From contig NZ_CAJRAF010000002.1 in NCBI RefSeq assembly GCF_907164905.1, positions 3,478,501-3,542,500 of the forward strand: a DNA stretch of 64,000 nt, read 5' to 3'. The notes under the pieces were generated by a model. That model saw only the letters and a list, made by a program, of their open reading frames with translations, did no database searches and was not told where the DNA came from. The translations under genes and the position numbers were made by a program. The DNA comes from Dyadobacter sp. CECT 9275 (GTDB lineage: Bacteria; Bacteroidota; Bacteroidia; Cytophagales; Spirosomataceae). Shown piece by piece: positions 1 to 64,000 of the stretch; the stretch's first letter is position 1; every line of letters starts with the position of its first letter.

Positions 1-659
1 ATGCGGTTTTCCAAAGGAATTTTGCTCACAATGGAAGCAAGTTTCTCCTTAGGATTTGGAAGAGTCTGTATCCATTTCTCATACAGCGGTGTATAGCACT
101 CCGCAACAATTACGGCATTGACACGGATTCCAAATGGCAACAATTCAACTGCCCATTCGCGGGTGAGTGCGTTTCTTCCTCCGTTTGCAGCCGCATACGC
201 CGAAGTTCCTCCCTGCCCTGTTTCAGCGGTTTTCGAACCTATATTCAAAATTGCGCCCCGCGATTTCTTAAGAGCAGGAAGTGCATGATGCGCTATCAGA
301 TAATAATGGATGAGGTTACTGTGCAAGCTTTGCATAAACTTTTCGTAACTGCCTTTTTCCAGCCCCACACCATCATTTACACCGGCGTTATTCACAAGGC
401 CATCAATGCTTCCGAAAGTATCCAGCACGGTATCCACCACTTTTGCGCATTCCTGCGGGTCAGACAGCTCCGCCGTAACCTGAAACGCACGGTATCCCTC
501 TTCTTCTATTTCCGAAACAGCCTGCTGGTTATCCGCTCCGTTACGGCCGATGATCACCGGTACGGCCCCTTCCTTTGCTAATACGCCCGCTATTCCGCGG
601 CCAATTCCCTTTGCCCCTCCCGTAACGATGATAATCTTGTCCTTTAATTCCAAATCCAT
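1..659 (-). CDS. SDR-family oxidoreductase, 3' part cut off by window edge
   Basis: Classical short-chain dehydrogenase read from an ATG at 659; about 219 residues are visible and the C-terminus lies outside the window. The Rossmann nucleotide-binding motif TGGAKGIGRG is at residues 13-22 and an NNAG motif follows near residue 90. The segment after the catalytic tyrosine resembles sugar dehydrogenases of the L-fucose dehydrogenase type, but the substrate is inferred from resemblance only. Odd point: the catalytic YxxxK motif reads Y-A-A-A-N (Tyr155, Asn159), so the usual catalytic lysine is absent. It is transcribed away from the alpha/beta hydrolase gene with about 440 bases between them. 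Confidence 0.85.
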   Translation of the reverse strand, partial: MDLELKDKIIIVTGGAKGIGRGIAGVLAKEGAVPVIIGRNGADNQQAVSEIEEEGYRAFQVTAELSDPQECAKVVDTVLDTFGSIDGLVNNAGVNDGVGLEKGSYEKFMQSLHSNLIHYYLIAHHALPALKKSRGAILNIGSKTAETGQGGTSAYAAANGGRNALTREWAVELLPFGIRVNAVIVAECYTPLYEKWIQTLPNPKEKLASIVSKIPLENR

Positions 660-1098
660 GATACCTGTTGTTCTAATTTTTTTCTAATAATGATAAATGA
701 TACTATTTCTTAACTTTCAGCTGCCTATCGTTCTGATACACTTTTTAAACCGCATTATAGCAGAAACAGGCTATCCCGGGCACATTCATATTAAGGCTCC
801 GACTGCGGGAATTTACCGTATAGGCTGCCGGATTGTACCAGCTCTTTCCTTCTAAATGCATATCTGAGAATTGCATCATTCTATGTTTATTGTGTTAATA
901 TCATTAATTTAATATAATATTTACAAGAAAATAAAATTATGTTTGTCGCCCGTTTACTTCATGAAATGCAAAAAATTAGTTAGTTTTGTGTACTATCCGA
1001 AAGTTACACTAGTTTCTTTGATGAGTGATATATCGAATTATTGAACTCTTTTTTACTATAATGACTTTCCCTTTACAAATAAAAACTGATTGAAGAGA
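660..1098. promoter_or_regulatory. AT-rich divergent intergenic region with a -7-like box
   Basis: No gene is visible between the divergent SDR and hydrolase genes. TAGTTTTG at 981-988 fits the Bacteroidota -7 consensus TANNTTTG on the plus strand, about 110 bases before the hydrolase start. No good TTTG -33 box sits at the expected distance, so the promoter call is weak. Confidence 0.3.
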
Positions 1099-1872
1099 AT
1101 GAAATATTCAATACATGCCGAAGGCAAGTTTCAATTTATCGACGAAGGAAAAGGCGAAACGTTGCTCCTTTTACATGGCCTTTTCGGTGCCTTGAGTAAT
1201 TGGGATGGTATTATTGACGGATTTTCTTCCCGCTTCCGGGTAATTATCCCTTTGCTTCCCATTTATGAACTGCCTCCGCGCGAGGCCGGGCTGGAAGCAC
1301 TGCTGGCATTTCTGGAAGATTTTGTTTCATTTAAGAATCTGACAAATGTAACCGTCATCGGAAACTCTCTGGGCGGACATATAGGGTTGTTGTATACCTT
1401 AAAAAATCAGGACAATGTGGTCCGGCTTGTTCTGACAGGCAGTTCAGGGCTTTTCGAAAACTCGATGGGCGGCTCGTTCCCCAAAAGAGGAAGTTATGAA
1501 TATATTAAGGAAAGGGTTGCTTATACCTTTTACGACCCCGCAGTGGCAACAAAAGATCTGATCGACGAAGTTTTTGAAACCACATCGAGTATTCCAAAGT
1601 GTATGAGTATTGTAGGGATAGCCAAATCCGCTCAGCGGCACAACCTTGCAAAAGATCTGCATGAGATAAAAGTTCCGACTTTGCTCGTCTGGGGACTGAA
1701 TGATACAATCACCCCACCACATGTGGGGTATGAATTCAACCGTCTGATTGAGGGTTCTGAACTTTATTTTATTGATAAATGCTGCCACGCTCCCATGATG
1801 GAGCATCCGCAGGAATTTAATACCATCCTGGAAAGCTTTTTAGAAAAACATATTTCGGTTCCGGTCGAATAA
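1099..1872 (+). CDS. alpha/beta hydrolase
   Basis: A 257-residue cytoplasmic alpha/beta-hydrolase-fold protein. LLLHGLFG near the N-terminus gives the oxyanion-hole region. The nucleophile elbow is GNSLGG with Ser90, the acid lies in the segment GLNDTITPP, and the histidine lies in CCHAPMMEHP near the C-terminus, so the triad is complete. The substrate cannot be told from sequence. A TTG nine bases upstream is also open, but the ATG at 1099 is preferred because the fold begins directly after it. A hairpin terminator follows the stop codon within ten bases, so it is probably a single-gene transcript. Confidence 0.85.
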   Translation: MKYSIHAEGKFQFIDEGKGETLLLLHGLFGALSNWDGIIDGFSSRFRVIIPLLPIYELPPREAGLEALLAFLEDFVSFKNLTNVTVIGNSLGGHIGLLYTLKNQDNVVRLVLTGSSGLFENSMGGSFPKRGSYEYIKERVAYTFYDPAVATKDLIDEVFETTSSIPKCMSIVGIAKSAQRHNLAKDLHEIKVPTLLVWGLNDTITPPHVGYEFNRLIEGSELYFIDKCCHAPMMEHPQEFNTILESFLEKHISVPVE

Positions 1873-1878
1873 TTTTTT

Positions 1879-1902
1879 AAAGAGCCTGCTGGCTCTTTTT
1901 TT
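1879..1902 (+). terminator. intrinsic terminator of the alpha/beta hydrolase gene
   Basis: A perfect 8-bp stem AAAGAGCC/GGCTCTTT with a TGCT loop, followed by a T run, seven bases after the stop codon. Confidence 0.85.
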
Positions 1903-1981
1903 ATAGGAAATAATATCTTTTACATACGAAAGTTGACACATATTCAGTTTTTTTATAGCTTCGGCTAAACGACACCAAATT

Positions 1982-2653
1982 ATGATTGCCACCTCCTTGA
2001 TAAATCCTATGATCCCAGCGCTCAAGCTTACCGACACGGTAAGCATGGCACTAGACTGGATGGATGAGTTTGAGGTAAAGCAACTGGTTGTCGTAGATGC
2101 AGGAAGTTACAAAGGCATTGTTTCCGAAGATATTCTGTTTGACTTCACCGACAGTTCGCAGCCACTCACCAAAATAATCATTCAGCACGAAGATATCTTC
2201 GCATTGGAAGATCAGCATACTTATGAGCTACTACGGCTGGTCAACGAATTCGGACTGGCTGTCGTTCCTGTGTTACACGACGACCGTACCTTTGCTGGTA
2301 CCATTATCGCCACCGATCTTGTCGAACGTTTCGTTAATGATCTGGGTATTCAGGAAAAAGGTGCCGTTCTGGTACTGAAAATTGCTGAAAGAGATTACTC
2401 CCTGTCCGAAATAAGCCGGCTTGTGGAGTCCAACGGCACCAAAATTCTGAGCAGTTACTATTCGTCCGGTGATTCGATGCGGCCCGTTTCCGATGCCCGT
2501 CTTACCCTAAAGTTAAACCGTACGCACATTACACCTTTAATTGCTACGCTGGAAAGGTTCGGATATGATATTGAAGAGGCTCATGCCAATGATCCGATCG
2601 AAAGCGTTGACCAGGAACGGCTTGATATGCTGCTTCGCTACCTGGCCACCTGA
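1982..2653 (+). CDS. CBS-domain protein
   Basis: A 223-residue soluble protein. The N-terminal half holds two CBS motifs (about residues 1-60 and 70-125, the second with VVPVLHDD and GTIIATDLV), which in this family bind adenosine nucleotides and regulate partners. The C-terminal part, from about residue 130, resembles an ACT-like fold in its alternating strands, but that is inference. It lies 107 bases upstream of NAD kinase on the same strand with no terminator between, so the two may be co-transcribed. Confidence 0.8.
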   Translation: MIATSLINPMIPALKLTDTVSMALDWMDEFEVKQLVVVDAGSYKGIVSEDILFDFTDSSQPLTKIIIQHEDIFALEDQHTYELLRLVNEFGLAVVPVLHDDRTFAGTIIATDLVERFVNDLGIQEKGAVLVLKIAERDYSLSEISRLVESNGTKILSSYYSSGDSMRPVSDARLTLKLNRTHITPLIATLERFGYDIEEAHANDPIESVDQERLDMLLRYLAT

Positions 2654-2760
2654 TACCTTGCACTTAATTTTATTTCTTCCTTCAAAAGCCGGGACTGTTT
2701 TTGAATCGGTATTTTTGCCCGTATCTTTCGGGTGAAACAAGCTCACTTAGATTTTCTTTC

Positions 2761-3636
2761 ATGAAAATTGCAATTCACGGACGGAATTTTAATGATTCTG
2801 CCCGCCCGTTTATCGAAAACATGTTCCATGAACTGGCAAAGAGGCAAATTGAAGTTCAGCTATCCCTGCCTTTTCGCTCCTTTCTGGACAAAAACGGTAT
2901 ATCTCATTTTTCCACGTTGGTTTATGACAAGCCCGAAGAGCTTTTCGATGCACGCCTCGTAGTGAGCATGGGTGGTGACGGAACGCTGCTTGAAACAATT
3001 TCACACGTTGGAAAAAGACAGATCCCCGCTATAGGGATCAACGTGGGTCGTTTGGGATTTCTGGCCACGGTTCCTCCTGAAAGGATTTCGGACATGATCA
3101 CTGCCCTGGAAGTAGGCGAATTTAAAATTGATGAAAGATCCCTGGTTGCCATCGAATCTAATATCGATTTATTCGACGGGCTTAATTTCGGGCTAAACGA
3201 TTTTACGATCACCAAAACGGATACTTCGTCCATGATCACGGTCCATACCTATCTGAACGAGGAGTTCCTGAATTCATACTGGGCCGACGGCCTCATCGTT
3301 TCCACGCCAACAGGCTCAACAGGATACTCGCTAAGCTGCGGCGGACCGGTACTGGTACCCCATTCTCAGAATTTTATCGTAACGCCCATCAGTCCCCATA
3401 ACCTCAACGTACGCCCGCTGGTGGTGGAAGATACCGCTGTCATACGTCTTGAAGTGAAAAGCAGAAGCAGCAACTTTCTGATTTCCCTCGACGCCCGCTC
3501 ACGGGTGGTGGACGAAAACACGCAACTGACGGTCCGGAAAGCTAATTTTACAGCACGGCTCATCAAAATGCTCGACGACAGTTTCCTTAACACATTGCGA
3601 AGCAAACTTTCGTGGGGCCTTGATATGCGGAACTAA
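2761..3636 (+). CDS. nadK: NAD kinase
   Basis: ATP-dependent NAD kinase, 291 residues, making NADP+ from NAD+ in the cytoplasm. The diagnostic GGDG motif is in VVSMGGDGTLLET near residue 75, and the second conserved block GLIVSTPTGSTGYSLSCGGP is present near residue 180. The frame stays open upstream to a TTG at 2701, but the ATG at 2761 gives the usual start M-K-I-A-I-H-G and normal family length. It follows the CBS-domain gene and is followed 40 bases later by the epimerase gene, so a CBS-nadK-epimerase operon is likely. Confidence 0.95.
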   Translation: MKIAIHGRNFNDSARPFIENMFHELAKRQIEVQLSLPFRSFLDKNGISHFSTLVYDKPEELFDARLVVSMGGDGTLLETISHVGKRQIPAIGINVGRLGFLATVPPERISDMITALEVGEFKIDERSLVAIESNIDLFDGLNFGLNDFTITKTDTSSMITVHTYLNEEFLNSYWADGLIVSTPTGSTGYSLSCGGPVLVPHSQNFIVTPISPHNLNVRPLVVEDTAVIRLEVKSRSSNFLISLDARSRVVDENTQLTVRKANFTARLIKMLDDSFLNTLRSKLSWGLDMRN

Positions 3637-3676
3637 TTACCTGGTACTCTAAAGTAATAATCTGGCAGATTTATAT

Positions 3677-4687
3677 ATGCAACTTCTTTTTCATCCGTTT
3701 GACCTCCATCTGAAACATACCTTTACCATTGCCCACGATTCGCGGGATATCCAGAAAACGCTCGTTGTGGAATTACGGGACGGCGATTTCCGCGGATTCG
3801 GTGAAGCAACTGCCAATCCTTATTATGGCATAACCGTTGACAACATGATGGACGCATTGGCCGGGGCCAGAGTTCTGGTTGAAAAAGGGCGATTCTCCAG
3901 CGCAGAGGAGCTATGGGATCATGTTCATCCGGTATTACAATCCAACTCATTTGCGCAGTGTGCGTTGGACGAGGCCGCACACGACCTTTTTGCCAAACAA
4001 AACGGGCAGAAATTATACAAAAGCTGGGGCTTGTCAATCGACCGCAATCCGCTCACCAATTTTACAATTGGAATAGATACCGTTGAAAAAATGGTATCTA
4101 AAATGAAAGAACTTCCCTGGCCCATTTACAAAATAAAACTCGGGACGGATGACGATCTGAAGATCGTCAGAGAGCTCAGAAAAAATACTGATGCCATTTT
4201 CCGTGTGGATGCCAACTGTGCCTGGACGGCAGAACAGGCTATTGCCTTTGCCCCGGAGCTGAAGCAGCTCGGAGTGGAATTCATAGAACAGCCTCTGGCA
4301 GCAGATGATACCGCAGGGATGAAAAAAGTGTTCGCAGAAAGCGCTTTGCCGGTGATCGCAGACGAAAGCTGTATTCTGGAATCAGATGTAAAAAAGTGCC
4401 ATGGCCTGTTCCACGGCGTGAACATAAAACTCACCAAATGCGGAGGCCTTACTCCTGCGAAAAGGATGATTGCAGAAGCCAGGTCACTGGGAATGAAAAC
4501 GATGGTGGGATGCATGACTGAAACCAGCGTAGGTATCTCTGCTATTGCGCACCTGCTTCCCCTGCTGGATTATGTGGATATGGACGGCTCACTGCTTATC
4601 CGGAATGATCCGGCTTCGGGTGTTACCTTTGATTTTGGCAAAGTAATTTATTCCGCGGAAAACGGAACCGGCGCCGTATTGAAATAA
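3677..4687 (+). CDS. enolase-superfamily dipeptide epimerase (L-Ala-D/L-Glu type)
   Basis: A 336-residue member of the mandelate racemase/muconate-lactonizing branch of the enolase superfamily. Family landmarks are in order: the lysine pair in YKIKLG near residue 155, metal ligands in RVDANCAW (Asp), EQPLA (Glu) and IADES (Asp), and a second catalytic lysine in NIKLTKCGG near residue 255. Such enzymes epimerise L-Ala-D-Glu or similar dipeptides from murein turnover; exact specificity is not determinable here. It sits 26 bases before the PLP-enzyme gene, probably in one operon. Confidence 0.88.
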   Translation: MQLLFHPFDLHLKHTFTIAHDSRDIQKTLVVELRDGDFRGFGEATANPYYGITVDNMMDALAGARVLVEKGRFSSAEELWDHVHPVLQSNSFAQCALDEAAHDLFAKQNGQKLYKSWGLSIDRNPLTNFTIGIDTVEKMVSKMKELPWPIYKIKLGTDDDLKIVRELRKNTDAIFRVDANCAWTAEQAIAFAPELKQLGVEFIEQPLAADDTAGMKKVFAESALPVIADESCILESDVKKCHGLFHGVNIKLTKCGGLTPAKRMIAEARSLGMKTMVGCMTETSVGISAIAHLLPLLDYVDMDGSLLIRNDPASGVTFDFGKVIYSAENGTGAVLK

Positions 4688-4713
4688 CTTAACACCTGCT
4701 TTCGATTATTTCA

Positions 4714-5808
4714 ATGATCTACCCAACAAACCAGCTCCCTGGCAGGAAAGTGATAATGACGGACGGAGCGGAATATCTTTGGTTCAGCGGAACCGACTAC
4801 CTCGGTATGGGCCACCATCAGGCTTATAAAGAATTCTTAAAACAGGGATTTTCGAGATACGGTACCCATTTTGGCAGTTCCAGGAATAACAGCCTTCGTC
4901 TGGAAATATATGAGGAAACCGAGACACTGTTTGCCGGATACGCGGGGGCCCCTGCCTCACTTCTGGTATCTTCAGGCATGTGGGCAGGCCAGCTGGTACT
5001 TAAGGAAATAGAATCAATCGCAGGAAATTCAACAGCTGATTTGGCGAAGGAGCGCATCCGGTATCATTACGCACCTGGATCACACCCCGCTATCTGGGGA
5101 AACAATTTCTGTAGTAACAATCTTGCCTGGCAGCAATGGGCTTCGCGAACGATACAGGAAATCCGGGAAAACCCGGATCATATCCATATTGTTTGCTCCG
5201 ATGCCGTTGGTTCTCCCTGGGTAGCGAAACATGATTTTTCCCTGTTTTCCGATCTTCCCCGGTCCCAAAATATTTGGTTTGTAGTGGATGATTCACACGG
5301 GATTGGGGTAACAGGTGATAACGGAAAAGGTATTTATTCACCGCTTGACAAATTGCAGCAAAATAGTATTGTCGTAGCCTCTCTCAACAAAGGTATGGGG
5401 ATTCCTGCAGGCGTAATTTTAGCGGCTCAGGATATCCTTGACAGACTCCGCCAATCTCCCTGGTTTGCAGGTGCGTCTCCTTCCGTGCCCGCTTACATAT
5501 ATGCCTTCAGGGAACTGCTCCTGGCCAATGCGTATCAGGAATGTTACGAAAAAATGATCACCAATATCCGGTATTTTGCCGATGCGCTAACTAGTTCCGG
5601 TCTTTTTGTCGGAATAGCGGATTATGCCGTCATGTGCAGCCGGAATATATCCCTTTTTGACTATCTGCTGACAAACGGGATATTCGCTTCCTGTTTTTCA
5701 TATCCCCTCCCTACAGACGAACCTGTAACCAGGCTGGCCATTTCAGCATTACACGAAAAAGAAGACCTCGACCGGTTGGCCGAGGTCTGTATTCACTTTG
5801 AAAGTTAA
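4714..5808 (+). CDS. PLP-dependent class I/II aminotransferase-fold enzyme (oxoamine-synthase-like)
   Basis: A 364-residue fold-type I PLP enzyme resembling 8-amino-7-oxononanoate synthase and 2-amino-3-ketobutyrate ligase. The N-terminus has WFSGTDYLGMG and a glycine-rich GTHFGSSRNNS block; the cofactor aspartate/histidine pair is in VVDDSHGIGVTG near residue 190, and the Schiff-base lysine is probably Lys226 in SLNKGMGIPAG. The missing typical GG after the lysine and the epimerase neighbour suggest a role other than biotin synthesis. The stop is 14 bases from the convergent tatC stop, and a strong hairpin lies inside its last codons. Confidence 0.8.
   Translation: MIYPTNQLPGRKVIMTDGAEYLWFSGTDYLGMGHHQAYKEFLKQGFSRYGTHFGSSRNNSLRLEIYEETETLFAGYAGAPASLLVSSGMWAGQLVLKEIESIAGNSTADLAKERIRYHYAPGSHPAIWGNNFCSNNLAWQQWASRTIQEIRENPDHIHIVCSDAVGSPWVAKHDFSLFSDLPRSQNIWFVVDDSHGIGVTGDNGKGIYSPLDKLQQNSIVVASLNKGMGIPAGVILAAQDILDRLRQSPWFAGASPSVPAYIYAFRELLLANAYQECYEKMITNIRYFADALTSSGLFVGIADYAVMCSRNISLFDYLLTNGIFASCFSYPLPTDEPVTRLAISALHEKEDLDRLAEVCIHFES
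5763..5788. terminator. hairpin at the end of the PLP-enzyme gene
   Basis: AGACCTCG and CGAGGTCT form a perfect 8-bp stem inside the last 15 codons of the PLP-enzyme gene, at the convergent junction with tatC. There is no T tract, so it may be an RNA-end-protecting or weak termination structure rather than a standard terminator. Confidence 0.35.
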
Positions 5809-5822
5809 GTTCCCTTCATGGA

Positions 5823-6701
5823 TCAGGAATCCCTTCCGTCCAATTTGGCAAGTCGTTTCTCTTCCCTGAGTTTTTCCCTTTCCACCCTGGCCGAAACCAG
5901 AATACTTACTTCATAAAGCAGGAACAAAGGAATTGCTACCAGGATCTGGCTGTAGATATCCGGTGAAGGAGTAATGATAGCCGCTACAATCAGGATAACG
6001 ATGATAGAATGCTTCCGGTACTCTCTCATGAACCCTGGCGTTAATACACCTACTCTTGAAAGCACATATACCACAACTGGAAGCTGGAACGCCACACCGC
6101 AGGCCAAAGTTAAAGTTGCCACCAGCGAGATATAAGAGGATAAGCTGAATTCATTGATGATCGACTCGTCGAGCGTAAAATTGGCGAGGAAGTTCATCGC
6201 CAGAGGTGTGACGATGTAATAGCCAAAAAACACGCCGGAAAAGAAAAGGAATGTCACATAAAATACAGCACCACGAGCGGACCGTCTCTCATAGGACCGA
6301 AGGCCCGGTTTGATGAAACGCCAGATTTCCCAGAATGCGTAGGGAAAAGCAAACACCAGTCCGGCAATAACAGCCGATGTCATACTCATCGTAAACTGAT
6401 CTCCCACTCCGATGGCCTGGAGCTTGAAATTCAGCGCCTTAATACACAATTCGTCGTAACCCACTTTATCCGCCAGCTTACAAAGCATCCTGTAAGTCCA
6501 GAAGTCGGGCTGCGAAGGTGCAATGATAACATAGTGATAAATTTCCTTAATATAGACAAAAGAAAGTATGGCGAATACCAGAATCGAAGCTCCTGCCCTG
6601 ATCACATGCCACCTTAACTCTTCCAGATGCCCGAGAAACGACATCTCTTTCCCTTCTTCTCCTTCTTCTTCTTCGTTATCAAATTCCTGATCTAGAGGCA
6701 T
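5823..6701 (-). CDS. tatC: Sec-independent translocase subunit TatC
   Basis: A 292-residue inner-membrane protein with six predicted membrane segments, the receptor core of the twin-arginine export system. The family signature is clear: FLGHLEELRWHVIR near residue 24, a cytoplasmic loop FWEIWRFIKPGL near residue 125, and the ending ITPSPDIYSQILVAIPLFLLYE. It has an acidic, glutamate-rich N-terminal extension (residues 4-20) before the conserved start of TatC. No tatA/tatB gene is nearby. It is convergent with the PLP-enzyme gene; a hairpin terminator for the upstream pdhA unit lies just before its promoter region. Confidence 0.95.
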   Translation of the reverse strand: MPLDQEFDNEEEEGEEGKEMSFLGHLEELRWHVIRAGASILVFAILSFVYIKEIYHYVIIAPSQPDFWTYRMLCKLADKVGYDELCIKALNFKLQAIGVGDQFTMSMTSAVIAGLVFAFPYAFWEIWRFIKPGLRSYERRSARGAVFYVTFLFFSGVFFGYYIVTPLAMNFLANFTLDESIINEFSLSSYISLVATLTLACGVAFQLPVVVYVLSRVGVLTPGFMREYRKHSIIVILIVAAIITPSPDIYSQILVAIPLFLLYEVSILVSARVEREKLREEKRLAKLDGRDS

Positions 6702-6856
6702 ACTTTTAAAATAATACTTGAAGACCTGTAATGTTTTTGCAGGATAATTCCCGCATCCATACTACCGGTACACCCGTTTTTACTAATGTTAATTAAATGC
6801 TACCTACGTGTAAATAACAGGATGCGATTATTTTACTTCCCATTAAATGAAATTAC

Positions 6857-6887
6857 TTAAAAAAACCCGCCGGATATTCGACGGGTT
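6857..6887 (-). terminator. intrinsic terminator of pdhA
   Basis: On the minus strand AACCCGTCG pairs with CGGCGGGTT (eight of nine pairs) and is followed by a T run, 24 bases downstream of the pdhA stop codon. Confidence 0.75.
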
Positions 6888-6911
6888 ACGGTATAATTTT
6901 CCTGTCCTGGA

Positions 6912-7943
6912 TCAATCCATTACGAAAGGATAATCATTTTCCACATACACGTCTGTATATGCTTCGGATGCATCCGGAAATTCTGACTCTTCCGCAAATT
7001 GTACTGATTCAGCAACGATATCCTTTACTTTTTTGTCAACTGCCTCCAGTTCCTCTTCTGTTGCAAGCTTATTTTCCAGTATTACTGCACGGATCTGTTC
7101 AATCGGATCACGGTGTTTGTACTCTTCCACTTCCTCCTTGCTACGATATTTCTGAGGATCAGACATCGAATGTCCGCGGTAACGGTAGGTCCGGAATTCC
7201 AGGAAGGTAGGTCCGTCACCTTTACGTGCACGTTCTGCTGCTCTGGAAACAGCTTCGTGAATGGCTTCAACACTCATGCCATCCACTGGTTCAGAAGGAA
7301 TGTCATATGCCTCTCCCAGTGTATAAAGCTCCGTAACATTGGATGAGCGCGCCACCGAAGTTCCCATGGCATAACCATTGTTTTCAACAACGAATATCAC
7401 GGGCAGTTTCCAGCTCATGGCCATGTTCAGCGCTTCGTGAAATGCTCCCTGGCGAATTGCTCCGTCACCAAAATAACAGATACACAGGTTGCCGGTTTTA
7501 TTGTATTTCTCTGCAAATGCAATACCTGCACCCAGCGGAATCTGTGCACCTACGATACCGTGCCCTCCAATAAAGTTATTTTCCTTATCGAAAATGTGCA
7601 TGGAACCGCCTTTTCCCTTAGTAGTACCGGTTTTTTTACCATACAACTCTGCCATAATCGCTTTTGGATCCGTGCCCAGTGCCAGCGGAATGCCATGATC
7701 GCGATACGCGGTGATATACTTATCTCCCTTTGTCAGCGCTGTAACCGCGCCGGAAGAACAGGCTTCCTGGCCGATATAAAGGTGACAAAAACCACGGATT
7801 TTCTGCTGGCCGTAAAGCTGACCGGCTTTCTCTTCAAAACGTCGTTGTAAAAGCATATTCTCGAACCAGAACAAATATTGTTCTTTCGGATGCTGTAATT
7901 TTTTGGAGGCTGCTGCTTTCTTTTTTTCAGTAACGGTGGCCAT
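6912..7943 (-). CDS. pdhA: pyruvate dehydrogenase E1 component, alpha subunit
   Basis: A 343-residue thiamine-diphosphate-dependent E1-alpha subunit. The TPP motif runs from GDGAIRQGAFHEALN to ENNGYAMGT (residues about 165-195), and the phosphorylation-loop region YRYRGHSMSDP is at about 265-275. The substrate (pyruvate rather than a branched-chain keto acid) is inferred from the pattern RRFEEKAGQLYG and KGGSMH typical of PdhA. No beta subunit or E2 is adjacent, so the complex genes are scattered. The lysine/alanine-rich N-terminus (residues 5-16) is atypical but common in this group. It is divergent from recF. Confidence 0.92.
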   Translation of the reverse strand: MATVTEKKKAAASKKLQHPKEQYLFWFENMLLQRRFEEKAGQLYGQQKIRGFCHLYIGQEACSSGAVTALTKGDKYITAYRDHGIPLALGTDPKAIMAELYGKKTGTTKGKGGSMHIFDKENNFIGGHGIVGAQIPLGAGIAFAEKYNKTGNLCICYFGDGAIRQGAFHEALNMAMSWKLPVIFVVENNGYAMGTSVARSSNVTELYTLGEAYDIPSEPVDGMSVEAIHEAVSRAAERARKGDGPTFLEFRTYRYRGHSMSDPQKYRSKEEVEEYKHRDPIEQIRAVILENKLATEEELEAVDKKVKDIVAESVQFAEESEFPDASEAYTDVYVENDYPFVMD

Positions 7944-8071
7944 GTATTTGGTTCTCGTTTATAAAGACAGAACTTTGTCTTAAAGTTAGTGGTTTGAACA
8001 GAGTCTGTTTTTTGCCGTACTCACGCAAATGATTTGCGAAAATAAGCATAAACTATATAACAAAGAAGTTC

Positions 8072-9157
8072 ATGTGGCTAGAAAAGCTCCATCTTACATA
8101 CTTTAAGAGTTATGAGGAGCGGGTGTTTACGTTTGGAGAACATGTAAACTGTATCATTGGCGAAAATGGAAGCGGTAAAACCAACCTTTTGGACGCGATT
8201 TATTTCCTTACGCTCACCAAAAGTGCTTTTCATAATCAGGATGCCCTGGGTATCCGGCATTCGGCAGATTTTTTTTTGATCGATGGTATTTTTTCAGATC
8301 TGGGCAGACATACACAAATTACCTGCAGCCTCCAGCGTGGACAGCGTAAAGTTTTTATGGCCGACAAAAAAAACTATGACCGCCTCAGCGAGCATATCGG
8401 CCTTTTTCCATTAGTACTGATTGCCCCCAATGATACCGACCTGATCCGCGACGGCAGTGAGGAGCGCCGCCGGTTTTTTGATGGCGTACTGGCGCAAGCC
8501 ACACCGGGTTATCTCAACGATTTTTTGCAGTACAATAAAATTCTGGCACAGCGCAATGGCCTGCTCAAACTTTTCGGCGAAAGGAATTATCTTGATGAAG
8601 ACCTTCTGGAAACTTATGATGAGCCGTTGATCTATCTGTCGCAAAGTATTTACGCGCACCGGAAAGCCTTCATGGATCGGTTCATGCCGCTTTTCAGAAA
8701 ACATTATGCTTTTTTGAGCAGTGAAAGAGAAGAGGTTGATATCTCCTACGAAAGTGAGCTCGCCGGCGTGGATTTCCCGGCGGCATTCAGGAAAAACCGT
8801 TCCAGAGACCTGTACGCGCAAAGAACCGGAAAAGGCGCGCATAAGGATGAGTTTGTATTTGAAATCGATGGTGTTACCCTCAAAAAATTCGGATCACAAG
8901 GGCAACAAAAATCCTTTGTTATTGCCCTGAAACTGGCTCAGTTTGAGCTATTGAAAGCCGAAAAAGAAAAAACGCCCATCCTGTTGCTGGATGATATCTT
9001 TGACAAGCTGGATGACAGAAGAATCCACAAACTGATTGAACTGATCGATATCGGATTTCTCGGGCAGGTATTTATCACCGACGCTCGCCCCGAACGCTCC
9101 GAAAAAATCCTAGAAAGGGTACAAGCCGATGTGCGTTTTTTCGAGATCAGTAAGTGA
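8072..9157 (+). CDS. recF: DNA replication and repair protein RecF
   Basis: A 361-residue SMC-like ATPase of the RecFOR pathway that loads RecA at gapped DNA. The Walker A motif is GENGSGKTNLLDA near residues 31-43, the ABC signature region is GSQGQQKSFVIALKLAQ near 275-292, and Walker B is ILLLDDIFDKLD near 305-316. The N-terminus LHLTYFKSYEE is typical. The gene starts 128 bases from the divergent pdhA start, and no dnaA/dnaN genes are close, so it is outside the classical origin cluster. Confidence 0.95.
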   Translation: MWLEKLHLTYFKSYEERVFTFGEHVNCIIGENGSGKTNLLDAIYFLTLTKSAFHNQDALGIRHSADFFLIDGIFSDLGRHTQITCSLQRGQRKVFMADKKNYDRLSEHIGLFPLVLIAPNDTDLIRDGSEERRRFFDGVLAQATPGYLNDFLQYNKILAQRNGLLKLFGERNYLDEDLLETYDEPLIYLSQSIYAHRKAFMDRFMPLFRKHYAFLSSEREEVDISYESELAGVDFPAAFRKNRSRDLYAQRTGKGAHKDEFVFEIDGVTLKKFGSQGQQKSFVIALKLAQFELLKAEKEKTPILLLDDIFDKLDDRRIHKLIELIDIGFLGQVFITDARPERSEKILERVQADVRFFEISK

Positions 9158-9231
9158 TGCACTCACCTGCTGGCTTATCTCATTTCATTAACAGATCATA
9201 CCGTCCTTTTCCCTTCCCATCTTAAAATCCA

Positions 9232-10299
9232 CTACACATATTTCGGATCCAGTTCCTTTGCCTCATTTACGAATTCCTTTACCTTTTGCTCATCCTCTTT
9301 TCGGCAGATCAGCAACACCCCGTCGTATTCGGCTACAATGAAGCCATCCAGCCCATTGATCACCACCAGCTTGTCTTTGGGTGTTTTGATGATCGAATTG
9401 GTTGTATTGTATAATAACAGGTTCCCGTCGGTAACATTCTGATTTTCATCTTTTTCGGATACTTCATAAAGCGATTTCCAGGTGCCCAGATCCGACCAGC
9501 CAAAACTGCTCAGCACCACATGGACGTTCTCTGCCTTTTCCATAATACCGTTGTCGATGGATATGCTTCCGCAATGCTGATAAGCTCTGCCGATAAACGC
9601 CTCTTCGGAATCCTGGTAGTAATGCGGAATCCCGCTCTCAAAAATTTCGGCGATATCCGGCTGGAACGATCCGATCGCCTTTTTAAAGGCGTTGATATTC
9701 CAGACAAAAATTCCGGCATTCCAGACAAAGTCTCCGCTTTCCAGAAATTTTATGGCCAAGTCCAGGTGTGGTTTTTCGGTAAACGATTTTACACGTTTGA
9801 TCGTGAGTTTATCAGGTATATACTGAATGTAACCATATCCCGTGTCGGGTCTTGTAGGCTGTATCCCCAGCGTCACCAGGATATCTTCGTTCCTGGTGGC
9901 ACCAAGTGCGATCCTGATGGTATCCTTAAAAGTTTCTTCTTTCAGAATGATATGATCGGCCGGAGCCACAACTACGTTAGCGGCCGGATCTCTGGCTGCT
10001 ATTTTGTAACACGCATAAGCAATACAGGGTGCTGTATTACGCCTGTGAGGTTCCAGCAGGATCTGGTCGTCCGTAAGGGCAGGCAGTTGCTCTTTCACCA
10101 GTTCCTTATATTCCTGACTTGTAACAATATATACATTTTCTACTGGGCAAACCCCCTCGAAACGATCAACCGTTTGTTGTAAAAGCGTTCGTCCCGTCCC
10201 CAAAACATCGTGAAACTGTTTTGGAAAGTTAGTCCTGCTAAATGGCCAGAACCTCGAACCCACTCCCCCAGCCATTATAATTACATACGTATTTTGCAT
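9232..10299 (-). CDS. mannose-1-phosphate guanylyltransferase
   Basis: A 355-residue nucleotidyltransferase making GDP-mannose for surface polysaccharide. The signature MAGGVGSRFWPFSR is at residues 9-22, followed by FPKQF, whose lysine is catalytic in this family; LVTLGIQPTRPDTGYGYI and FTEKP blocks follow. The start chosen is ATG at 10299, giving M-Q-N-T-Y-V-I; an in-frame ATG at 10323 would add eight residues. No isomerase domain is present, so it is the single-domain form. It stands alone between recF and the TonB receptor. Confidence 0.9.
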   Translation of the reverse strand: MQNTYVIIMAGGVGSRFWPFSRTNFPKQFHDVLGTGRTLLQQTVDRFEGVCPVENVYIVTSQEYKELVKEQLPALTDDQILLEPHRRNTAPCIAYACYKIAARDPAANVVVAPADHIILKEETFKDTIRIALGATRNEDILVTLGIQPTRPDTGYGYIQYIPDKLTIKRVKSFTEKPHLDLAIKFLESGDFVWNAGIFVWNINAFKKAIGSFQPDIAEIFESGIPHYYQDSEEAFIGRAYQHCGSISIDNGIMEKAENVHVVLSSFGWSDLGTWKSLYEVSEKDENQNVTDGNLLLYNTTNSIIKTPKDKLVVINGLDGFIVAEYDGVLLICRKEDEQKVKEFVNEAKELDPKYV

Positions 10300-10595
10300 T
10301 GTGGAAATATTTGTTGCTATCAAACCAATAATACAAAGCTAAACATTAAAGTTTTACCATCACTCCCTTCCCCATACCCTCAGCCTGCGAAAATCTATTT
10401 ATTCACTGACACTCCCGAAAAAAGTACCGATCAGGTATTGAACCGGGCAAAAGTTCTTCCCGTAATAACTTCCTAAATGATGCTGCATCCAACATTCCAC
10501 ATTTAAGTGATGATTCAAAGAAATTATTGAAATATAAGACGAATATTTTGTTAAAACATCTAACTTGCTGCGTACAACTTCAACAACTACCAACC
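10300..10595. other. divergent intergenic region
   Basis: About 296 bases between the guanylyltransferase and the TonB receptor. No RNA gene, strong hairpin or good TTTG/TANNTTTG promoter pair was found, although both genes must start from this stretch. Confidence 0.4.
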
Positions 10596-13500
10596 ATGTA
10601 TGCTACATTTTTAAAACTGCTGATGATCCTGCCACTGCTTCTGTTTGGCGGGCTGTCTTACGGACAAATAACGCTTACCGGTACCGTAACGGAAGAATCT
10701 ACAAATGAGCCGCTTATCGGAGTAAACCTTCAGATCAAAGGCAAAGTTATCGGGACAACAAGTAATGCACACGGTCATTTCAGTTTCACAAGTTCCACAC
10801 TACCTCCTTTCGTACTCGTCGTATCCTCGGTAGGGTTTGCAACCCAGGAAATAAATATTTCCGCCGGACAGACCAACGTTGACATCAAGATGAAGGAACA
10901 GGCCGTTCTGGGGCGGGAGCTGATTGTTTCAGCATCCAGGGTCGAAGAAAGTGTGATGAAGTCACCGGTTTCGATTGAGAAGATCGATATCCGGACCATT
11001 CGTGAGACGCCGCAGGCCTCCTTTTACGACGCGTTACAAAACCTGAAAGGTATTGAAATGAGTACCCAGTCGCTCACATTCCGGTCCGTAAGTACCAGGG
11101 GGTTTGGTGCCAACGGAAATACGCGGGTTGTTCAGATGATCGATGGCATGGATAACCAGGCACCAGGTCTGAACTTCCCAGTCGGCAACATTGCAGGTAT
11201 GCCGGAGCTGGATGTCGAAAGTGTGGAAGTACTTCCTGGCGCCGCCTCTGCGTTATACGGCCCCAATGCCATAAACGGCATCATCCTGATGAACAGCAAG
11301 TCGCCTTTTACCTATCAGGGATTGAGTGCTTATGGGAAAACCGGAATCATGTCTGCCTCTAACAGAGATCAAAAAAACACCCCTTTCTACGACTTCGGGA
11401 TCCGTTATGCCAAAGCTTTCAACAACAAAATAGCTTTTAAGGTAAACGCCTCCTATCTGACTGCAAAAGACTGGCAGGCAACAGATTACCGGGACCAAAG
11501 CCTGCTGAACGGCACTACGCTTGAAAACAATAATATGAACGTCATGAAAAATCCCAGGTATGACGGAGTCAATTATTTTGGTGATGCGGACGTAGGTGCA
11601 AATGTTTACAACGTATTGTATGCAAACGGGTTACCCGGAGATGGAACCAACGGCACTTCTGGTGCACTTGGAATTATTTATTCCACCAAAATTCCCCAGG
11701 CCGGGAATATTACGCTTCCTCAGCTGCTGGGCGGGCAAACCCCTCAGGACCAATTGCGGATTGCCCGGGATATATTTGGCAAAGTAGTTCCGCAGTATTA
11801 CCTCAGCGCACCCGGCTATGCAGAGAATTCACTTACCAACTATCCCGCCAAAAGCCTGAAACTGAATGCTTCCTTACATTACCGGATCAATGATAACATT
11901 GAAGCCATTCTGCAGGTCAATTGGGGGAAAGGTTCTGCCGTTTACACAGGCGCCGACCGTTACAACATCCAAAATTTTACCATAGGACAATACAAAGCCG
12001 AAATCCGTGGCAGCAATTTCTTTGTCAGGGCCTACACCACCCGCGAAAATTCGGGCGACGCCCATGCACTAGGTGTATTGGGAAGCCTGCTGAGCAAACG
12101 CTATCTTGAAGCCACGCTGGGTGCTGCTCTGCCCTCCTTTCTGAATACTGCCATTACCCAGTATGGAGGAGCACTTTTACAGGCCTACCAGACAGCACTC
12201 GCCGGAGGAACTCCACAGCAACAAGCTCTACAAATGGCGTATCAAACGGCTAACAATTATGCCACAGCCAATAATGTGCAGTGGATGAATACAGCAGTGG
12301 CACCCGCCGTAACCGCAGCCAACGGCCTATACCTGCCGGGAGGAAGTCAGTTTCAGTCCGCCATTTCCGAAATCAAAAAAGCACCTATCCCGAACGGTGC
12401 CAGGTTCCTGGACAAATCTAATCTGTATCATGCCGAACTGATGTACAATTTCAGCAAGATCATCAACCCCAAAACACTTGAGATTGTTGTAGGTGGTAAC
12501 TATCGCCAGTACGACCTCAATTCGGAAGGGACATTATTTGAAACACAGGATGGTACGCCGGAGGGAAAAGAATTTAATATCAATGAATACGGTGCCTATG
12601 CCCAAGGTTCAAAAAATTTCAACGACATTTTCAAACTGACTGCATCGGTCAGGTATGACAAAAACGAAAATTTCAAAGGACAGTTCAGTCCGCGGATTTC
12701 AGGGGTTCTTACAGTGGCCAGGGACCATAATTTCCGTTTATCCTTTCAGCGAGGATTCCGAATACCAACGACTCAGAATCAGTATATTAACCTCAATACT
12801 CCGACGGTCAGGCTGGTGGGAGGTCTGCCACTTTTCCGGGATAAGTACAACATGACGGGTAATCCGGTGTATGCGCAAACCGATATCACGCAGGCAGCAA
12901 TCCAGAACGGGACACTGAAACCGTATCAGTTTAAAGAATGGCAGCCTGAGCGCGTAGAAACTTACGAAATAGGATACAAAGGAGCCGTGGCCAATAAATT
13001 GTATGTCGACGCTTTTTATTATTACAACCGTTTTCTAAGCTTCGATGGCGTACAGGTAGTACTTCAGAAAAAAGATATGAATGGCCCCGTTACCGACTTG
13101 CTGGATCCCTCCAAAAGAAACGTATTCAGTTTTCCTGTTAATGCAGGACAGATCGTCAAAAATTCGGGATGGGGATTTGGTCTGGAGTATGTGCTCGGAA
13201 AAGGATACACCTTCAATGGAAATGTAACACAGAACATGCTGAATAACGGTAAAGAACTGAAACAGAATGACCCCTCTTTTGTTTCCTTTTTCAACTCTCC
13301 CAAATACCGGTTTAATCTGGGGCTTGCCAACAGGGATATTAACAGAACCGGCTGGGGTTTTGGCCTCACTTTCCGGTACCAGACCGAAATGGTATGGCAC
13401 GCTACTGTTGCCAGCATAGCCGCAAATCTTGCCGATCAAACGGTCATTCCTTCCTATTCAACCCTCGATGCACAGATCAGCAAAAAGATTTCATCCATCA

Positions 13501-13622
13501 AGTCGATCATCAAAGTGGGAGGCACTAACCTCACAGGGAAGTTGTATACCACCGGCTGGGCCAACCCATCCGTAGGAGCCATGTATTATGTATCTATTAC
13601 TTTTGACGAATTGCTGAATTAA
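10596..13622 (+). CDS. TonB-dependent outer-membrane receptor with carboxypeptidase-regulatory-like domain
   Basis: A 1008-residue outer-membrane importer. The ATG at 10596 gives a clean signal peptide (about residues 1-24, LLMILPLLLFGGLSYGQ). A carboxypeptidase D regulatory-like domain follows (residues about 26-105, TGTVTEESTNEPLIGVNLQI), then the plug (about 120-240, including IDGMDNQAPG and VLPGAASALYGPNAINGII) and a long beta-barrel ending near the C-terminus. There is no SusD-like neighbour, so it is not an obvious polysaccharide-utilisation pair; the ligand is unknown. It ends in a good terminator at the convergent junction with upp. Confidence 0.92.
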   Translation: MYATFLKLLMILPLLLFGGLSYGQITLTGTVTEESTNEPLIGVNLQIKGKVIGTTSNAHGHFSFTSSTLPPFVLVVSSVGFATQEINISAGQTNVDIKMKEQAVLGRELIVSASRVEESVMKSPVSIEKIDIRTIRETPQASFYDALQNLKGIEMSTQSLTFRSVSTRGFGANGNTRVVQMIDGMDNQAPGLNFPVGNIAGMPELDVESVEVLPGAASALYGPNAINGIILMNSKSPFTYQGLSAYGKTGIMSASNRDQKNTPFYDFGIRYAKAFNNKIAFKVNASYLTAKDWQATDYRDQSLLNGTTLENNNMNVMKNPRYDGVNYFGDADVGANVYNVLYANGLPGDGTNGTSGALGIIYSTKIPQAGNITLPQLLGGQTPQDQLRIARDIFGKVVPQYYLSAPGYAENSLTNYPAKSLKLNASLHYRINDNIEAILQVNWGKGSAVYTGADRYNIQNFTIGQYKAEIRGSNFFVRAYTTRENSGDAHALGVLGSLLSKRYLEATLGAALPSFLNTAITQYGGALLQAYQTALAGGTPQQQALQMAYQTANNYATANNVQWMNTAVAPAVTAANGLYLPGGSQFQSAISEIKKAPIPNGARFLDKSNLYHAELMYNFSKIINPKTLEIVVGGNYRQYDLNSEGTLFETQDGTPEGKEFNINEYGAYAQGSKNFNDIFKLTASVRYDKNENFKGQFSPRISGVLTVARDHNFRLSFQRGFRIPTTQNQYINLNTPTVRLVGGLPLFRDKYNMTGNPVYAQTDITQAAIQNGTLKPYQFKEWQPERVETYEIGYKGAVANKLYVDAFYYYNRFLSFDGVQVVLQKKDMNGPVTDLLDPSKRNVFSFPVNAGQIVKNSGWGFGLEYVLGKGYTFNGNVTQNMLNNGKELKQNDPSFVSFFNSPKYRFNLGLANRDINRTGWGFGLTFRYQTEMVWHATVASIAANLADQTVIPSYSTLDAQISKKISSIKSIIKVGGTNLTGKLYTTGWANPSVGAMYYVSITFDELLN

Positions 13623-13661
13623 TTTGATTAACAATCGAAAAAAGTAACGATTCCCAGTTAC

Positions 13662-13695
13662 AAGGGAGGCTGGGGCTCTGGCCTCCCTTTTATTT
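13662..13695 (+). terminator. terminator between the TonB receptor and upp
   Basis: A 9-bp perfect stem AAGGGAGGC/GCCTCCCTT followed by a T-rich tract on the plus strand, 39 bases after the receptor stop codon and overlapping the end of the convergent upp gene. Confidence 0.8.
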
Positions 13696-14334
13696 GGGCC
13701 CGAAGGAGAGATCTCCCGCATCACCCAGGCCGGGCACAATGTAATATTGTTCGTTTAATTTTTCATCCACAGCACCAAGCCACAGTCTGCATTGCGGCAT
13801 TCTGCTCTGAAGAAAATTGACTCCTTCCGCACTGGCTATCACCGCTGCGATATGCGTTTGAGAAGGAATACCAAAACGGAGCAAGGCGTGGTATACCTTT
13901 TCCAGCGACCTCCCCGTAGCAAGCATAGGATCCATGAGTATCAGTGTTTTACCGGTAAGGTCAGGGCTGGTGATGTAATCCATCTCCACCTCGAAATCAT
14001 CCTCGTCGCTGATATGATGCCCTCTGTATGCGCCGATAAAGGCATTGTCGGCGTGGTCAAAAATATTCAGGAAACCTTGGTGCAGTGGCAAACCTGCCCT
14101 GAGAATTGTACCCAGTACCACCGGCTGCAGCAAAGATCTCGACGAGGCTACTCCAAGTGGTGTTTCTACCTTTCCGGTACGAAAAGTAAGCGTTTTAGAA
14201 ATTTCGTAAGCCAGCAATTCTCCAATTCGTTCAATATTACGCCTAAACCGCATTCTGTCCTTCTGACTGTTGAAATCACGTAATTCGGCCAAATAGTGGT
14301 CAGCAATAGAAGGTTTTTGGGAAAGTAAATACAT
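13690..14334 (-). CDS. upp: uracil phosphoribosyltransferase
   Basis: A 214-residue pyrimidine-salvage enzyme converting uracil and PRPP to UMP. The PRPP-binding motif is in LILMDPMLATGRS near residues 133-145, and the uracil-binding C-terminal segment IVPGLGDAGDLSFGPK is intact to the last residue. Full family length. The final codons overlap the terminator of the convergent TonB receptor gene. It is divergent from the Wzi/RemB-like gene with 127 bases between. Confidence 0.95.
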   Translation of the reverse strand: MYLLSQKPSIADHYLAELRDFNSQKDRMRFRRNIERIGELLAYEISKTLTFRTGKVETPLGVASSRSLLQPVVLGTILRAGLPLHQGFLNIFDHADNAFIGAYRGHHISDEDDFEVEMDYITSPDLTGKTLILMDPMLATGRSLEKVYHALLRFGIPSQTHIAAVIASAEGVNFLQSRMPQCRLWLGAVDEKLNEQYYIVPGLGDAGDLSFGPK

Positions 14335-14461
14335 AACTTTAAGGGTTTTTTAGGCTCAACTATGCAAGATAATACAAATTCATTGACGTAATTTGAAACA
14401 TTTGTTTCCAGGATCGTCTGCAGGAATCCCAATATATGTGAAGAATCTACTTTTACAACCT

Positions 14462-16195
14462 ATGTATCAAAGATTTAAAGAGTGGTTGTCGTTTTTATTT
14501 TTCGTACTGATTGCAACAACTTTTACCCAGGCTCAAAGTTCTTTTATACCACTCAATGACGACTACTACCACCTGATCGACAGACTTGAAATAAAAAGAG
14601 GAAAACTTTCTGAGGGGTTTCATTCCAATGTAAAGCCTTTCGAAAGAAAGGCGGTAGTTGCTCTGACAGACTCCATCCTGAGGGAAGGTAATGTTAAATT
14701 AACCTCCAGGGACTGGGAAACCATTGACTATCTCCGCGAGGATAGCTGGGAATGGACGGGCGGTTCCGCTGCAACGGACTCTGTCAGGTATAACAAACTG
14801 GCCAGGCTTGGATGGAGGAAATCACTTCCGGACGGCCAAAAGAGAAAGTTTTGGGAACATGCCGCAGACCTTTACGGAAAACACAATAAAGACTGGGACC
14901 TTCATTTCAATTTTGTTACTACAAACTTCATCGGTAAAGACAATGACTCCGATACCAGCCGTACCTTGTGGTTCACTGGCCGGGGTGTGGAGATCAGGGG
15001 AATGATCAACGACAAGCTGGGATTTTATACTTTTGTTTCAGACAATCAGGGACGGTTTCCAAGGTATGTAAGGGACTTTTCACCGCAGTACAGCTTCCCG
15101 GGTGAGGGCCTGGCCAAGTACACCAAAAACCAGGGAACCGATTTTCTCTCCGCAAGGGGATATATCACTTTTCGTCCGCTAAAAAGTGTCAATGTAAAAT
15201 TCGGGCATGACTACAACGTGTTCGGAAGCGGTTACCGGTCTTTGATTTTATCGGATAACAGCAGCCCCTATCTCTTCCTGAGGCTGGATACCCAGCTGGG
15301 CCGTTTTCATTATACCAACCTGTGGACCAGCATGTTGGATAGTGACGTAAAGGATGGACTACGTGGCAAGAAATTCGGAGCCATTCACCATTTAAGTTTG
15401 AACCTGACCGACAAAATCAACCTTGGAATTTTTGAAGCGGAGGTATTCAGCAGGGATTCGGTCGGTGGTGGTTATGATCTTAACTATCTTAATCCGATTA
15501 TATTTTACAGATATATCGAGTCCTATATAGGAAGCCAGGACAATGCGCTGTTAGGACTGGATTTCAGATGGCTGGTAGGGAAAAAAGCTTCTATTTACAG
15601 TCAGTTCATTCTCGACGAATTCCTGACCAGGTATATGTTCAACGGCAGTAAGTCGTGGACCAACAAGTACAGCTTTCAGCTGGGTACAAAATACGTTGAC
15701 GCTTTCGGAATTCCCAACCTGGATATTCAGGCGGAATACAATCTGGTAAGGCCTTATACCTACTCCCACAAGGATTTGGGGCGCAACTATGCACATTACG
15801 GTCAGTCGCTCGCACACCCTTTGGGTGCCAATTTCAGAGAATTCGTTGGTATCGCACGTTACAAAGCTACTTCCCGGCTTTCTGTTTATGGTACATTGAT
15901 GTTTGCCTCGCAGGGCAGGGATTCTCTTTTCACCGACAGGAGTTTCGGAGGTGATGTCATGAAAAGCTATGAACTGAGGTACACAGATGAAGGAAATAAG
16001 CTGGGGCAGGGTATCTCCACTAAAACGGCTTCGCTGGATCTGAGGCTCTCTTATTCACTCGCACATAATTTATTTCTGGACGGACGCCTGCTTGTTCGCA
16101 ACGTAGCTTCACCAGAACCACGTTATGATGCCAGGACAAGTGTATTTTCGCTGGCTATTCGTTATAACATGGCTTACCGGCAACAGACTTACTGA
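14462..16195 (+). CDS. outer-membrane beta-barrel protein, RemB/Wzi-like (capsule-assembly family)
   Basis: A 577-residue exported protein. Starting at ATG 14462 gives a signal peptide ending in ATTFTQAQS (about residues 1-24); the frame stays open upstream to a TTG at 14393, which would put a non-typical tail before the signal peptide. The mature part alternates aromatic strands like an 18-stranded barrel, with GRGVEIRGMINDKLGFYTFVS-type and FGHDYNVFGSGYRSL segments seen in the Wzi capsule-assembly and Flavobacterium RemB group. Role in surface polysaccharide or gliding is inferred by family resemblance; no gliding genes are adjacent. Confidence 0.6.
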   Translation: MYQRFKEWLSFLFFVLIATTFTQAQSSFIPLNDDYYHLIDRLEIKRGKLSEGFHSNVKPFERKAVVALTDSILREGNVKLTSRDWETIDYLREDSWEWTGGSAATDSVRYNKLARLGWRKSLPDGQKRKFWEHAADLYGKHNKDWDLHFNFVTTNFIGKDNDSDTSRTLWFTGRGVEIRGMINDKLGFYTFVSDNQGRFPRYVRDFSPQYSFPGEGLAKYTKNQGTDFLSARGYITFRPLKSVNVKFGHDYNVFGSGYRSLILSDNSSPYLFLRLDTQLGRFHYTNLWTSMLDSDVKDGLRGKKFGAIHHLSLNLTDKINLGIFEAEVFSRDSVGGGYDLNYLNPIIFYRYIESYIGSQDNALLGLDFRWLVGKKASIYSQFILDEFLTRYMFNGSKSWTNKYSFQLGTKYVDAFGIPNLDIQAEYNLVRPYTYSHKDLGRNYAHYGQSLAHPLGANFREFVGIARYKATSRLSVYGTLMFASQGRDSLFTDRSFGGDVMKSYELRYTDEGNKLGQGISTKTASLDLRLSYSLAHNLFLDGRLLVRNVASPEPRYDARTSVFSLAIRYNMAYRQQTY

Positions 16196-16246
16196 CAACT
16201 ACATTTTAAAAGATCCTGGTCTTTTAAAAAATATCTGTTCATTCAC

Positions 16247-17122
16247 ATGACTTCAACAATTGAAACCGACCCACATCAGATCAAGGATTTAATTCACCTG
16301 GCACTGCTGGAAGACATCGGTGACGGAGATCATTCTTCTTTATCCTGTGTACCCGAAGGTGCTACAAAAAGGGCCCGTTTGCTCGTAAAACAAGACGGTA
16401 TACTGGCCGGTGTGGAAGTAGCCCTGATTATTTTTGAAGAAACCGCCAGACAATATGGCCACAAACCGCTTGAAATTAAAGTGTTACTTCCAGACGGTTC
16501 CGAAGTCAAAAAGGGCGACGTGGTATTAACGGCTGAAGGAAGCGCCAGACTGATCCTGAAAGCGGAGAGGCTGGTACTGAACATCATGCAGAGAATGAGC
16601 GGTATTGCAACCTATACACGCCAGATGGCGGCGCTGGTCAGCGATTTACCTGTAAAGCTGCTCGATACACGCAAAACCACTCCCAATTTCCGGCTGTTTG
16701 AAAAAATGGCAACAAAAATCGGAGGGGCCGTCAACCATCGGATGGGACTCTACGACATGATCATGCTAAAAGATAACCATGTTGATTATGCGGGTGGGAT
16801 AGAACAGGCCATTCTGAGAAGCAATGAATATCGGAAAAAAACGGGAAAGTCGCTTAAGATCGAAATAGAAACCAGGAATCTGAACGAGGTAGACGAGGTA
16901 TTGAGAGTGGGGAAAGTGGATATCATCATGCTGGATAATTTTAACCTGGCAGATTTAAGCGAAGCCGTGAAGCGGATCGCAGGAAGATTTGAAACCGAAG
17001 CATCGGGAAACATTACAGAAAAAACACTTCGTGAAGTAGCGCTTACGGGCGTCGACGGGGTTTCGAGCGGTGCACTCACACACCAGGCCCGAAGCCTTGA
17101 CCTGAGCCTGAAGGCCTTCTGA
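16247..17122 (+). CDS. nadC: nicotinate-nucleotide pyrophosphorylase (carboxylating)
   Basis: A 291-residue quinolinate phosphoribosyltransferase of de novo NAD synthesis, converting quinolinate and PRPP to nicotinate mononucleotide. Motifs include LLEDIGDGDHSS near residue 24, LNIMQRMSGIATYT near 115, LDTRKTTPNFR near 142 and MIMLKDNH near 173, all family hallmarks. No nadA or nadB is adjacent. It is followed 22 bases later by a helix-hairpin-helix membrane-associated gene on the same strand. Confidence 0.95.
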   Translation: MTSTIETDPHQIKDLIHLALLEDIGDGDHSSLSCVPEGATKRARLLVKQDGILAGVEVALIIFEETARQYGHKPLEIKVLLPDGSEVKKGDVVLTAEGSARLILKAERLVLNIMQRMSGIATYTRQMAALVSDLPVKLLDTRKTTPNFRLFEKMATKIGGAVNHRMGLYDMIMLKDNHVDYAGGIEQAILRSNEYRKKTGKSLKIEIETRNLNEVDEVLRVGKVDIIMLDNFNLADLSEAVKRIAGRFETEASGNITEKTLREVALTGVDGVSSGALTHQARSLDLSLKAF

Positions 17123-17144
17123 GCCTTAAACCCCCAACAAGCGT

Positions 17145-19262
17145 ATGCAAATACTTTTAAAGCTGGCATACGCTTTTTCTCCTGCGGAATACCTTGCTTC
17201 TGCGTTTATTTTTTGCTGTATCTTCTTCCCTGCTTCATTAAAAGCGCAGGAGCCACCCCGGCCTGAAATTGATATCAATACCTTCATTCAGAACCTCCTG
17301 CCAATTCCAACAGAAGATGCGGATTATACAGATGTGTATGAAGCTCTTTTTCAGCTGTACACCAATCCGCTAGACCTTAATCAAGCCACTCGTGACGAGT
17401 TATCCGCGGTTTTTGTATTATCAGAAATTCAGCTAAATGCATTTATCGATTACAGGGAAAAATCAGGGGCCCTGCTCTCTCTTTATGAGCTACAGGCCAT
17501 CCCCGGCTTTGACCTTACAACCATTGGCAAGCTGCTTCCATTTGTGACCGTTGAGCCACGGCAAATCACACTGAGAGAATCCTTCAAGAATCCTACCCAG
17601 CATTTTCTGCTGCTGCGTTCAGCAAAGTTACTGGAGCAACAGAAGGGATATTCCTCTTTGGACTCTACTTCACGGTCGGCCACCCGGTATGCCGGTAAAC
17701 CATGGAACGGTTATGCCAGATACCGTTATGCCCGCGCCGGAGTTTACAGCCTGGGTTTCACTTTTGAGAAAGACGGAGGAGAAGTTTTTTGGGACTGGAA
17801 GCCTAAGAACCAGATTTTCGGGATCGATTTTACTTCCTTTCATGCCCAGATTATGAACAGGGGGCAGCTTAAAAACTTAATCATTGGTGACTTTCAGATG
17901 CAGGCTGGGCAGGGCTTGGTGATGGCAGCCGGCTTTTCACTGGGGAAAGGCTCCGAGGTGATCCGGACGACGTATCGTAGTACTCTGGGACTCAAACCTT
18001 ACACTTCTGTTCTGGAAGCCAATTTTTTCCGTGGCATGGCAGCCACTTTTGCCTTTCACAGCCAATTGGAAATGACAACCTTTTACTCCCTTACCCGCCG
18101 TGACGCCAGTCTGGATAATACAGCGGATGATCCAGACGCGGTTGTTGTTTCCTCCCTGCTGGTTTCGGGGTACCATCGTACGGCTGCCGAGCGTGCCAAA
18201 CACGGAACCATTCCTGAACAAAATGCAGGGCTACATTTTATTTATAAAATGCCCTCCCATAACGGCCAGCTGGGACTTACGATACTAAATACCCACTACG
18301 GAACTTCACTCCGCAAAAAAGATGTACCCTATAACCGCTTTGAATTCACAGGCAACAATAACCTGATCTTTGGTTTACACGGTGATTATCACTGGCAGAA
18401 TTTCCATTTTTTTGGTGAAGCCGCACGCTCCCAGAGCGGAGGTACCGGGGCTGTCGGCGGATGGATAGCTGGCCTAGGGAAGACGCTGGATTTCACCATG
18501 TTGTTTCGCCGCTACGATAAAGATTTCCACTCCCAGTATGGAAACGCTCTGGCAGAAGCGACCCGCCCTATCAACGAAACCGGTATGTACTGGGGACTTC
18601 GTTATATGCCGAACCGGAAATGGCAGTTCAGCGGGTTTTATGATTACTTCAGATTCCCCTGGCTGAAGTATCAGGTGAATGCCCCGTCGGACGGTCATGA
18701 TATTTTTCTTCATTCCTTATGGAAACCCAGCAAAAAATTGAACACCTATTTGCTGTTTCATGAAAAACACAAACAGCGAAATGCCCCGGAAAGTGATGCT
18801 AATGTTATTCCGGTGGTCAACTCGGTCAGGCGGACAATTATGTTTAATCTTGAATATGAAATACCGCTGAAGTATGCTATCCGGACACGTGTTCAATATG
18901 GTGACCTCCGTTATGAAGGCGGCTCCAAATCAGCAGGTTTTACTGTAGTTCAGGACGTCACCCGGCATTTTCCAAAATTTGAAATCAGTGCCCGGATTGC
19001 CTTTTTCAAAACAGACAATTATGATTCGCGCCAGTATGTTTACGAAAAAGATATGTTATACGCCTTTACCATTCCTGCATATTACGATACAGGAACGCGG
19101 CATTACCTGATCTTGAAATATAATCTGTCCAAAAAAATGAAAGTCTGGGTTCGCTGGTCGCAAACCAGGTACAGTAATCTGGAAAAAATCAGTTCGGGAC
19201 TCAGTGAGATTCAGGGAGATACCCGAAGTGAAGTAAAAATGCAGATGATGTATCAGTTTTGA
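17145..19262 (+). CDS. exported helix-hairpin-helix domain protein with beta-barrel-like C-terminus
   Basis: A 705-residue protein with an N-terminal hydrophobic signal (about residues 10-35, ending SLKAQ). Residues about 70-125 form ComEA-like helix-hairpin-helix repeats: LDLNQATRDELSAVFVLSE then LYELQAIPGFDLTTIGKLLPF. The remaining 550 residues are aromatic-rich alternating strands (for instance FTFEKDGGEVFWDWKP and FFGEAARSQSGG) that look like an outer-membrane barrel. ComEA-type HhH motifs usually bind DNA, but an HhH-barrel protein of this kind has no assigned function I can name. It lies 22 bases downstream of nadC and 36 before recQ, so a nadC-HhH-recQ unit is possible. Confidence 0.7.
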   Translation: MQILLKLAYAFSPAEYLASAFIFCCIFFPASLKAQEPPRPEIDINTFIQNLLPIPTEDADYTDVYEALFQLYTNPLDLNQATRDELSAVFVLSEIQLNAFIDYREKSGALLSLYELQAIPGFDLTTIGKLLPFVTVEPRQITLRESFKNPTQHFLLLRSAKLLEQQKGYSSLDSTSRSATRYAGKPWNGYARYRYARAGVYSLGFTFEKDGGEVFWDWKPKNQIFGIDFTSFHAQIMNRGQLKNLIIGDFQMQAGQGLVMAAGFSLGKGSEVIRTTYRSTLGLKPYTSVLEANFFRGMAATFAFHSQLEMTTFYSLTRRDASLDNTADDPDAVVVSSLLVSGYHRTAAERAKHGTIPEQNAGLHFIYKMPSHNGQLGLTILNTHYGTSLRKKDVPYNRFEFTGNNNLIFGLHGDYHWQNFHFFGEAARSQSGGTGAVGGWIAGLGKTLDFTMLFRRYDKDFHSQYGNALAEATRPINETGMYWGLRYMPNRKWQFSGFYDYFRFPWLKYQVNAPSDGHDIFLHSLWKPSKKLNTYLLFHEKHKQRNAPESDANVIPVVNSVRRTIMFNLEYEIPLKYAIRTRVQYGDLRYEGGSKSAGFTVVQDVTRHFPKFEISARIAFFKTDNYDSRQYVYEKDMLYAFTIPAYYDTGTRHYLILKYNLSKKMKVWVRWSQTRYSNLEKISSGLSEIQGDTRSEVKMQMMYQF

Positions 19263-19298
19263 GTAACTATTTTTGCAGCACTTTTGAAATCCCGCATC

Positions 19299-21446
19299 AT
19301 GCCCGTTCATAAATCAGACGCTTTAAAAAAATATTTTGGATACGATTCTTTCCGTCCGCAGCAGGCCGAAATTATTGACAATGTTATGGCGGATAAGGAT
19401 TGCCTGGTACTGATGCCGACGGGAGGGGGAAAATCCATCTGTTTTCAGATACCGGCCATTCTGCGCCCCGGGCTGACCGTCGTTATTTCTCCGCTGATCG
19501 CCCTGATGAAAGATCAGGTGGAAGCACTGAAAGGCAATGGGATTCCTGCCGCATTTCTTAACAGTACTTTATCCGCCACCGAAGCCGATCAGATTATGTG
19601 GCAGGCAAAACTCGGCGAACTCAAATTACTCTATATCGCTCCGGAACGGTTGTTCTCCGGAAATACTTTTGATTTCCTCCGAAGCTGGAACGTGGGCCTC
19701 TTCGCCATTGATGAATCACATTGTATTTCTTCCTGGGGACACGACTTCCGACCGGAATATCGCCAGCTGAATGCGCTGAAAAAACATTTTCCCAATATTC
19801 CCATCATCGCGCTCACTGCCACTGCCGACAGAGTCACACGCCGCGACATCCTGAAACAACTTGGTATTGAACATGCTGAAACTTTTGTGGCCAGCTTTGA
19901 CCGGCCCAATCTTAACCTGACGGTATCTCCCGGCAGAAAAAGGATTGAACAGATCAGGCGTTTTATTTCCAAGCACGAAAATAAGGCGGGTATTATTTAT
20001 TGCCTGAGCCGCAAGGGGACCGAAACGGTAGCTACCAGTTTGAAAAACGCGGGATTTAAGGCTGAATATTATCACGCCGGGATGGGAGCAGAACAGCGGT
20101 CCAAAGTACAGGAGCAATTTTTAAAAGATGATATCCAGATCATCGTCGCCACAATTGCTTTTGGAATGGGTATTGATAAATCCAACGTGCGGTGGATCAT
20201 TCATTACAATCTGCCTTCCAATGTCGAAAGCTTCTACCAGGAAATAGGGCGGGCGGGGCGAGACGGGTCTCCGGCAGATACTGTATTATTTTACAGTTAC
20301 ATGGACATCATCACCAGGCAGGATATGATCAACCAAACGGAACAGCCTGAAATTCAGAAAGAAGTGCTGCATGCAAAACTCAACCGGATGAAGCAATATG
20401 CCGAAGCGGATATTTGCCGCCGCAGGATATTGTTAAGTTATTTCAACGAAGCCGTTGACCAGGACTGTGGAAATTGTGATGTATGCCGCAATCCCAGAAC
20501 CCGTTTTGACGCCACGATCATTGCACAAAAAGCACTTTCGGGAATTGCCCGGACAGACCAGAAAGTAGCGATGGGTATGCTGATCGATATTTTAAGAGGA
20601 AGCCGCAACCGTAATATTCTTCAGCATGGCTATGACCGGCTGCCGACCTTCGGCGTAGGCGCAGACCTGCGTGCAGAAGAGTGGGCCGAATACATCATCC
20701 AGCTACTGAACTCCGGAGTGATAGATATTGCCTATGATGAGGCACATGCCTTTAAATTAAACCCGGTAAGCCGCCAGGTGCTGAAAGGCGAGCGCAGCGT
20801 GGAGCTTGTGAAATTCATCCCGCTGTCGGAACGGAAAGCGAAGGAAGAATTAATTCCACAGGAAAAACCGAAGCAGGAAATTGTCAGAGATGCCCTTTTT
20901 GAGCGGCTGAGGTTATTGAGAAAACAAATGGCAGACGCCATGGCTGTTCCCCCCTACGTAATTTTCAGCGACGCTACCCTGTCCGAAATGGCCCAAAAGC
21001 GCCCTGTTTCCGAAGCGCAGATGAAAACTGTTTCAGGTATAGGTGCTGAAAAATACCGGCGGTACGGGGAAGTCTTTATCAATGAGATATTATCGTTTGA
21101 CAAAGTTAACCCACCCGCAAAAACCAGGCTGGCAAAAGGCATGACTTACACCGAAACCCTGGAATTATTTACAGAAGGCTATTCGGTGAAGGTAATTGCT
21201 GAAAAACGTGGACTAAGTACAGTTACCATACTCTCACATTTGATAAAGCTCAAAGACGATGGCCACGAGATAAACCTGAAAGCACTGATAGACGACCAAT
21301 CGTATCAGACCATCACAAAAGCTGCACAGGAAATGAACATCCGCAAAGACGATGCCTTAAAGCCTTTGTTTGAATTACTAAACGAGCAGTTCGACTACGG
21401 CCAGATAAGGCTGGCACTGGTGATCATGGAGGAAGGTTATCACTAA
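19299..21446 (+). CDS. recQ: ATP-dependent DNA helicase RecQ
   Basis: A 715-residue superfamily 2 3'-5' helicase. Walker A is MPTGGGKSICFQ near residues 43-54, the DExH box reads AIDESHCISSWGHDF near 140-154, and the C-terminal helicase motif is QEIGRAGRDGSPAD near 315-328. A zinc-binding cysteine set follows (CRRR, CGNCDVC, near 375-400), then winged-helix RQC, an HRDC-like segment (about 530-600) and a C-terminal helix-turn-helix block (YSVKVIAEKRGLS) common in Bacteroidota RecQ. The ATG at 19299 is preferred over an in-frame TTG at 19284. Confidence 0.95.
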   Translation: MPVHKSDALKKYFGYDSFRPQQAEIIDNVMADKDCLVLMPTGGGKSICFQIPAILRPGLTVVISPLIALMKDQVEALKGNGIPAAFLNSTLSATEADQIMWQAKLGELKLLYIAPERLFSGNTFDFLRSWNVGLFAIDESHCISSWGHDFRPEYRQLNALKKHFPNIPIIALTATADRVTRRDILKQLGIEHAETFVASFDRPNLNLTVSPGRKRIEQIRRFISKHENKAGIIYCLSRKGTETVATSLKNAGFKAEYYHAGMGAEQRSKVQEQFLKDDIQIIVATIAFGMGIDKSNVRWIIHYNLPSNVESFYQEIGRAGRDGSPADTVLFYSYMDIITRQDMINQTEQPEIQKEVLHAKLNRMKQYAEADICRRRILLSYFNEAVDQDCGNCDVCRNPRTRFDATIIAQKALSGIARTDQKVAMGMLIDILRGSRNRNILQHGYDRLPTFGVGADLRAEEWAEYIIQLLNSGVIDIAYDEAHAFKLNPVSRQVLKGERSVELVKFIPLSERKAKEELIPQEKPKQEIVRDALFERLRLLRKQMADAMAVPPYVIFSDATLSEMAQKRPVSEAQMKTVSGIGAEKYRRYGEVFINEILSFDKVNPPAKTRLAKGMTYTETLELFTEGYSVKVIAEKRGLSTVTILSHLIKLKDDGHEINLKALIDDQSYQTITKAAQEMNIRKDDALKPLFELLNEQFDYGQIRLALVIMEEGYH

Positions 21447-21640
21447 ATTTGACTAGCCGAAAGTCGCGTTAGGGACGTAAGCTTTGTAGAAAAAGATAAT
21501 CATCGTTCGAAGTACGGTGTGCCGTAGGTACACAACAGGAGTATTCTAAGGCATTGTTTTGTACATAAGGCACAAGGGATCTATTTTCTGATGTAATATG
21601 CTACAAAGCTTAGGTCCTTGACGAGACGGGAATCAGAAAA
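21447..21640. repeat. REP-like palindromic element with a central hairpin
   Basis: A stretch ending TAAGCTTTGTAG (21478-21488 region) and its reverse complement CTACAAAGCTTA (21601-21612) flank about 110 bases; extended outwards the arms match at 24 of 28 positions. Between them, GTGTGCC (21517-21523) and GGTACAC (21527-21533) form a 7-bp hairpin with one G-T wobble. Outward GTAG next to hairpins resembles REP sequences mobilised by REP-associated tyrosine transposases. Only one copy is seen in this window, so family membership is inference. Confidence 0.5.
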
Positions 21641-21912
21641 TAACCCTGAAATCTATTCCGGATGATGAGTAAACAGAATCCCAAATGGTCATATTTTCGG
21701 AGTCTGAAATGAACAAAGGCCTGTTCGGTACTGCTTATCCGCGGCCAGCTGAGCCAATTTCAGATCTTTGATTCCAGACTCGAATTCCCTGGCGAAATCG
21801 CCTGCAATGCAAACCCGAATTCAGGTTATTCAGATAATTTTTGTGCTGCCGATGTTATTAAATGCCGCCTGCTAATATCTTTACCTGAAGTATTCACGAA
21901 ATTTTTAATTAA
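21447..21912. other. 466-base intergenic region holding a palindromic repeat element
   Basis: No open reading frame of credible length. The first 190 bases hold a REP-like inverted-repeat element (described separately). The remaining part, about 21650-21912, shows no recognisable gene or promoter. Confidence 0.5.
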
Positions 21913-22296
21913 ATGCCAAGACAAAATATCCTTTCCGGCTCTCCCTGGGAAGACAAAATGGGTTACTGCCGTGCAGTAAGGATCGGTAATATTGTGGAAG
22001 TAGCCGGAACCGTAGCCATTGTGGACGGTGAAAAAGTGAGAGCCGACGACGCCTACGCACAAACCAACAACATTATTGAGCGGATTGCCAAGGTACTGGA
22101 AGATGCGGGTGTAAGCCTGAGTGATGTGATCCGTACGAGGATTTTCACAACGGATATCAACTACTTTGATGATATCGCCCGGGCACACGGTGATTATTTC
22201 CGTGATATAAAACCCACAACGGGTATATACGAAATCAGCAAGCTTGTTTCGCCTGATTACCTGGTAGAGATTGAGTTCACAGCTGTGGTTGCGTAA
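21913..22296 (+). CDS. RidA/YjgF-family protein
   Basis: A 127-residue protein of the Rid superfamily, whose best-known members hydrolyse reactive enamine/imine intermediates. It has AVRIGNIVEVAGTVAIVDGE at about residues 18-37, TNNIIERIAKVLEDAGVSLSDVIRTRIFTTD at about 54-84, and a C-terminal LVEIEFTAVVA. The usual catalytic arginine position near residue 105 is not obviously conserved in the tail KPTTGIYEISKL, so it may be one of the RidA-like subgroups with other roles. It is 185 bases upstream of asd. Confidence 0.8.
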   Translation: MPRQNILSGSPWEDKMGYCRAVRIGNIVEVAGTVAIVDGEKVRADDAYAQTNNIIERIAKVLEDAGVSLSDVIRTRIFTTDINYFDDIARAHGDYFRDIKPTTGIYEISKLVSPDYLVEIEFTAVVA

Positions 22297-22393
22297 AGTA
22301 AATTATTGAGGGTCAAATGAATTTGTTCCGGAGATGGATTTTGAAATTTCCGGAATATTTAGGCCCAATATCTTTTTCTTCTGAATTTCCTCG

Positions 22394-22401
22394 TAAATTT
22401 G
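22394..22401 (+). promoter_or_regulatory. -7-like box upstream of asd
   Basis: TAAATTTG matches the Bacteroidota -7 consensus TANNTTTG about 80 bases upstream of asd. The -33 region is only T-rich, so the call is tentative. Confidence 0.35.
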
Positions 22402-22481
22402 CGGCACTTTTGCTATCCCTTCTAAAACCGGAGAAGCAGAAGTGCTGAATCATTTATATTCCATTTAATCCTAATGCAAGA

Positions 22482-23492
22482 ATGAAAATCGCAGTAGTAG
22501 GCGCTACCGGTCTGGTAGGCAGCGAAATCCTCAAAGTGCTCGAAGAGCGTAATTTCCCGGTGACGGAATTGTTGGCCGTTGCATCTGAAAGATCTGTTGG
22601 TAAGGAAGTTACATTCAAGGGTAAACAGATAAAGGTGATCGGCTTTGAAGATGCTATTGCTGCAAAACCTGAGATTGCGATCTTCTCCGCTGGCGGAGGT
22701 ACCTCTCTGGAACTTGCTCCTCAGTTTGCCGCTGCAGGAATTACGGTTATAGATAACTCATCGGCTTGGCGGATGGACGTTACCAAAAAGCTGGTAGTAC
22801 CCGAAATCAACGCCAAAACTTTAACCAAGGAAGACAAGATCATTGCAAATCCTAACTGCTCAACCATCCAGATGGTGGTTGTACTGAATCCTTTGCATGA
22901 AAAATATAAAGTGAAACGTGTGGTGGTATCCACCTACCAGTCAGTAACCGGAACGGGAAAAGCGGCTGTGGATCAGTTATTTTCGGAGCGTGTGGGAGAT
23001 CACAGCAAATCCAAAGTATATCCGCATCAGATTGACCTGAACGTACTGCCACATATTGACTCTTTCCTGGATAACGGTTATACCAAAGAAGAAATGAAGA
23101 TGACCAATGAAACCAAAAAGATCATTGGTGACGATAGTATTGCAGTGACCGCCACAACGGTTAGAATTCCTACGATCGGAGGTCATTCTGAGGCAGTTAA
23201 TATTGAGTTCGAAAACGAGTTTGACCTGGAAGAGGTTCGTCAGATACTGAGAGAGGCTGAAGGTGTTGTTATTCAGGACGACCCTAAGAATTTCCTGTAT
23301 CCAATGCCGCTCACAGCTCACGGCAAGGACGAAACTTTTGTAGGACGCATCCGTCGGGATGAATCCCAGCCTAAAACTTTAAATCTGTGGATCGTTGCGG
23401 ATAACCTTCGCAAAGGTGCCGCCACCAATGCTGTCCAGATTGCCGAGTATCTGGTAAAACATGAACTGGTTGCAGTACCTCAGGAGGCTTAA
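22482..23492 (+). CDS. asd: aspartate-semialdehyde dehydrogenase
   Basis: A 336-residue NADP-dependent enzyme making aspartate semialdehyde from aspartyl phosphate, the branch point to lysine/diaminopimelate, threonine and methionine. The Rossmann start KIAVVGATGLVGSEIL is at residues 2-17; the active-site cysteine is Cys126 in NPNCSTIQMVV, and the histidine-bearing block IPTIGGHSEAVNIE is near residue 230. Full family length. A hairpin terminator lies at the convergent junction with nuoD. Confidence 0.95.
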   Translation: MKIAVVGATGLVGSEILKVLEERNFPVTELLAVASERSVGKEVTFKGKQIKVIGFEDAIAAKPEIAIFSAGGGTSLELAPQFAAAGITVIDNSSAWRMDVTKKLVVPEINAKTLTKEDKIIANPNCSTIQMVVVLNPLHEKYKVKRVVVSTYQSVTGTGKAAVDQLFSERVGDHSKSKVYPHQIDLNVLPHIDSFLDNGYTKEEMKMTNETKKIIGDDSIAVTATTVRIPTIGGHSEAVNIEFENEFDLEEVRQILREAEGVVIQDDPKNFLYPMPLTAHGKDETFVGRIRRDESQPKTLNLWIVADNLRKGAATNAVQIAEYLVKHELVAVPQEA

Positions 23493-23513
23493 TATCTCCT
23501 TGTAATGATTTTG

Positions 23514-23560
23514 GAAACCACTTTATTCTGAAGGTATCCTTCCGGATGAAGTGGTTTTCT
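23514..23560 (+). terminator. terminator between asd and nuoD
   Basis: AAACCACTT (23515-23523) pairs with AAGTGGTTT (23549-23557), followed by a short T-rich tail on the plus strand; it lies between two convergent genes. Confidence 0.6.
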
Positions 23561-23569
23561 ATGAAAGGC

Positions 23570-24787
23570 TTATCGGTCTACTTCTCCCATGACCATATCA
23601 ATGGATCCAATAATGGCGACCAGGTCGGCAATTAAGGCTCCTTTGGAAAGTTCTCCGATGGCCGAAAGGTTATTAAAGGAGCACGCCCGGGCCTTGCATC
23701 GCACAGGGATATCCGAGCGGCCGTCGGTGCGGAAGAAAAAGCCCAGTTCTCCTTTAGGGTTTTCGGCCCGGACATAAAAATCCATGGCTTTGGGGCGTAT
23801 CTTTTTGGGAACCATTGCCTGCGGATCAAAATCGGAAGTTCTTTTATAATTTCCCATCAGCTGTTGCAGGCTTTGTTCTATGATTTTTACAGATTCCCGA
23901 CATTCCACAACACGTACCCAGGTACGGTCCCAGCAGTCACCGGTTTTCCCCATTTTTCCTTCGCCAATGGGTACTTCAAAATCAATATCTGGGTATACCG
24001 AGTAACCGTCTACTTTCCGAAGGTCATATCTCAGCCCTGAACCCCGGAGCATGGGGCCCGTACAACCGTAATTAATGGCAACCGGCAATGGCAAAACGCC
24101 AACATTGGCCGTTCTTTGGATAAATATTTTATTGTCTATTACAAGCTGCTGCAATTCGTCCAGCTTGGGTTTGAGGTATTGTATAAACTCAAGGCAGCGC
24201 TCTTCAAAACCTACGGGCAGATCATAAAATAACCCGCCAATCCAGATATAATTATAAAGCATCCGCGCACCGCAAATCCATTCCAGCAGGCGCAGGATCT
24301 GCTCACGGTCACGCATCATCCAAAGGAATGGCGTGTAGGCCCCGATATCCATGGCATAAGATCCCAGTGCCACAAAGTGAGAAGCCAGCCTGTTGAGTTC
24401 CGCCGTTACTACCCGAATATATTCAATCCGTTTCGGAATATCATTTTCAATCCCCAGCATACGTTCCACGCCCATTACATATGCATGCTCCGAATTCATG
24501 GCAGCTACATAATCCAGACGATCCACATAGGGGATGATCTGATTAAAAGGCAACGCCTCCGCGTGTTTCTCAAAACATCGGTGCAAATATCCCAGGTGCG
24601 GTACCACATCCACAATCACCTCTCCGTCCGTAACCACCTCCAGCCGCAGTACACCGTGCGTGGAAGGATGCTGCGGTCCTATGTTCAGTACCATTTCTTC
24701 GGTCCTGAGATTTTCCGGCTTATATTTGGTAGGTACCGAAACCGCCATATGTTCCGGGCGGTACTCGTATTGGATTTTATTACTCAT
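23570..24787 (-). CDS. nuoD: NADH-quinone oxidoreductase subunit D
   Basis: A 405-residue 49-kDa-type subunit of respiratory complex I, forming part of the quinone-binding site at the membrane arm junction. NIGPQHPSTHGVLRLE is near residue 35, MGVERMLG near 110, and RGSGLRYDLRK near 265. The start at ATG 24787 is chosen; the frame runs 24 codons further upstream without homology-like sequence. Unusually, no other nuo gene is next to it: asd lies downstream and a GH10-like lipoprotein gene upstream. Confidence 0.95.
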   Translation of the reverse strand: MSNKIQYEYRPEHMAVSVPTKYKPENLRTEEMVLNIGPQHPSTHGVLRLEVVTDGEVIVDVVPHLGYLHRCFEKHAEALPFNQIIPYVDRLDYVAAMNSEHAYVMGVERMLGIENDIPKRIEYIRVVTAELNRLASHFVALGSYAMDIGAYTPFLWMMRDREQILRLLEWICGARMLYNYIWIGGLFYDLPVGFEERCLEFIQYLKPKLDELQQLVIDNKIFIQRTANVGVLPLPVAINYGCTGPMLRGSGLRYDLRKVDGYSVYPDIDFEVPIGEGKMGKTGDCWDRTWVRVVECRESVKIIEQSLQQLMGNYKRTSDFDPQAMVPKKIRPKAMDFYVRAENPKGELGFFFRTDGRSDIPVRCKARACSFNNLSAIGELSKGALIADLVAIIGSIDMVMGEVDR

Positions 24788-24872
24788 GCAGGATGTTACG
24801 GTCAGCGGGATATGCAACAAATATACGAACAAAAGGGAGGCCTCCCCGGTTCGGCCCAATCACCTGATCGGA

Positions 24873-26441
24873 TCAGAAACGGATCACCTTTTGATCCTGT
24901 ATTTCAACCTTCAGTGGCCCAACCGGTCTTCCTTCGTTATGCAGCCTGTCCACCGCAGTGATGTAGTATACATATCTTTTCCCGTTCTGCACGGTTGCAT
25001 CCACAAAGTGCTCTCCTTCGTAACACAAAGCGACGATATTCCTTGGGTCGTGAGCTGTTGGTTTTTCATCAGGGGCAAAGCGGTAAATGACATAATACCA
25101 GGCACTTTCTCCATCCGAGGCAGGGTCTGGTTTCTCCCAGAAGAGCTCAAGGCCCTGTGGCAAGAGAGTCGCCTTCAGATTTTTAGGACTTAACGGTGCG
25201 ATACGGTCCTTCCAGGGCATAGTGGGAACCAGGGCCGGATAACGAAAAAGTTCTGTCCTCAGGGAATCAACAAAACCCAGGCTATTGTTTTTTAACGATC
25301 TGGAACTAAAAAAAATAGCCCCGTCGCTTTCATTCTCTCTGAGGTATCTGATCTGGTTCGGCAGCTCCGAAGGGTTGGCCCAGGTTTTATCCTTCTCTTT
25401 GTACCCTACCCGGTAAGCACCCAAGCCTACATAAAAATGCCGTCCATAACTATTTTCAATCCACCAGTCCACCATGTTACGGTAGGGAACCCTGGCAAAA
25501 CCGGAGGAGAAATACAATTGCGGCGCAATGTAGTCGACCCACCCCTCCTTCGCCCATTTCCGGCTATCGGCAAAAAGATCGTCATAGGAGGCCAGTGCGC
25601 CATAGGTTTTGGACCCCTCCGCATCGGAATCCTTATTCCGCCATACGCCAAATGGGCTGATCCCGAATTTTAACTTGGGCTTTACTTCCTGCAGGGCATC
25701 ATGGATCTGCTTTACGAGCATATTGATGTTATGCCTTCTCCAGTCTGCCTTGCTTTCAAAATCCTGCCCGTATTTGCTAAAAGCCTCCTCGTCGTGGATT
25801 ACCTCTCCGGCCACTGCATAAGGATAAAAATAATCGTCAAAATGAATTCCGTCGATATCATAATTTTTTGCCACATTGACCGTCACATCCGTAATAAACT
25901 GCCTTACCTCCGGTATTCCGAAGTTGAACAGCTTATAACCATCATAACTCAGTATCCATTCAGGATGTTTGCGGCTGATATTTTCGGAGGAGATACTCTT
26001 TGCCGATTTGTGAACCAGCCTGTTGAGGTTAAGCCAGGCGTGGAATTCAAGGCCTCTTCTGTGTGACTCCCTGATCATGAAGTCCATCGGGTCCCATAAA
26101 GGGCTTGGCTGGCGGCCCTGCAACCCGGTGAGCCATTCAGACCATGGTTCAGCACTTTTAGCATAAAATGCGTCTCCGGCCGCTCTTACCTGGACAAAAA
26201 CTGCGTTCATACCGTTTTTTTTATGAAAGTCCAGCAGATTCGAAAATTCTTCCCGCTGTTCGTCCGGCATAAGATTTTTACTGCTCGGCCAATCGATGTT
26301 ATCGACAGTGGCAATCCAGACGGCTCTGAATTCCCTTTTAGGGGGAGCATCACTTTCAACGTCCGCGCTCTGAGCCTTACAACCGCAAAGAGAAAATAAA
26401 CTCAATATTAATGAAAGCGTACAAGCCTGAATTTTTTTCAC
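24873..26441 (-). CDS. GH10-like family lipoprotein (GHL10 glycoside hydrolase)
   Basis: A 522-residue predicted lipoprotein. The catalytic-like domain begins PPKREFRAVWIATVDNIDWPSS and continues through GIHFDDYFYPY and FGISPFGVWR, the pattern of the bacterial GHL10 hydrolase domain; a fibronectin-III-like segment follows from about residue 430. The start chosen is GTG at 26441 because it gives a perfect lipoprotein signal (MKKIQACTLSLILSLFSL then Cys), whereas the in-frame ATGs at 26540 and 26510 would place 23-33 extra residues before it. A TTACTTTG promoter-like box lies upstream of the GTG, inside the longer frame. Substrate unknown. Confidence 0.82.
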   Translation of the reverse strand: MKKIQACTLSLILSLFSLCGCKAQSADVESDAPPKREFRAVWIATVDNIDWPSSKNLMPDEQREEFSNLLDFHKKNGMNAVFVQVRAAGDAFYAKSAEPWSEWLTGLQGRQPSPLWDPMDFMIRESHRRGLEFHAWLNLNRLVHKSAKSISSENISRKHPEWILSYDGYKLFNFGIPEVRQFITDVTVNVAKNYDIDGIHFDDYFYPYAVAGEVIHDEEAFSKYGQDFESKADWRRHNINMLVKQIHDALQEVKPKLKFGISPFGVWRNKDSDAEGSKTYGALASYDDLFADSRKWAKEGWVDYIAPQLYFSSGFARVPYRNMVDWWIENSYGRHFYVGLGAYRVGYKEKDKTWANPSELPNQIRYLRENESDGAIFFSSRSLKNNSLGFVDSLRTELFRYPALVPTMPWKDRIAPLSPKNLKATLLPQGLELFWEKPDPASDGESAWYYVIYRFAPDEKPTAHDPRNIVALCYEGEHFVDATVQNGKRYVYYITAVDRLHNEGRPVGPLKVEIQDQKVIRF

Positions 26442-26666
26442 TAGAAAACCAATGCAAAATGTTAATCTGACCAAAGTAACGTAATTTGGTCCAAAGTTAG
26501 CCCAGAACATCCGAATTTTGTAAATGGGGTAAATAAACATATACCTGTCTATTGTTATTCTGAATTATTTTTCTGGATATTTATTGTGTAATTACAAGGA
26601 AATTTTGTGTGATATCTGAATTTGTTATTTGTCAGACCGCTATAACGCTTTAACCTGTATCCGATA

Positions 26667-28481
26667 TTGGAACCATTTGTCAAAACCACTAAAAAAAATG
26701 TCCTCTTTGAGGTTGCATGGGAAGTTTGCAACCAGGTAGGAGGAATTTACACTGTTATAAGGACCAAGGTGCCTGCAATGGTTGAAAAGTGGGAGGAAAA
26801 TTACTTTTTACTTGGGCCCTACTTTGAGAAAAAAGCTTCATCAGAATTTGAATCAATAACAGACCTGGACGATTCTCCCGCCGGCCGTATCGTACGACGG
26901 ATGCGAGAGATGGGCTATGCTGTTTATTATGGTTACTGGCTGGTTACCGGCAAACCCCGTGTGATACTTTTTGACCTGGACAGCGTTACCAAAGACCTGG
27001 ACGGGATCAAGTACAACCTGTGGGAAAGAAACCGGATTCCCACCATTAACGTAGAGCATCTGGTTAATCAAACCTTGTGCTTTGGTGAAATGGTAAGGAT
27101 TTTCCTGAAAGAATATGCCGAGGAAAATGCAAAGAGAGAAGAAATTTTCGCGCAGTTTCATGAGTGGATGGCCAGCAGCGGCCTGCCCGATCTGAAAAAA
27201 GATAACGCCAAAATTGCTATCACATTCACCACGCACGCCACCATGCTGGGCCGGTATCTGGCGCAGAATGTGGACGGATTTTACAGTAAGCTTCCTTTCT
27301 TTGACTGGGAGCAGGAAGCCCGCAATTACAATATCGTGGCCCAGGCTTCCATTGAAAGGCAGGCAGCACTTAACGCGCACGTACTCACTACGGTGAGCGA
27401 CGTTACCGCAAGGGAATGTGAAGTGTTCCTGGGGCGCATGCCTGACCTGGTAACCCCTAACGGCCTGAACGTGGTCCGTTTTCAGGCAGTTCATGAATTT
27501 CAAAATCTGCATTTAAAATACAAGGAGCGGATTCATGAGTTTGTATTAGGGCACTTTTTTCCGAGTTATTCTTTTGATCTGGATAAAACCCTCTATTTCT
27601 TCACTTCCGGGCGTTATGAATATAGTAACAAAGGGTATGACCTTACCCTGGAAGCACTGGCGAGGCTAAACTGGAAAATGGTACAGGCAGGGATGGACAT
27701 GACCGTGGTCATGTTCATCGTTACCAAGCAGCCCTATTATTCTGTGAATCCGGATGTACTGCAGTCCCGGGCGGTGCTCAATGAACTTCAGGAAACCTGC
27801 ACGGCTATTGAAAAAGAGGTTGGCGAAAAATTGTTCCTGGCGACAGCTTCCGGTGCAGATCACAAAATGCCCGATCTTAATAATTTTGTAGATGAGTACT
27901 GGCGTCTGCGCCTTCGGCGTACCATCCAGAGCTGGAAAACGGAGAAACTCCCCGCCTTTGTCACTCACGACCTGAAGGAAGAAGACGGTATTACTGAATT
28001 CTGCCGGAAGGCCAATCTGGTGAATAATGAAAGGGATCGTGTTAAAATCGTTTATCACCCTGATTTTATCTCTTCCACTAATCCTCTTTTTGGTCTGGAC
28101 TACGGCCAGTTTGTGCGGGGTTGCCATCTTGGCGTTTTCCCAAGTTATTATGAACCATGGGGTTACACCCCGCTCGAATGCGTCGTTCGCGGGGTACCTA
28201 CCGTCACCAGCGACCTTTCGGGCTTTGGAGATTATATCATGCAGATCATGCGTGACTACGAAAACCGGGGCATTTATGTAATTAACCGCAAATCCCAGAC
28301 CTACTCTCAGGCTGCGGACCAGTTGGCTGATATCCTTTTCAAATTTGTAAAAATGCAGCGCCGCGACCGTATCATGCAGCGGAACCGGGTGGAGAATATT
28401 TCTGATGTATTCGACTGGATGAACCTGCGCTCTTACTATGATACTGCGCACGATCTCGCCGCCAAGCGCAAAAAGCCCTGA
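26667..28481 (+). CDS. glycogen/starch synthase, GT3 (eukaryote-type) family
   Basis: A 604-residue protein closely matching glycosyltransferase family 3, the fungal/animal glycogen synthase family, rather than bacterial GlgA. LFEVAWEVCNQVGGIYTVI is at residues 13-31, YFFTSGRYEYSNKGYD near 310, and a C-terminal GCHLGVFPSYYEPWGYTPLE block near 490 holds the catalytic E-x7-E pattern. It probably elongates alpha-1,4-glucan from a UDP- or ADP-glucose donor. The start is a TTG (26667), as the nearest ATG is out of frame. It is followed by a strong terminator and is not linked to other glycogen genes. Confidence 0.88.
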   Translation: MEPFVKTTKKNVLFEVAWEVCNQVGGIYTVIRTKVPAMVEKWEENYFLLGPYFEKKASSEFESITDLDDSPAGRIVRRMREMGYAVYYGYWLVTGKPRVILFDLDSVTKDLDGIKYNLWERNRIPTINVEHLVNQTLCFGEMVRIFLKEYAEENAKREEIFAQFHEWMASSGLPDLKKDNAKIAITFTTHATMLGRYLAQNVDGFYSKLPFFDWEQEARNYNIVAQASIERQAALNAHVLTTVSDVTARECEVFLGRMPDLVTPNGLNVVRFQAVHEFQNLHLKYKERIHEFVLGHFFPSYSFDLDKTLYFFTSGRYEYSNKGYDLTLEALARLNWKMVQAGMDMTVVMFIVTKQPYYSVNPDVLQSRAVLNELQETCTAIEKEVGEKLFLATASGADHKMPDLNNFVDEYWRLRLRRTIQSWKTEKLPAFVTHDLKEEDGITEFCRKANLVNNERDRVKIVYHPDFISSTNPLFGLDYGQFVRGCHLGVFPSYYEPWGYTPLECVVRGVPTVTSDLSGFGDYIMQIMRDYENRGIYVINRKSQTYSQAADQLADILFKFVKMQRRDRIMQRNRVENISDVFDWMNLRSYYDTAHDLAAKRKKP

Positions 28482-28503
28482 TCGTACCATTATCCCTTTC
28501 AGC

Positions 28504-28540
28504 AAGCCCGGCTTATCAGCACAGATAACCCGGGCTTTTT
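28504..28540 (+). terminator. terminator of the glycogen synthase gene
   Basis: AAGCCCGGCTTA (28504-28515) pairs with TAACCCGGGCTT (28526-28537) at 11 of 12 positions, with a 10-nt loop and a T run. Confidence 0.8.
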
Positions 28541-28698
28541 GATTAACCGCCATGGTATGGCCGAGGCCTTCCGATTTGCCCGATCTGCTTTACAAACAGC
28601 GCTGCTAATCAAATACCTTCATGAGATCTGCCGCTTTATCTTTTCTTTCCTGAAAAAAATCTACACCTTCACAAACAATTAGACAATATAAATTGGCA

Positions 28699-29532
28699 AT
28701 GAATTACATAGAAGTTGATCTGCAGGCCGACTCCGATTTTACGGAAATATTAATGGCCGAACTGGGAGAAATCGGTTTTGAATCCTTTGTTGAAACAGAT
28801 GAAGGGTTACTGGCTTACATCCAGGAAAATGATTTCAGCGAAAACCGTATGAACGAACTGATCGGTAAATACCAGGATCTGACGACAATAGCAATATCCT
28901 GGAAATCGTTAGAAAGAAAGAACTGGAACGAGGAATGGGAAAAAAGTTATGAACCCATTGAGGTAGGAGATCAGGTACGTGTCCGTGCAACTTTTCATGA
29001 CCCGGACCCCTCTTTCACCTACGACCTTCTCATTCAGCCCAAAATGTCGTTTGGTACTGGGCACCACGAAACCACCTGGCTTGTCATGAATGAGCAGCTT
29101 AGCCTTCCTCATCAGGGGCTTAGCGTGATGGACGTTGGCTGTGGTACCGGAATCCTGACCATTCTGGCCTATAAGCTGGGTGCTGTAAAAATGCTTGGAT
29201 TTGATATTGACGAATGGGCTGTGGAGAATACCAGGGAGAATTTCGAAATGAACGATCTGCCCGAAGAAGCAGAAGTTTTTATGGGAACCATTAAGGATGT
29301 ACCGGCCTCACGGATGTTTGGCGGTATACTGGCCAACATCAATCGAAATATATTACTCAGCGAAATACCTAAATACGTAAAACATCTGGAGCCCGGCGGC
29401 TGGCTTGTGACCAGCGGATTTTACGAAACCGACCAGCGTGACATTGAAAATTGCGCTCTGGAAAACGGTTTGAAAAAAGTAAGGTCGAACACACGCAATC
29501 AATGGGCAACCGTTGTATTTGAGAAACTATAA
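28699..29532 (+). CDS. prmA: ribosomal protein L11 methyltransferase
   Basis: A 277-residue SAM-dependent methyltransferase that modifies ribosomal protein L11. The N-terminal domain (residues 1-75) contains GFESFVETDEGLLAYI; the SAM site follows with KMSFGTGHHETTWL near 115 and MDVGCGTGILTILAYKLG near 145, then GFDIDEWAVENT and ANINRNILL. The ATG at 28699 is preferred over the in-frame TTG six bases upstream. It stands 70 bases before the large exported-protein gene. Confidence 0.92.
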   Translation: MNYIEVDLQADSDFTEILMAELGEIGFESFVETDEGLLAYIQENDFSENRMNELIGKYQDLTTIAISWKSLERKNWNEEWEKSYEPIEVGDQVRVRATFHDPDPSFTYDLLIQPKMSFGTGHHETTWLVMNEQLSLPHQGLSVMDVGCGTGILTILAYKLGAVKMLGFDIDEWAVENTRENFEMNDLPEEAEVFMGTIKDVPASRMFGGILANINRNILLSEIPKYVKHLEPGGWLVTSGFYETDQRDIENCALENGLKKVRSNTRNQWATVVFEKL

Positions 29533-29602
29533 TTTATCCCGGCCAAACATCGTTTCAGCTTTAAACGGACTGGCACAGAAACCGTTGGGATTTAGATAAA
29601 CT

Positions 29603-32600
29603 ATGAAACACATTACTATCTGCCTGATTCTTTCCCTGGGAGTTTTTACAGGACCTGTTCTGATGGCCCAAAACCTGAAGGCCGCCCAGGATCCCGCACA
29701 ATTTATGGTGCAGGTAAAAAAGCTGATGGATGGAAGCCGCAATCCGCAGTATATGAAGGCAGCAGCACAGTTGGACAGCGTTTGGCTGAGCGGCGTTTCC
29801 TCTGCCCAGCAGGCAAAATTTATTTCAGTGGTAGGAACCCAGTTCGCAAAAGGGCAGAAGGCCGGGCCGGTACTTTTTCTCCTGCTTCGCAACGCACATA
29901 CATTCACCCGGCAATCTCCTGCCCAGTTGGACGGCTTCCTGGATCTTGCGGTACAGGCAGGCGAAAAATACGATTCCAAAACTTTCCAGAAGGTACTCGA
30001 AACAGTAAAGACAATCAGCGAAACCAATAAGTTATACAGCGCCAAATACAATTCACTATACCTGTTGGAAGGCACATATCAGTACCGTTTTGACACAACA
30101 AATGCTGGTACAGCCAGCGCCGACGCCAAGTTAGCGGCGGCCAATGACAGCTGGGATACTCCTGTAGATTCCAATTTTGTGATCGCCCCGGTCTCCAATC
30201 CCCTGCCCGCGATCTCAGGTGCCATACTTGAACTTAAAAATGCTGTTTTCGCCATGGTAACCGCTGGCGACTCCGCTGTTTTCGGGCCCGCCAATGGGAG
30301 TGTCTCTTTAAAAGACGGCATTTTTGTAGGACAAAATGGGAAATTCACCTGGGAAGTGGCCGGCAATCCTGATATATATGCGGATCTGGATAAATATTCC
30401 TTCAACATCACTCAGCCGAGGATCCTGGCAGAAAATGTGACCATTCACCATGACACCAAACTGGCGGCTCCTGTAAAGGGGACGCTCGAATACCGTGGTA
30501 TTAAAAAAATCAAAAATCAACCTCCACCTTACCCGCGCTTCGTATCTAACGGAACAGACGCCCGTCTCAAGGAATCCAGCAGGAACATTCAGTACAAAGG
30601 CGGCTTTACATTAATAGGTACCGATGTTTACAGCTCTTCCCTGAGCGGACATCCCTCTGTAATTACAGTTGCATACAAAGAGAAACCGGCTTTCAAGGTT
30701 GTCAGTACCAAGTTTCAACTGAAAGACTCCGTTTTCAATGCTCCGCTGGCTTATTTCTCCATGCCCCTGGGAGAAGACTCTCTGTATCATCCGGGCATAA
30801 GGTTCAAGTACAACGATACCGAAGGGCAGCTCAGGCTTGAGCGCGCCGACAAGACGGATTTTGCCCCGCTGCCCTATAAAGATACCTACCACAAAATGGA
30901 TATCTGGTCGCAGGCGATGCGCTGGAATTTCCCTAATAACAAGGTAGAATTTTATCGCATTGATGGCAAGCAGGTAGTACCCGTTAAACTGGAATCTTTT
31001 GATTTTTTTAAAAAGGAACGTATTAAGGATATCAGCAAGGAATATGGTTTTCAGCCTTTGCTAATGGCCGCTAATTATACCCAGACCGAAAAAAAGCAAG
31101 GATTCCTGGCCGAAGAACTGGCGGTTAAATTCAAACAGAATCCCAAAATCCTGAGACGCACCATGGAGCGGCTTTCGCTGGAAGGTTACTTCATCTATGA
31201 CAAAGTCACAGATCAGTTTGCGTTGAGTAAAAAAGGCATTTTGTATGTCCTGGCCAATCTGGAAAAAACTGATTACGATAATTTCCAGATCACCTCGCAG
31301 TACACCGCCAATAATGAAATTGCCAATGCCACGATCAATCTGTCAGATACCCTGCTGACGGTACTTGGTGTTTCGCGGTTCGTTATCAGTGACAGCCTTA
31401 AGATTTATGCCGTGCCCGCCGACAAAAAAGTCGTGATCGGGAAAAACCGTAATTTTACGGTGAACGGCCAGCTTGTAGCATCCAATTACCAGTTCCGGGG
31501 CCAGAACCTTAAGTTTGATTATAAACAGTTTTTTGTAAACGTCAGCCCTACGGATTCCATTACTTTCACGCCGAGGGAAAAATATGCCAAGGGCCAGCAA
31601 AGCGAAGTGGGCGGACACGTCAAATATGAAAAAGGGGGAACATTTTACCTGAGTGACCCCTCGAATAAATCAGGGATACTGAAAGGAAAAAAATCTCCCA
31701 GGCTGGTCGTCCCCGATGGCATGATCGTTTATTTCGATCAGCCAGAGCGCGGTACGCTTCTCTACCCCAGAGAGGTATTCTTCAAAATCCCGAAAATAGA
31801 CATGGACGGATTGGATAAGCGCGATGTCATTTTTGGAGGTACATTTAACGCCAATGGCATTATTCCGCCGATCCAGACCATCCTGAAAAGTATGCCTGAC
31901 AACTCCCTGGGATTTGAATATAAAGCCCCGCCTGTTGAAATGAAAATTTATGACGGAAAGGCCATGGCTAAGTTCACAGATACCCTGACGATGGATAATT
32001 CCGGTCTTCACTCCAGCGCCATTCTGCGGTATCTGTCGGCCTCCATCACCGCTAAGAAAGTACACCTCGGCTCTGATTCCCTTTATGCAACCGGCGAAAT
32101 GGCCAGTATCAAGGAAGCGGTAATAGGCAAAGGGTACTTCCCCGCCGTAGACTTGAAAGATTATGCTTTACAATGGTTCCCCACGGCAGACAGCATGCTG
32201 ATCAATACACAGGGGAAATCTTTTGCCTTTCATAAAGGGACTACCAACCTCGAAGGAAGCCTGTTACTACGATCGTCGGGTCTTTACGGCAATGGAAAAC
32301 TCAAACGTGCCGATTCCGAAATTTCTTCAGCAGATATTAAATTCAACAAAGAAGGCTTTCTTGCTAACAAGTCGTTGTTCTCCATTCATACGAGCGGCGC
32401 CAACGCGGGCAAAAAACTGCTGACGGGTAAAAACGTCAATATTGATTTTAACTTTAAAACAGGTATTGCCAGTTTCCTCACAGACGAGTCGGGCTTCGGG
32501 ACTGATTCTTCCGGAATGGATATCCCCACGGCATCTTACCGGACCTTAATCGGTTCGGCCAAATGGGATATGACCAAAAAAACAATCCTGATGAAAGGAT

Positions 32601-34279
32601 TTGGAGAAACTTCGTCCTATACTTCCACTGCCCCCGAACAGGAAGGGCTCTCCTTCCAGGGGTCGGAAGCCATATATGATATCGAAAAAGTTACGCTTAA
32701 CGTCAAAGGAGTTCCTTATATACAGACCGCTGACGTAAAAATCATCCCCGACAAAGGTTATGTTGCCATAGACGGCAAGGGAAAGATTAGCCCCTTGAAA
32801 AACGCACGCATCGAAATTGACACACTCAATACGTCTCACCGGATGCGCGACGCCAATATCCGGATTGACTCCCGAAATCATTTTGAGGGTTCAGCCACTT
32901 ACCAGTACATCACAGCACGTAAGGATACCTTCAATGTTAAAATGCAGAATTTTGAACTGAGGGAAATTGAAACCGCCACAGCGGGCCGGAAGTCTCGGCC
33001 CGACAATACCAATGCTGCGCCGGTTAAATTCTATACTACTGCCCGCGCTGATATCAAGGAAACAGAAAACCTCTTCCTTTCACCACGCATCCAGTTCAAG
33101 GGCGGTATCAACCTTATTGCCTATCAACCGTCTCTGAAGCTCGACGGTTTTGTGAAACCTGTACTGAAATTCAGAAAAGATTTTCAATCTTCCTGGATTG
33201 TCTATAATGAGTCTCCGGGGGAAACGGTGGCAATCAAAATTGACAAAAATCTTAAAAATGAGCATGAGATCCCCCTATCGGTGGGTTTACATTATAATGA
33301 AGCAAGAGGAATGTACATGTCATTTTTATCTCCAAAAGATTCCGACGGTGACGAGGATATATATACAGCAAGCGGCGCCCTCAATTTTGATGAGGAAAGC
33401 AAAGCCTTCAAAGTAACCCCTCCTCCGGGCGCCGACGGGCTGATAGATGAAGCAAATACTTTAAAATTTGATGATAAAACAGGTCTGGCTACTTTTTCAG
33501 GCCCTTTTAAATTTATCGGGTCCGATTGGCTAAAATCCACCGGTTCGGCGGAAGTACAGGTAGACAGTGCCCGGTTTTCCTTTAATGCACTGCTTATTCT
33601 GCAAATGGCCGGATTGGAACCGGTACTCCAGCCGCTGGCTGCAAAAATCGTTGAAACCAACCTGGAAGAACAAAACAGTACCGCCGCGGACGACGACGCA
33701 GATCAGCTGAATGCCAAATTATCGGCCCTCATCGGCCCCAAAGCCACGGATGCCTACGTAAAATTAACTGCAGCAGGATACAAACCCCTCTATGACGCCT
33801 CGCCGCTTTTGGATGCACCCATGGTACTGTCCAATGTTAACCTCCGCTGGTCTGCCGCACATGGCGCGTATTATTCACAAGGCCCGATTGGCGTGGCACA
33901 TTTTGGGAAAAACAATATCAACGCTCAGATGGAAGGCGTCATGGAGATCCGCAGAACCGCAGAAGGCGACGAGTTCAGCTTGTATCTGCAGGCTTCTCCG
34001 GATATCTGGTACTATTTTGATTACCGTCAGGACGAGATCGGCGTGGTATCCTCTCAAGTCGATTTCAACGATCAGCTCACGGCTAAATCAAAGAGCGGCA
34101 AATCTAAAATGGCGCTCGTATCCCTCGGCGTAGAAGAAAAAGATATGTTCGTTAACCGGTTTGATGATTTTTACCAGCCTGCCGTGAAAAAAGCGAAACT
34201 CGTGAAAGCAACTGCCAAGAAAAAGGTAGCTCCCGCAGCCGAAAAGAAGAAAAAAGAAGAACAAGCAGACGGCTTCTGA
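29603..34279 (+). CDS. very large exported protein of unknown function
   Basis: A 1558-residue protein with a signal peptide (residues 1-22, LILSLGVFTGPVLMAQ). No named domain is recognisable. An alpha-helical head (about 23-160) precedes roughly 1300 residues of short beta-strand repeats such as GTLEYRGIKK, GGTFNANGIIPP and GSLLLRSSGLYGNGKLKR, reminiscent of beta-taco or beta-helix proteins like AsmA/LptA-type lipid carriers, which is only analogy. A helical patch at about residues 490-550 (LRRTMERLSLEGYFIY) reads like a winged helix. The tail (1525-1558) is lysine-rich. Situated between prmA and plsY; the phospholipid-gene neighbour hints at an envelope role, weakly. Confidence 0.85.
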   Translation: MKHITICLILSLGVFTGPVLMAQNLKAAQDPAQFMVQVKKLMDGSRNPQYMKAAAQLDSVWLSGVSSAQQAKFISVVGTQFAKGQKAGPVLFLLLRNAHTFTRQSPAQLDGFLDLAVQAGEKYDSKTFQKVLETVKTISETNKLYSAKYNSLYLLEGTYQYRFDTTNAGTASADAKLAAANDSWDTPVDSNFVIAPVSNPLPAISGAILELKNAVFAMVTAGDSAVFGPANGSVSLKDGIFVGQNGKFTWEVAGNPDIYADLDKYSFNITQPRILAENVTIHHDTKLAAPVKGTLEYRGIKKIKNQPPPYPRFVSNGTDARLKESSRNIQYKGGFTLIGTDVYSSSLSGHPSVITVAYKEKPAFKVVSTKFQLKDSVFNAPLAYFSMPLGEDSLYHPGIRFKYNDTEGQLRLERADKTDFAPLPYKDTYHKMDIWSQAMRWNFPNNKVEFYRIDGKQVVPVKLESFDFFKKERIKDISKEYGFQPLLMAANYTQTEKKQGFLAEELAVKFKQNPKILRRTMERLSLEGYFIYDKVTDQFALSKKGILYVLANLEKTDYDNFQITSQYTANNEIANATINLSDTLLTVLGVSRFVISDSLKIYAVPADKKVVIGKNRNFTVNGQLVASNYQFRGQNLKFDYKQFFVNVSPTDSITFTPREKYAKGQQSEVGGHVKYEKGGTFYLSDPSNKSGILKGKKSPRLVVPDGMIVYFDQPERGTLLYPREVFFKIPKIDMDGLDKRDVIFGGTFNANGIIPPIQTILKSMPDNSLGFEYKAPPVEMKIYDGKAMAKFTDTLTMDNSGLHSSAILRYLSASITAKKVHLGSDSLYATGEMASIKEAVIGKGYFPAVDLKDYALQWFPTADSMLINTQGKSFAFHKGTTNLEGSLLLRSSGLYGNGKLKRADSEISSADIKFNKEGFLANKSLFSIHTSGANAGKKLLTGKNVNIDFNFKTGIASFLTDESGFGTDSSGMDIPTASYRTLIGSAKWDMTKKTILMKGFGETSSYTSTAPEQEGLSFQGSEAIYDIEKVTLNVKGVPYIQTADVKIIPDKGYVAIDGKGKISPLKNARIEIDTLNTSHRMRDANIRIDSRNHFEGSATYQYITARKDTFNVKMQNFELREIETATAGRKSRPDNTNAAPVKFYTTARADIKETENLFLSPRIQFKGGINLIAYQPSLKLDGFVKPVLKFRKDFQSSWIVYNESPGETVAIKIDKNLKNEHEIPLSVGLHYNEARGMYMSFLSPKDSDGDEDIYTASGALNFDEESKAFKVTPPPGADGLIDEANTLKFDDKTGLATFSGPFKFIGSDWLKSTGSAEVQVDSARFSFNALLILQMAGLEPVLQPLAAKIVETNLEEQNSTAADDDADQLNAKLSALIGPKATDAYVKLTAAGYKPLYDASPLLDAPMVLSNVNLRWSAAHGAYYSQGPIGVAHFGKNNINAQMEGVMEIRRTAEGDEFSLYLQASPDIWYYFDYRQDEIGVVSSQVDFNDQLTAKSKSGKSKMALVSLGVEEKDMFVNRFDDFYQPAVKKAKLVKATAKKKVAPAAEKKKKEEQADGF

Positions 34280-34298
34280 TCTCTCTTTGTAGTAATTG

Positions 34299-34330
34299 TT
34301 TGACAGTGTCCGAATATTATCTTAATTTTG
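34299..34330 (+). promoter_or_regulatory. Bacteroidota-type promoter of plsY
   Basis: TTTG (34299-34302) and TAATTTTG (34323-34330) are separated by 20 bases, matching the TTTG/TANNTTTG arrangement. Transcription would begin about 80 bases before plsY. Confidence 0.6.
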
Positions 34331-34419
34331 TATTTGCGGTTCTGTTTGCTAAATCCGGGCTTTATTGTATATTTGAAATCTGCTTATTCAAGTTCAAATT
34401 AATCGCCGAATAGTACAAA

Positions 34420-35079
34420 ATGAGTGTTGCCTTATTTATATTTACAATTGTTGCCGCTTACTTGCTAGGCTCTATCCCAAGTTCAGTCTGGTACGGAATT
34501 GGTTACTTCGGTATTGATGTCAGAAAATACGGCAGCGGAAACGCAGGTGCAACCAATACCTTCAGGGTACTGGGCAAAAGAGCAGGTACAGTTGTGATGC
34601 TGATAGATGTACTGAAAGGCTGGACAGCAACCTGCCTTGCTTCTCTCCTGTTTTATATGGGGACCATCGGTCAAACCGAGCTTTTGATGTACAAGATCCT
34701 CTTCGGCATTATTGCGATTATTGGGCATATTTTCCCTGTTTTTGTTGGCTTTAAAGGCGGAAAAGGCATTGCCACGCTTTTAGGAATGGTACTGGCCATT
34801 CATCCTGAACTTGCCCTTGTTTGTATTACAATTTTCCTGCTGACGCTGATCGCTTCGCAATACGTTTCGTTAAGTTCGATACTGGCCACGCTGGCATTTC
34901 CGGTACTTTCCTGGGCAGGCCTTTTTGGACATCCTGAGCCGCTACTTATTGTTTTTGGGTTTGTTATGTTCCTGCTTGTGGTACTAACACATCAGAAAAA
35001 TATAATAAGGCTGGTCAACGGAAATGAAAACCGTGTCAATCTGTTTTCTAAATCCAAATCAGGCAGGACTCATTCATAA
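34420..35079 (+). CDS. plsY: acyl-phosphate:glycerol-3-phosphate acyltransferase
   Basis: A 219-residue inner-membrane enzyme adding the first acyl chain to glycerol-3-phosphate from acyl phosphate. The conserved blocks are present: GSIPSSVWYG (residues 17-26), KYGSGNAGATNTFRVLGKRAG (37-57), and FKGGKGIATLLG near 110. Several hydrophobic segments fit the known seven-helix fold. It has its own promoter and terminator, so it is probably a single-gene unit after the giant exported-protein gene. Confidence 0.95.
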   Translation: MSVALFIFTIVAAYLLGSIPSSVWYGIGYFGIDVRKYGSGNAGATNTFRVLGKRAGTVVMLIDVLKGWTATCLASLLFYMGTIGQTELLMYKILFGIIAIIGHIFPVFVGFKGGKGIATLLGMVLAIHPELALVCITIFLLTLIASQYVSLSSILATLAFPVLSWAGLFGHPEPLLIVFGFVMFLLVVLTHQKNIIRLVNGNENRVNLFSKSKSGRTHS

Positions 35080-35106
35080 CTACGGCCGGATCACCAGAAA
35101 TTCCCA

Positions 35107-35140
35107 CCCCTAAGGTCCTTACCTTAGGGGTTTATTTTTT
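35107..35140 (+). terminator. terminator of plsY
   Basis: A perfect 9-bp stem CCCCTAAGG/CCTTAGGGG with a 6-nt loop and a T-rich tail of about ten bases. Confidence 0.88.
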
Positions 35141-35190
35141 AACTTGGCTCCCTTAAAGTAAATACTCTTTCGCATCAATAAAACCGGATA

Positions 35191-36552
35191 ATGAATACTT
35201 ATATTGAACAAAACAAGGATCGCTTTTTGAATGAACTACTGGAGTTGCTCAGGATACCTTCCGTCAGCGCTGATTCCAAATTTAAGGGTGACATGATTGC
35301 CGCAGCGGAATACGTCAAAAAAAGTATACTGCAGGCTGGTGCCGACAAAGCCGAAATTTATGAAACTGCCGGACATCCGGTGGTGTATGGTGAAAAAATC
35401 ATAGATCCGTCCTTGCCCACTGTTCTGATTTATGGCCATTATGATGTACAGCCAGCAGATCCTTATGACCTTTGGGATTCTCCGCCATTTGAGCCGGTTA
35501 TTAAAAATGAACGCATTTACGCCCGTGGCGCCTGTGACGACAAAGGCCAGTTTTATATGCACATCAAGGCACTGGAAACGATGATCGCCACCGGGTCCCT
35601 CACCTGCAACGTCAAAATGATGATCGAAGGCGAAGAGGAAATAGGCTCGGATAATCTTGAAACTTTTGTAAAGGCGCACCGTGACCTGCTGAAATGTGAT
35701 ACCATCCTTATTTCTGATACCAGCATCATTGCCAATGATGTGCCGTCCATTGAAACAGGGCTAAGAGGTCTAACCTATGTGGAGGTTGAGGTAGTGGGTG
35801 CCAACCGTGATCTGCATTCCGGTGTTTATGGCGGAGGCGTTGCCAACCCGATCAATATCTTATGTGAGATGATCGCGTCAATGAAAGATGAAAATGGGCA
35901 TATTACCATTCCCGGGTTTTATGACAAGGTGGTTGATCTGTCGGAAGAGGAACGCAACGCATTGAATTCTGCCCCTTTTGATCTGGACGAGTACAAGCGT
36001 GACCTTGGTATTGATGATATTACCGGAGAAAAAGGATATACAACCATTGAAAGAACCTCCGTCAGGCCCACGCTTGATGTAAACGGCATCTGGGGAGGTT
36101 ATATCGGAGAAGGAGCTAAAACCGTTCTGCCCTCCAAAGCAAACGCTAAAATTTCCATGCGCCTGGTACCTCACCAGACCGACAAGGAAATATGTGAATT
36201 ATTTAGCCGTCATTTCGAATCCATTGCGCCGGCATCGGTGAAAGTGAAAGTAACACCCCATCATGGCGGCCTTCCTTATGTAACCCCTACCGACTCGGTT
36301 GAATACAGAGCAGCCGAACTTGCCATGGAAGAATCGTTCGGCAAAAAACCGATTCCTACCCGGGGCGGCGGCAGTATCCCGATTGTAGCTCTCTTTGAGC
36401 AGGAATTGGGCCGGAAAAGTATACTGATGGGCTTTGGGCTCGATATTGACTCCCTACATTCTCCCAACGAAAGTTACGGCCTTTTCAACTACTACAAGGG
36501 CATTGAAACCATACCCCTGTTTTTTAAACATTATGCGGAGCTGAAAAAATAA
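35191..36552 (+). CDS. M20-family dipeptidase
   Basis: A 453-residue zinc metallopeptidase of the M20/carnosinase-like group that hydrolyses dipeptides in the cytoplasm. The first metal site is YGHYDVQPADPYDLWDSPPF near residue 80 (His, Asp), the catalytic and bridging region is GACDDKGQ near 112 and EGEEEIGSDN near 150, and the dimerisation domain spans about 185-330. The C-terminal GFGLDIDSLHSPNE (near 425) holds the last zinc histidine. Specificity is by family. It is convergent with the TPR gene. Confidence 0.9.
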   Translation: MNTYIEQNKDRFLNELLELLRIPSVSADSKFKGDMIAAAEYVKKSILQAGADKAEIYETAGHPVVYGEKIIDPSLPTVLIYGHYDVQPADPYDLWDSPPFEPVIKNERIYARGACDDKGQFYMHIKALETMIATGSLTCNVKMMIEGEEEIGSDNLETFVKAHRDLLKCDTILISDTSIIANDVPSIETGLRGLTYVEVEVVGANRDLHSGVYGGGVANPINILCEMIASMKDENGHITIPGFYDKVVDLSEEERNALNSAPFDLDEYKRDLGIDDITGEKGYTTIERTSVRPTLDVNGIWGGYIGEGAKTVLPSKANAKISMRLVPHQTDKEICELFSRHFESIAPASVKVKVTPHHGGLPYVTPTDSVEYRAAELAMEESFGKKPIPTRGGGSIPIVALFEQELGRKSILMGFGLDIDSLHSPNESYGLFNYYKGIETIPLFFKHYAELKK

Positions 36553-36559
36553 TGGGTTG

Positions 36560-36593
36560 GGGCAGTTGACAGTCCAATTTCTGTGAACTGCCC
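36560..36593. terminator. hairpin between the convergent dipeptidase and TPR genes
   Basis: GGGCAGTT (36560-36567) pairs with AACTGCCC (36586-36593), and an inner ACAG/CTGT extends it past one mismatch. No T run follows on either strand, so it is a possible bidirectional terminator. Confidence 0.4.
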
Positions 36594-36612
36594 TCTTAAA
36601 ATTATAAACCGG

Positions 36613-37839
36613 TCAACGCTTCCTCCGCTGCTCCCGACGTAGTTTTTTAAGATTCTCAATCGCTTTTTTGGCCTCCTTATTCTGGCTCGACTTTCTGTCC
36701 GCTTTGTCGTCTGCCAGTTTATAGTACCTCAAGGCCTCGTCGTAGTTCTTTTTCATTTCGGCTATCTTGCCAAGCCCCAGCAAAGACGAAACGTAATACC
36801 CGGCGTTGAGGGAATTGGTTTTCACGGAAAAATCAATCGCTTTCTGGTAAAACTGTGCAGCTAAATCGTACTCTTTATGATACTGCATATTGTAGTAGGC
36901 CAACACATAAGCCGCGTTTCTCCCGCTGACTCCCTCATAACCCGGCATACCCTTTTCAATTTTGTCAAGGATATTCCGGGCCGCCTCAGTTGCTTCTGCC
37001 ATTTTTCCCGTAACGAAAGCCGTACGACAAAAATACCTTTCAAAATAGGGGTTATTTGGAAAAGTCTGCCACATATACCTGGCCATTTCATAGGCTTTGG
37101 TATATTCATTTTCCATGCTGTAAATCTGCAGAAGAAAATAACGGGCTTCCACACGGGTGTAAAAAGCATTGTTGGCAACCTGCTCGAGCTGTTTTTCACC
37201 CAGTTTTTTATTCCCCTTAGGAAAAAGGGCCATCACCGGTTTCAGGATCGGGTATTCCTTAGGTACCCACTCTGCATAGTAGTTATACAGCCCGTCGCCA
37301 AATAACAACTCAGGCGAAAGGTCCCCGTTTCCCTTACATACTTCAAAGTACTTCAAAGATTTTTTGCCGGCAAAAGCGGCTTTGGTCCAGCTCTCTCTTT
37401 CTGCATATAATCTTCCCTTAAAGGCATAGGCCGCAGCAAGAAAAAAGGCAGGCTCTATTTTGTTTTTTTCGTCGTCATATAATTTCTCTGCCAGCACAAT
37501 GGTGGAATCCATATGTAACAGAAACTTATCGTCATACTGTTCATTGTCTGTGTTCGGAACAATTTTCCACCATTCTGCCAGGCCTAGCAAAAAATGAGGC
37601 ATAGGATGCTTGGGATACCTGTACTTTAGCCAGCGGAATTCCACATCGGCCTCTTCAAACCTATAGTTGTACAACATATTAATCGCTTCCGACGACTCTA
37701 TCTGCACACCAGGGTTTTTGAGCACCATATCATACTTCTTATCCAGCTCGGCTGATGAATAAAGCTGAGCAAAAGCCGGTACTGAAAATAGCATCACGGC
37801 CACATAGATCATCCATATTCTCTTTAGTCCAATCTTCAT
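36613..37839 (-). CDS. exported tetratricopeptide-repeat protein
   Basis: A 408-residue protein with a signal peptide (residues 1-24, IYVAVMLFSVPAFAQ) when started at ATG 37839; an in-frame ATG at 37860 would add seven residues. The body is alpha-helical with TPR-like units, clearest near the C-terminus (YNMQYHKEYDLAAQFYQKAIDFS, then SLLGLGKIAEMKKNYDEALRYYKLADDK) and ends with a basic tail KKLRREQRRKR. It has no enzyme motif; TPRs mediate protein contacts, here in the periplasm. It is divergent from hpt. Confidence 0.8.
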   Translation of the reverse strand: MKIGLKRIWMIYVAVMLFSVPAFAQLYSSAELDKKYDMVLKNPGVQIESSEAINMLYNYRFEEADVEFRWLKYRYPKHPMPHFLLGLAEWWKIVPNTDNEQYDDKFLLHMDSTIVLAEKLYDDEKNKIEPAFFLAAAYAFKGRLYAERESWTKAAFAGKKSLKYFEVCKGNGDLSPELLFGDGLYNYYAEWVPKEYPILKPVMALFPKGNKKLGEKQLEQVANNAFYTRVEARYFLLQIYSMENEYTKAYEMARYMWQTFPNNPYFERYFCRTAFVTGKMAEATEAARNILDKIEKGMPGYEGVSGRNAAYVLAYYNMQYHKEYDLAAQFYQKAIDFSVKTNSLNAGYYVSSLLGLGKIAEMKKNYDEALRYYKLADDKADRKSSQNKEAKKAIENLKKLRREQRRKR

Positions 37840-37946
37840 ATCAGGGGTAAAATCTGTCATTAGTAACGCCGGTTTTTTATTTTACGTTTGCCGGCAAGCT
37901 GGTTTTTGAAAAAAGAGTTAATATTGAAGTCTTAGAAAATAAAGTT

Positions 37947-38477
37947 ATGATAACGATACTCGATAAAACTTTTGTCCCCTTCATTTCGCGGAGCAACATC
38001 GAAAGCCGCATTGCCGAAATGGCGGTGCAAATTAGTAAAGATTATGAAGGTAAGTCTCCCCTATTTATTATAGTGCTCAACGGAGCTTTCCTTTTTGCGT
38101 CAGAGCTTTTAAAAAATGTTTCGCTTCCCTGCCAAATCACTTTTGTAAGGCTGGCCTCCTATCAGCAAACAGAAACTACCGGACAAGTACGTCAGATCAT
38201 AGGGCTGGAAGAACAAATTACCGGGAAAGACGTGGTGATTGTCGAGGATATCGTTGATACCGGGCTTACAATGAACCAGCTCCTGGAGCAGATACAAGCG
38301 CTGCAGCCTGCTTCGGTGGAGATCGCTACGCTGCTTCACAAACCGGAGGCGATCCGCAAGCCTGTCAGCATGCGGTATATTGGCTTTGAAATAGAAAATC
38401 GTTTTGTAGTAGGATACGGTCTTGATTATGACGGGCTCGGCCGGAACGAAGATGCCCTGTACGTTTTAAGTGAATAA
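37947..38477 (+). CDS. hpt: hypoxanthine phosphoribosyltransferase
   Basis: A 176-residue purine-salvage enzyme making IMP or GMP from hypoxanthine or guanine and PRPP. The PRPP motif VVIVEDIVDTGLTM is near residues 95-108; SPLFIIVLNGAFLFASEL near 35-52 and the C-terminal FVVGYGLDYDGLGRNEDALYVL are typical. Full length. TACGTTTG at 37883-37890 matches the -7 consensus, 57 bases before the start. A muramidase gene follows after 43 bases. Confidence 0.93.
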   Translation: MITILDKTFVPFISRSNIESRIAEMAVQISKDYEGKSPLFIIVLNGAFLFASELLKNVSLPCQITFVRLASYQQTETTGQVRQIIGLEEQITGKDVVIVEDIVDTGLTMNQLLEQIQALQPASVEIATLLHKPEAIRKPVSMRYIGFEIENRFVVGYGLDYDGLGRNEDALYVLSE

Positions 38478-38520
38478 CCTGCTTTTTAACATATTCTGAA
38501 TATGATCCCGTCCTATTAAT

Positions 38521-39354
38521 ATGATCAAACTCCAGCTAAGATCAAAAGGAGATGCCGTGGCTATGCTGCAGGAACTGCTCAATGAGTTTGGCTACGAAAT
38601 TATAGTCAACGGAAAGTTTGATGCAGCCACTGATATGGTCGTGAGAGACTTTCAGAAAAGCAACGGGCTGGTGAGCGATGGTATCGTATATACCAAAACA
38701 TGGACCAAACTTATCAATAACGCGCCGGTCGATCTCAGCCAGATGGACGCCTGGTTCCTAAAGGAGCAGGACATTAAGGATGCCGCCGAACAGCTTGAGA
38801 TTGAGGTGGCTGTGGTAAAAGCAGTTAATGAAGTGGAAAGCAGCGGAAGAGGTTACCTGATAGACGGCCGGGTAAAACTCTTGTTTGAAGGACATATTTT
38901 CTGGCAGCAGCTAATGGCCAGAGACATCAACCCTGTCCCCCTGGTTTCGGGTAATGAAACGGTGCTTTACCCCAAATGGACCAAAAAATTTTACCTGGGC
39001 GGCAAATCCGAATATTCCCGGCTGAACAAAGCAATAGCCATTCGTGACGAGGCAAAAGTAGCAGAAGCCGCCTATGCCTCTGCATCCTGGGTCCTTTACC
39101 AGATCATGGGCTTTCATTACAACTCACTTGGTTACACCGAGATCATGCAGTTTGTAGCCGAAATGAAAGAAAGTGAGGGTAATCAGCTGAAAATATTTTC
39201 AAAATTCCTGCAAGTAAACAACCTGACCAAATACCTTAAGAAAAAACAATGGGCCGAGTTTGCAAAACGTTACAACGGAGAGGGTTACAAAGAAAATAAG
39301 TATGACGTAAAACTGGAAAAAGCTTACAAAAAGTATAAGGCTTTGGAAAGCTAA
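38521..39354 (+). CDS. N-acetylmuramidase-family protein with peptidoglycan-binding domain
   Basis: A 277-residue protein. Residues 1-65 are a peptidoglycan-binding type 1 domain (KGDAVAMLQELLNEFGY, GKFDAATDMVVRDFQKSNGLVSDGIV). Residues about 85-270 match the N-acetylmuramidase (DUF3380) fold, with the probable catalytic glutamate in KAVNEVESSGRGYLIDGR and FEGHIFW nearby. There is no signal peptide, so it would need a holin-like or other export route, as with phage endolysins; it may be a domesticated phage lysin. No other phage gene is near. Confidence 0.82.
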   Translation: MIKLQLRSKGDAVAMLQELLNEFGYEIIVNGKFDAATDMVVRDFQKSNGLVSDGIVYTKTWTKLINNAPVDLSQMDAWFLKEQDIKDAAEQLEIEVAVVKAVNEVESSGRGYLIDGRVKLLFEGHIFWQQLMARDINPVPLVSGNETVLYPKWTKKFYLGGKSEYSRLNKAIAIRDEAKVAEAAYASASWVLYQIMGFHYNSLGYTEIMQFVAEMKESEGNQLKIFSKFLQVNNLTKYLKKKQWAEFAKRYNGEGYKENKYDVKLEKAYKKYKALES

Positions 39355-39415
39355 AAGTTATCAGGACAACAGATTGCCGGAATGAATACATTTCTTCATC
39401 TAAACATCAACAACT

Positions 39416-40816
39416 ATGCACATACAGTTTTTTGGAGCCGCCCGCACCGTGACGGGAAGTAAACACCTGATTACCACCGAAAAAGGCACTAAAATACTTT
39501 TGGATTGCGGCCTCTTTCAGGGGATACAAACCGACGAATTTAATCAGGAATTCGGTTTCAAACCGTCTGATATAGATTATGTTATCCTTTCCCATGCGCA
39601 TATTGATCACTCCGGTCTACTGCCCCGCCTGGTAAGGAAGGGATATAAGGGCCCTATTTACTGCACCTCGGCCACAGCTGATCTTTGTCGCATTATGCTT
39701 CTGGACAGTGCTCATATCCAGGAAAAAGATCTGGAACGTATCAACAAAAGGAGGCTCCGCCAGGGCCGCCCGCTACTGGAGGAATTGTACAATGCCCAAG
39801 ATGCCGAAAACACCATGGCCCTGCTGCAATCCGTTGCTTACGGGCAACCTTTCCATTTGGGAGACAATGCAGAAATCACCGTTGTACTCACAGATGCTGC
39901 GCATTTATTGGGAAGTGCTGCGGTGCACTTAACCATACCGGATAAGGGAACCTTTAAACAGTTGACCTTCACCGGCGACATAGGGCGGCCGGAAGACAGA
40001 ATCCTAAGAAAGCCAGATATTTTTCCACAAGCTGATATCATCATTTGCGAGTCTACCTACGGCGACAGGCTTCATGAAAAAGAGATCGATATGCACGCGC
40101 ACCTGCTTGAAGTTGTGAAAGCAACCTGTGTGGAACAAGGCGGAAAACTGATTATTCCTGCCTTCGCCATTGACCGCACACAGGAACTTATTTATGCGCT
40201 CGACCAGCTGTCCAGTTCCGGCCTGCTTCCGCGTATTCCTGTGTATATAGACAGCCCGCTAGCCATCCGTGCCACGCAGGTGATGAAGGAACATGACGAA
40301 TGCTTTAATCCTGAAATTCTGGATTATATAGAAAAAGACGGCGATGCTTTCGCCTTCCCTAATCTGAAATACATTTCCGCAGTAGAGCAGTCGATGGCGC
40401 TGAACGACTCACGAGAACCCTGTATCATCATTTCGGCATCCGGGATGGCGGAGGCGGGCCGTATCAAGCACCATATTAAGAATAACGTTGGCGATGTACG
40501 TTCGACGATCCTTCTGGTGGGATACGCTTCGCCTAATACTTTGGCAGGCGCTTTAAAAAGGGGGGATAAACAGGTAAATATTTTTGGCGAAACATTCGAC
40601 GTCAAATGCAAGGTATCCGTAATGGACTCCTTCTCCGGACATGGCGATTACAACGAAATGTTACGCTTTCTTTCCTGCCAGACCCCTTCCAGGGTAAAAA
40701 AAGTGTTTCTGGTACATGGTGAATACGAAACCCAGGTGGTTTTTAAACAGAAGCTGGAAGCCGTGGGTTTCAAGGACATAACCATTCCTGCCTTGTACCA
40801 GAATATAGAATGTTAG
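39416..40816 (+). CDS. MBL-fold beta-CASP hydrolase (RNase/CPSF-like)
   Basis: A 466-residue metallo-beta-lactamase-fold protein with a beta-CASP insertion, the family of RNA-processing nucleases related to CPSF-73. Metal-site motifs are ILSHAHIDHSG near residues 58-68, a histidine in VLTDAAHLLGSAA near 160, an aspartate in TFTGDIG near 185, and HGDYNE and LVHGEYE near the C-terminus. Beta-CASP motif A lies at CESTYGDR near 210. It is immediately upstream of the tRNA-Leu gene. RNA as substrate is by family. Confidence 0.9.
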   Translation: MHIQFFGAARTVTGSKHLITTEKGTKILLDCGLFQGIQTDEFNQEFGFKPSDIDYVILSHAHIDHSGLLPRLVRKGYKGPIYCTSATADLCRIMLLDSAHIQEKDLERINKRRLRQGRPLLEELYNAQDAENTMALLQSVAYGQPFHLGDNAEITVVLTDAAHLLGSAAVHLTIPDKGTFKQLTFTGDIGRPEDRILRKPDIFPQADIIICESTYGDRLHEKEIDMHAHLLEVVKATCVEQGGKLIIPAFAIDRTQELIYALDQLSSSGLLPRIPVYIDSPLAIRATQVMKEHDECFNPEILDYIEKDGDAFAFPNLKYISAVEQSMALNDSREPCIIISASGMAEAGRIKHHIKNNVGDVRSTILLVGYASPNTLAGALKRGDKQVNIFGETFDVKCKVSVMDSFSGHGDYNEMLRFLSCQTPSRVKKVFLVHGEYETQVVFKQKLEAVGFKDITIPALYQNIEC

Positions 40817-40842
40817 AAATTTTTATAAGTAATGTGGGCTAT

Positions 40843-42504
40843 TTACTTTGCATAAACACAATAATTACTATTTTTGCGCTCCCTGACTGCAAGCCGAAGT
40901 GGTGAAATTGGTAGACATGCACGTTTCAGGGGCGTGTGGGAGTGATCCCGTGCGGGTTCGAGTCCCGCCTTCGGTACTAAGCCGAACTTTTGTGAGAAAT
41001 CACTTAAAGTTCGGCTTTTTTCTTGTCCTAAATCACTGTTTATCTGAAAGATCAGAGCTGCTGCTTCATTGATTTTTGTGGTTCGATATCCACTTTCCGA
41101 AAACACCAGTTTTTCGGGGTATATCGAACCAATGATTTCACGCTTCTGATTTGTATCTGATCTTGTGTAGACAAGGTCGATGCTTGAAAGTGCGTTCACT
41201 GCCTTATCTAACATCTTTTGAAGATTTACAGGACTGTTGACACTCGTTGCCATCTCCGTTAAATTGGCTTCCAACCGCACAAGCTTTTCCTCAATTTCTG
41301 CTTTCATCGTCCGGTAGTCTTTTGGGTCAATATCAGAAGTCAACAAGAGTTCTCTTGCCTTACCAAGTTTACTATTCAGTGCATCGATCTGGTCGAGAAC
41401 ATGTTTCTTCTCGATTTGTGAATGCTTTGTCTGCCCGTTGAATGCTTTATTTACAGCCAGTTTAAAAAGCTCTGTCACACCTTTGTGAGGTTTAAACTTT
41501 TGAAGTTCTTTTACAAACTGATCGTTAACCACGCCGCATGTATATCTTGGCCCGCAGGAGGCCACACAGTGATAATAGTGGTACCTGCCGTTTCTGCCTT
41601 TCGAAGCGCTTGCCGTTAACAGCCTATGACAATTAGGACATTTCAGAAAACCCCGCAGCGGAAACATATCATTGGATATTTCTTTCACATTAGGCCGCTG
41701 TCTCTTCTTTTTTCCGTCAATCGAATCCTGTACTTCGTAAAACAGATTCTCGGATATCAGCGCTTCATGCTGCCCTTGCGCTAACCGGCTTTCTTCATCC
41801 TTGTAACCGGGTATGAAGATCTTACCGAAATAAAGCGGATTTTCGATTGCACGCCAGAAGCAGGTTTTGCTGCATCTGAGTCCTTTACGAACCGCCTGTC
41901 TTCTGACTTCTTCTACCGAATATATACCTTGCGCCAATTCTTCAAAGGCCCATTTTAAGACGGATGCCTGCGGCTGTTGTAGTGCGATGTATTTTCTGCC
42001 GCTTTCAGTGATCTTATTTATGTAACCCACCGGAGCTACACCCATATACCTGCCTTCCTTCCTAGCCCTTCTCATGCCGTGAAACGTATTGAGTGCCCGT
42101 CGGTCATTTTCCACTTCGGGTGCAGCCAGGTAAAAGGCCAGCATCATTTTATTTTCCGGAATAGAAAGATCCAGCGGCTGCTCAATGGCCTGGGGCTCCA
42201 CGCCCAACCTTCTAAGTATACTGATCATCTGGTAGGCATCGCCCGCGTTGCTGCTGAACCTGTCCCATTTGGTAAAAAGAACCAGATCCACCTTGCCTTT
42301 TGATTTTTTCAGGTCCAGGAGCAACTGTGACCATTGAGGGCGGTTGAAGGTTTTGGCCGAATGGTCTTCATAAATCACCTTTCTAACCTCAATATGATTG
42401 ATGCCACAATACTTTCTAAGCATTTCCTCCTGTCCTCTTTGGGAGTAGCCTTTATCTGCCTGCTCGTCCGTGCTGACACGGACATATAAATCTGCCGTTT
42501 TCAT
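40843..42504 (-). CDS. large serine recombinase (integrase)
   Basis: A 553-residue serine recombinase. The N-terminal resolvase domain starts KTADLYVRVSTDEQ with nucleophile Ser11; the recombinase domain follows (about residues 160-270), then a zinc ribbon (CPNCHRLL ... HYYHCVASCG, near 285-325) and a coiled coil (about 370-410). The frame does not stop before the island edge: the last about 45 codons are the complement of the terminator and tRNA-Leu, ending 50 bases beyond the tRNA start. Unlike tyrosine integrases, serine integrases rarely sit at tRNA genes. A small gene precedes it by 44 bases. Confidence 0.92.
   Translation of the reverse strand: MKTADLYVRVSTDEQADKGYSQRGQEEMLRKYCGINHIEVRKVIYEDHSAKTFNRPQWSQLLLDLKKSKGKVDLVLFTKWDRFSSNAGDAYQMISILRRLGVEPQAIEQPLDLSIPENKMMLAFYLAAPEVENDRRALNTFHGMRRARKEGRYMGVAPVGYINKITESGRKYIALQQPQASVLKWAFEELAQGIYSVEEVRRQAVRKGLRCSKTCFWRAIENPLYFGKIFIPGYKDEESRLAQGQHEALISENLFYEVQDSIDGKKKRQRPNVKEISNDMFPLRGFLKCPNCHRLLTASASKGRNGRYHYYHCVASCGPRYTCGVVNDQFVKELQKFKPHKGVTELFKLAVNKAFNGQTKHSQIEKKHVLDQIDALNSKLGKARELLLTSDIDPKDYRTMKAEIEEKLVRLEANLTEMATSVNSPVNLQKMLDKAVNALSSIDLVYTRSDTNQKREIIGSIYPEKLVFSESGYRTTKINEAAALIFQINSDLGQEKSRTLSDFSQKFGLVPKAGLEPARDHSHTPLKRACLPISPLRLAVRERKNSNYCVYAK
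40893..40976 (+). tRNA. tRNA-Leu (anticodon CAG)
   Basis: The acceptor stem pairs GCCGAAG with CTTCGGT (one G-T pair), the D arm contains GGTGAAATTGGTAGAC, and the anticodon arm CACGT-TTCAGGG-GCGTG places CAG at positions 34-36. There is a long variable arm (GGGAGTGATCCC) as required for tRNA-Leu, then the T arm GCGGGTTCGAGTCCCGC. The 3' CCA is not encoded. It is the insertion target of the following island; the recombinase reading frame runs antisense through it. Confidence 0.95.
40973..41077. repeat. 105-bp direct repeat, proximal copy (island boundary)
   Basis: Starts in the last bases of the tRNA (GGTACTAAGCC) and runs through the terminator into the recombinase coding sequence. It matches 48488-48592 at 101 of 105 positions, with no length difference. 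Confidence 0.9.
40979..41021 (+). terminator. terminator of the tRNA-Leu gene
   Basis: A perfect 12-bp stem AAGCCGAACTTT/AAAGTTCGGCTT followed by a T run. It lies within the direct repeat and is copied at the distal island end. Confidence 0.88.
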
Positions 42505-42548
42505 CTCAATACAGTTACATCATCAATAATTAAATAAATCAGATTTAG

Positions 42549-42842
42549 TTACAAAACATCATCCTTTAAATCTTTAAGACATTGATTTACTGCTATATTA
42601 GCCAATTTTTCCAAAAATTCCAAGATTTTCTTAGCCTGACTTTCTGTTACTTCGAGTCCTTCACGCCTTAAAACTTCCACCGCTTTTTGTGGAGATACCC
42701 TCTCTTTTTCTATCGCCTCCATCCTGCTCACCATGTTTTGGACCAACATGCCGGAAAATAATCTTTGATGGCCAGCAAGATCTTCCCGCGATACTTTCCG
42801 GAATAAAAAGAATCTAATTTCTTCTTTTTTATAATTAGACAC
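42549..42842 (-). CDS. small helical protein upstream of the recombinase, unknown function
   Basis: A 97-residue charged, mostly alpha-helical protein with no recognised domain. Its C-terminal half (VSPQKAVEVLRREGLEVTESQAKKILEFLEKLANIAV) has the regular spacing of a small helical bundle of the kind often found beside Bacteroidota mobile elements. It lies 44 bases upstream of the serine recombinase on the same strand, so it may be an accessory or regulatory partner; that is inference. Confidence 0.6.
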   Translation of the reverse strand: MSNYKKEEIRFFLFRKVSREDLAGHQRLFSGMLVQNMVSRMEAIEKERVSPQKAVEVLRREGLEVTESQAKKILEFLEKLANIAVNQCLKDLKDDVL

Positions 42843-42880
42843 GGTCTGACATTCCTAAATCAGACCGTGCTGTTTAATAA

Positions 42881-43432
42881 TCAGTCCATAAAAACATGAC
42901 CTTCGTACTGTGAATAGCCATCTAAAAATAGGTCCCTTGCATAAGCTTCGTAATCAAAATATCTTTGCAACAGCTCGGGCACGTCTGAGAGCATTCCCGT
43001 ATCTTCAATGTACTGATAGGTAAACTCCAACTCCGGATCTTTCGATCGTGAAAAATAACCTTGGTAAGCATCTTCAAATCCTTGCAGTGTTTCATCTAAA
43101 TCATATCCGTTTGAGGGCCATGATACGATCTTGGAACAGTAAATCTCAAATGCCTCCGCGCGTTCCTCACCCATTTCATCCGTCAGTTCAAAGTACTTGA
43201 ATGTGTCCTCATGCAGACTGCATTCTGAAATCAGAAAATCCGGAATATATTCCCAATCCTGGAACATTAACTCAGGCAGAAATTCATTTCGGTGATATTC
43301 ATAGCAGTCCTTGTAGAACGCTTGGCTATCAGAGTAGTCTGAGAGATCAAACCATTTACCGAAAAGTGATCCGTCGTTATACTGCCCGTAAGTTCCAACA
43401 TAAATTTTTGGAATGTTTTCAAGATTTTTCAT
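42881..43432 (-). CDS. ardA: antirestriction protein ArdA
   Basis: A 183-residue acidic protein, a DNA mimic that blocks type I restriction enzymes so incoming elements survive. The family start is clear: IYVGTYGQYNDGSLFGKWFDLSDY (residues about 10-33), followed by FQDWEYIPDFLISE and the C-terminal YFDYEAYARDLFLDGY. Size fits ArdA. It lies 38 bases from the preceding small gene and may be co-transcribed with it; a long folded element sits in its upstream region. Confidence 0.9.
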   Translation of the reverse strand: MKNLENIPKIYVGTYGQYNDGSLFGKWFDLSDYSDSQAFYKDCYEYHRNEFLPELMFQDWEYIPDFLISECSLHEDTFKYFELTDEMGEERAEAFEIYCSKIVSWPSNGYDLDETLQGFEDAYQGYFSRSKDPELEFTYQYIEDTGMLSDVPELLQRYFDYEAYARDLFLDGYSQYEGHVFMD

Positions 43433-44031
43433 GATTGAAAGACTTTAAAAGTAGCTTAGCCCAGCGTTGTGCTCAGGGCAATCGCTATCTCCACTCAAAG
43501 AAAAAATGACGGGGTTCACCCCTTGGCTGCAAGAGTGGCCAGCGGTTTAAGGAGCGGCATTAAGCCGGGGGCGCCAAGCCGCGGTAAATAGCGGGCTACT
43601 CTTGTAGTCGTCATTTTTTGCTTTGTAACTTTCGTTGCTCTGACTGACAACCTGTGCGGCTGGTGCTTTTCTCAAAGCTTTGGACATTGCAGTTTAATCA
43701 TTCGAGATATTCTACAGAATTTAAAGTCTGACCAAGTTACCTTTCAATATTTTTGTCCTTTAGCAGATTCCAAGCCTGTTATGGTCATTATCTGACAAGG
43801 TTATATTCGAGCAGCAAAAGAACGCCGGAATTGAATACGCCATAGGTTGCTAACCCAACTTTTCTTTTTGGGCGTTACATCCACTCCACCAAGAGAGAAA
43901 TAAATTTAAGTATCCAAGATTCCGCATCCTCGTCAGGTTACTTTTCTCTACCCGAAAACGGGATTACTTCGCCATGCATAGTTTTTATATACCGAATCGT
44001 TAAATTTGTAAGTAACCATAAAAGTAAGGGT
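43433..44031. other. 599-base non-coding region in the island
   Basis: Between the divergent ardA and antitoxin-like genes. The ardA-proximal part holds the folded element at 43501-43619. On the plus strand TAAATTTG at 44001-44008 matches the -7 consensus 24 bases before the antitoxin-like gene. No gene is visible in the rest. Confidence 0.5.
43501..43619. ncRNA. 120-nt highly structured element upstream of ardA (candidate RNA or transfer site)
   Basis: Outer arms AAAAAATGACG (43501-43511) and CGTCATTTTTT (43609-43619) are perfect 11-bp complements. Inside are a GGGG-TTCA-CCCC hairpin (43511-43522), CAAGAGTGGCC (43530-43540) pairing with GGGCTACTCTTG (43593-43604) through a wobble, and a CGGC-ATTAA-GCCG hairpin (43555-43567). 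Read on the minus strand it would sit in the ardA leader; the strand is not certain because both ends give T runs. Confidence 0.45.
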
Positions 44032-44466
44032 ATGGCGGTCAAGGAAATGAGATATGAAAATGGGAGACTTTCGGGTCTTTTCATACCTATTGAAGATATA
44101 GAAGAACTTAAAGGCGACCTTAAAGGCGATTCACAATTTCTGAGTTATCTGGATGAAATTCTGTTCAAACAGCAGGAATCGGAATCGGCCTTACAGCAGC
44201 CTCTACCCAATGGTCTTTCTTTGCAGCAGACCAATGAAAGAACGGCGGAAGTAATCACAAATCTTCATAGAGAAGCCTTTTCCAAAGGAATCCCTATGTA
44301 TTACCGGGACGCCAGGGCAACTCCCCCCAAAGAATTTATCAGGGCTAACCCCGACGGTTCAGAGGATTTGGTCTCATTGGATCTTTCGACTGCTGACTAT
44401 ACCTTAATAAAACAGTTAGTGCCTAAGGGAAAAGGAAGTTGGGCGTTTGTGGTTGCGGACAGGTAA
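44032..44466 (+). CDS. probable antitoxin partner of the Zeta-like kinase
   Basis: A 144-residue soluble protein with no named domain. The C-terminal half (TAEVITNLHREAFSKGIPMYY, then FIRANPDGSEDLV) resembles short proteins that commonly precede Zeta-toxin genes, where a small helical segment plus an Asp/Glu-rich region act as antitoxin. It ends 11 bases before the ATG of the kinase gene, so both are translated from one message. Function is inferred from position and resemblance. Confidence 0.6.
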   Translation: MAVKEMRYENGRLSGLFIPIEDIEELKGDLKGDSQFLSYLDEILFKQQESESALQQPLPNGLSLQQTNERTAEVITNLHREAFSKGIPMYYRDARATPPKEFIRANPDGSEDLVSLDLSTADYTLIKQLVPKGKGSWAFVVADR

Positions 44467-44477
44467 TTTCTCTACTT

Positions 44478-45173
44478 ATGAAGCCGCAATTCTACATTCT
44501 AGGTGGTCCAAACGGAGCAGGAAAATCTACCGTAGGCCATTTACACGTTATTGCCGGTACCCATATTTTTAACGGTGACCTGATCTATGCTGCACTCCTC
44601 GAAAAATATCCTAATTACGACCCTGAGAAACTCAAGGGTGGCGTACCATCACAACTGGAAAAAGACAAGGCCGTAGCTATTTCCCAACAAAAGCATTTTG
44701 CCTTTGAAACAAATTATTCCACCGATCTGGCAAAAGAGCTCACCCAAGAGTTCAGGAGCAATGGTTATGAATCTACAATGATCTATTTTGGTATCGATGA
44801 CCTGGAAAGCTCGCTTTCCAGAGTTAAAGTGCGTGTGTCGCTCGGCGGACATGATGTCCGGTTAAAGGATATCGCCTTCAATTTTTCAGAGGGTATTGTT
44901 AGAGTCAAAAAGGATATCAGGATTTTTGATAACGTTTTGTTTGTTGACACAAGCACCCTAGGAAAAGCGTCCGTGATTGCTTCATATCGTAAAGACACAG
45001 GAGATCATCTAATTCTTCAAGAGGACGTCAATTGGTTTAACCTCAATTTCAGGGAACAGATAATAGAAATGGCTCTTCAAAAGAAAAAAGCTCTCAAAAC
45101 GCTGGAAAGGTTGCAAGCCGAAGAGGAAACATCAACCCAAAAAAAGCAAGGGAGAAAAGGGCCGAAGTTTTGA
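44478..45173 (+). CDS. Zeta-toxin-like P-loop kinase
   Basis: A 231-residue protein starting at ATG 44478. The Walker A motif GGPNGAGKSTV is at residues 9-19, followed by FNGDLIYAALLEKYPNYDPE with a likely catalytic aspartate, FAFETNYS near 74 and a C-terminal arginine-rich helix LGGHDVRLKDIAF. This is the COG4185/Zeta-like group; true Zeta toxins phosphorylate UDP-N-acetylglucosamine and arrest cell-wall synthesis. Substrate here is inferred. The tail is lysine-rich. Pairs with the preceding gene as a toxin-antitoxin unit. Confidence 0.8.
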   Translation: MKPQFYILGGPNGAGKSTVGHLHVIAGTHIFNGDLIYAALLEKYPNYDPEKLKGGVPSQLEKDKAVAISQQKHFAFETNYSTDLAKELTQEFRSNGYESTMIYFGIDDLESSLSRVKVRVSLGGHDVRLKDIAFNFSEGIVRVKKDIRIFDNVLFVDTSTLGKASVIASYRKDTGDHLILQEDVNWFNLNFREQIIEMALQKKKALKTLERLQAEEETSTQKKQGRKGPKF

Positions 45174-45306
45174 GATTTTATCCTTGACGGAAATCAGAAT
45201 TTAAGACTCCACAACTCTAAACAGGAGACAATCTTATTTGACATTATTAGCAATCATCTGAAAAAATCTTATTAATATAAGACTCACAATACAATCCCAT
45301 TTATAT

Positions 45307-45768
45307 ATGCTAATTCAAGCTGCACAAAAAGACATTTTGCTCACATACTTCGTAACTGAATGTAAACTAGGTAAATGGACTGAAAGGGGGCTAGGTGAAC
45401 TCAATGAAAGCTTGGAAGAGGTTGATGAAGAGAAAGCTATGTATTTGTATTTTGAAAGGATAGGACTAATTAATTGCAGAGACAACGAATTTAGTTTTAT
45501 GAGTGTATCCTTCAAAGTCAATGTGGAAGCCCATGACTTCTACAATCGTGGAGGTTTCTACGGACAGGAAGATCTGTTTAAAAAGAACGTCGAAAAGCTT
45601 CTTTTGGAAGTTGAAAGATTAGAAATAATTGACTCATCTGGGTATTTCGGAGAAGTTGACCACCTGATTCCGTGGCAAATTGACCACCTAATTAACTGGC
45701 GGCCGGTAGTAGAAAATGCTAGTAGAAGCGATTCAAAATTAGTAAATAAAAGTTATAATTATTCGTAG
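45307..45768 (+). pseudogene. unknown gene truncated by the IS21 insertion
   Basis: The first about 113 codons, up to roughly 45645, read as a soluble acidic protein (MLIQAAQKDILLTYFVTECK) with no recognised domain. From there on the sequence is the IS terminal repeat, so the last 40 codons are not original. The remainder of the gene would have to lie beyond the other IS end at 48264, but nothing obvious continues there. Confidence 0.5.
45656..45688. repeat. two inverted subterminal repeats of the IS21 element, istB end
   Basis: TTGACCACC occurs at 45656-45664 and 45680-45688, the reverse complement of the GGTGGTCAA-type repeats at the other end. Confidence 0.7.
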
Positions 45769-46508
45769 CTGGTTTCGAGCTCCGTTTTTCGTTTTCTTCT
45801 CATTGATTCCCCCTTTAATTCAACCCGGTGTGCATCATGTACTATACGATCTAAAATGGCATCAGCAATGGTTTTTTCTCCTATTACTTCATGCCATTTG
45901 CTAACAGGCAACTGAGAAGTAATTATCAGGGATGTTTTTCCGTGCCTGTCTTCTATGATTTCCATCAGTGCTGCCCGGCTCTGGGCATCGAACGGCTGGA
46001 TACCAAAGTCGTCCAGGATAAGAAGTTGTTGCCGTTCTATTTTTGTAATTTCTTTGATATAGGATCCATCCGCCTTGGCCATTTTGAGTTTGGCAAACAA
46101 TTTGGGAGTACTGGCATACATTACGCGGTAGCCAAGTATACATGCCTGATGACCAATCGCAGATGCTACATAGCTTTTACCGATTCCGGTACTGCCTGTG
46201 ATCAGTAGGTTTTCATTTCGGCCAATAAAGGAGCATTCTGCTAGGCGCATGATCTGATTACGGTCAATACTTCTATCAGCATGATAGTGGATATTTTCGA
46301 CCATGGCCTTATAGCGGAACCGTGCGTACAAGATCTGGCGTTCGACCCGACGGTTATTTCTGTCATCCCATTCAGCGTCAACTAGATGAGCTAAAAGCTC
46401 ATCCGCCGTGTAATCATTAGTCTTTCCACTTTCCAGGCTACTTTTAAAGGCATGGAACATGCCGTAAAATTTTAGCTTGCGTAACTTTTCCAAAGTGTTT
46501 GTGTTCAT
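45759..46508 (-). CDS. istB: IS21-family helper ATPase IstB
   Basis: A 249-residue AAA+ ATPase related to DnaC that regulates target choice by the IstA transposase. Walker A is TGSTGIGKSYVASAIG near residues 106-121, Walker B ILDDFG near 168, and an arginine-rich end SMRRKRK. It starts 22 bases from the istA stop, the usual arrangement. Full family length. Confidence 0.93.
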   Translation of the reverse strand: MNTNTLEKLRKLKFYGMFHAFKSSLESGKTNDYTADELLAHLVDAEWDDRNNRRVERQILYARFRYKAMVENIHYHADRSIDRNQIMRLAECSFIGRNENLLITGSTGIGKSYVASAIGHQACILGYRVMYASTPKLFAKLKMAKADGSYIKEITKIERQQLLILDDFGIQPFDAQSRAALMEIIEDRHGKTSLIITSQLPVSKWHEVIGEKTIADAILDRIVHDAHRVELKGESMRRKRKTELETSYE

Positions 46509-46529
46509 TTTTATTAATTGTTTAAAGGA

Positions 46530-48107
46530 TTATTGATAATAGTCTTCGCCTCTGATATTATCGTGTTTGGGCATGGGTAATTCGTCTGCAAACAGGCTGT
46601 CTTCATATTGATCCATATTTTTTTCCAGTATAGTCTGGATTGTTTTATAGTTGTAGATACCATAGCTTAAAGCCCTTTGGCACGCGCTGATCAGGCGTTG
46701 TTCACCAGCTTTCTTCGCAAAAGAGAGGATACCAATACAGGAGCGGTAGGCCTGTTCGGGATGCTGTTTGCGATCCAGGATTTTAAGAATATACAACCTG
46801 ACATCTTCATGGATCGAGGAAGCCCACTCCAAGAATCGATCTGGTGTCCAGTCTGTTACGAAGCGGTGTGTACTGGCCAGATGTTCTTTATCGGTAGAAT
46901 AATTATAGGGACTTTTAAGCCTTTTATGAAGGGCGATACGTTCGTAATGATAATATGCTTCAACCACAGAATTGGAATACAACAACTTGACTTTCTTGCC
47001 GATAAACCGGTATGGGACACTATAATAGTGCTTGTCAACGCTCAGGCAGACATGTCCGTTCTTCATTACAGTGGCATGTAGCTGTTTTTTGAACTCATAA
47101 TGCAGGATCGGAAGCGGGGCCAGAGCACTGCGCTCAATTTCTTCAAACTGGAGTCTGCGACTGTAATTACGGCCCCGAAGCAGTTGGTTATTATGAGCCT
47201 CGAGAGCAATCAATATAGCTGCGTTTAACTCTGTCAGTGAGTTGTAAACCTGCTTTCTTAAAGGCGCATAAATACGGCTGTAAACGATTTTGACAGCACC
47301 TTCCACCAACGCCTTATCTCTTGGCCGGTAAGCGCGTGCAGGTAATATCGTAGTCCCATAATGATCAGCAAAATCGGCAAAGGCCTCGTTCAGCGTAGGT
47401 TCGTATTTATTGCTTTTTATAACAGCAGCTTTAAGGTTATCCGGAACAATTGCTGCCGGCACACCACCGATATAATGAAGTGCATTCTCGCAAGCTGCGA
47501 TCAGATCTTCTTTTTGCTGGCTACTGACTGCTTCCACGTAAGTGAGTTGACTCGCTCCCAGGATAGCCACAAACACTTCAACCTCAGTTAATTCACCAGT
47601 CTCTTTATCTACAATACTTAATTTAACACCTGCAAAATCGATGTACAGCTTATCGCCGGCCTTATGGTCCTGATGCATCACAGGGTTAACGCGGGCCTTC
47701 CATTTGGTCAGATGAAAGCAAAACTGGGTATAAGCAAATCCTTCCGGAAATTCCTTTTTATAGGCTTCCCAAAGCATATGACGGGTAACACCTGTCCGTT
47801 TTAATTCTTTGTCTATTTGCGGAAAACAACGTTGCAGATTCAACAATCTGTCTTGCGGTGGCTGCTGTTTAACCGTTCCGAAAAAGTCATCCAGCTCTTT
47901 ATCATTCAGGCTGTTGATCTGTTCAAAGGTAAGTCCGCTCGCATCAAAAGTGGTCATGTACTTCTTAGCGGTATTGCGGGAAACACCTGTCTGTTCCGCT
48001 ATCCAGAGCTTGCTGCGGCCCTGGCTGTACATCCGTAAAATCTGTCTTATTTTGCTCATGCTGATTGTCGAATTGGCCATACCTTTTACACGATTGGTTC
48101 GTGCCAA
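46530..48107 (-). CDS. istA: IS21-family transposase IstA
   Basis: A 525-residue DDE transposase. The N-terminal helix-turn-helix (residues about 15-55, ILRMYSQGRSKLWIAEQTGVSRNTAKKY) binds the element ends; the rve-type catalytic core begins KLYIDFAGVKLSIVD near residue 150, has the second acid in AAIVPDNLKAAV near 235, and the third glutamate in the RDKALVEGAVKIVYSRIY block near 270. No frameshift is visible, so the element may be active together with istB. Confidence 0.93.
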   Translation of the reverse strand: MARTNRVKGMANSTISMSKIRQILRMYSQGRSKLWIAEQTGVSRNTAKKYMTTFDASGLTFEQINSLNDKELDDFFGTVKQQPPQDRLLNLQRCFPQIDKELKRTGVTRHMLWEAYKKEFPEGFAYTQFCFHLTKWKARVNPVMHQDHKAGDKLYIDFAGVKLSIVDKETGELTEVEVFVAILGASQLTYVEAVSSQQKEDLIAACENALHYIGGVPAAIVPDNLKAAVIKSNKYEPTLNEAFADFADHYGTTILPARAYRPRDKALVEGAVKIVYSRIYAPLRKQVYNSLTELNAAILIALEAHNNQLLRGRNYSRRLQFEEIERSALAPLPILHYEFKKQLHATVMKNGHVCLSVDKHYYSVPYRFIGKKVKLLYSNSVVEAYYHYERIALHKRLKSPYNYSTDKEHLASTHRFVTDWTPDRFLEWASSIHEDVRLYILKILDRKQHPEQAYRSCIGILSFAKKAGEQRLISACQRALSYGIYNYKTIQTILEKNMDQYEDSLFADELPMPKHDNIRGEDYYQ

Positions 48108-48144
48108 AAATATGGTTGATTCTACAGCATTTTCTAATCTCTCA

Positions 48145-48251
48145 GGTGGTCAGTTTACTCCGGAATCAGGTGGTCAGTTTGATCCGAAATGGGGTGGTCA
48201 ATTTCGCCCGGAACAGGTGGTCAGTTTAAACCGAATTGGGGTGGTCAGTTT
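48145..48251. repeat. five direct 12-bp repeats at the istA end of the IS21 element
   Basis: GGTGGTCAGTTT occurs at 48145-48156, 48169-48180, 48193-48204 (with one G-to-A change), 48216-48227 and 48240-48251, spaced 23-24 bases apart. They are probably transposase binding sites. Confidence 0.85.
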
Positions 48252-48302
48252 CACCGAATTTTCCAATTAAATGGCTCAAAAGCTTTAAATCTTCCAGCAA
48301 AT

Positions 48303-48368
48303 GGTTCGAGATTTGTCCCAGCGGGATCACACAAACGTCTTTGTCGTGATCCCGCTGGGATTCGAACC
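48303..48368. repeat. long nested palindrome with tRNA T-arm-like arms
   Basis: TCCCAGCGGGATCAC (48316-48330) and GTGATCCCGCTGGGA (48346-48360) are perfect 15-bp complements. An inner ACAAA/TTTGT stem caps it over a CGTC loop, and outer GGTTCGA/TCGAACC adds seven more pairs. On the minus strand the arm GGTTCGAATCCCAGCGGG resembles the T-arm and 3' end of a tRNA. Confidence 0.7.
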
Positions 48369-48487
48369 TTAAAAAAATCCACGGGGCATTGCCTAAAACA
48401 TTTCCCCTGTCAATACATCAATGTCTAAATAATTTGGATATTGTTTGTAAATCATCGAGGAATTGGTTCGACAACTGTTCGGGAAGG

Positions 48488-48592
48488 GGTACTAAGCCGA
48501 ACTTTTGTGAGAAATCACTTAAAGTTCGGCTTTTTTCTTGTCCTAAATCACTGTATATCTGAAAGATCAGCTCTGCCGCTTCATTGATTTTT
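48488..48592 (-). pseudogene. 105-bp direct repeat, distal copy: tail of a second serine recombinase
   Basis: Matches the proximal repeat at 101 of 105 positions. On the minus strand it is in frame for about 34 codons of a recombinase C-terminus, differing from the intact one by two residues (an Ala-to-Glu and an Asn-to-Tyr) plus one silent change. It is cut off at the end of the following gene (48604). It also contains a copy of the tRNA-Leu terminator hairpin. Confidence 0.75.
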
Positions 48593-48603
48593 ACAGTCCC
48601 CCC

Positions 48604-48966
48604 CTATTTCAGAAACTCTTCTGGAATTGGGCTGCCTTTCAAGAGCTGCTTAACGTCTTCGATTTTATCCTGTACAGCTTTTGGCGCAACATAATGCTTC
48701 CCAGCGAAAGGATCTATCTTCTCCGCGAAACCTGTGATTTTCTTCTTCTTCAACTTAATAGCAGGCTTATGTTCTACGTATTCGATGTTAGCGTGTACAT
48801 CTCTGTTAGCAGAACCCAGTATAGTAACACCATCTACTCTTAAGCATTGTGCTGTAAGAGGTTTTGAAAGATCTGCTGCACATTTATAAGGCGTAAAACC
48901 ATCACGAAATATCAGCCTAGCTGTTGCTTGCTTCCTCTCTTCCGGTTGAAGTGTTTGATTAGTCAT
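48604..48966 (-). CDS. unknown protein paired with a DUF6934 gene
   Basis: A 120-residue soluble, basic protein with no recognised domain; it is lysine-rich around residue 75 (KLKKKKITGFAEK). It lies 12 bases downstream of the DUF6934 gene on the same strand, so both are probably made from one message. The combination of two small adjacent genes at the edge of a mobile island fits a toxin-antitoxin or defence pair, but no motif proves this. Confidence 0.6.
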   Translation of the reverse strand: MTNQTLQPEERKQATARLIFRDGFTPYKCAADLSKPLTAQCLRVDGVTILGSANRDVHANIEYVEHKPAIKLKKKKITGFAEKIDPFAGKHYVAPKAVQDKIEDVKQLLKGSPIPEEFLK

Positions 48967-48978
48967 GTTTTCTACTAT

Positions 48979-49515
48979 CTACACTTGTTCTTCTACTTCT
49001 TTCTTCAAACTTAACAAAAAGGCATCATAATTAGTGCGTTCTCTAAATATTTCCCATCTTCCTGTCCAGTTGGGATACTTACCTAGTATATTACCTTTAC
49101 CATCCTTATCAGCAACAAGTGCTCTGATATCATAATGCTGTGATAAGAAGTCGTGGTACTTATTTATCCCCATCTGGTATTTCCTAGTTCTCTTCCTTGG
49201 TAAATCATTGCCATCTTTATCTTTGATAACTGTACCTGCTGCTATTAGTGTTGCATCAGGGTTTTGTGCCAAGAACTCTAAGCCTATCACTCCTGCAGTT
49301 GCAAGTATCTTCTCATCATCACCGTTCTTCGTCTCGATCCTATCGCTCCATTTCCCTCTCTTGTCCAATACAAGTAGGGCCAGATTGAATATCTGCTTAT
49401 TTTCGAAGACCCGATCCACGGACACAAGCATCGGAAAATATCCATTTTCACCTTCGCTGTAAAAAAGGTATGCATTTTCACTTTGCTGTTCGGTCTGATA
49501 CCTTTCTAACTCCAT
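48979..49515 (-). CDS. DUF6934-family protein
   Basis: A 178-residue protein that I recognise as DUF6934 from its start (LERYQTEQQSENAYLFYSEGENGYFPMLV) and the middle LPRKRTRKYQMGINKYHDFLSQHYDI. The function of the family is not known to me. TAGATTTG on the minus strand upstream of the start is a -7-like box. It lies next to a second small gene and the island boundary. Confidence 0.6.
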   Translation of the reverse strand: MELERYQTEQQSENAYLFYSEGENGYFPMLVSVDRVFENKQIFNLALLVLDKRGKWSDRIETKNGDDEKILATAGVIGLEFLAQNPDATLIAAGTVIKDKDGNDLPRKRTRKYQMGINKYHDFLSQHYDIRALVADKDGKGNILGKYPNWTGRWEIFRERTNYDAFLLSLKKEVEEQV

Positions 49516-49654
49516 GCCTTCGTTTTTGGAAATGAGATCCCAAATCTATGGAAAAAATCTCCCCATTTGCACTTTTCGATTGTCCCAGGGACACATACAC
49601 TCTATCCATTAACTTTGGTAGGATTTTTGAAATTTACTGGATTTTCTTTATCTA

Positions 49655-51022
49655 GTGATTGTGAATCGAGATAACTTCCTTCTTGGCCTTGCCGGACTTC
49701 GATTGTCTGTAAAAAAAATTGCATATTCAATAATCTGCTGCGCCTGTCTATACGTTTCAGTCACTTTACTGTCTTGCAAAGACGAACAGAGAAATTCGGC
49801 GGCAAAAGTCCGCATTGTTCAATCTGACAATGGCTATGCTATTCTGCGCAATGGGAAAGTATTCGAGATTAAGGGAGCAAGCGGAACATCAAACTTCCAA
49901 ACGCTTCATGAGGCTGGCGGGAATTGTCTTCGTGTTTGGGACACACTGCACCTTCGCCAGATTCTAGACAGTGCGTACGCGAACGATATTGCGGTCATAG
50001 CAGGCCTTCCCATCCAAAATAGTGATCAGACCGAACTTTACAATGATCCTATTAAAACTTTAAGACAATTATCTAAATTTCAGTCAGTTATTGATAGACA
50101 TAAGAATCACCCCGCGCTTTTAATGTGGTGCCTGGGTAACGAGCTGGACTTTCCCTACAAACCTTCTTACAACAGTTTTTACGCTGCATTCAACGCGATC
50201 ACAAAAATGATCCGCCGGATAGACCCTGATCATCCGATCACCACCACCGTCATGAATTTTAATAAAAAATACATTACAAACATTCAGCTCCGCTGCGACA
50301 TTGATGTGGTTTCCTTTAATATTTTCAGCAATCTAGGCCTCCTGAGAAAAGATCTCAGCGAATTTTCATGGTTTTGGAACGGCCCCTATATGTTGTTGGA
50401 ATGGGGAACCGATGGGCCCTGGCCTGGATGCCAAAGCACTGCATGGGGCGCTTTCATTGAGTACCCAAGCAAAAAGAAGGCTGACATTATCCTACATCGT
50501 TACCGACAACACATGCCGCTGGAAGACCCTCGCCTGATAGGCAACTTTATATTTTTCTGGGGGAGCAAACAAGAAACTACCCATACCTGGTTCAGCATAT
50601 TTGATGAACACGGCAGAAAGTCGGAGCCTGTTGCAATAATGCAATACATTTGGAAGAGAACCCTTCCAGACGAGCACTATCCGCAGATCCGTTATATGCT
50701 GCTCAATCACAAGGGCGCCGGCGACAATATCTTACTCAATCCAGGACAAACAATGCTACCTGAACTGGTCATGCATGACAAAGACAGCGTCATGTCCGTC
50801 AATTGGGAAATATTCAAGGAGGATTGGTATAAAGAAAATGGACAAAACAATACGCGCAAGCTTATCCCTCTTGATACGAAATTTGAGACCGACGGGAAAC
50901 TTACCACTCTGTTTAAGTCGCCTATGGAGGAAGGCCCCTACCGTATTTTTGCAAAAATATATGACTACAATGGCAACTTCGCAACCTGCAATACGCCTTT
51001 CTATGTTATGAGTGATCGATGA
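49655..51022 (+). CDS. GH2-like TIM-barrel lipoprotein
   Basis: A 455-residue predicted lipoprotein with a lipobox LLSC near residue 40. The glycosidase-like barrel has the acid/base glutamate in WCLGNELDF (Glu163) and the nucleophile in MLLEWGTDG (Glu249), so it looks catalytically complete. The substrate is unknown. The start is a GTG at 49655; an internal TTG at 49703 would also give a good signal peptide. It overlaps the next gene by four bases (ATGA), implying translational coupling with the synthase. Confidence 0.75.
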   Translation: MIVNRDNFLLGLAGLRLSVKKIAYSIICCACLYVSVTLLSCKDEQRNSAAKVRIVQSDNGYAILRNGKVFEIKGASGTSNFQTLHEAGGNCLRVWDTLHLRQILDSAYANDIAVIAGLPIQNSDQTELYNDPIKTLRQLSKFQSVIDRHKNHPALLMWCLGNELDFPYKPSYNSFYAAFNAITKMIRRIDPDHPITTTVMNFNKKYITNIQLRCDIDVVSFNIFSNLGLLRKDLSEFSWFWNGPYMLLEWGTDGPWPGCQSTAWGAFIEYPSKKKADIILHRYRQHMPLEDPRLIGNFIFFWGSKQETTHTWFSIFDEHGRKSEPVAIMQYIWKRTLPDEHYPQIRYMLLNHKGAGDNILLNPGQTMLPELVMHDKDSVMSVNWEIFKEDWYKENGQNNTRKLIPLDTKFETDGKLTTLFKSPMEEGPYRIFAKIYDYNGNFATCNTPFYVMSDR

Positions 51023-53952
51023 GGCACATTTCAATCACACCTCCAACAAAGAAAGAGCTTATCACACTTCGGGTGATGATCTTGATTGGATGCGTTGCAA
51101 TAGTCTTTTTTCTTTACAGTGTTCTGAACCGCGCCGTGCACGGATACGCGCCGCTCTATTGGATGCTGATGGTAACGTTCCTTTTCACCTGCCTTAAACT
51201 GCTTTACGAATGGTACCTTTATCTTTATATTACTGTTCCAGCGACTCCACCACTGACCAGCGATTTCACGGTTGACGTATTCACAACTTTCTGTGCGGGT
51301 GAGCCTTATGAGATGATCCTGGAAACACTTAAGGCAGTTAAAGCAATCACCTATCCCCATGAAACCTACCTGTGTGATGAAGCAAATGATCCCTTCCTAA
51401 AAGAGGTTTGTCATCAGCTAGGCATTCATCATATCACCAGGACTTGTAAGACAGATGCAAAAGCAGGAAACATTAATAATGCCTTAAAACAGTCAGCGGG
51501 TGAGTTATGCCTCGTTCTGGACCCGGACCATGTCCCTGCTGCCGATTTTCTAGACCACGTTGTTCCACATTTCGTCAATCCTCAAATCGGTTATGTCCAG
51601 GTTGTCCAGGCTTACAGAAACGCAGACGAAAGTCTTATCGCCAAGGGGGCAGCCCAGCAGACCTACCAATTTTACGGGCCAATGATGATGACCATGAACA
51701 AGTATGGAACCGTACAGGCTATTGGCGCCAATTGCACCTTTAGACGAACTGCCCTTGATTCAATTGGCGGGCATGCAGCAGGTCTTGCAGAAGATTTACA
51801 CACCTCTATGCGCCTTCATGCGAAAGGATGGAAGTCGGTGTATGTGCCGGAAGTTGTAGCACGCGGGCTGGTGCCGTCGACGCTTTCTGCCTATTACAAG
51901 CAACAATTGAAATGGTCCAAAGGTGTTTTCGATCTATTTGTTACGACATATCCTAAACTGTTCAGCCAGTTTACCTGGAGGCAAAAACTGCATTATGCCT
52001 TGCTTCCGATGCATTACATGTCCGGCATAATTTACCTGATTAATTTTCTGATCCCGGTTATCGCACTTTGTTTTGGAGCAAGCCCTATGCACATGGATAT
52101 CTCCGAATTTGGTCTGGCTGTTTTTCCATTAACTGCATCCATTGTATTGATCCGGCTTTTTGTCCAATGGTGGGTGATGGAAGACGAAGAACGCGGTTTT
52201 CACATAGTTGGGGGTTTACTGCTGATCGGCAGCTGGTGGATATTTATTCTTGGCTTAATTTACACAATCGTCGGGAAAAAAGTGCCTTACGTGCCCACGC
52301 CCAAAGACGCAAATGAAGCCAACAACTGGCCGCTCAATATCCCTAATCTCATTGTGCTGGTTATTTCTGCTATCGCAATAAGTTACGGATTACTCACAGA
52401 CTGGAACCCTTACAATCTGGTCATGTCCGGTTTTGCCGGACTGAATTGCCTCTTTATGTGCTTTTCGATTGCGGCAAGCCGTCAGCAGCAGTTTCGGCTC
52501 TTGAGGGCAAATCATCGCTGGCTAGATGCACTGATGGGCCGGGTACAAGTTGTAAAAGGTATCTTATGGACGTTAAGGCGCCAGCTTTATACCGGCCTGC
52601 GCAACACATCCATGCTGGTCATGCTGCTGCTGCTCGGTGTCTGGATCTATAGCGCAAAGTTTAAGTTTCTGGGAAATGAACCGGGGTTTGACAGAAATGA
52701 AATTAATAAAATGCCCAGTCAGAACCCACCTGGAGATAATCCAAATAAAGCCGAAAAGCAGTATAATCAAGTCTCAATTGACCGCGGGTCTTGTCAAATA
52801 GATTCTAGTTCTTTGACTTCATTTACAGGAGCGCATGGAATAAATTATTTAAAAGGCTCTGATTGGAAAAACGAATATCAGGCGTTTACAAAAAAAGAAC
52901 TCGTCGCAGATTTTCAAGAAATGAAAAAGATTGGCATTAACACTGTCAAGTTCTACGGCCCAAGCTTTTACGATCATAATATACTCAGCGTTGCGGGCCA
53001 GCAAGGAATGAATCTTCATTATGGATTTTGGGTACCAGATAACCTTAACTTTGCAAAGGACAAACAAAGTTTAGAAGCGTTAACCCAAAAAATATTACGA
53101 GTCATAGGCAAGAATAAAGCAAACAAGAATATCATTTCCTGGAACCTTGGAAATCCTGTCTTTCAGAATTTGATCCTGTATCATCGGCAATCGGATCTGG
53201 TTCATCAGCAGGATGCATATCTTGTTTGGCTTAAAAAGCTGATTTTGCAAATGAAAAATGCTGATCCCACACGCGAGATCACATTAGACATTGAGGTATC
53301 TGAAAAGATGCTTGCCGTCGTTGCGAGGATAAGCGCTGCCATACCAGAAATCGGATCTTATGGACTCGTATATAACAATAACACGCCCGATTTTACCATC
53401 CCGACCCACTTTCCACATTTCATCAGTTACGCCGAATTCGATGTATATAATAAACTTTCGGATGATTCTGCCGGTATATTTATTTCAAATTGGCAGGATA
53501 AACATACTTATGAGCGTGTAAGTTTTGATGGGGTCAAAGACCAGGCTGGCCGCAAAAAAAATGTATTTTTAAAGCTTGCCGCCAAATGGAAAGGTGGCGA
53601 AGAACCAATGGAATCACCAAAAATCAAAATACTGAGACCCGCTGCCTCGACCGTTGCCGGCTCAGTTCTTGACTATCATGCAGTAATAAAAAGGGATGAA
53701 AATTGGTCGTTGGCAAAAAACATTAAGACCAATCTAAAATTTGAATGGAAGCTGGTGCAAATGGATGATTTCTTCAACCTCATTTCCTCGAAGGACGTGG
53801 GTAACGGCACTGATCTTAGCCTGCGAATACCCAATGATCCGCTCACTTACAGGCTTTACTTGTTTGTGCTCAATAATGACCTGGTGATAGATATTATTGA
53901 TTCCAGCCTCAACACACCGCTTACCCTGCCTGCCAAATCATCGGGCCGTTGA
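51019..53952 (+). CDS. family 2 glycosyltransferase synthase fused to a glycosidase-like domain
   Basis: A 977-residue inner-membrane protein. Two N-terminal membrane helices precede a cellulose-synthase-like GT2 domain (about residues 85-300): DEAND, DPDH, AEDLHTSMRLH and QQLKWSKG provide the D, DxD, ED and Q-x-x-K-W motifs. Five or more helices follow (about 320-545), then an extracytoplasmic barrel-like domain (about 600-790) and a beta-rich tail. In the barrel, the expected GNE is L-G-N-P (Pro713), so this domain seems inactive. Product likely a beta-glycan; exact polymer unknown. Confidence 0.85.
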   Translation: MRHISITPPTKKELITLRVMILIGCVAIVFFLYSVLNRAVHGYAPLYWMLMVTFLFTCLKLLYEWYLYLYITVPATPPLTSDFTVDVFTTFCAGEPYEMILETLKAVKAITYPHETYLCDEANDPFLKEVCHQLGIHHITRTCKTDAKAGNINNALKQSAGELCLVLDPDHVPAADFLDHVVPHFVNPQIGYVQVVQAYRNADESLIAKGAAQQTYQFYGPMMMTMNKYGTVQAIGANCTFRRTALDSIGGHAAGLAEDLHTSMRLHAKGWKSVYVPEVVARGLVPSTLSAYYKQQLKWSKGVFDLFVTTYPKLFSQFTWRQKLHYALLPMHYMSGIIYLINFLIPVIALCFGASPMHMDISEFGLAVFPLTASIVLIRLFVQWWVMEDEERGFHIVGGLLLIGSWWIFILGLIYTIVGKKVPYVPTPKDANEANNWPLNIPNLIVLVISAIAISYGLLTDWNPYNLVMSGFAGLNCLFMCFSIAASRQQQFRLLRANHRWLDALMGRVQVVKGILWTLRRQLYTGLRNTSMLVMLLLLGVWIYSAKFKFLGNEPGFDRNEINKMPSQNPPGDNPNKAEKQYNQVSIDRGSCQIDSSSLTSFTGAHGINYLKGSDWKNEYQAFTKKELVADFQEMKKIGINTVKFYGPSFYDHNILSVAGQQGMNLHYGFWVPDNLNFAKDKQSLEALTQKILRVIGKNKANKNIISWNLGNPVFQNLILYHRQSDLVHQQDAYLVWLKKLILQMKNADPTREITLDIEVSEKMLAVVARISAAIPEIGSYGLVYNNNTPDFTIPTHFPHFISYAEFDVYNKLSDDSAGIFISNWQDKHTYERVSFDGVKDQAGRKKNVFLKLAAKWKGGEEPMESPKIKILRPAASTVAGSVLDYHAVIKRDENWSLAKNIKTNLKFEWKLVQMDDFFNLISSKDVGNGTDLSLRIPNDPLTYRLYLFVLNNDLVIDIIDSSLNTPLTLPAKSSGR

Positions 53953-55623
53953 TAAGGTTTTTACAAAATGCTGAAAGGTTTGTTTGCTCACACTCCAGTC
54001 TGGAGCTGGAATATCACCCCAGACTTTGGGGTTATCGACTAGATTGAAATAGCTGACCCCTTTGATCTCGGGGGCATTACCAATGATTTTGGCCGCTTTT
54101 TCCAACCATCTTTTCTGGAAATCTTCCGGGCCCTTCACACCAAATTCAGTGATGAAGATTGGCTTCTTTACCAGCCGCATCCGGTAACGTTTGCGATTGT
54201 AAACGGTCTCGAAAGACTCCTGTTGCTCAGGATCTGTAATATTTTTATCAGGCAAACCGTATATGGCGATGCTGATGTAATCCACAACATCATCACCGGG
54301 CCACCATTCAATTGCGCCCCGGTCGCCAGCCGGCCCCCACACTTTTTTAATGCGCCTATTTTTTGACCCGTTAAAATGCATAAAATACCGAAAGGCTTTA
54401 ATATAGAGTACCGGATCCTGGCTCTGCCACGCATACCTGTGGATCGGGATCTCCATTTCGTGTGCAAAACGCAGGTAAACGGTGCGTTTACTGGTTGAAA
54501 GCACACGGTAGATCTCAGCAAACTCAGCATCATAAATGCCGTTAATAACATTGCTAAGCACATTTGAATCTTTTTTGACTGCTGCATTATGCCACGGCTC
54601 TACGCTCACAATTACGTCGTGCTGGCGAGAAACGATTGCATTGAAATCCCTTTCGAACTGCCCGTTCTGCACATTAATCAGATCAACAAAAACATGTTCT
54701 GCACCAATCAGTCCGGAATTGACCAGCAATTCTTTTGGATCATACACACCGACCAGCGGTGCTCCCCTCTGAGTAACCTTTGAAGTGCTTGCAGTGTCTT
54801 GTGTCTGATACAGAAGCTTAGCATTTAGCCGCGTACCTGCAGCAGCTTTTGCCAATGCCGCTTTAAGATCAGCCTCACTGCCGGTTCCTGCATTTATTAC
54901 AAGCACCGGCTTTCCAAACATCCGCATTCGCTGTATTTTCCGTCTGACATTCTCCTCAAGGTCCTTGACATCCGGGAAGGCAGTCGCTGCCGATTCTGAC
55001 TTACCGTTGATCGTCACGCTTATGTAGTCCACAAAAGCAGGTCCAGGCCAATATTCATCTGAACCAGGGTAACCCGCTGGCCCCCACACAAATTTTACCG
55101 CCGGAAAAACGGACTTAGCTAATTTACAAAAGTGATTAAATGCTTCAATGTAGTCATTTGGCGCCTGGTATTGCCAGGGATGCAGCTTCACAGGAACTTC
55201 CATCTCTGGATTCCAGCGCAAATAGATAGTACCAGACCTCTTCGCCAATGCCAGGCAAAACGCCTCGATCTTTGCGTCATAATCCCCTTCACGCACCTCT
55301 TCAAGCAAATTCGGTACCGAAGCAAAGTCGGTTCCCGGCATTAAAATAGTAATGATCAGATGCTCTGCTTGCGGGATTTGTGCAATCAATTTGTTGATTG
55401 ACCCCGCATCAGCGTGCTTATCAAGTTTCAAAAAGTAGTGTGAGAATGAATACGTCATTTTCTGCTCATTGAGCTCGAAAGTGCCAATGACAGGTTCATG
55501 AGATGTTGAGTCCAGAGAATCGCGGGATATTATGGAAGACGATTTCAATTTTTGAATGAAGAGAACCAGCAAAAATGTCGAAATAACCCCTGCTGAAATC
55601 ATTAAAATCCTGGAGATTTTCAT
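53938..55623 (-). CDS. protein with two tandem GH26-like domains
   Basis: A 561-residue protein with an N-terminal membrane anchor (residues about 7-28). Two GH26 (mannanase-like) domains follow, about residues 45-290 and 295-561, each with VWGPAG and a W-P-G-x-x-x-V-D-Y-I-S motif. Domain 1 keeps the acid/base position (Glu140, in W-N-P-E-M-E) but has V-I-N-A-G-T-G where the nucleophile should be. Domain 2 has both (Glu389 in F-A-H-E-M-E and Glu493 in I-T-E-F-G). Its 3' end overlaps the synthase gene by 15 bases. The start at ATG 55623 is preferred to 55635. Confidence 0.8.
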   Translation of the reverse strand: MKISRILMISAGVISTFLLVLFIQKLKSSSIISRDSLDSTSHEPVIGTFELNEQKMTYSFSHYFLKLDKHADAGSINKLIAQIPQAEHLIITILMPGTDFASVPNLLEEVREGDYDAKIEAFCLALAKRSGTIYLRWNPEMEVPVKLHPWQYQAPNDYIEAFNHFCKLAKSVFPAVKFVWGPAGYPGSDEYWPGPAFVDYISVTINGKSESAATAFPDVKDLEENVRRKIQRMRMFGKPVLVINAGTGSEADLKAALAKAAAGTRLNAKLLYQTQDTASTSKVTQRGAPLVGVYDPKELLVNSGLIGAEHVFVDLINVQNGQFERDFNAIVSRQHDVIVSVEPWHNAAVKKDSNVLSNVINGIYDAEFAEIYRVLSTSKRTVYLRFAHEMEIPIHRYAWQSQDPVLYIKAFRYFMHFNGSKNRRIKKVWGPAGDRGAIEWWPGDDVVDYISIAIYGLPDKNITDPEQQESFETVYNRKRYRMRLVKKPIFITEFGVKGPEDFQKRWLEKAAKIIGNAPEIKGVSYFNLVDNPKVWGDIPAPDWSVSKQTFQHFVKTLSTAR

Positions 55624-55782
55624 ACTGTGACCCAACGTTTGTTACAGAAGCCAATTTAATGTTTTTAAAGTCGGATCGAATTATATGAGTGCCATTTAAT
55701 CAATAAAAACCTGGCAAGGGGAAAGCAGCATCCGATATTGCCTTAACATTCGGCTCCCCGCAACAATTAAAGATTGAAAAGT

Positions 55783-55813
55783 AACCGATTGATCCGTTCG
55801 AGCGGTTTTTTTT
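55783..55813 (+). terminator. orphan intrinsic terminator upstream of a lipoprotein gene
   Basis: AACCGATTGA (55783-55792) pairs with TCGAGCGGTT (55798-55807) at eight of ten positions, followed by eight T residues. The only upstream gene points the other way, so it may end a short leader transcript or act as an attenuator. Confidence 0.5.
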
Positions 55814-55845
55814 ACTAGCTTTCGGACAACATTAATCCCACCAGT

Positions 55846-56262
55846 ATGAAGCGGTACGCGCTATTCTTGTTATTCGCCATTGTTTCTTGTAAAAAGGAAG
55901 CGAACCCCGACCTTGCAAACGGCTTCGTCGGCAATTATTACTTTAAAGAAAAGACGCCGCTTTCCGTCATCGAAACGATTTGGAAAATTTCCAGGATAGA
56001 CAACAACCACGTCAAGATAGCAATCGAAGAAAATACTGACTACGCGGATACCACACCAGATGAGCAGGAGGTTATGACGATGAATAATGTTTTCGTGGAA
56101 TTTCAGAACGCATTGATATTCAACAGCGAGTATGAATTAAATGGGAACAAGGGTCTGCTGACAGGTACTGCATTACTTCTGGGAGATACGCTCAGCTACG
56201 ATATCATTGCCACAGAAAAGGACGTTTCCCTAGCAATATCAAAGGTGGTTGTTCGGCGATAA
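55846..56262 (+). CDS. small lipoprotein of unknown function
   Basis: A 138-residue protein with a lipoprotein signal (MKRYALFLLFAIVSCKK, cysteine 15). The mature part alternates strands (FVGNYYFKEKTPLSVIETIWKIS) like a lipocalin- or barrel-like small domain, but no family is recognised. It has a T-rich orphan terminator 33 bases upstream. A second lipoprotein gene follows 61 bases later on the same strand, so the two may be co-transcribed. Confidence 0.75.
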   Translation: MKRYALFLLFAIVSCKKEANPDLANGFVGNYYFKEKTPLSVIETIWKISRIDNNHVKIAIEENTDYADTTPDEQEVMTMNNVFVEFQNALIFNSEYELNGNKGLLTGTALLLGDTLSYDIIATEKDVSLAISKVVVRR

Positions 56263-56323
56263 TCTCCTGATTACCAATCTGATTCAATTGTGTTACATCA
56301 GGTTTGATAATAGATCCGCTAAT

Positions 56324-56743
56324 ATGAAAATAATCTGTTTTTTATGTTTTGCAGTATTTCTGTTTTCCTGCACAAAAAGGAACGTCCTGCATACCGAAAG
56401 TATTTTATCCGTACATCCGGTTTTTCAGGACACTTCTCACAATCACTGGCAAGGATATAGGGTCAAAAAAGAATTGATTCCGTATGATGTAAATAACGGT
56501 TATGTAAAAGAGTATTTGTCAAGAAATCTGAATAACATTAATTCCTTTAAAGAAGAAGAAAATTTAAGCCGGATAGCTGATAAAATTAAAAATAGCAAAA
56601 CCAATAAGTATTTTCCAATCAAGGTTATCCCGCTCAACGAGTTTGGCTATGTCCGATTAACAAATAACAAAACCATTCTTTACGGCCTGATGGGAAACTC
56701 AGCATTCATCGATTTAACCAATAATAAAGTATACATGAGATAA
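56324..56743 (+). CDS. small lipoprotein of unknown function
   Basis: A 139-residue protein with a lipoprotein signal ending FLFSC (cysteine 14). The start ATG 56324 is preferred over a longer open frame back to 56249, which would place 25 residues before the signal. The mature part is basic and asparagine-rich (KIKNSKTNKYFPIKV) with no recognised domain. AT content is higher than its neighbours. Confidence 0.65.
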   Translation: MKIICFLCFAVFLFSCTKRNVLHTESILSVHPVFQDTSHNHWQGYRVKKELIPYDVNNGYVKEYLSRNLNNINSFKEEENLSRIADKIKNSKTNKYFPIKVIPLNEFGYVRLTNNKTILYGLMGNSAFIDLTNNKVYMR

Positions 56744-56779
56744 ATGCTCCGCCCGTTGGTGTATTTTAAAGAATAACTT

Positions 56780-57619
56780 TTATTCAAAACGCCAGTTGAG
56801 GATATATCTTAAACCCCGGCTAAACCCTTGGATATAGGAATTTCCATGATCGTCATTCAGATGTTCGGTTTTGAATTTCAGGTGATTCTGGTCATGGGAT
56901 TGATAGAGGTACTTTCGGAAAATCGAAAAGTCTGCCTGCATATCTGCGGCCACATCCTCCATAAATCCATACGCCACATCAGAAGAAGCCAGGTAAAGTC
57001 TCTTTTTGTCCAGATTTTGCCGTAAAAGGGTATCCGTTTCGGAATACATATTTTTAAGACTGGGATCTGTGGCAAGGTAACCATCAAACATGGATGGGTT
57101 GGTTAAAAGTGTATGAACGACAAAAATACCTCCATGAGAATGCCCGGCAATATATCTTACCCCGCTTGTTTTAAAATTTTTCTCTATAAAAGGAAAAACT
57201 TCCGTTGACAGAAAGTCCGTAAAGTTTTTTGATTCACCTCCCATTTTTGCAGGCAGATAATCCCGTTTCCTTGCCTGAGGGTTTGGATTACTGATTCCCA
57301 CAATAAGCACTTTCGGTATTTTAGTTGTAATGTAAAAATACGAAATGATGCTTTGAGCCAAGGCAAATCGGTATTCAGCATCCAACACGTAAATTACCGG
57401 AAGGTTACCTGTCAAGGTATCATATCCGGGAGGTTTATTGATGTAGATTTCTCTCTCTTCCTGCAAAATCTTTGAATGCAGGGTTAATATTTCTCCTGTT
57501 TTTATTTCCTTATGCTTACCCATTTGAGGTTGCGCCAAAAGCGTAACTGTCAGGAACGTGCCTACGAATACCATCAAAATCAATTTTGCTTTCAAAAGTA
57601 CATTAGTTTGGTTTTTCAT
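56780..57619 (-). CDS. exported esterase-like alpha/beta hydrolase
   Basis: A 279-residue protein with a signal peptide (about residues 1-30, ending TLLAQPQ). It fits the esterase D/PF00756 group: LPVIYVLDAEYRFALA, the nucleophile elbow YIAGHSHGG near residue 160 (Ser between two histidine/glycine residues), the acid near LYLASSDVAYGF and the histidine in HLNDDHGNS near 255. Members cleave esters of siderophores, lignocellulose or acyl groups; the substrate cannot be set here. Confidence 0.85.
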   Translation of the reverse strand: MKNQTNVLLKAKLILMVFVGTFLTVTLLAQPQMGKHKEIKTGEILTLHSKILQEEREIYINKPPGYDTLTGNLPVIYVLDAEYRFALAQSIISYFYITTKIPKVLIVGISNPNPQARKRDYLPAKMGGESKNFTDFLSTEVFPFIEKNFKTSGVRYIAGHSHGGIFVVHTLLTNPSMFDGYLATDPSLKNMYSETDTLLRQNLDKKRLYLASSDVAYGFMEDVAADMQADFSIFRKYLYQSHDQNHLKFKTEHLNDDHGNSYIQGFSRGLRYILNWRFE

Positions 57620-57844
57620 TTAATTGAGTTGTTGCTGGTTACCATTGGTTTATGGCTCTTATTTTCAGAATATTCTAATACACACCTTACTTATCTTAAA
57701 TATAGCTATTTACCAGTCTGGAAAACCCCGGTATATCTAAAAACTCCTATTCTCCGGTCGTAATCAAATTTCCTGAGTTATTTAATAGACTTTTCTAGCC
57801 AGACAGAAGTATCCTTAGCGTCAAATCTTAATCTACCAGCGCAC

Positions 57845-58933
57845 ATGTTACGCATTTTTCTTATACTGTCTACAGTACTTTTTAGTATACTGCCCGGGAT
57901 GGGGCAAAGGTCTTCCTCCGAAAATCTTGTCGTGATTGTCCTGGATGGCATGCGCTGGCAGGAAGTATTTGCCGGTGCAGATTCGGCTTTGATCAACAAT
58001 CCCTCCTTTACCCGTAACAAAAATCGCGTTTTAAGCCGATTCTGGGACGCAGATCCTCAAATCCGAAGGAAAAAGCTCTTTCCATTCTTCTGGCGGACCA
58101 TTGCAACATCCGGCCAGTTGTACGGCAATCGTTGGCAGCAAAGCTATGTAAACGTCCGGAACCCTTATCAGCTCACTTATCCCGGTTTCAGTGAAATGCT
58201 GACAGGACATGTGAATCATGAGATCAGTTCCAACCGGTTGGTCACCAATAAATCGACCAACGTACTCGAGACGATTAACGCACAAAAGGGTTTTGAGTAC
58301 AAAGTGGCGCTCTTTGCTACTTCGGATCTTTTTCCATTTCTGATGGATAGAAAAAATAGTAAGGTATATGTTAATGCCGACAGCGACTCTCTGGCTTTCG
58401 CAGCACCGGAGTTCATGCTGCTGAACGAAATGCAGCACCTTACCGCTAAACCGACAACCGAACGGCCCGATCTGCTCACTTATTTTGCTGCAAAAGAGTA
58501 TGTAAAAAAATACAAACCTCGGGTGCTGTATCTGGCAATGGGTGAAACAGATGCCTTTGCGCACGAAGGAAACTACGATCAATACCTTGAAACTGCATTA
58601 GCGCAGGATAAGATGATCGAGCGTTTCTGGACAATGATCCAATCCATGCCGCAATACAAGAACAAGACCACACTGCTGATTACCTGTGATCATGGCCGTG
58701 GCGATGCGGCGAAACAGCAATGGACCTCACATGGACCAAACATTCCGGATTCGGGGGAAATCTGGATTGCTGCAATGGGGCCGTCTACCAAGGCCTATGG
58801 CGAGATGAAAGGACATCCGGCTATTTACCAGGAGCAGCTGGCTGCAACCATGGCAGCTGTACTGGGACTCCCTTACAAACCTGCTACACATATCGCCGCT
58901 CCGCCTGTTGAATCAATTTTCAGTTTTAAATAA
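57845..58933 (+). CDS. alkaline-phosphatase-superfamily hydrolase
   Basis: A 362-residue exported protein (signal residues 1-20, ending PGMGQR). It is of the phosphodiesterase/sulfatase-type metal hydrolase superfamily: VIVLDGMRWQEVFAGAD near residues 31-46, a nucleophile-type residue in LTYPGFSEMLTGH near 110, MGETDAFAHEGNYD near 240 and ITCDHGRGD near 285 holding metal ligands. Such proteins hydrolyse phosphate or sulfate esters, or act as phosphoglyceromutase-like enzymes; specificity is open. It stands alone. Confidence 0.78.
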   Translation: MLRIFLILSTVLFSILPGMGQRSSSENLVVIVLDGMRWQEVFAGADSALINNPSFTRNKNRVLSRFWDADPQIRRKKLFPFFWRTIATSGQLYGNRWQQSYVNVRNPYQLTYPGFSEMLTGHVNHEISSNRLVTNKSTNVLETINAQKGFEYKVALFATSDLFPFLMDRKNSKVYVNADSDSLAFAAPEFMLLNEMQHLTAKPTTERPDLLTYFAAKEYVKKYKPRVLYLAMGETDAFAHEGNYDQYLETALAQDKMIERFWTMIQSMPQYKNKTTLLITCDHGRGDAAKQQWTSHGPNIPDSGEIWIAAMGPSTKAYGEMKGHPAIYQEQLAATMAAVLGLPYKPATHIAAPPVESIFSFK

Positions 58934-59026
58934 CAAAGGAATACCCGAAGTCGCTTGAAGTAAATTTTAGTAATTTGAGCACCCGGAATAGCAAATCCAT
59001 CCAACCCATTTAATATTCTACCGCTT

Positions 59027-59551
59027 ATGACCGAAACAGAAATATACATCCGCCAAACCTCCGATGCTTACGAATGGGTCAATAAATTGGTTGGGACAAC
59101 TCCTGTTGAGAAATGGAAAATCATTCCAGATATTATTGAAACCAGTATCGACTGGCAGGTGGGGCATTTGATTATCAGCCATTACTTCCACTCCATTATG
59201 GTCATCCGAGGGCACCAAATGGATATTCTCAAGCAGCTTCCGATCAAAGAATATAGTACCTGGTTTACGGAGACATTCCCCTCCTACTCCGAAGGAAAAA
59301 CAGACTCCCTGCAATTATGGGACGATTTGAAATTTATGCAACGAAGATCTTTGGAAATTCTGGCCGCTCTGTCGCCGACAGAACTGGATAATCCGCTTGA
59401 ACCAACGCCCACACCTCACCCCATTGCCCTGACCAAGCGCGAAGCAATTGAGTGGAACATAAAGCACACCATGTACCATTGCGGGCAGATCGGTATCCTC
59501 AAGAGGGTTGTTGACCAGCGTTACGACTTTGGGCTGAGGCTTGCCAAATGA
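59027..59551 (+). CDS. DinB-family protein
   Basis: A 174-residue soluble protein of the DinB/YfiT four-helix group, which binds a metal through histidines. The C-terminal EAIEWNIKHTMYHCGQIGILKRVVDQRYDFG (residues about 142-173) holds the conserved H-x3-H-x2-Q pattern; an N-terminal DWQVGHLIISHYFHS provides the other histidine. Members include thiol-transferases and DNA-damage-induced proteins; function here is unspecified. Confidence 0.85.
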   Translation: MTETEIYIRQTSDAYEWVNKLVGTTPVEKWKIIPDIIETSIDWQVGHLIISHYFHSIMVIRGHQMDILKQLPIKEYSTWFTETFPSYSEGKTDSLQLWDDLKFMQRRSLEILAALSPTELDNPLEPTPTPHPIALTKREAIEWNIKHTMYHCGQIGILKRVVDQRYDFGLRLAK

Positions 59552-59723
59552 AAAATAAACCAAGGGATCCGGTGCTGATCATGAAAAGATAAGCCCCCAG
59601 GCAAGTACTTTGACTGCTTTGCCTAAAAGACGTCAACCTGCGGTTATTTTTTTCACAACAAATGTGGCTCATAAGCTGCCCTTGTTAAGTCCTGAGACGA
59701 GGTACCAGCCTGTGATCCTATGT

Positions 59724-61895
59724 TTAAAACGTATAAACGTCACAGCTTGGCTTTTTCAGCTTAACCAGCCGTAACAAAGGCTGCTGATAGACCGTATCAA
59801 TATTTTCCCTGGGGATAAGCTCTCTTATCAGATTCGCATCATCGGCAAGGATATAATCATAGCAAAATGGTTTCTTCGCATTCTCAAGCACAGAAAGTTC
59901 CTTTCGATACCGTATGTATTTCATCATGCCGGGATTCTCTTGTTTCTCCGCCATAGCTGCCCAATAATGATAAAAGCCAACATCTCTCAGAAATAAGATC
60001 CCTACATTTTTATGGTTGAAATTCATGTGATCAAGCAGGGGCCCAAAGCTCTGGTAATTCGCCAGATGACTTAAAAAATAACCCTTCGCACGAGATGTTC
60101 TGAAAACCGTAGCATTTCGGTCTTCATCATAATATCCGTATTTTTCCAATATAGAAAAAACCTTTCTTCTCTCCCAGTAACCGGAGGGCCATTGTTTTAA
60201 AGGGTGGCAATCATTTCCATCCTTAAATAAGTAATATTCACTCAAATGCTTGCGGAACATTTCAAGCCTGAGGCTGTCCTGATAACAAATGGCCACAGGA
60301 ATATGCGCAACTGCCTTCTGAGTCAGATAAACAACAGGAACCAGCGCTTTGTTCGGATTACCATATACGAAGAGACTTGACATGACCAGGAAGGGGATGA
60401 CCAGAAATTCAATCCTCCAGCGGAGTACATCGCTGTAAATATAGCTCACCAGTACAATGCCCATCGCGAAAAACGGCATGTGGGTTCGGCTGCTCCATAA
60501 TTGGAATTTAAGCAGGGTACAAAAAAGAACAAAACCCAAAAACGAACACACCCAGAACCACTTTATAGTGCGTGCTCCCGAAATAAAGAAAACAAATACT
60601 CCTCCAACAAGAATCAATAGAAAATGAAAGGTATTAGGAACCATATCTTCATGCACAGAATACCTTACCCGAAAGCGGTCTAACCTCAAAGCGGGGTCAT
60701 CAATGTCTACGCCCATTTTATCATGGAGGTTTCTCACCACTTTTTCAATAGAAAAATTAACCGCCGTACTCGGGATATTCAGGTGCAGGCTTGCATTTTT
60801 TACTATACCGGATACCGTAAAGAGAAAAGAATGCTTGTCCGAAGGTATTTTCTCAGCAAAGAGCCGGCTATCTTCCGGCGGGCTCATAATATGGCCCAAC
60901 AATTGGTAGTTTCTGCTAAAAAAAGGCGCGAAAGTGACCAGCAGGATCACAATAGCTGTGATAACTACCTTAACCGCGTAAGTAAATCTATATTGTATGA
61001 GAATACAAACTGCAAAGTAGACCGTAAACGGAATCGCGAAAATCAGGACAGGGTATTTGGTAAAACCACCGAGCGATAGCGATACAAGCATTGCCGAAAG
61101 TGTAATCCAGGATCGCTCTTCGAGTAAGCTGTACCCGAAATAAACATAGGCAATAAAGAAAAAACAGGCCACGTAATCTACCTGCACACTTGTACTTTCG
61201 AAAATGCCAATGGGCAGGGTGAGCAACAATAGGCAGGCAAGTAGCTGAGTATCTGTTTTCAACCCCAATTTTTTGACAAGCAAGCTAATTAGAGACAAGG
61301 AACCAATAAAGGAACCAAATTGAATGAGTCCTGAGAAATAGTCGGAACCTGATAATAGAAATGTCTGAAGTACCAGGTATTCCGCAAATACATTCAGATA
61401 CAGCTGAAAAATGTGTTGGGTGGGAAAATGTCCAAGATTACCATTATCAATCCAGAACAGCACACGGTTCAGGTGATAGCTGTGACCATCAAAGTTGTTT
61501 GCAGGGGCGTAAACCGCCAGAAAAAATAACGGAATGACTATTAGCAACAAACTCACCCAGGTAATGATTTTATTGGAAACACTAAGTCCTTTAAGGCGAC
61601 TGATTGCTTTAAGAAGGAGCAGATCGTCCAATCGTATTTTTCCTCTTCTGTTGAGATACCAGAGAAAAGTACCAGACAATATGACCACTAAACTCCAGAA
61701 TATACTAGCCGAAACCTGCCCTATTGCGTCAAAAAAAGAAAAGAGTTCACTGTAAAAAAAGGTAATGATTCCGTTTGCGATCAGAGACAGGACTATTGAT
61801 AAACGAGCTCTCGTATAAAGGCCCCTTTCTGCCATGTTAAGAAAAAAAAGGCAAAAGAGCAGGAAAAATGAAGATAATAACAAAAAGATACCCAT
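59724..61895 (-). CDS. multi-spanning GT-C-like glycosyltransferase family protein
   Basis: A 723-residue inner-membrane protein with at least ten hydrophobic segments from residue 1 to about 510 and a soluble C-terminal domain. The first extracytoplasmic loop has NNFDGHSYHLNRVLFWIDNGNLGHFP (about residues 131-156), the acidic motif position of GT-C enzymes such as family 39/PMT-like proteins that use lipid-linked sugars. No sugar or acceptor can be named. It lies apart from the polysaccharide locus. Confidence 0.7.
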   Translation of the reverse strand: MGIFLLLSSFFLLFCLFFLNMAERGLYTRARLSIVLSLIANGIITFFYSELFSFFDAIGQVSASIFWSLVVILSGTFLWYLNRRGKIRLDDLLLLKAISRLKGLSVSNKIITWVSLLLIVIPLFFLAVYAPANNFDGHSYHLNRVLFWIDNGNLGHFPTQHIFQLYLNVFAEYLVLQTFLLSGSDYFSGLIQFGSFIGSLSLISLLVKKLGLKTDTQLLACLLLLTLPIGIFESTSVQVDYVACFFFIAYVYFGYSLLEERSWITLSAMLVSLSLGGFTKYPVLIFAIPFTVYFAVCILIQYRFTYAVKVVITAIVILLVTFAPFFSRNYQLLGHIMSPPEDSRLFAEKIPSDKHSFLFTVSGIVKNASLHLNIPSTAVNFSIEKVVRNLHDKMGVDIDDPALRLDRFRVRYSVHEDMVPNTFHFLLILVGGVFVFFISGARTIKWFWVCSFLGFVLFCTLLKFQLWSSRTHMPFFAMGIVLVSYIYSDVLRWRIEFLVIPFLVMSSLFVYGNPNKALVPVVYLTQKAVAHIPVAICYQDSLRLEMFRKHLSEYYLFKDGNDCHPLKQWPSGYWERRKVFSILEKYGYYDEDRNATVFRTSRAKGYFLSHLANYQSFGPLLDHMNFNHKNVGILFLRDVGFYHYWAAMAEKQENPGMMKYIRYRKELSVLENAKKPFCYDYILADDANLIRELIPRENIDTVYQQPLLRLVKLKKPSCDVYTF

Positions 61896-62000
61896 AAAAA
61901 TATGTTTTTGAAGTCAACCATTAGTAATGGCATTCCTTAACGAGTGTTTCGCTTTTACCATTCCTGACCAGATCCGTTGTCTGGGTTATCTGACAAGCAC
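61896..62000. other. short intergenic region
   Basis: Between the GT-C-like gene and the first 5S-like terminator. No promoter or gene is seen. Confidence 0.4.
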
Positions 62001-62030
62001 AAAAAATCCATCCTTTTGAGACGGGCTTTT
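62001..62030 (-). terminator. degenerate terminator of the interrupted 5S copy
   Basis: A second copy of the 5S terminator (GCCCGTCTCAAAAGGATGG on the minus strand, then T residues) with mismatches that weaken its stem. Confidence 0.5.
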
Positions 62031-62039
62031 AGATTTAAT

Positions 62040-62260
62040 AATTGTGGCGGCTAGACTACGCGTCCCGGACTGCGCGTCCCGCCTACTTTACCAGATCGGA
62101 CCGCGCAAGTTTGACCCAAGAGAGCGTCTCCCGGTATCATCGGCGGTTCGGGGCCGAGCCACGCTGGCTAGGCGCCCCCGGCTTAGGCAGCCCCGCTTAA
62201 CTTCTCTGTTCGGGACGGGGCGCGTAGCCTGGGAAGAGGTGAACACCAGGCCAATGGCTC
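62040..62260 (-). pseudogene. 5S rRNA-like copy with insertions in multiples of 14 nt
   Basis: Matches the normal 5S gene (62311-62418) almost base for base but is split by five GC-rich insertions: 62054-62081 (28 nt), 62095-62108 (14), 62121-62134 (14), 62155-62196 (42) and 62216-62229 (14). Its first bases on the minus strand (about 62250-62260) have decayed, so the terminal stem is broken. It is not expected to form a working 5S rRNA. Confidence 0.85.
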
Positions 62261-62264
62261 AAAT

Positions 62265-62297
62265 GAAAAAAGCCCATCCTTTTGAGACGGGCTTTTT
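62265..62297 (-). terminator. terminator of the 5S rRNA
   Basis: Read on the minus strand, GCCC pairs with GGGC across a loop and is followed by six T residues, just beyond the 3' end of the normal 5S gene. Confidence 0.6.
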
Positions 62298-62310
62298 CTT
62301 CTTATGGTAT

Positions 62311-62418
62311 TGTGGCGGCTACCTACTTTACCAGGTTTGACCCAAGTATCATCGGCGGTTCGGGGCTTAACTTCTCTGTTCGGGATGGGAAGAGGTGAAC
62401 ACCCGGCCAATAGCCACC
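62311..62418 (-). rRNA. 5S ribosomal RNA
   Basis: A 108-nt 5S rRNA with GGTGGCTA/TAGCCGCC terminal stem, the CCGAACAGAGAAGTTAAGCCC block and the 3' end TAGGTAGCCGCCAC, all on the minus strand. It lies 134 bases downstream of the 23S 3' end in the usual 23S-5S order. Confidence 0.95.
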
Positions 62419-62552
62419 AACAAGATCTTTTGAGTCATAAGTATTTAGTTCAGAGTTCGCAATAATCATATTAACTACTGCTTACTTAAAACTGTTTACT
62501 TAGTTTTCATGTCATATTGGAAGTAGAAGAGATAAAGAATGATATTAATAAT

Positions 62553-64000
<1,448 letters not shown>

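Follow-up and report, generated by a model that had tools for sequence, protein, structure and literature searches.

Expanded 5S rRNAs and 5S pseudogenes that carry insertions have been described by Stepanov & Fox 2021 (PMC7812874). In the accessible part of that work, remnant 5S genes lie in several copies behind putative terminators and are called probably not transcribed, and loop C is among the insertion sites. The Dyadobacter locus discussed here is similar in having base-paired insertions in 5S copies and in the coexistence of normal and expanded copies. The orders named in the accessible part of PMC7812874 are Clostridiales, Halanaerobiales, Thermoanaerobacterales, Alteromonadales and one halophilic archaeal order, and its text mentions neither Dyadobacter nor a name with Bacteroid- or Cytophag-. 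The segments reported there measure 13-109 nt and number 1 to 3 per RNA, whereas the copy in our window (the whole stretch of DNA analysed, 64,000 nt) holds eight segments of 14 nt; the portion of PMC7812874 available describes neither a unit fixed at 14 nt nor arrays at other loci nor a match to the target.

REPs, according to the available sections of PMC3733652 and PMC6006769, measure 20-40 bp, have stems of 5-13 bp (GTAG kind) or 8-9 bp (CGTC kind) and a terminal tag; of the two, it is the GTAG kind that is associated with Y1 genes. The Dyadobacter repeat shares with the REPs of these sections the character of short intergenic palindromes, sometimes clustered, with family-specific stems. 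In contrast to them, its unit measures 14 nt with a 3-bp stem, below the REP range in both respects, and is found in head-to-tail arrays and with a 3-nt host match. The letters G-Y-A-G in the units span loop and arm within the repeat frame, and do not appear to form an unpaired tag of the GTAG type.

The cyanobacterial STRR heptamer repeats have a 7-nt period, occur also inside rnpB and are not known to show stem compensation. The Dyadobacter repeat is likewise a short tandem repeat lodged in structured RNA genes, but its period is 14 and its arms are paired. Mitochondrial hairpin elements, the DHE of Allomyces and the RHE of sponges (PMC2800124), are small hairpin repeats too and probably spread in organelle genomes, although they are organellar and larger than the 14-nt unit, and we know of no 14-nt unit or target-matched arm in them. 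The Dyadobacter unit is filed here with the short palindromic repeats, as a variant, in a setting like that of the 5S pseudogenes in the available part of PMC7812874. No description of the repeat was found in the titles and abstract openings of the open-access literature searched.

The split 5S copy and its counterparts in Dyadobacter

The rrn operon at the end of the window contains the following features.

62548-64000, minus strand: 23S rRNA gene of this operon, truncated at the end of the window (Rfam RF02541, 1458 bits)
62310-62421, minus strand: intact 5S rRNA gene, the reference for comparison (Rfam RF00001, 71.2 bits)
62267-62297, minus strand: terminator-like inverted repeat (arms 62267-62278 and 62286-62297), then a T run, between the intact 5S and the split copy
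62041-62258, minus strand: second, decayed 5S copy (5S') with eight 14-nt segments in five places, from alignment and direct repeats
62216-62229, plus strand: one unit, CGG GGC GCGTA GCC, opposite to the 5S sense (site 36; stem pairs 3/3; host trinucleotide match 1/3)
62155-62196, minus strand: 42-nt insert of three 14-nt segments, GGG GCT GCCTA AGC and GGG GGC GCCTA GCC in frame and a third, hairpin-like, of another type
62121-62134, minus strand: one 14-nt segment of another hairpin type (GAGA-CGC-TCTC by eye; placement ambiguous by 1 nt)
62095-62108, in frame 62097-62110, plus strand: one unit, CGG ACC GCGCA AGT (stem pairs 2/3; host match 1/3), not in the sister-operon copy
62068-62081, minus strand: unit CGG GAC GCGCA GTC, at a site with one unit fewer in the sister-operon copy
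62054-62067, minus strand: unit CGG GAC GCGTA GTC
62001-62030, minus strand: second terminator-like sequence, behind the split copy, 93% similar to the first (direct repeat)

In alignment with the intact 5S gene, the split copy has inserts of 14, 42, 14, 14 and 28 nt in RNA order, some boundaries of which can slide by 1-2 nt. The alignment and a check of the letters bear out the initial annotation, which had placed inserts of 28, 14, 14, 42 and 14 nt at 62054-62081, 62095-62108, 62121-62134, 62155-62196 and 62216-62229 and had found the host sequence between them nearly unchanged: 103 of the 105 aligned host bases are identical to the intact gene. Absent from it were the hairpin nature of the units, the arrays outside rRNA and in other bacteria, and the 3-nt host match that possibly lies within the 14 nt.

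As in an expansion-segment 5S, the core is conserved and the inserts pair with themselves; the Rfam 5S model still scores the split copy at no more than 16.9 bits, a partial match that stays under the cut-off of 38, and does not list it at E <= 1. Standard 5S annotation can miss such split copies. The split copy RNA is not unusually stable when folded (z -1.25, a value that 26 of 200 shuffles reach), and its global fold is therefore left out as evidence. The copy is probably silent.

The genome of the window (G000) has three 5S matches above the Rfam cut-off. The initial annotation had suggested inspecting all rrn copies, and in the operon at C2:3,621,700 the same split copy is indeed found behind a terminator-like repeat with two fewer units: the unit of 62095-62108 is missing, and the last site holds one unit instead of two. 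Operons of one genome thus differ by whole units. At the site of 62155-62196, the first unit in this sister copy (L008) matches its host trinucleotide in 3/3 letters. The operon on C1 has a normal 5S, followed by a short stretch that is also present in the second operon. We also note that the second copy in the C2:3,621,700 operon is followed by yet another 5S remnant, the third in line and shorter, which has one unit close to its end (L008, G000:C2:3621500-3622900, about 620-700), and that the first 101 bases of L009 (G000:C1:344900-346300), at the 23S end of the third operon, read N. Within the whole genome, the GGAC-type unit with at most one mismatch has 4 matches, all in the two rrn loci, and a reversed control pattern has 3.

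The rrn regions of 32 genomes, including that of the window, were chosen from the 40 of 59 genomes with a search match and aligned. The initial annotation had proposed a search of other genomes for 14-nt insertions in 5S genes; after removal of identical regions, 36 distinct 5S' regions with an insert of at least 9 nt are present in 18 of the 32 Dyadobacter genomes, a lower bound, since a copy in G017 is visible by eye but was missed by the aligner and several contigs end inside the operon. Single units occur at about seven separate 5S sites and in both orientations, and sister operons of G013 have 3 and 4 identical units.

Among 81 distinct net insert events of at least 10 nt, which come from the 5S copies of 16 genomes, an exact multiple of 14 is observed in 47, where about 6 are expected; the binomial p of about 1e-32 against random lengths is only indicative, because the events are partly shared by descent. 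In this count, alignments with masked letters (the G013 copies included) were excluded, inserts separated by fewer than 8 host bases were merged, and identical events were counted once. Within 1 nt of a multiple of 14 lie 63 of the 81 events; the 34 that are not exact multiples are mostly of 14n+1 to 14n+3 nt. The statement in the initial annotation that all inserts are multiples of 14 therefore holds for the window copy and the sister-operon copy and fails for the genus, by the refutation test that the annotation itself had named, namely insert lengths in other copies that are not multiples of 14.

Several of the non-multiple inserts hold a second hairpin type with a four-base loop (e.g. GTGG-TACG-CCAC), so that more than one kind of hairpin insert exists. 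By eye, this type, about 14-17 nt long, is seen at sites 36 and 57 in 5S copies of G003, G034, G036 and G016. In a separate observation, the first 5S of one operon of G024 (L172, C1 end) bears one 14-nt unit and a small number of substitutions, whereas the first 5S of another operon of that genome is normal; the unit-bearing gene is possibly an expressed expanded 5S. A 14-unit run with GCC/GGC arms is situated at a contig end of G015 (L338, C3:1-200), adjoining a split 5S copy.

Pairing within the unit and match to the host

The unit follows the plan SGG (linker), GNC (arm), GCSYA (loop), GN'C (arm), in which N and N' are complementary; positions 4-6 pair with 12-14 to give a 3-bp stem in 14 nt, and all four N-N' pairs occur among the units. 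The 36 distinct 5S' regions of the 18 genomes contain 156 GCSYA loops, and in 93 of these at least three of the four flanking position pairs are Watson-Crick; a shuffle yields about 4 such loops in 69, and six other loop patterns yield 0-3 cases each.

A second view of the pairing comes from 49 distinct consensus units of period-14 arrays. These derive from 205 period-14 runs, which after removal of N-containing, short-inner-period and same-context runs left 101 arrays with GCNYA in phase and 12 without. Mutual information is highest for positions 5-13 (1.34 bits; 84% Watson-Crick), followed by 1-9 (1.18; 92%), 6-12 (0.61; 94%) and 4-14 (0.36; 78%); many of the loci had been retrieved by means of a GGAC-type pattern or a structure-aware model, and that model held the stem pairs and not 1-9. 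Positions 5-13 read AT in 17 units, CG in 14, TA in 6 and GC in 4, and 8 of the 49 are not Watson-Crick. One simple hairpin does not describe the unit in full, since the 4-14 helix is crossed by the 1-9 pair; the unit may be a tiny pseudoknot or have two alternative pairings. The arrays are mostly homogeneous inside and differ from each other by compensated stems: GAC/GTC, GTC/GAC, GCC/GGC, GGC/GCC and GCT/AGC. A covariance count on 26 two-unit arrays was set aside, as its rows had been chosen for pairing and were thus biased.

The insertions in 5S copies were assessed in a set in which the stem letters were not used. From 82 candidates of exactly 14, 28, 42 or 56 nt, those with at least 7 of 8 letters in the non-stem frame were kept, which gives 44 distinct insertions from 16 genomes. 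All three stem pairs are present in 32 of the 44, and two in 10. At site 79 the stems vary between species and are mostly still paired (GAT/ATC, GAC/GTC, AAC/GTT, GCC/GGC). It follows from this variation at one and the same site that some pairing is also kept or renewed after insertion; renewal might proceed by exchange of units, by hairpin-correcting mutation or by selection. Hairpin-correcting mutation is a known process.

The same 44 insertions were compared with the host sequence. The host trinucleotide before the unit equals the last three letters of the unit in 14 of them, where 2.2% is expected; of the others, 8 agree in two letters, 16 in a single letter and 6 in no letter. When the rows are grouped into 26 site/stem classes, 8 classes include a full match. 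The full match is missing in all rows of sites 36 and 75 and in part of sites 79 and 100, with one or no letter in agreement. A similar excess is observed at 65 arrays (80 before collapsing by left flank), in which host positions -1, -2 and -3 match the unit end in 46, 42 and 40 cases against permutation means of 39.8, 27.2 and 36.2 (p 0.004, 0.0002 and 0.017); the rows of these host-match comparisons are partly non-independent through shared descent and through shared repeats in Spirosoma. The same permutation test on the arrays finds no excess at -4 and -5 (28/65 and 15/65). A weaker excess is present at -6 (17/65, mean 11.7, p 0.014), and the 3-nt edge is therefore not perfectly sharp. From these letters, the length of 14 may be composed of 11 nt and a 3-nt copy of the target. 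The inner arm pairs with that copy, and so it matches the target as well.

Arrays outside the 5S genes

A covariance model of two units was used to search for the repeat elsewhere, where arrays of 2-44 units are found. In Dyadobacter, 22 of 48 genomes have arrays at E <= 0.001 and 32 of 48 at E <= 0.05. Within the family, 31 of 150 genomes and 18 of 36 genera have them at E <= 0.001, and in the phylum sample only 1 of 296 genomes does, which is that of the window. The contrast between genus and phylum is somewhat inflated, since at most 150 candidates per genome were scored in the genus, 50 in the family and 25 in the phylum, and the wider searches are hence less sensitive. The exact double unit of the GGAC type is present in 34 stretches of named genomes, 24 labelled Bacteroidota and 10 not; the latter belong to Granulosicoccaceae, Granulosicoccus, Pseudohalioglobus, Halieaceae, another gammaproteobacterium, Burkholderiaceae, Achromobacter, Pseudomonas oryzihabitans and Streptomyces. 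As a side observation, several arrays in genomes labelled as Proteobacteria groups or Streptomyces begin right after GTC or GTT. In plasmid records no match to the split copy was found, and in plasmid and phage records none to the unit tandem, in BLAST searches whose low-complexity filter may hide such queries.

The largest array, of 44 units, is located in G013, where an intact tRNA-His is followed by a decayed copy that holds the array in its anticodon-loop region, a layout that resembles the 5S copies. In this tRNA-His copy (L320, G013:C2:4324300-4326200, 617-1337) the array corresponds to an insert of 632 nt, and there is a further 15-nt insert. Arrays of G028 and G064 adjoin a tRNA-Met or a stretch resembling its 3' end. 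At one intergenic locus, a spacer behind the coding end reading GACAGATAG, the number of units varies between species in a qualitative comparison. For two intergenic arrays examined, no clean pair of empty and filled orthologs was found; the loci align poorly around the array and entered the comparison in mixed orientation. By eye, arrays of G013 (L321, L324, L325, L326) adjoin or sit between apparent arms of larger palindromic spacer repeats, e.g. TGGAAAGTC, and so do Spirosoma arrays (L103, L112, L114, L119), e.g. GTCCGTGTC.

Origin of the units and rival explanations

We consider it fairly probable that a redundant 5S copy has been invaded by a family of 14-nt palindromic repeats that settles in redundant RNA genes and spacers, by the 11 + 3 mechanism outlined below. 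Direct support comes from the fixed length, the sequence family, the pairing arms, the occurrence in both orientations and at several sites, the arrays elsewhere and the excess of the 3-nt host match. Movement of the unit as an event, a guiding or templating step and the way of amplification would be the further elements of this proposal. The initial annotation had taken the common length unit as a sign of a discrete insertion process. This is well supported by one sequence family in a fixed 14-nt frame, by several sites in both orientations and by whole-unit differences between sister operons; part of the multiplicity, however, is tandem amplification, signs of which are the 3 and 4 identical units in the two G013 operons and the 44-unit array.

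In the proposed mechanism, a short single-stranded or copied unit would be placed directly 3' of a host trinucleotide GN'Y. The host trinucleotide would be repeated at the end of the new unit, which makes the gain per event 11 + 3 = 14 nt. The inner arm, complementary to the target, might guide the unit to a matching target or be copied from it. Tandem amplification would then add further multiples of 14, and redundant RNA-gene copies and spacers would tolerate the inserted units. For the enzyme, a single-strand HuH transposase acting in trans is a candidate only.

In a rival reading, which we regard as unlikely, the unit is a REP-like element that a Y1 (HuH) transposase of RAYT/IS200 type mobilises in trans, with the inner arm as target guide. 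Pairing between guide and target occurs in IS608-type elements. In favour of this reading, 47 of the 48 genus genomes have PF01797 matches, GYAG is part of the unit, and complementarity between the inner arm and the host trinucleotide before the unit is frequent. Nevertheless, a sample of 20 PF01797 loci of the genus (35,920 bases; G000, G033, G003, G018, G030, G004, G013) has no credible unit nearby, with one match against 2 for each of four control loops, so that the flanking of Y1 genes by cognate repeats, as in REPs, is not seen at these loci. Moreover, the 5S copy of G020 is heavily split, although this genome has no PF01797 match. With units missing from the sampled loci and PF01797 from G020, no enzyme is claimed and the RAYT/IS200 assignment is not adopted. 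Published REPs are also larger, at 20-40 bp, and have longer stems, according to the available part of PMC3733652.

Similarly doubtful is a selected RNA structure, in which the split copy makes a 5S-derived RNA, as an expansion-segment 5S or a new small RNA, and selection maintains the extra hairpins. In the accessible part of Stepanov & Fox 2021 (PMC7812874), 5S rRNAs that carry hairpin expansions are regarded as functional. The mostly compensated stems at fixed sites, the nearly unchanged host parts and the presence of such copies in 18 of the 32 genomes agree with this explanation, but the high host identity may also arise by exchange with the intact gene. The position behind a terminator-like repeat and the partial, sub-threshold Rfam 5S match of the copy argue against it, as do the fragmentary 5S copies and the units in spacers and a tRNA-His remnant. 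In addition, the aligner found no copy in 14 of the 32 genomes, among them G017, which has one by eye, and several contigs end in the operon.

Slippage, in which a chance GC-rich repeat of 14 nt grew and shrank as a minisatellite without mobility, would account for the head-to-tail arrangement: the arrays of 2-44 units are homogeneous, and unit number differs by one between the sister operons of G013. We hold it improbable: a minisatellite would be confined to one locus, and here single units sit at about seven 5S sites in both orientations, a common frame and loop with different stem classes recur at unrelated loci, and exact double units are present in other phyla. Finally, an artefact of assembly or sequencing has practically no likelihood: nothing in its favour was found in the assembled letters, the architecture is repeated in many separately assembled genomes, including the single-contig G033, and both the sister-operon copy with two fewer units and the 5S inserts in 18 of 32 genomes make it unlikely.

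The invasion by a palindromic repeat family may be taken one step further, tentatively and with a good deal less assurance than the invasion itself. A 14-nt unit may spread in Dyadobacter and its relatives by a process that places its target in the insert two times over, directly as a 3-nt copy and, inside the unit, as the complement, with the consequence that each insertion would itself produce a hairpin with matching arms. Such a unit would be mobile and minimal, with a target set by base pairing and a second, crossing pair (1-9), and redundant 5S and tRNA gene copies would be the places where it survives best.

If units of 14 nt do spread and choose their targets by pairing, they would lie well below the 20-40 bp given for REPs in the available part of PMC3733652. 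If true, an unrecognised enzyme or repair pathway would be indicated. Spare 5S and tRNA copies would then serve as a natural record of insertion, in which the intact gene next door is the empty site; for this reason the mechanism may be read from the sequence and tested in culture.
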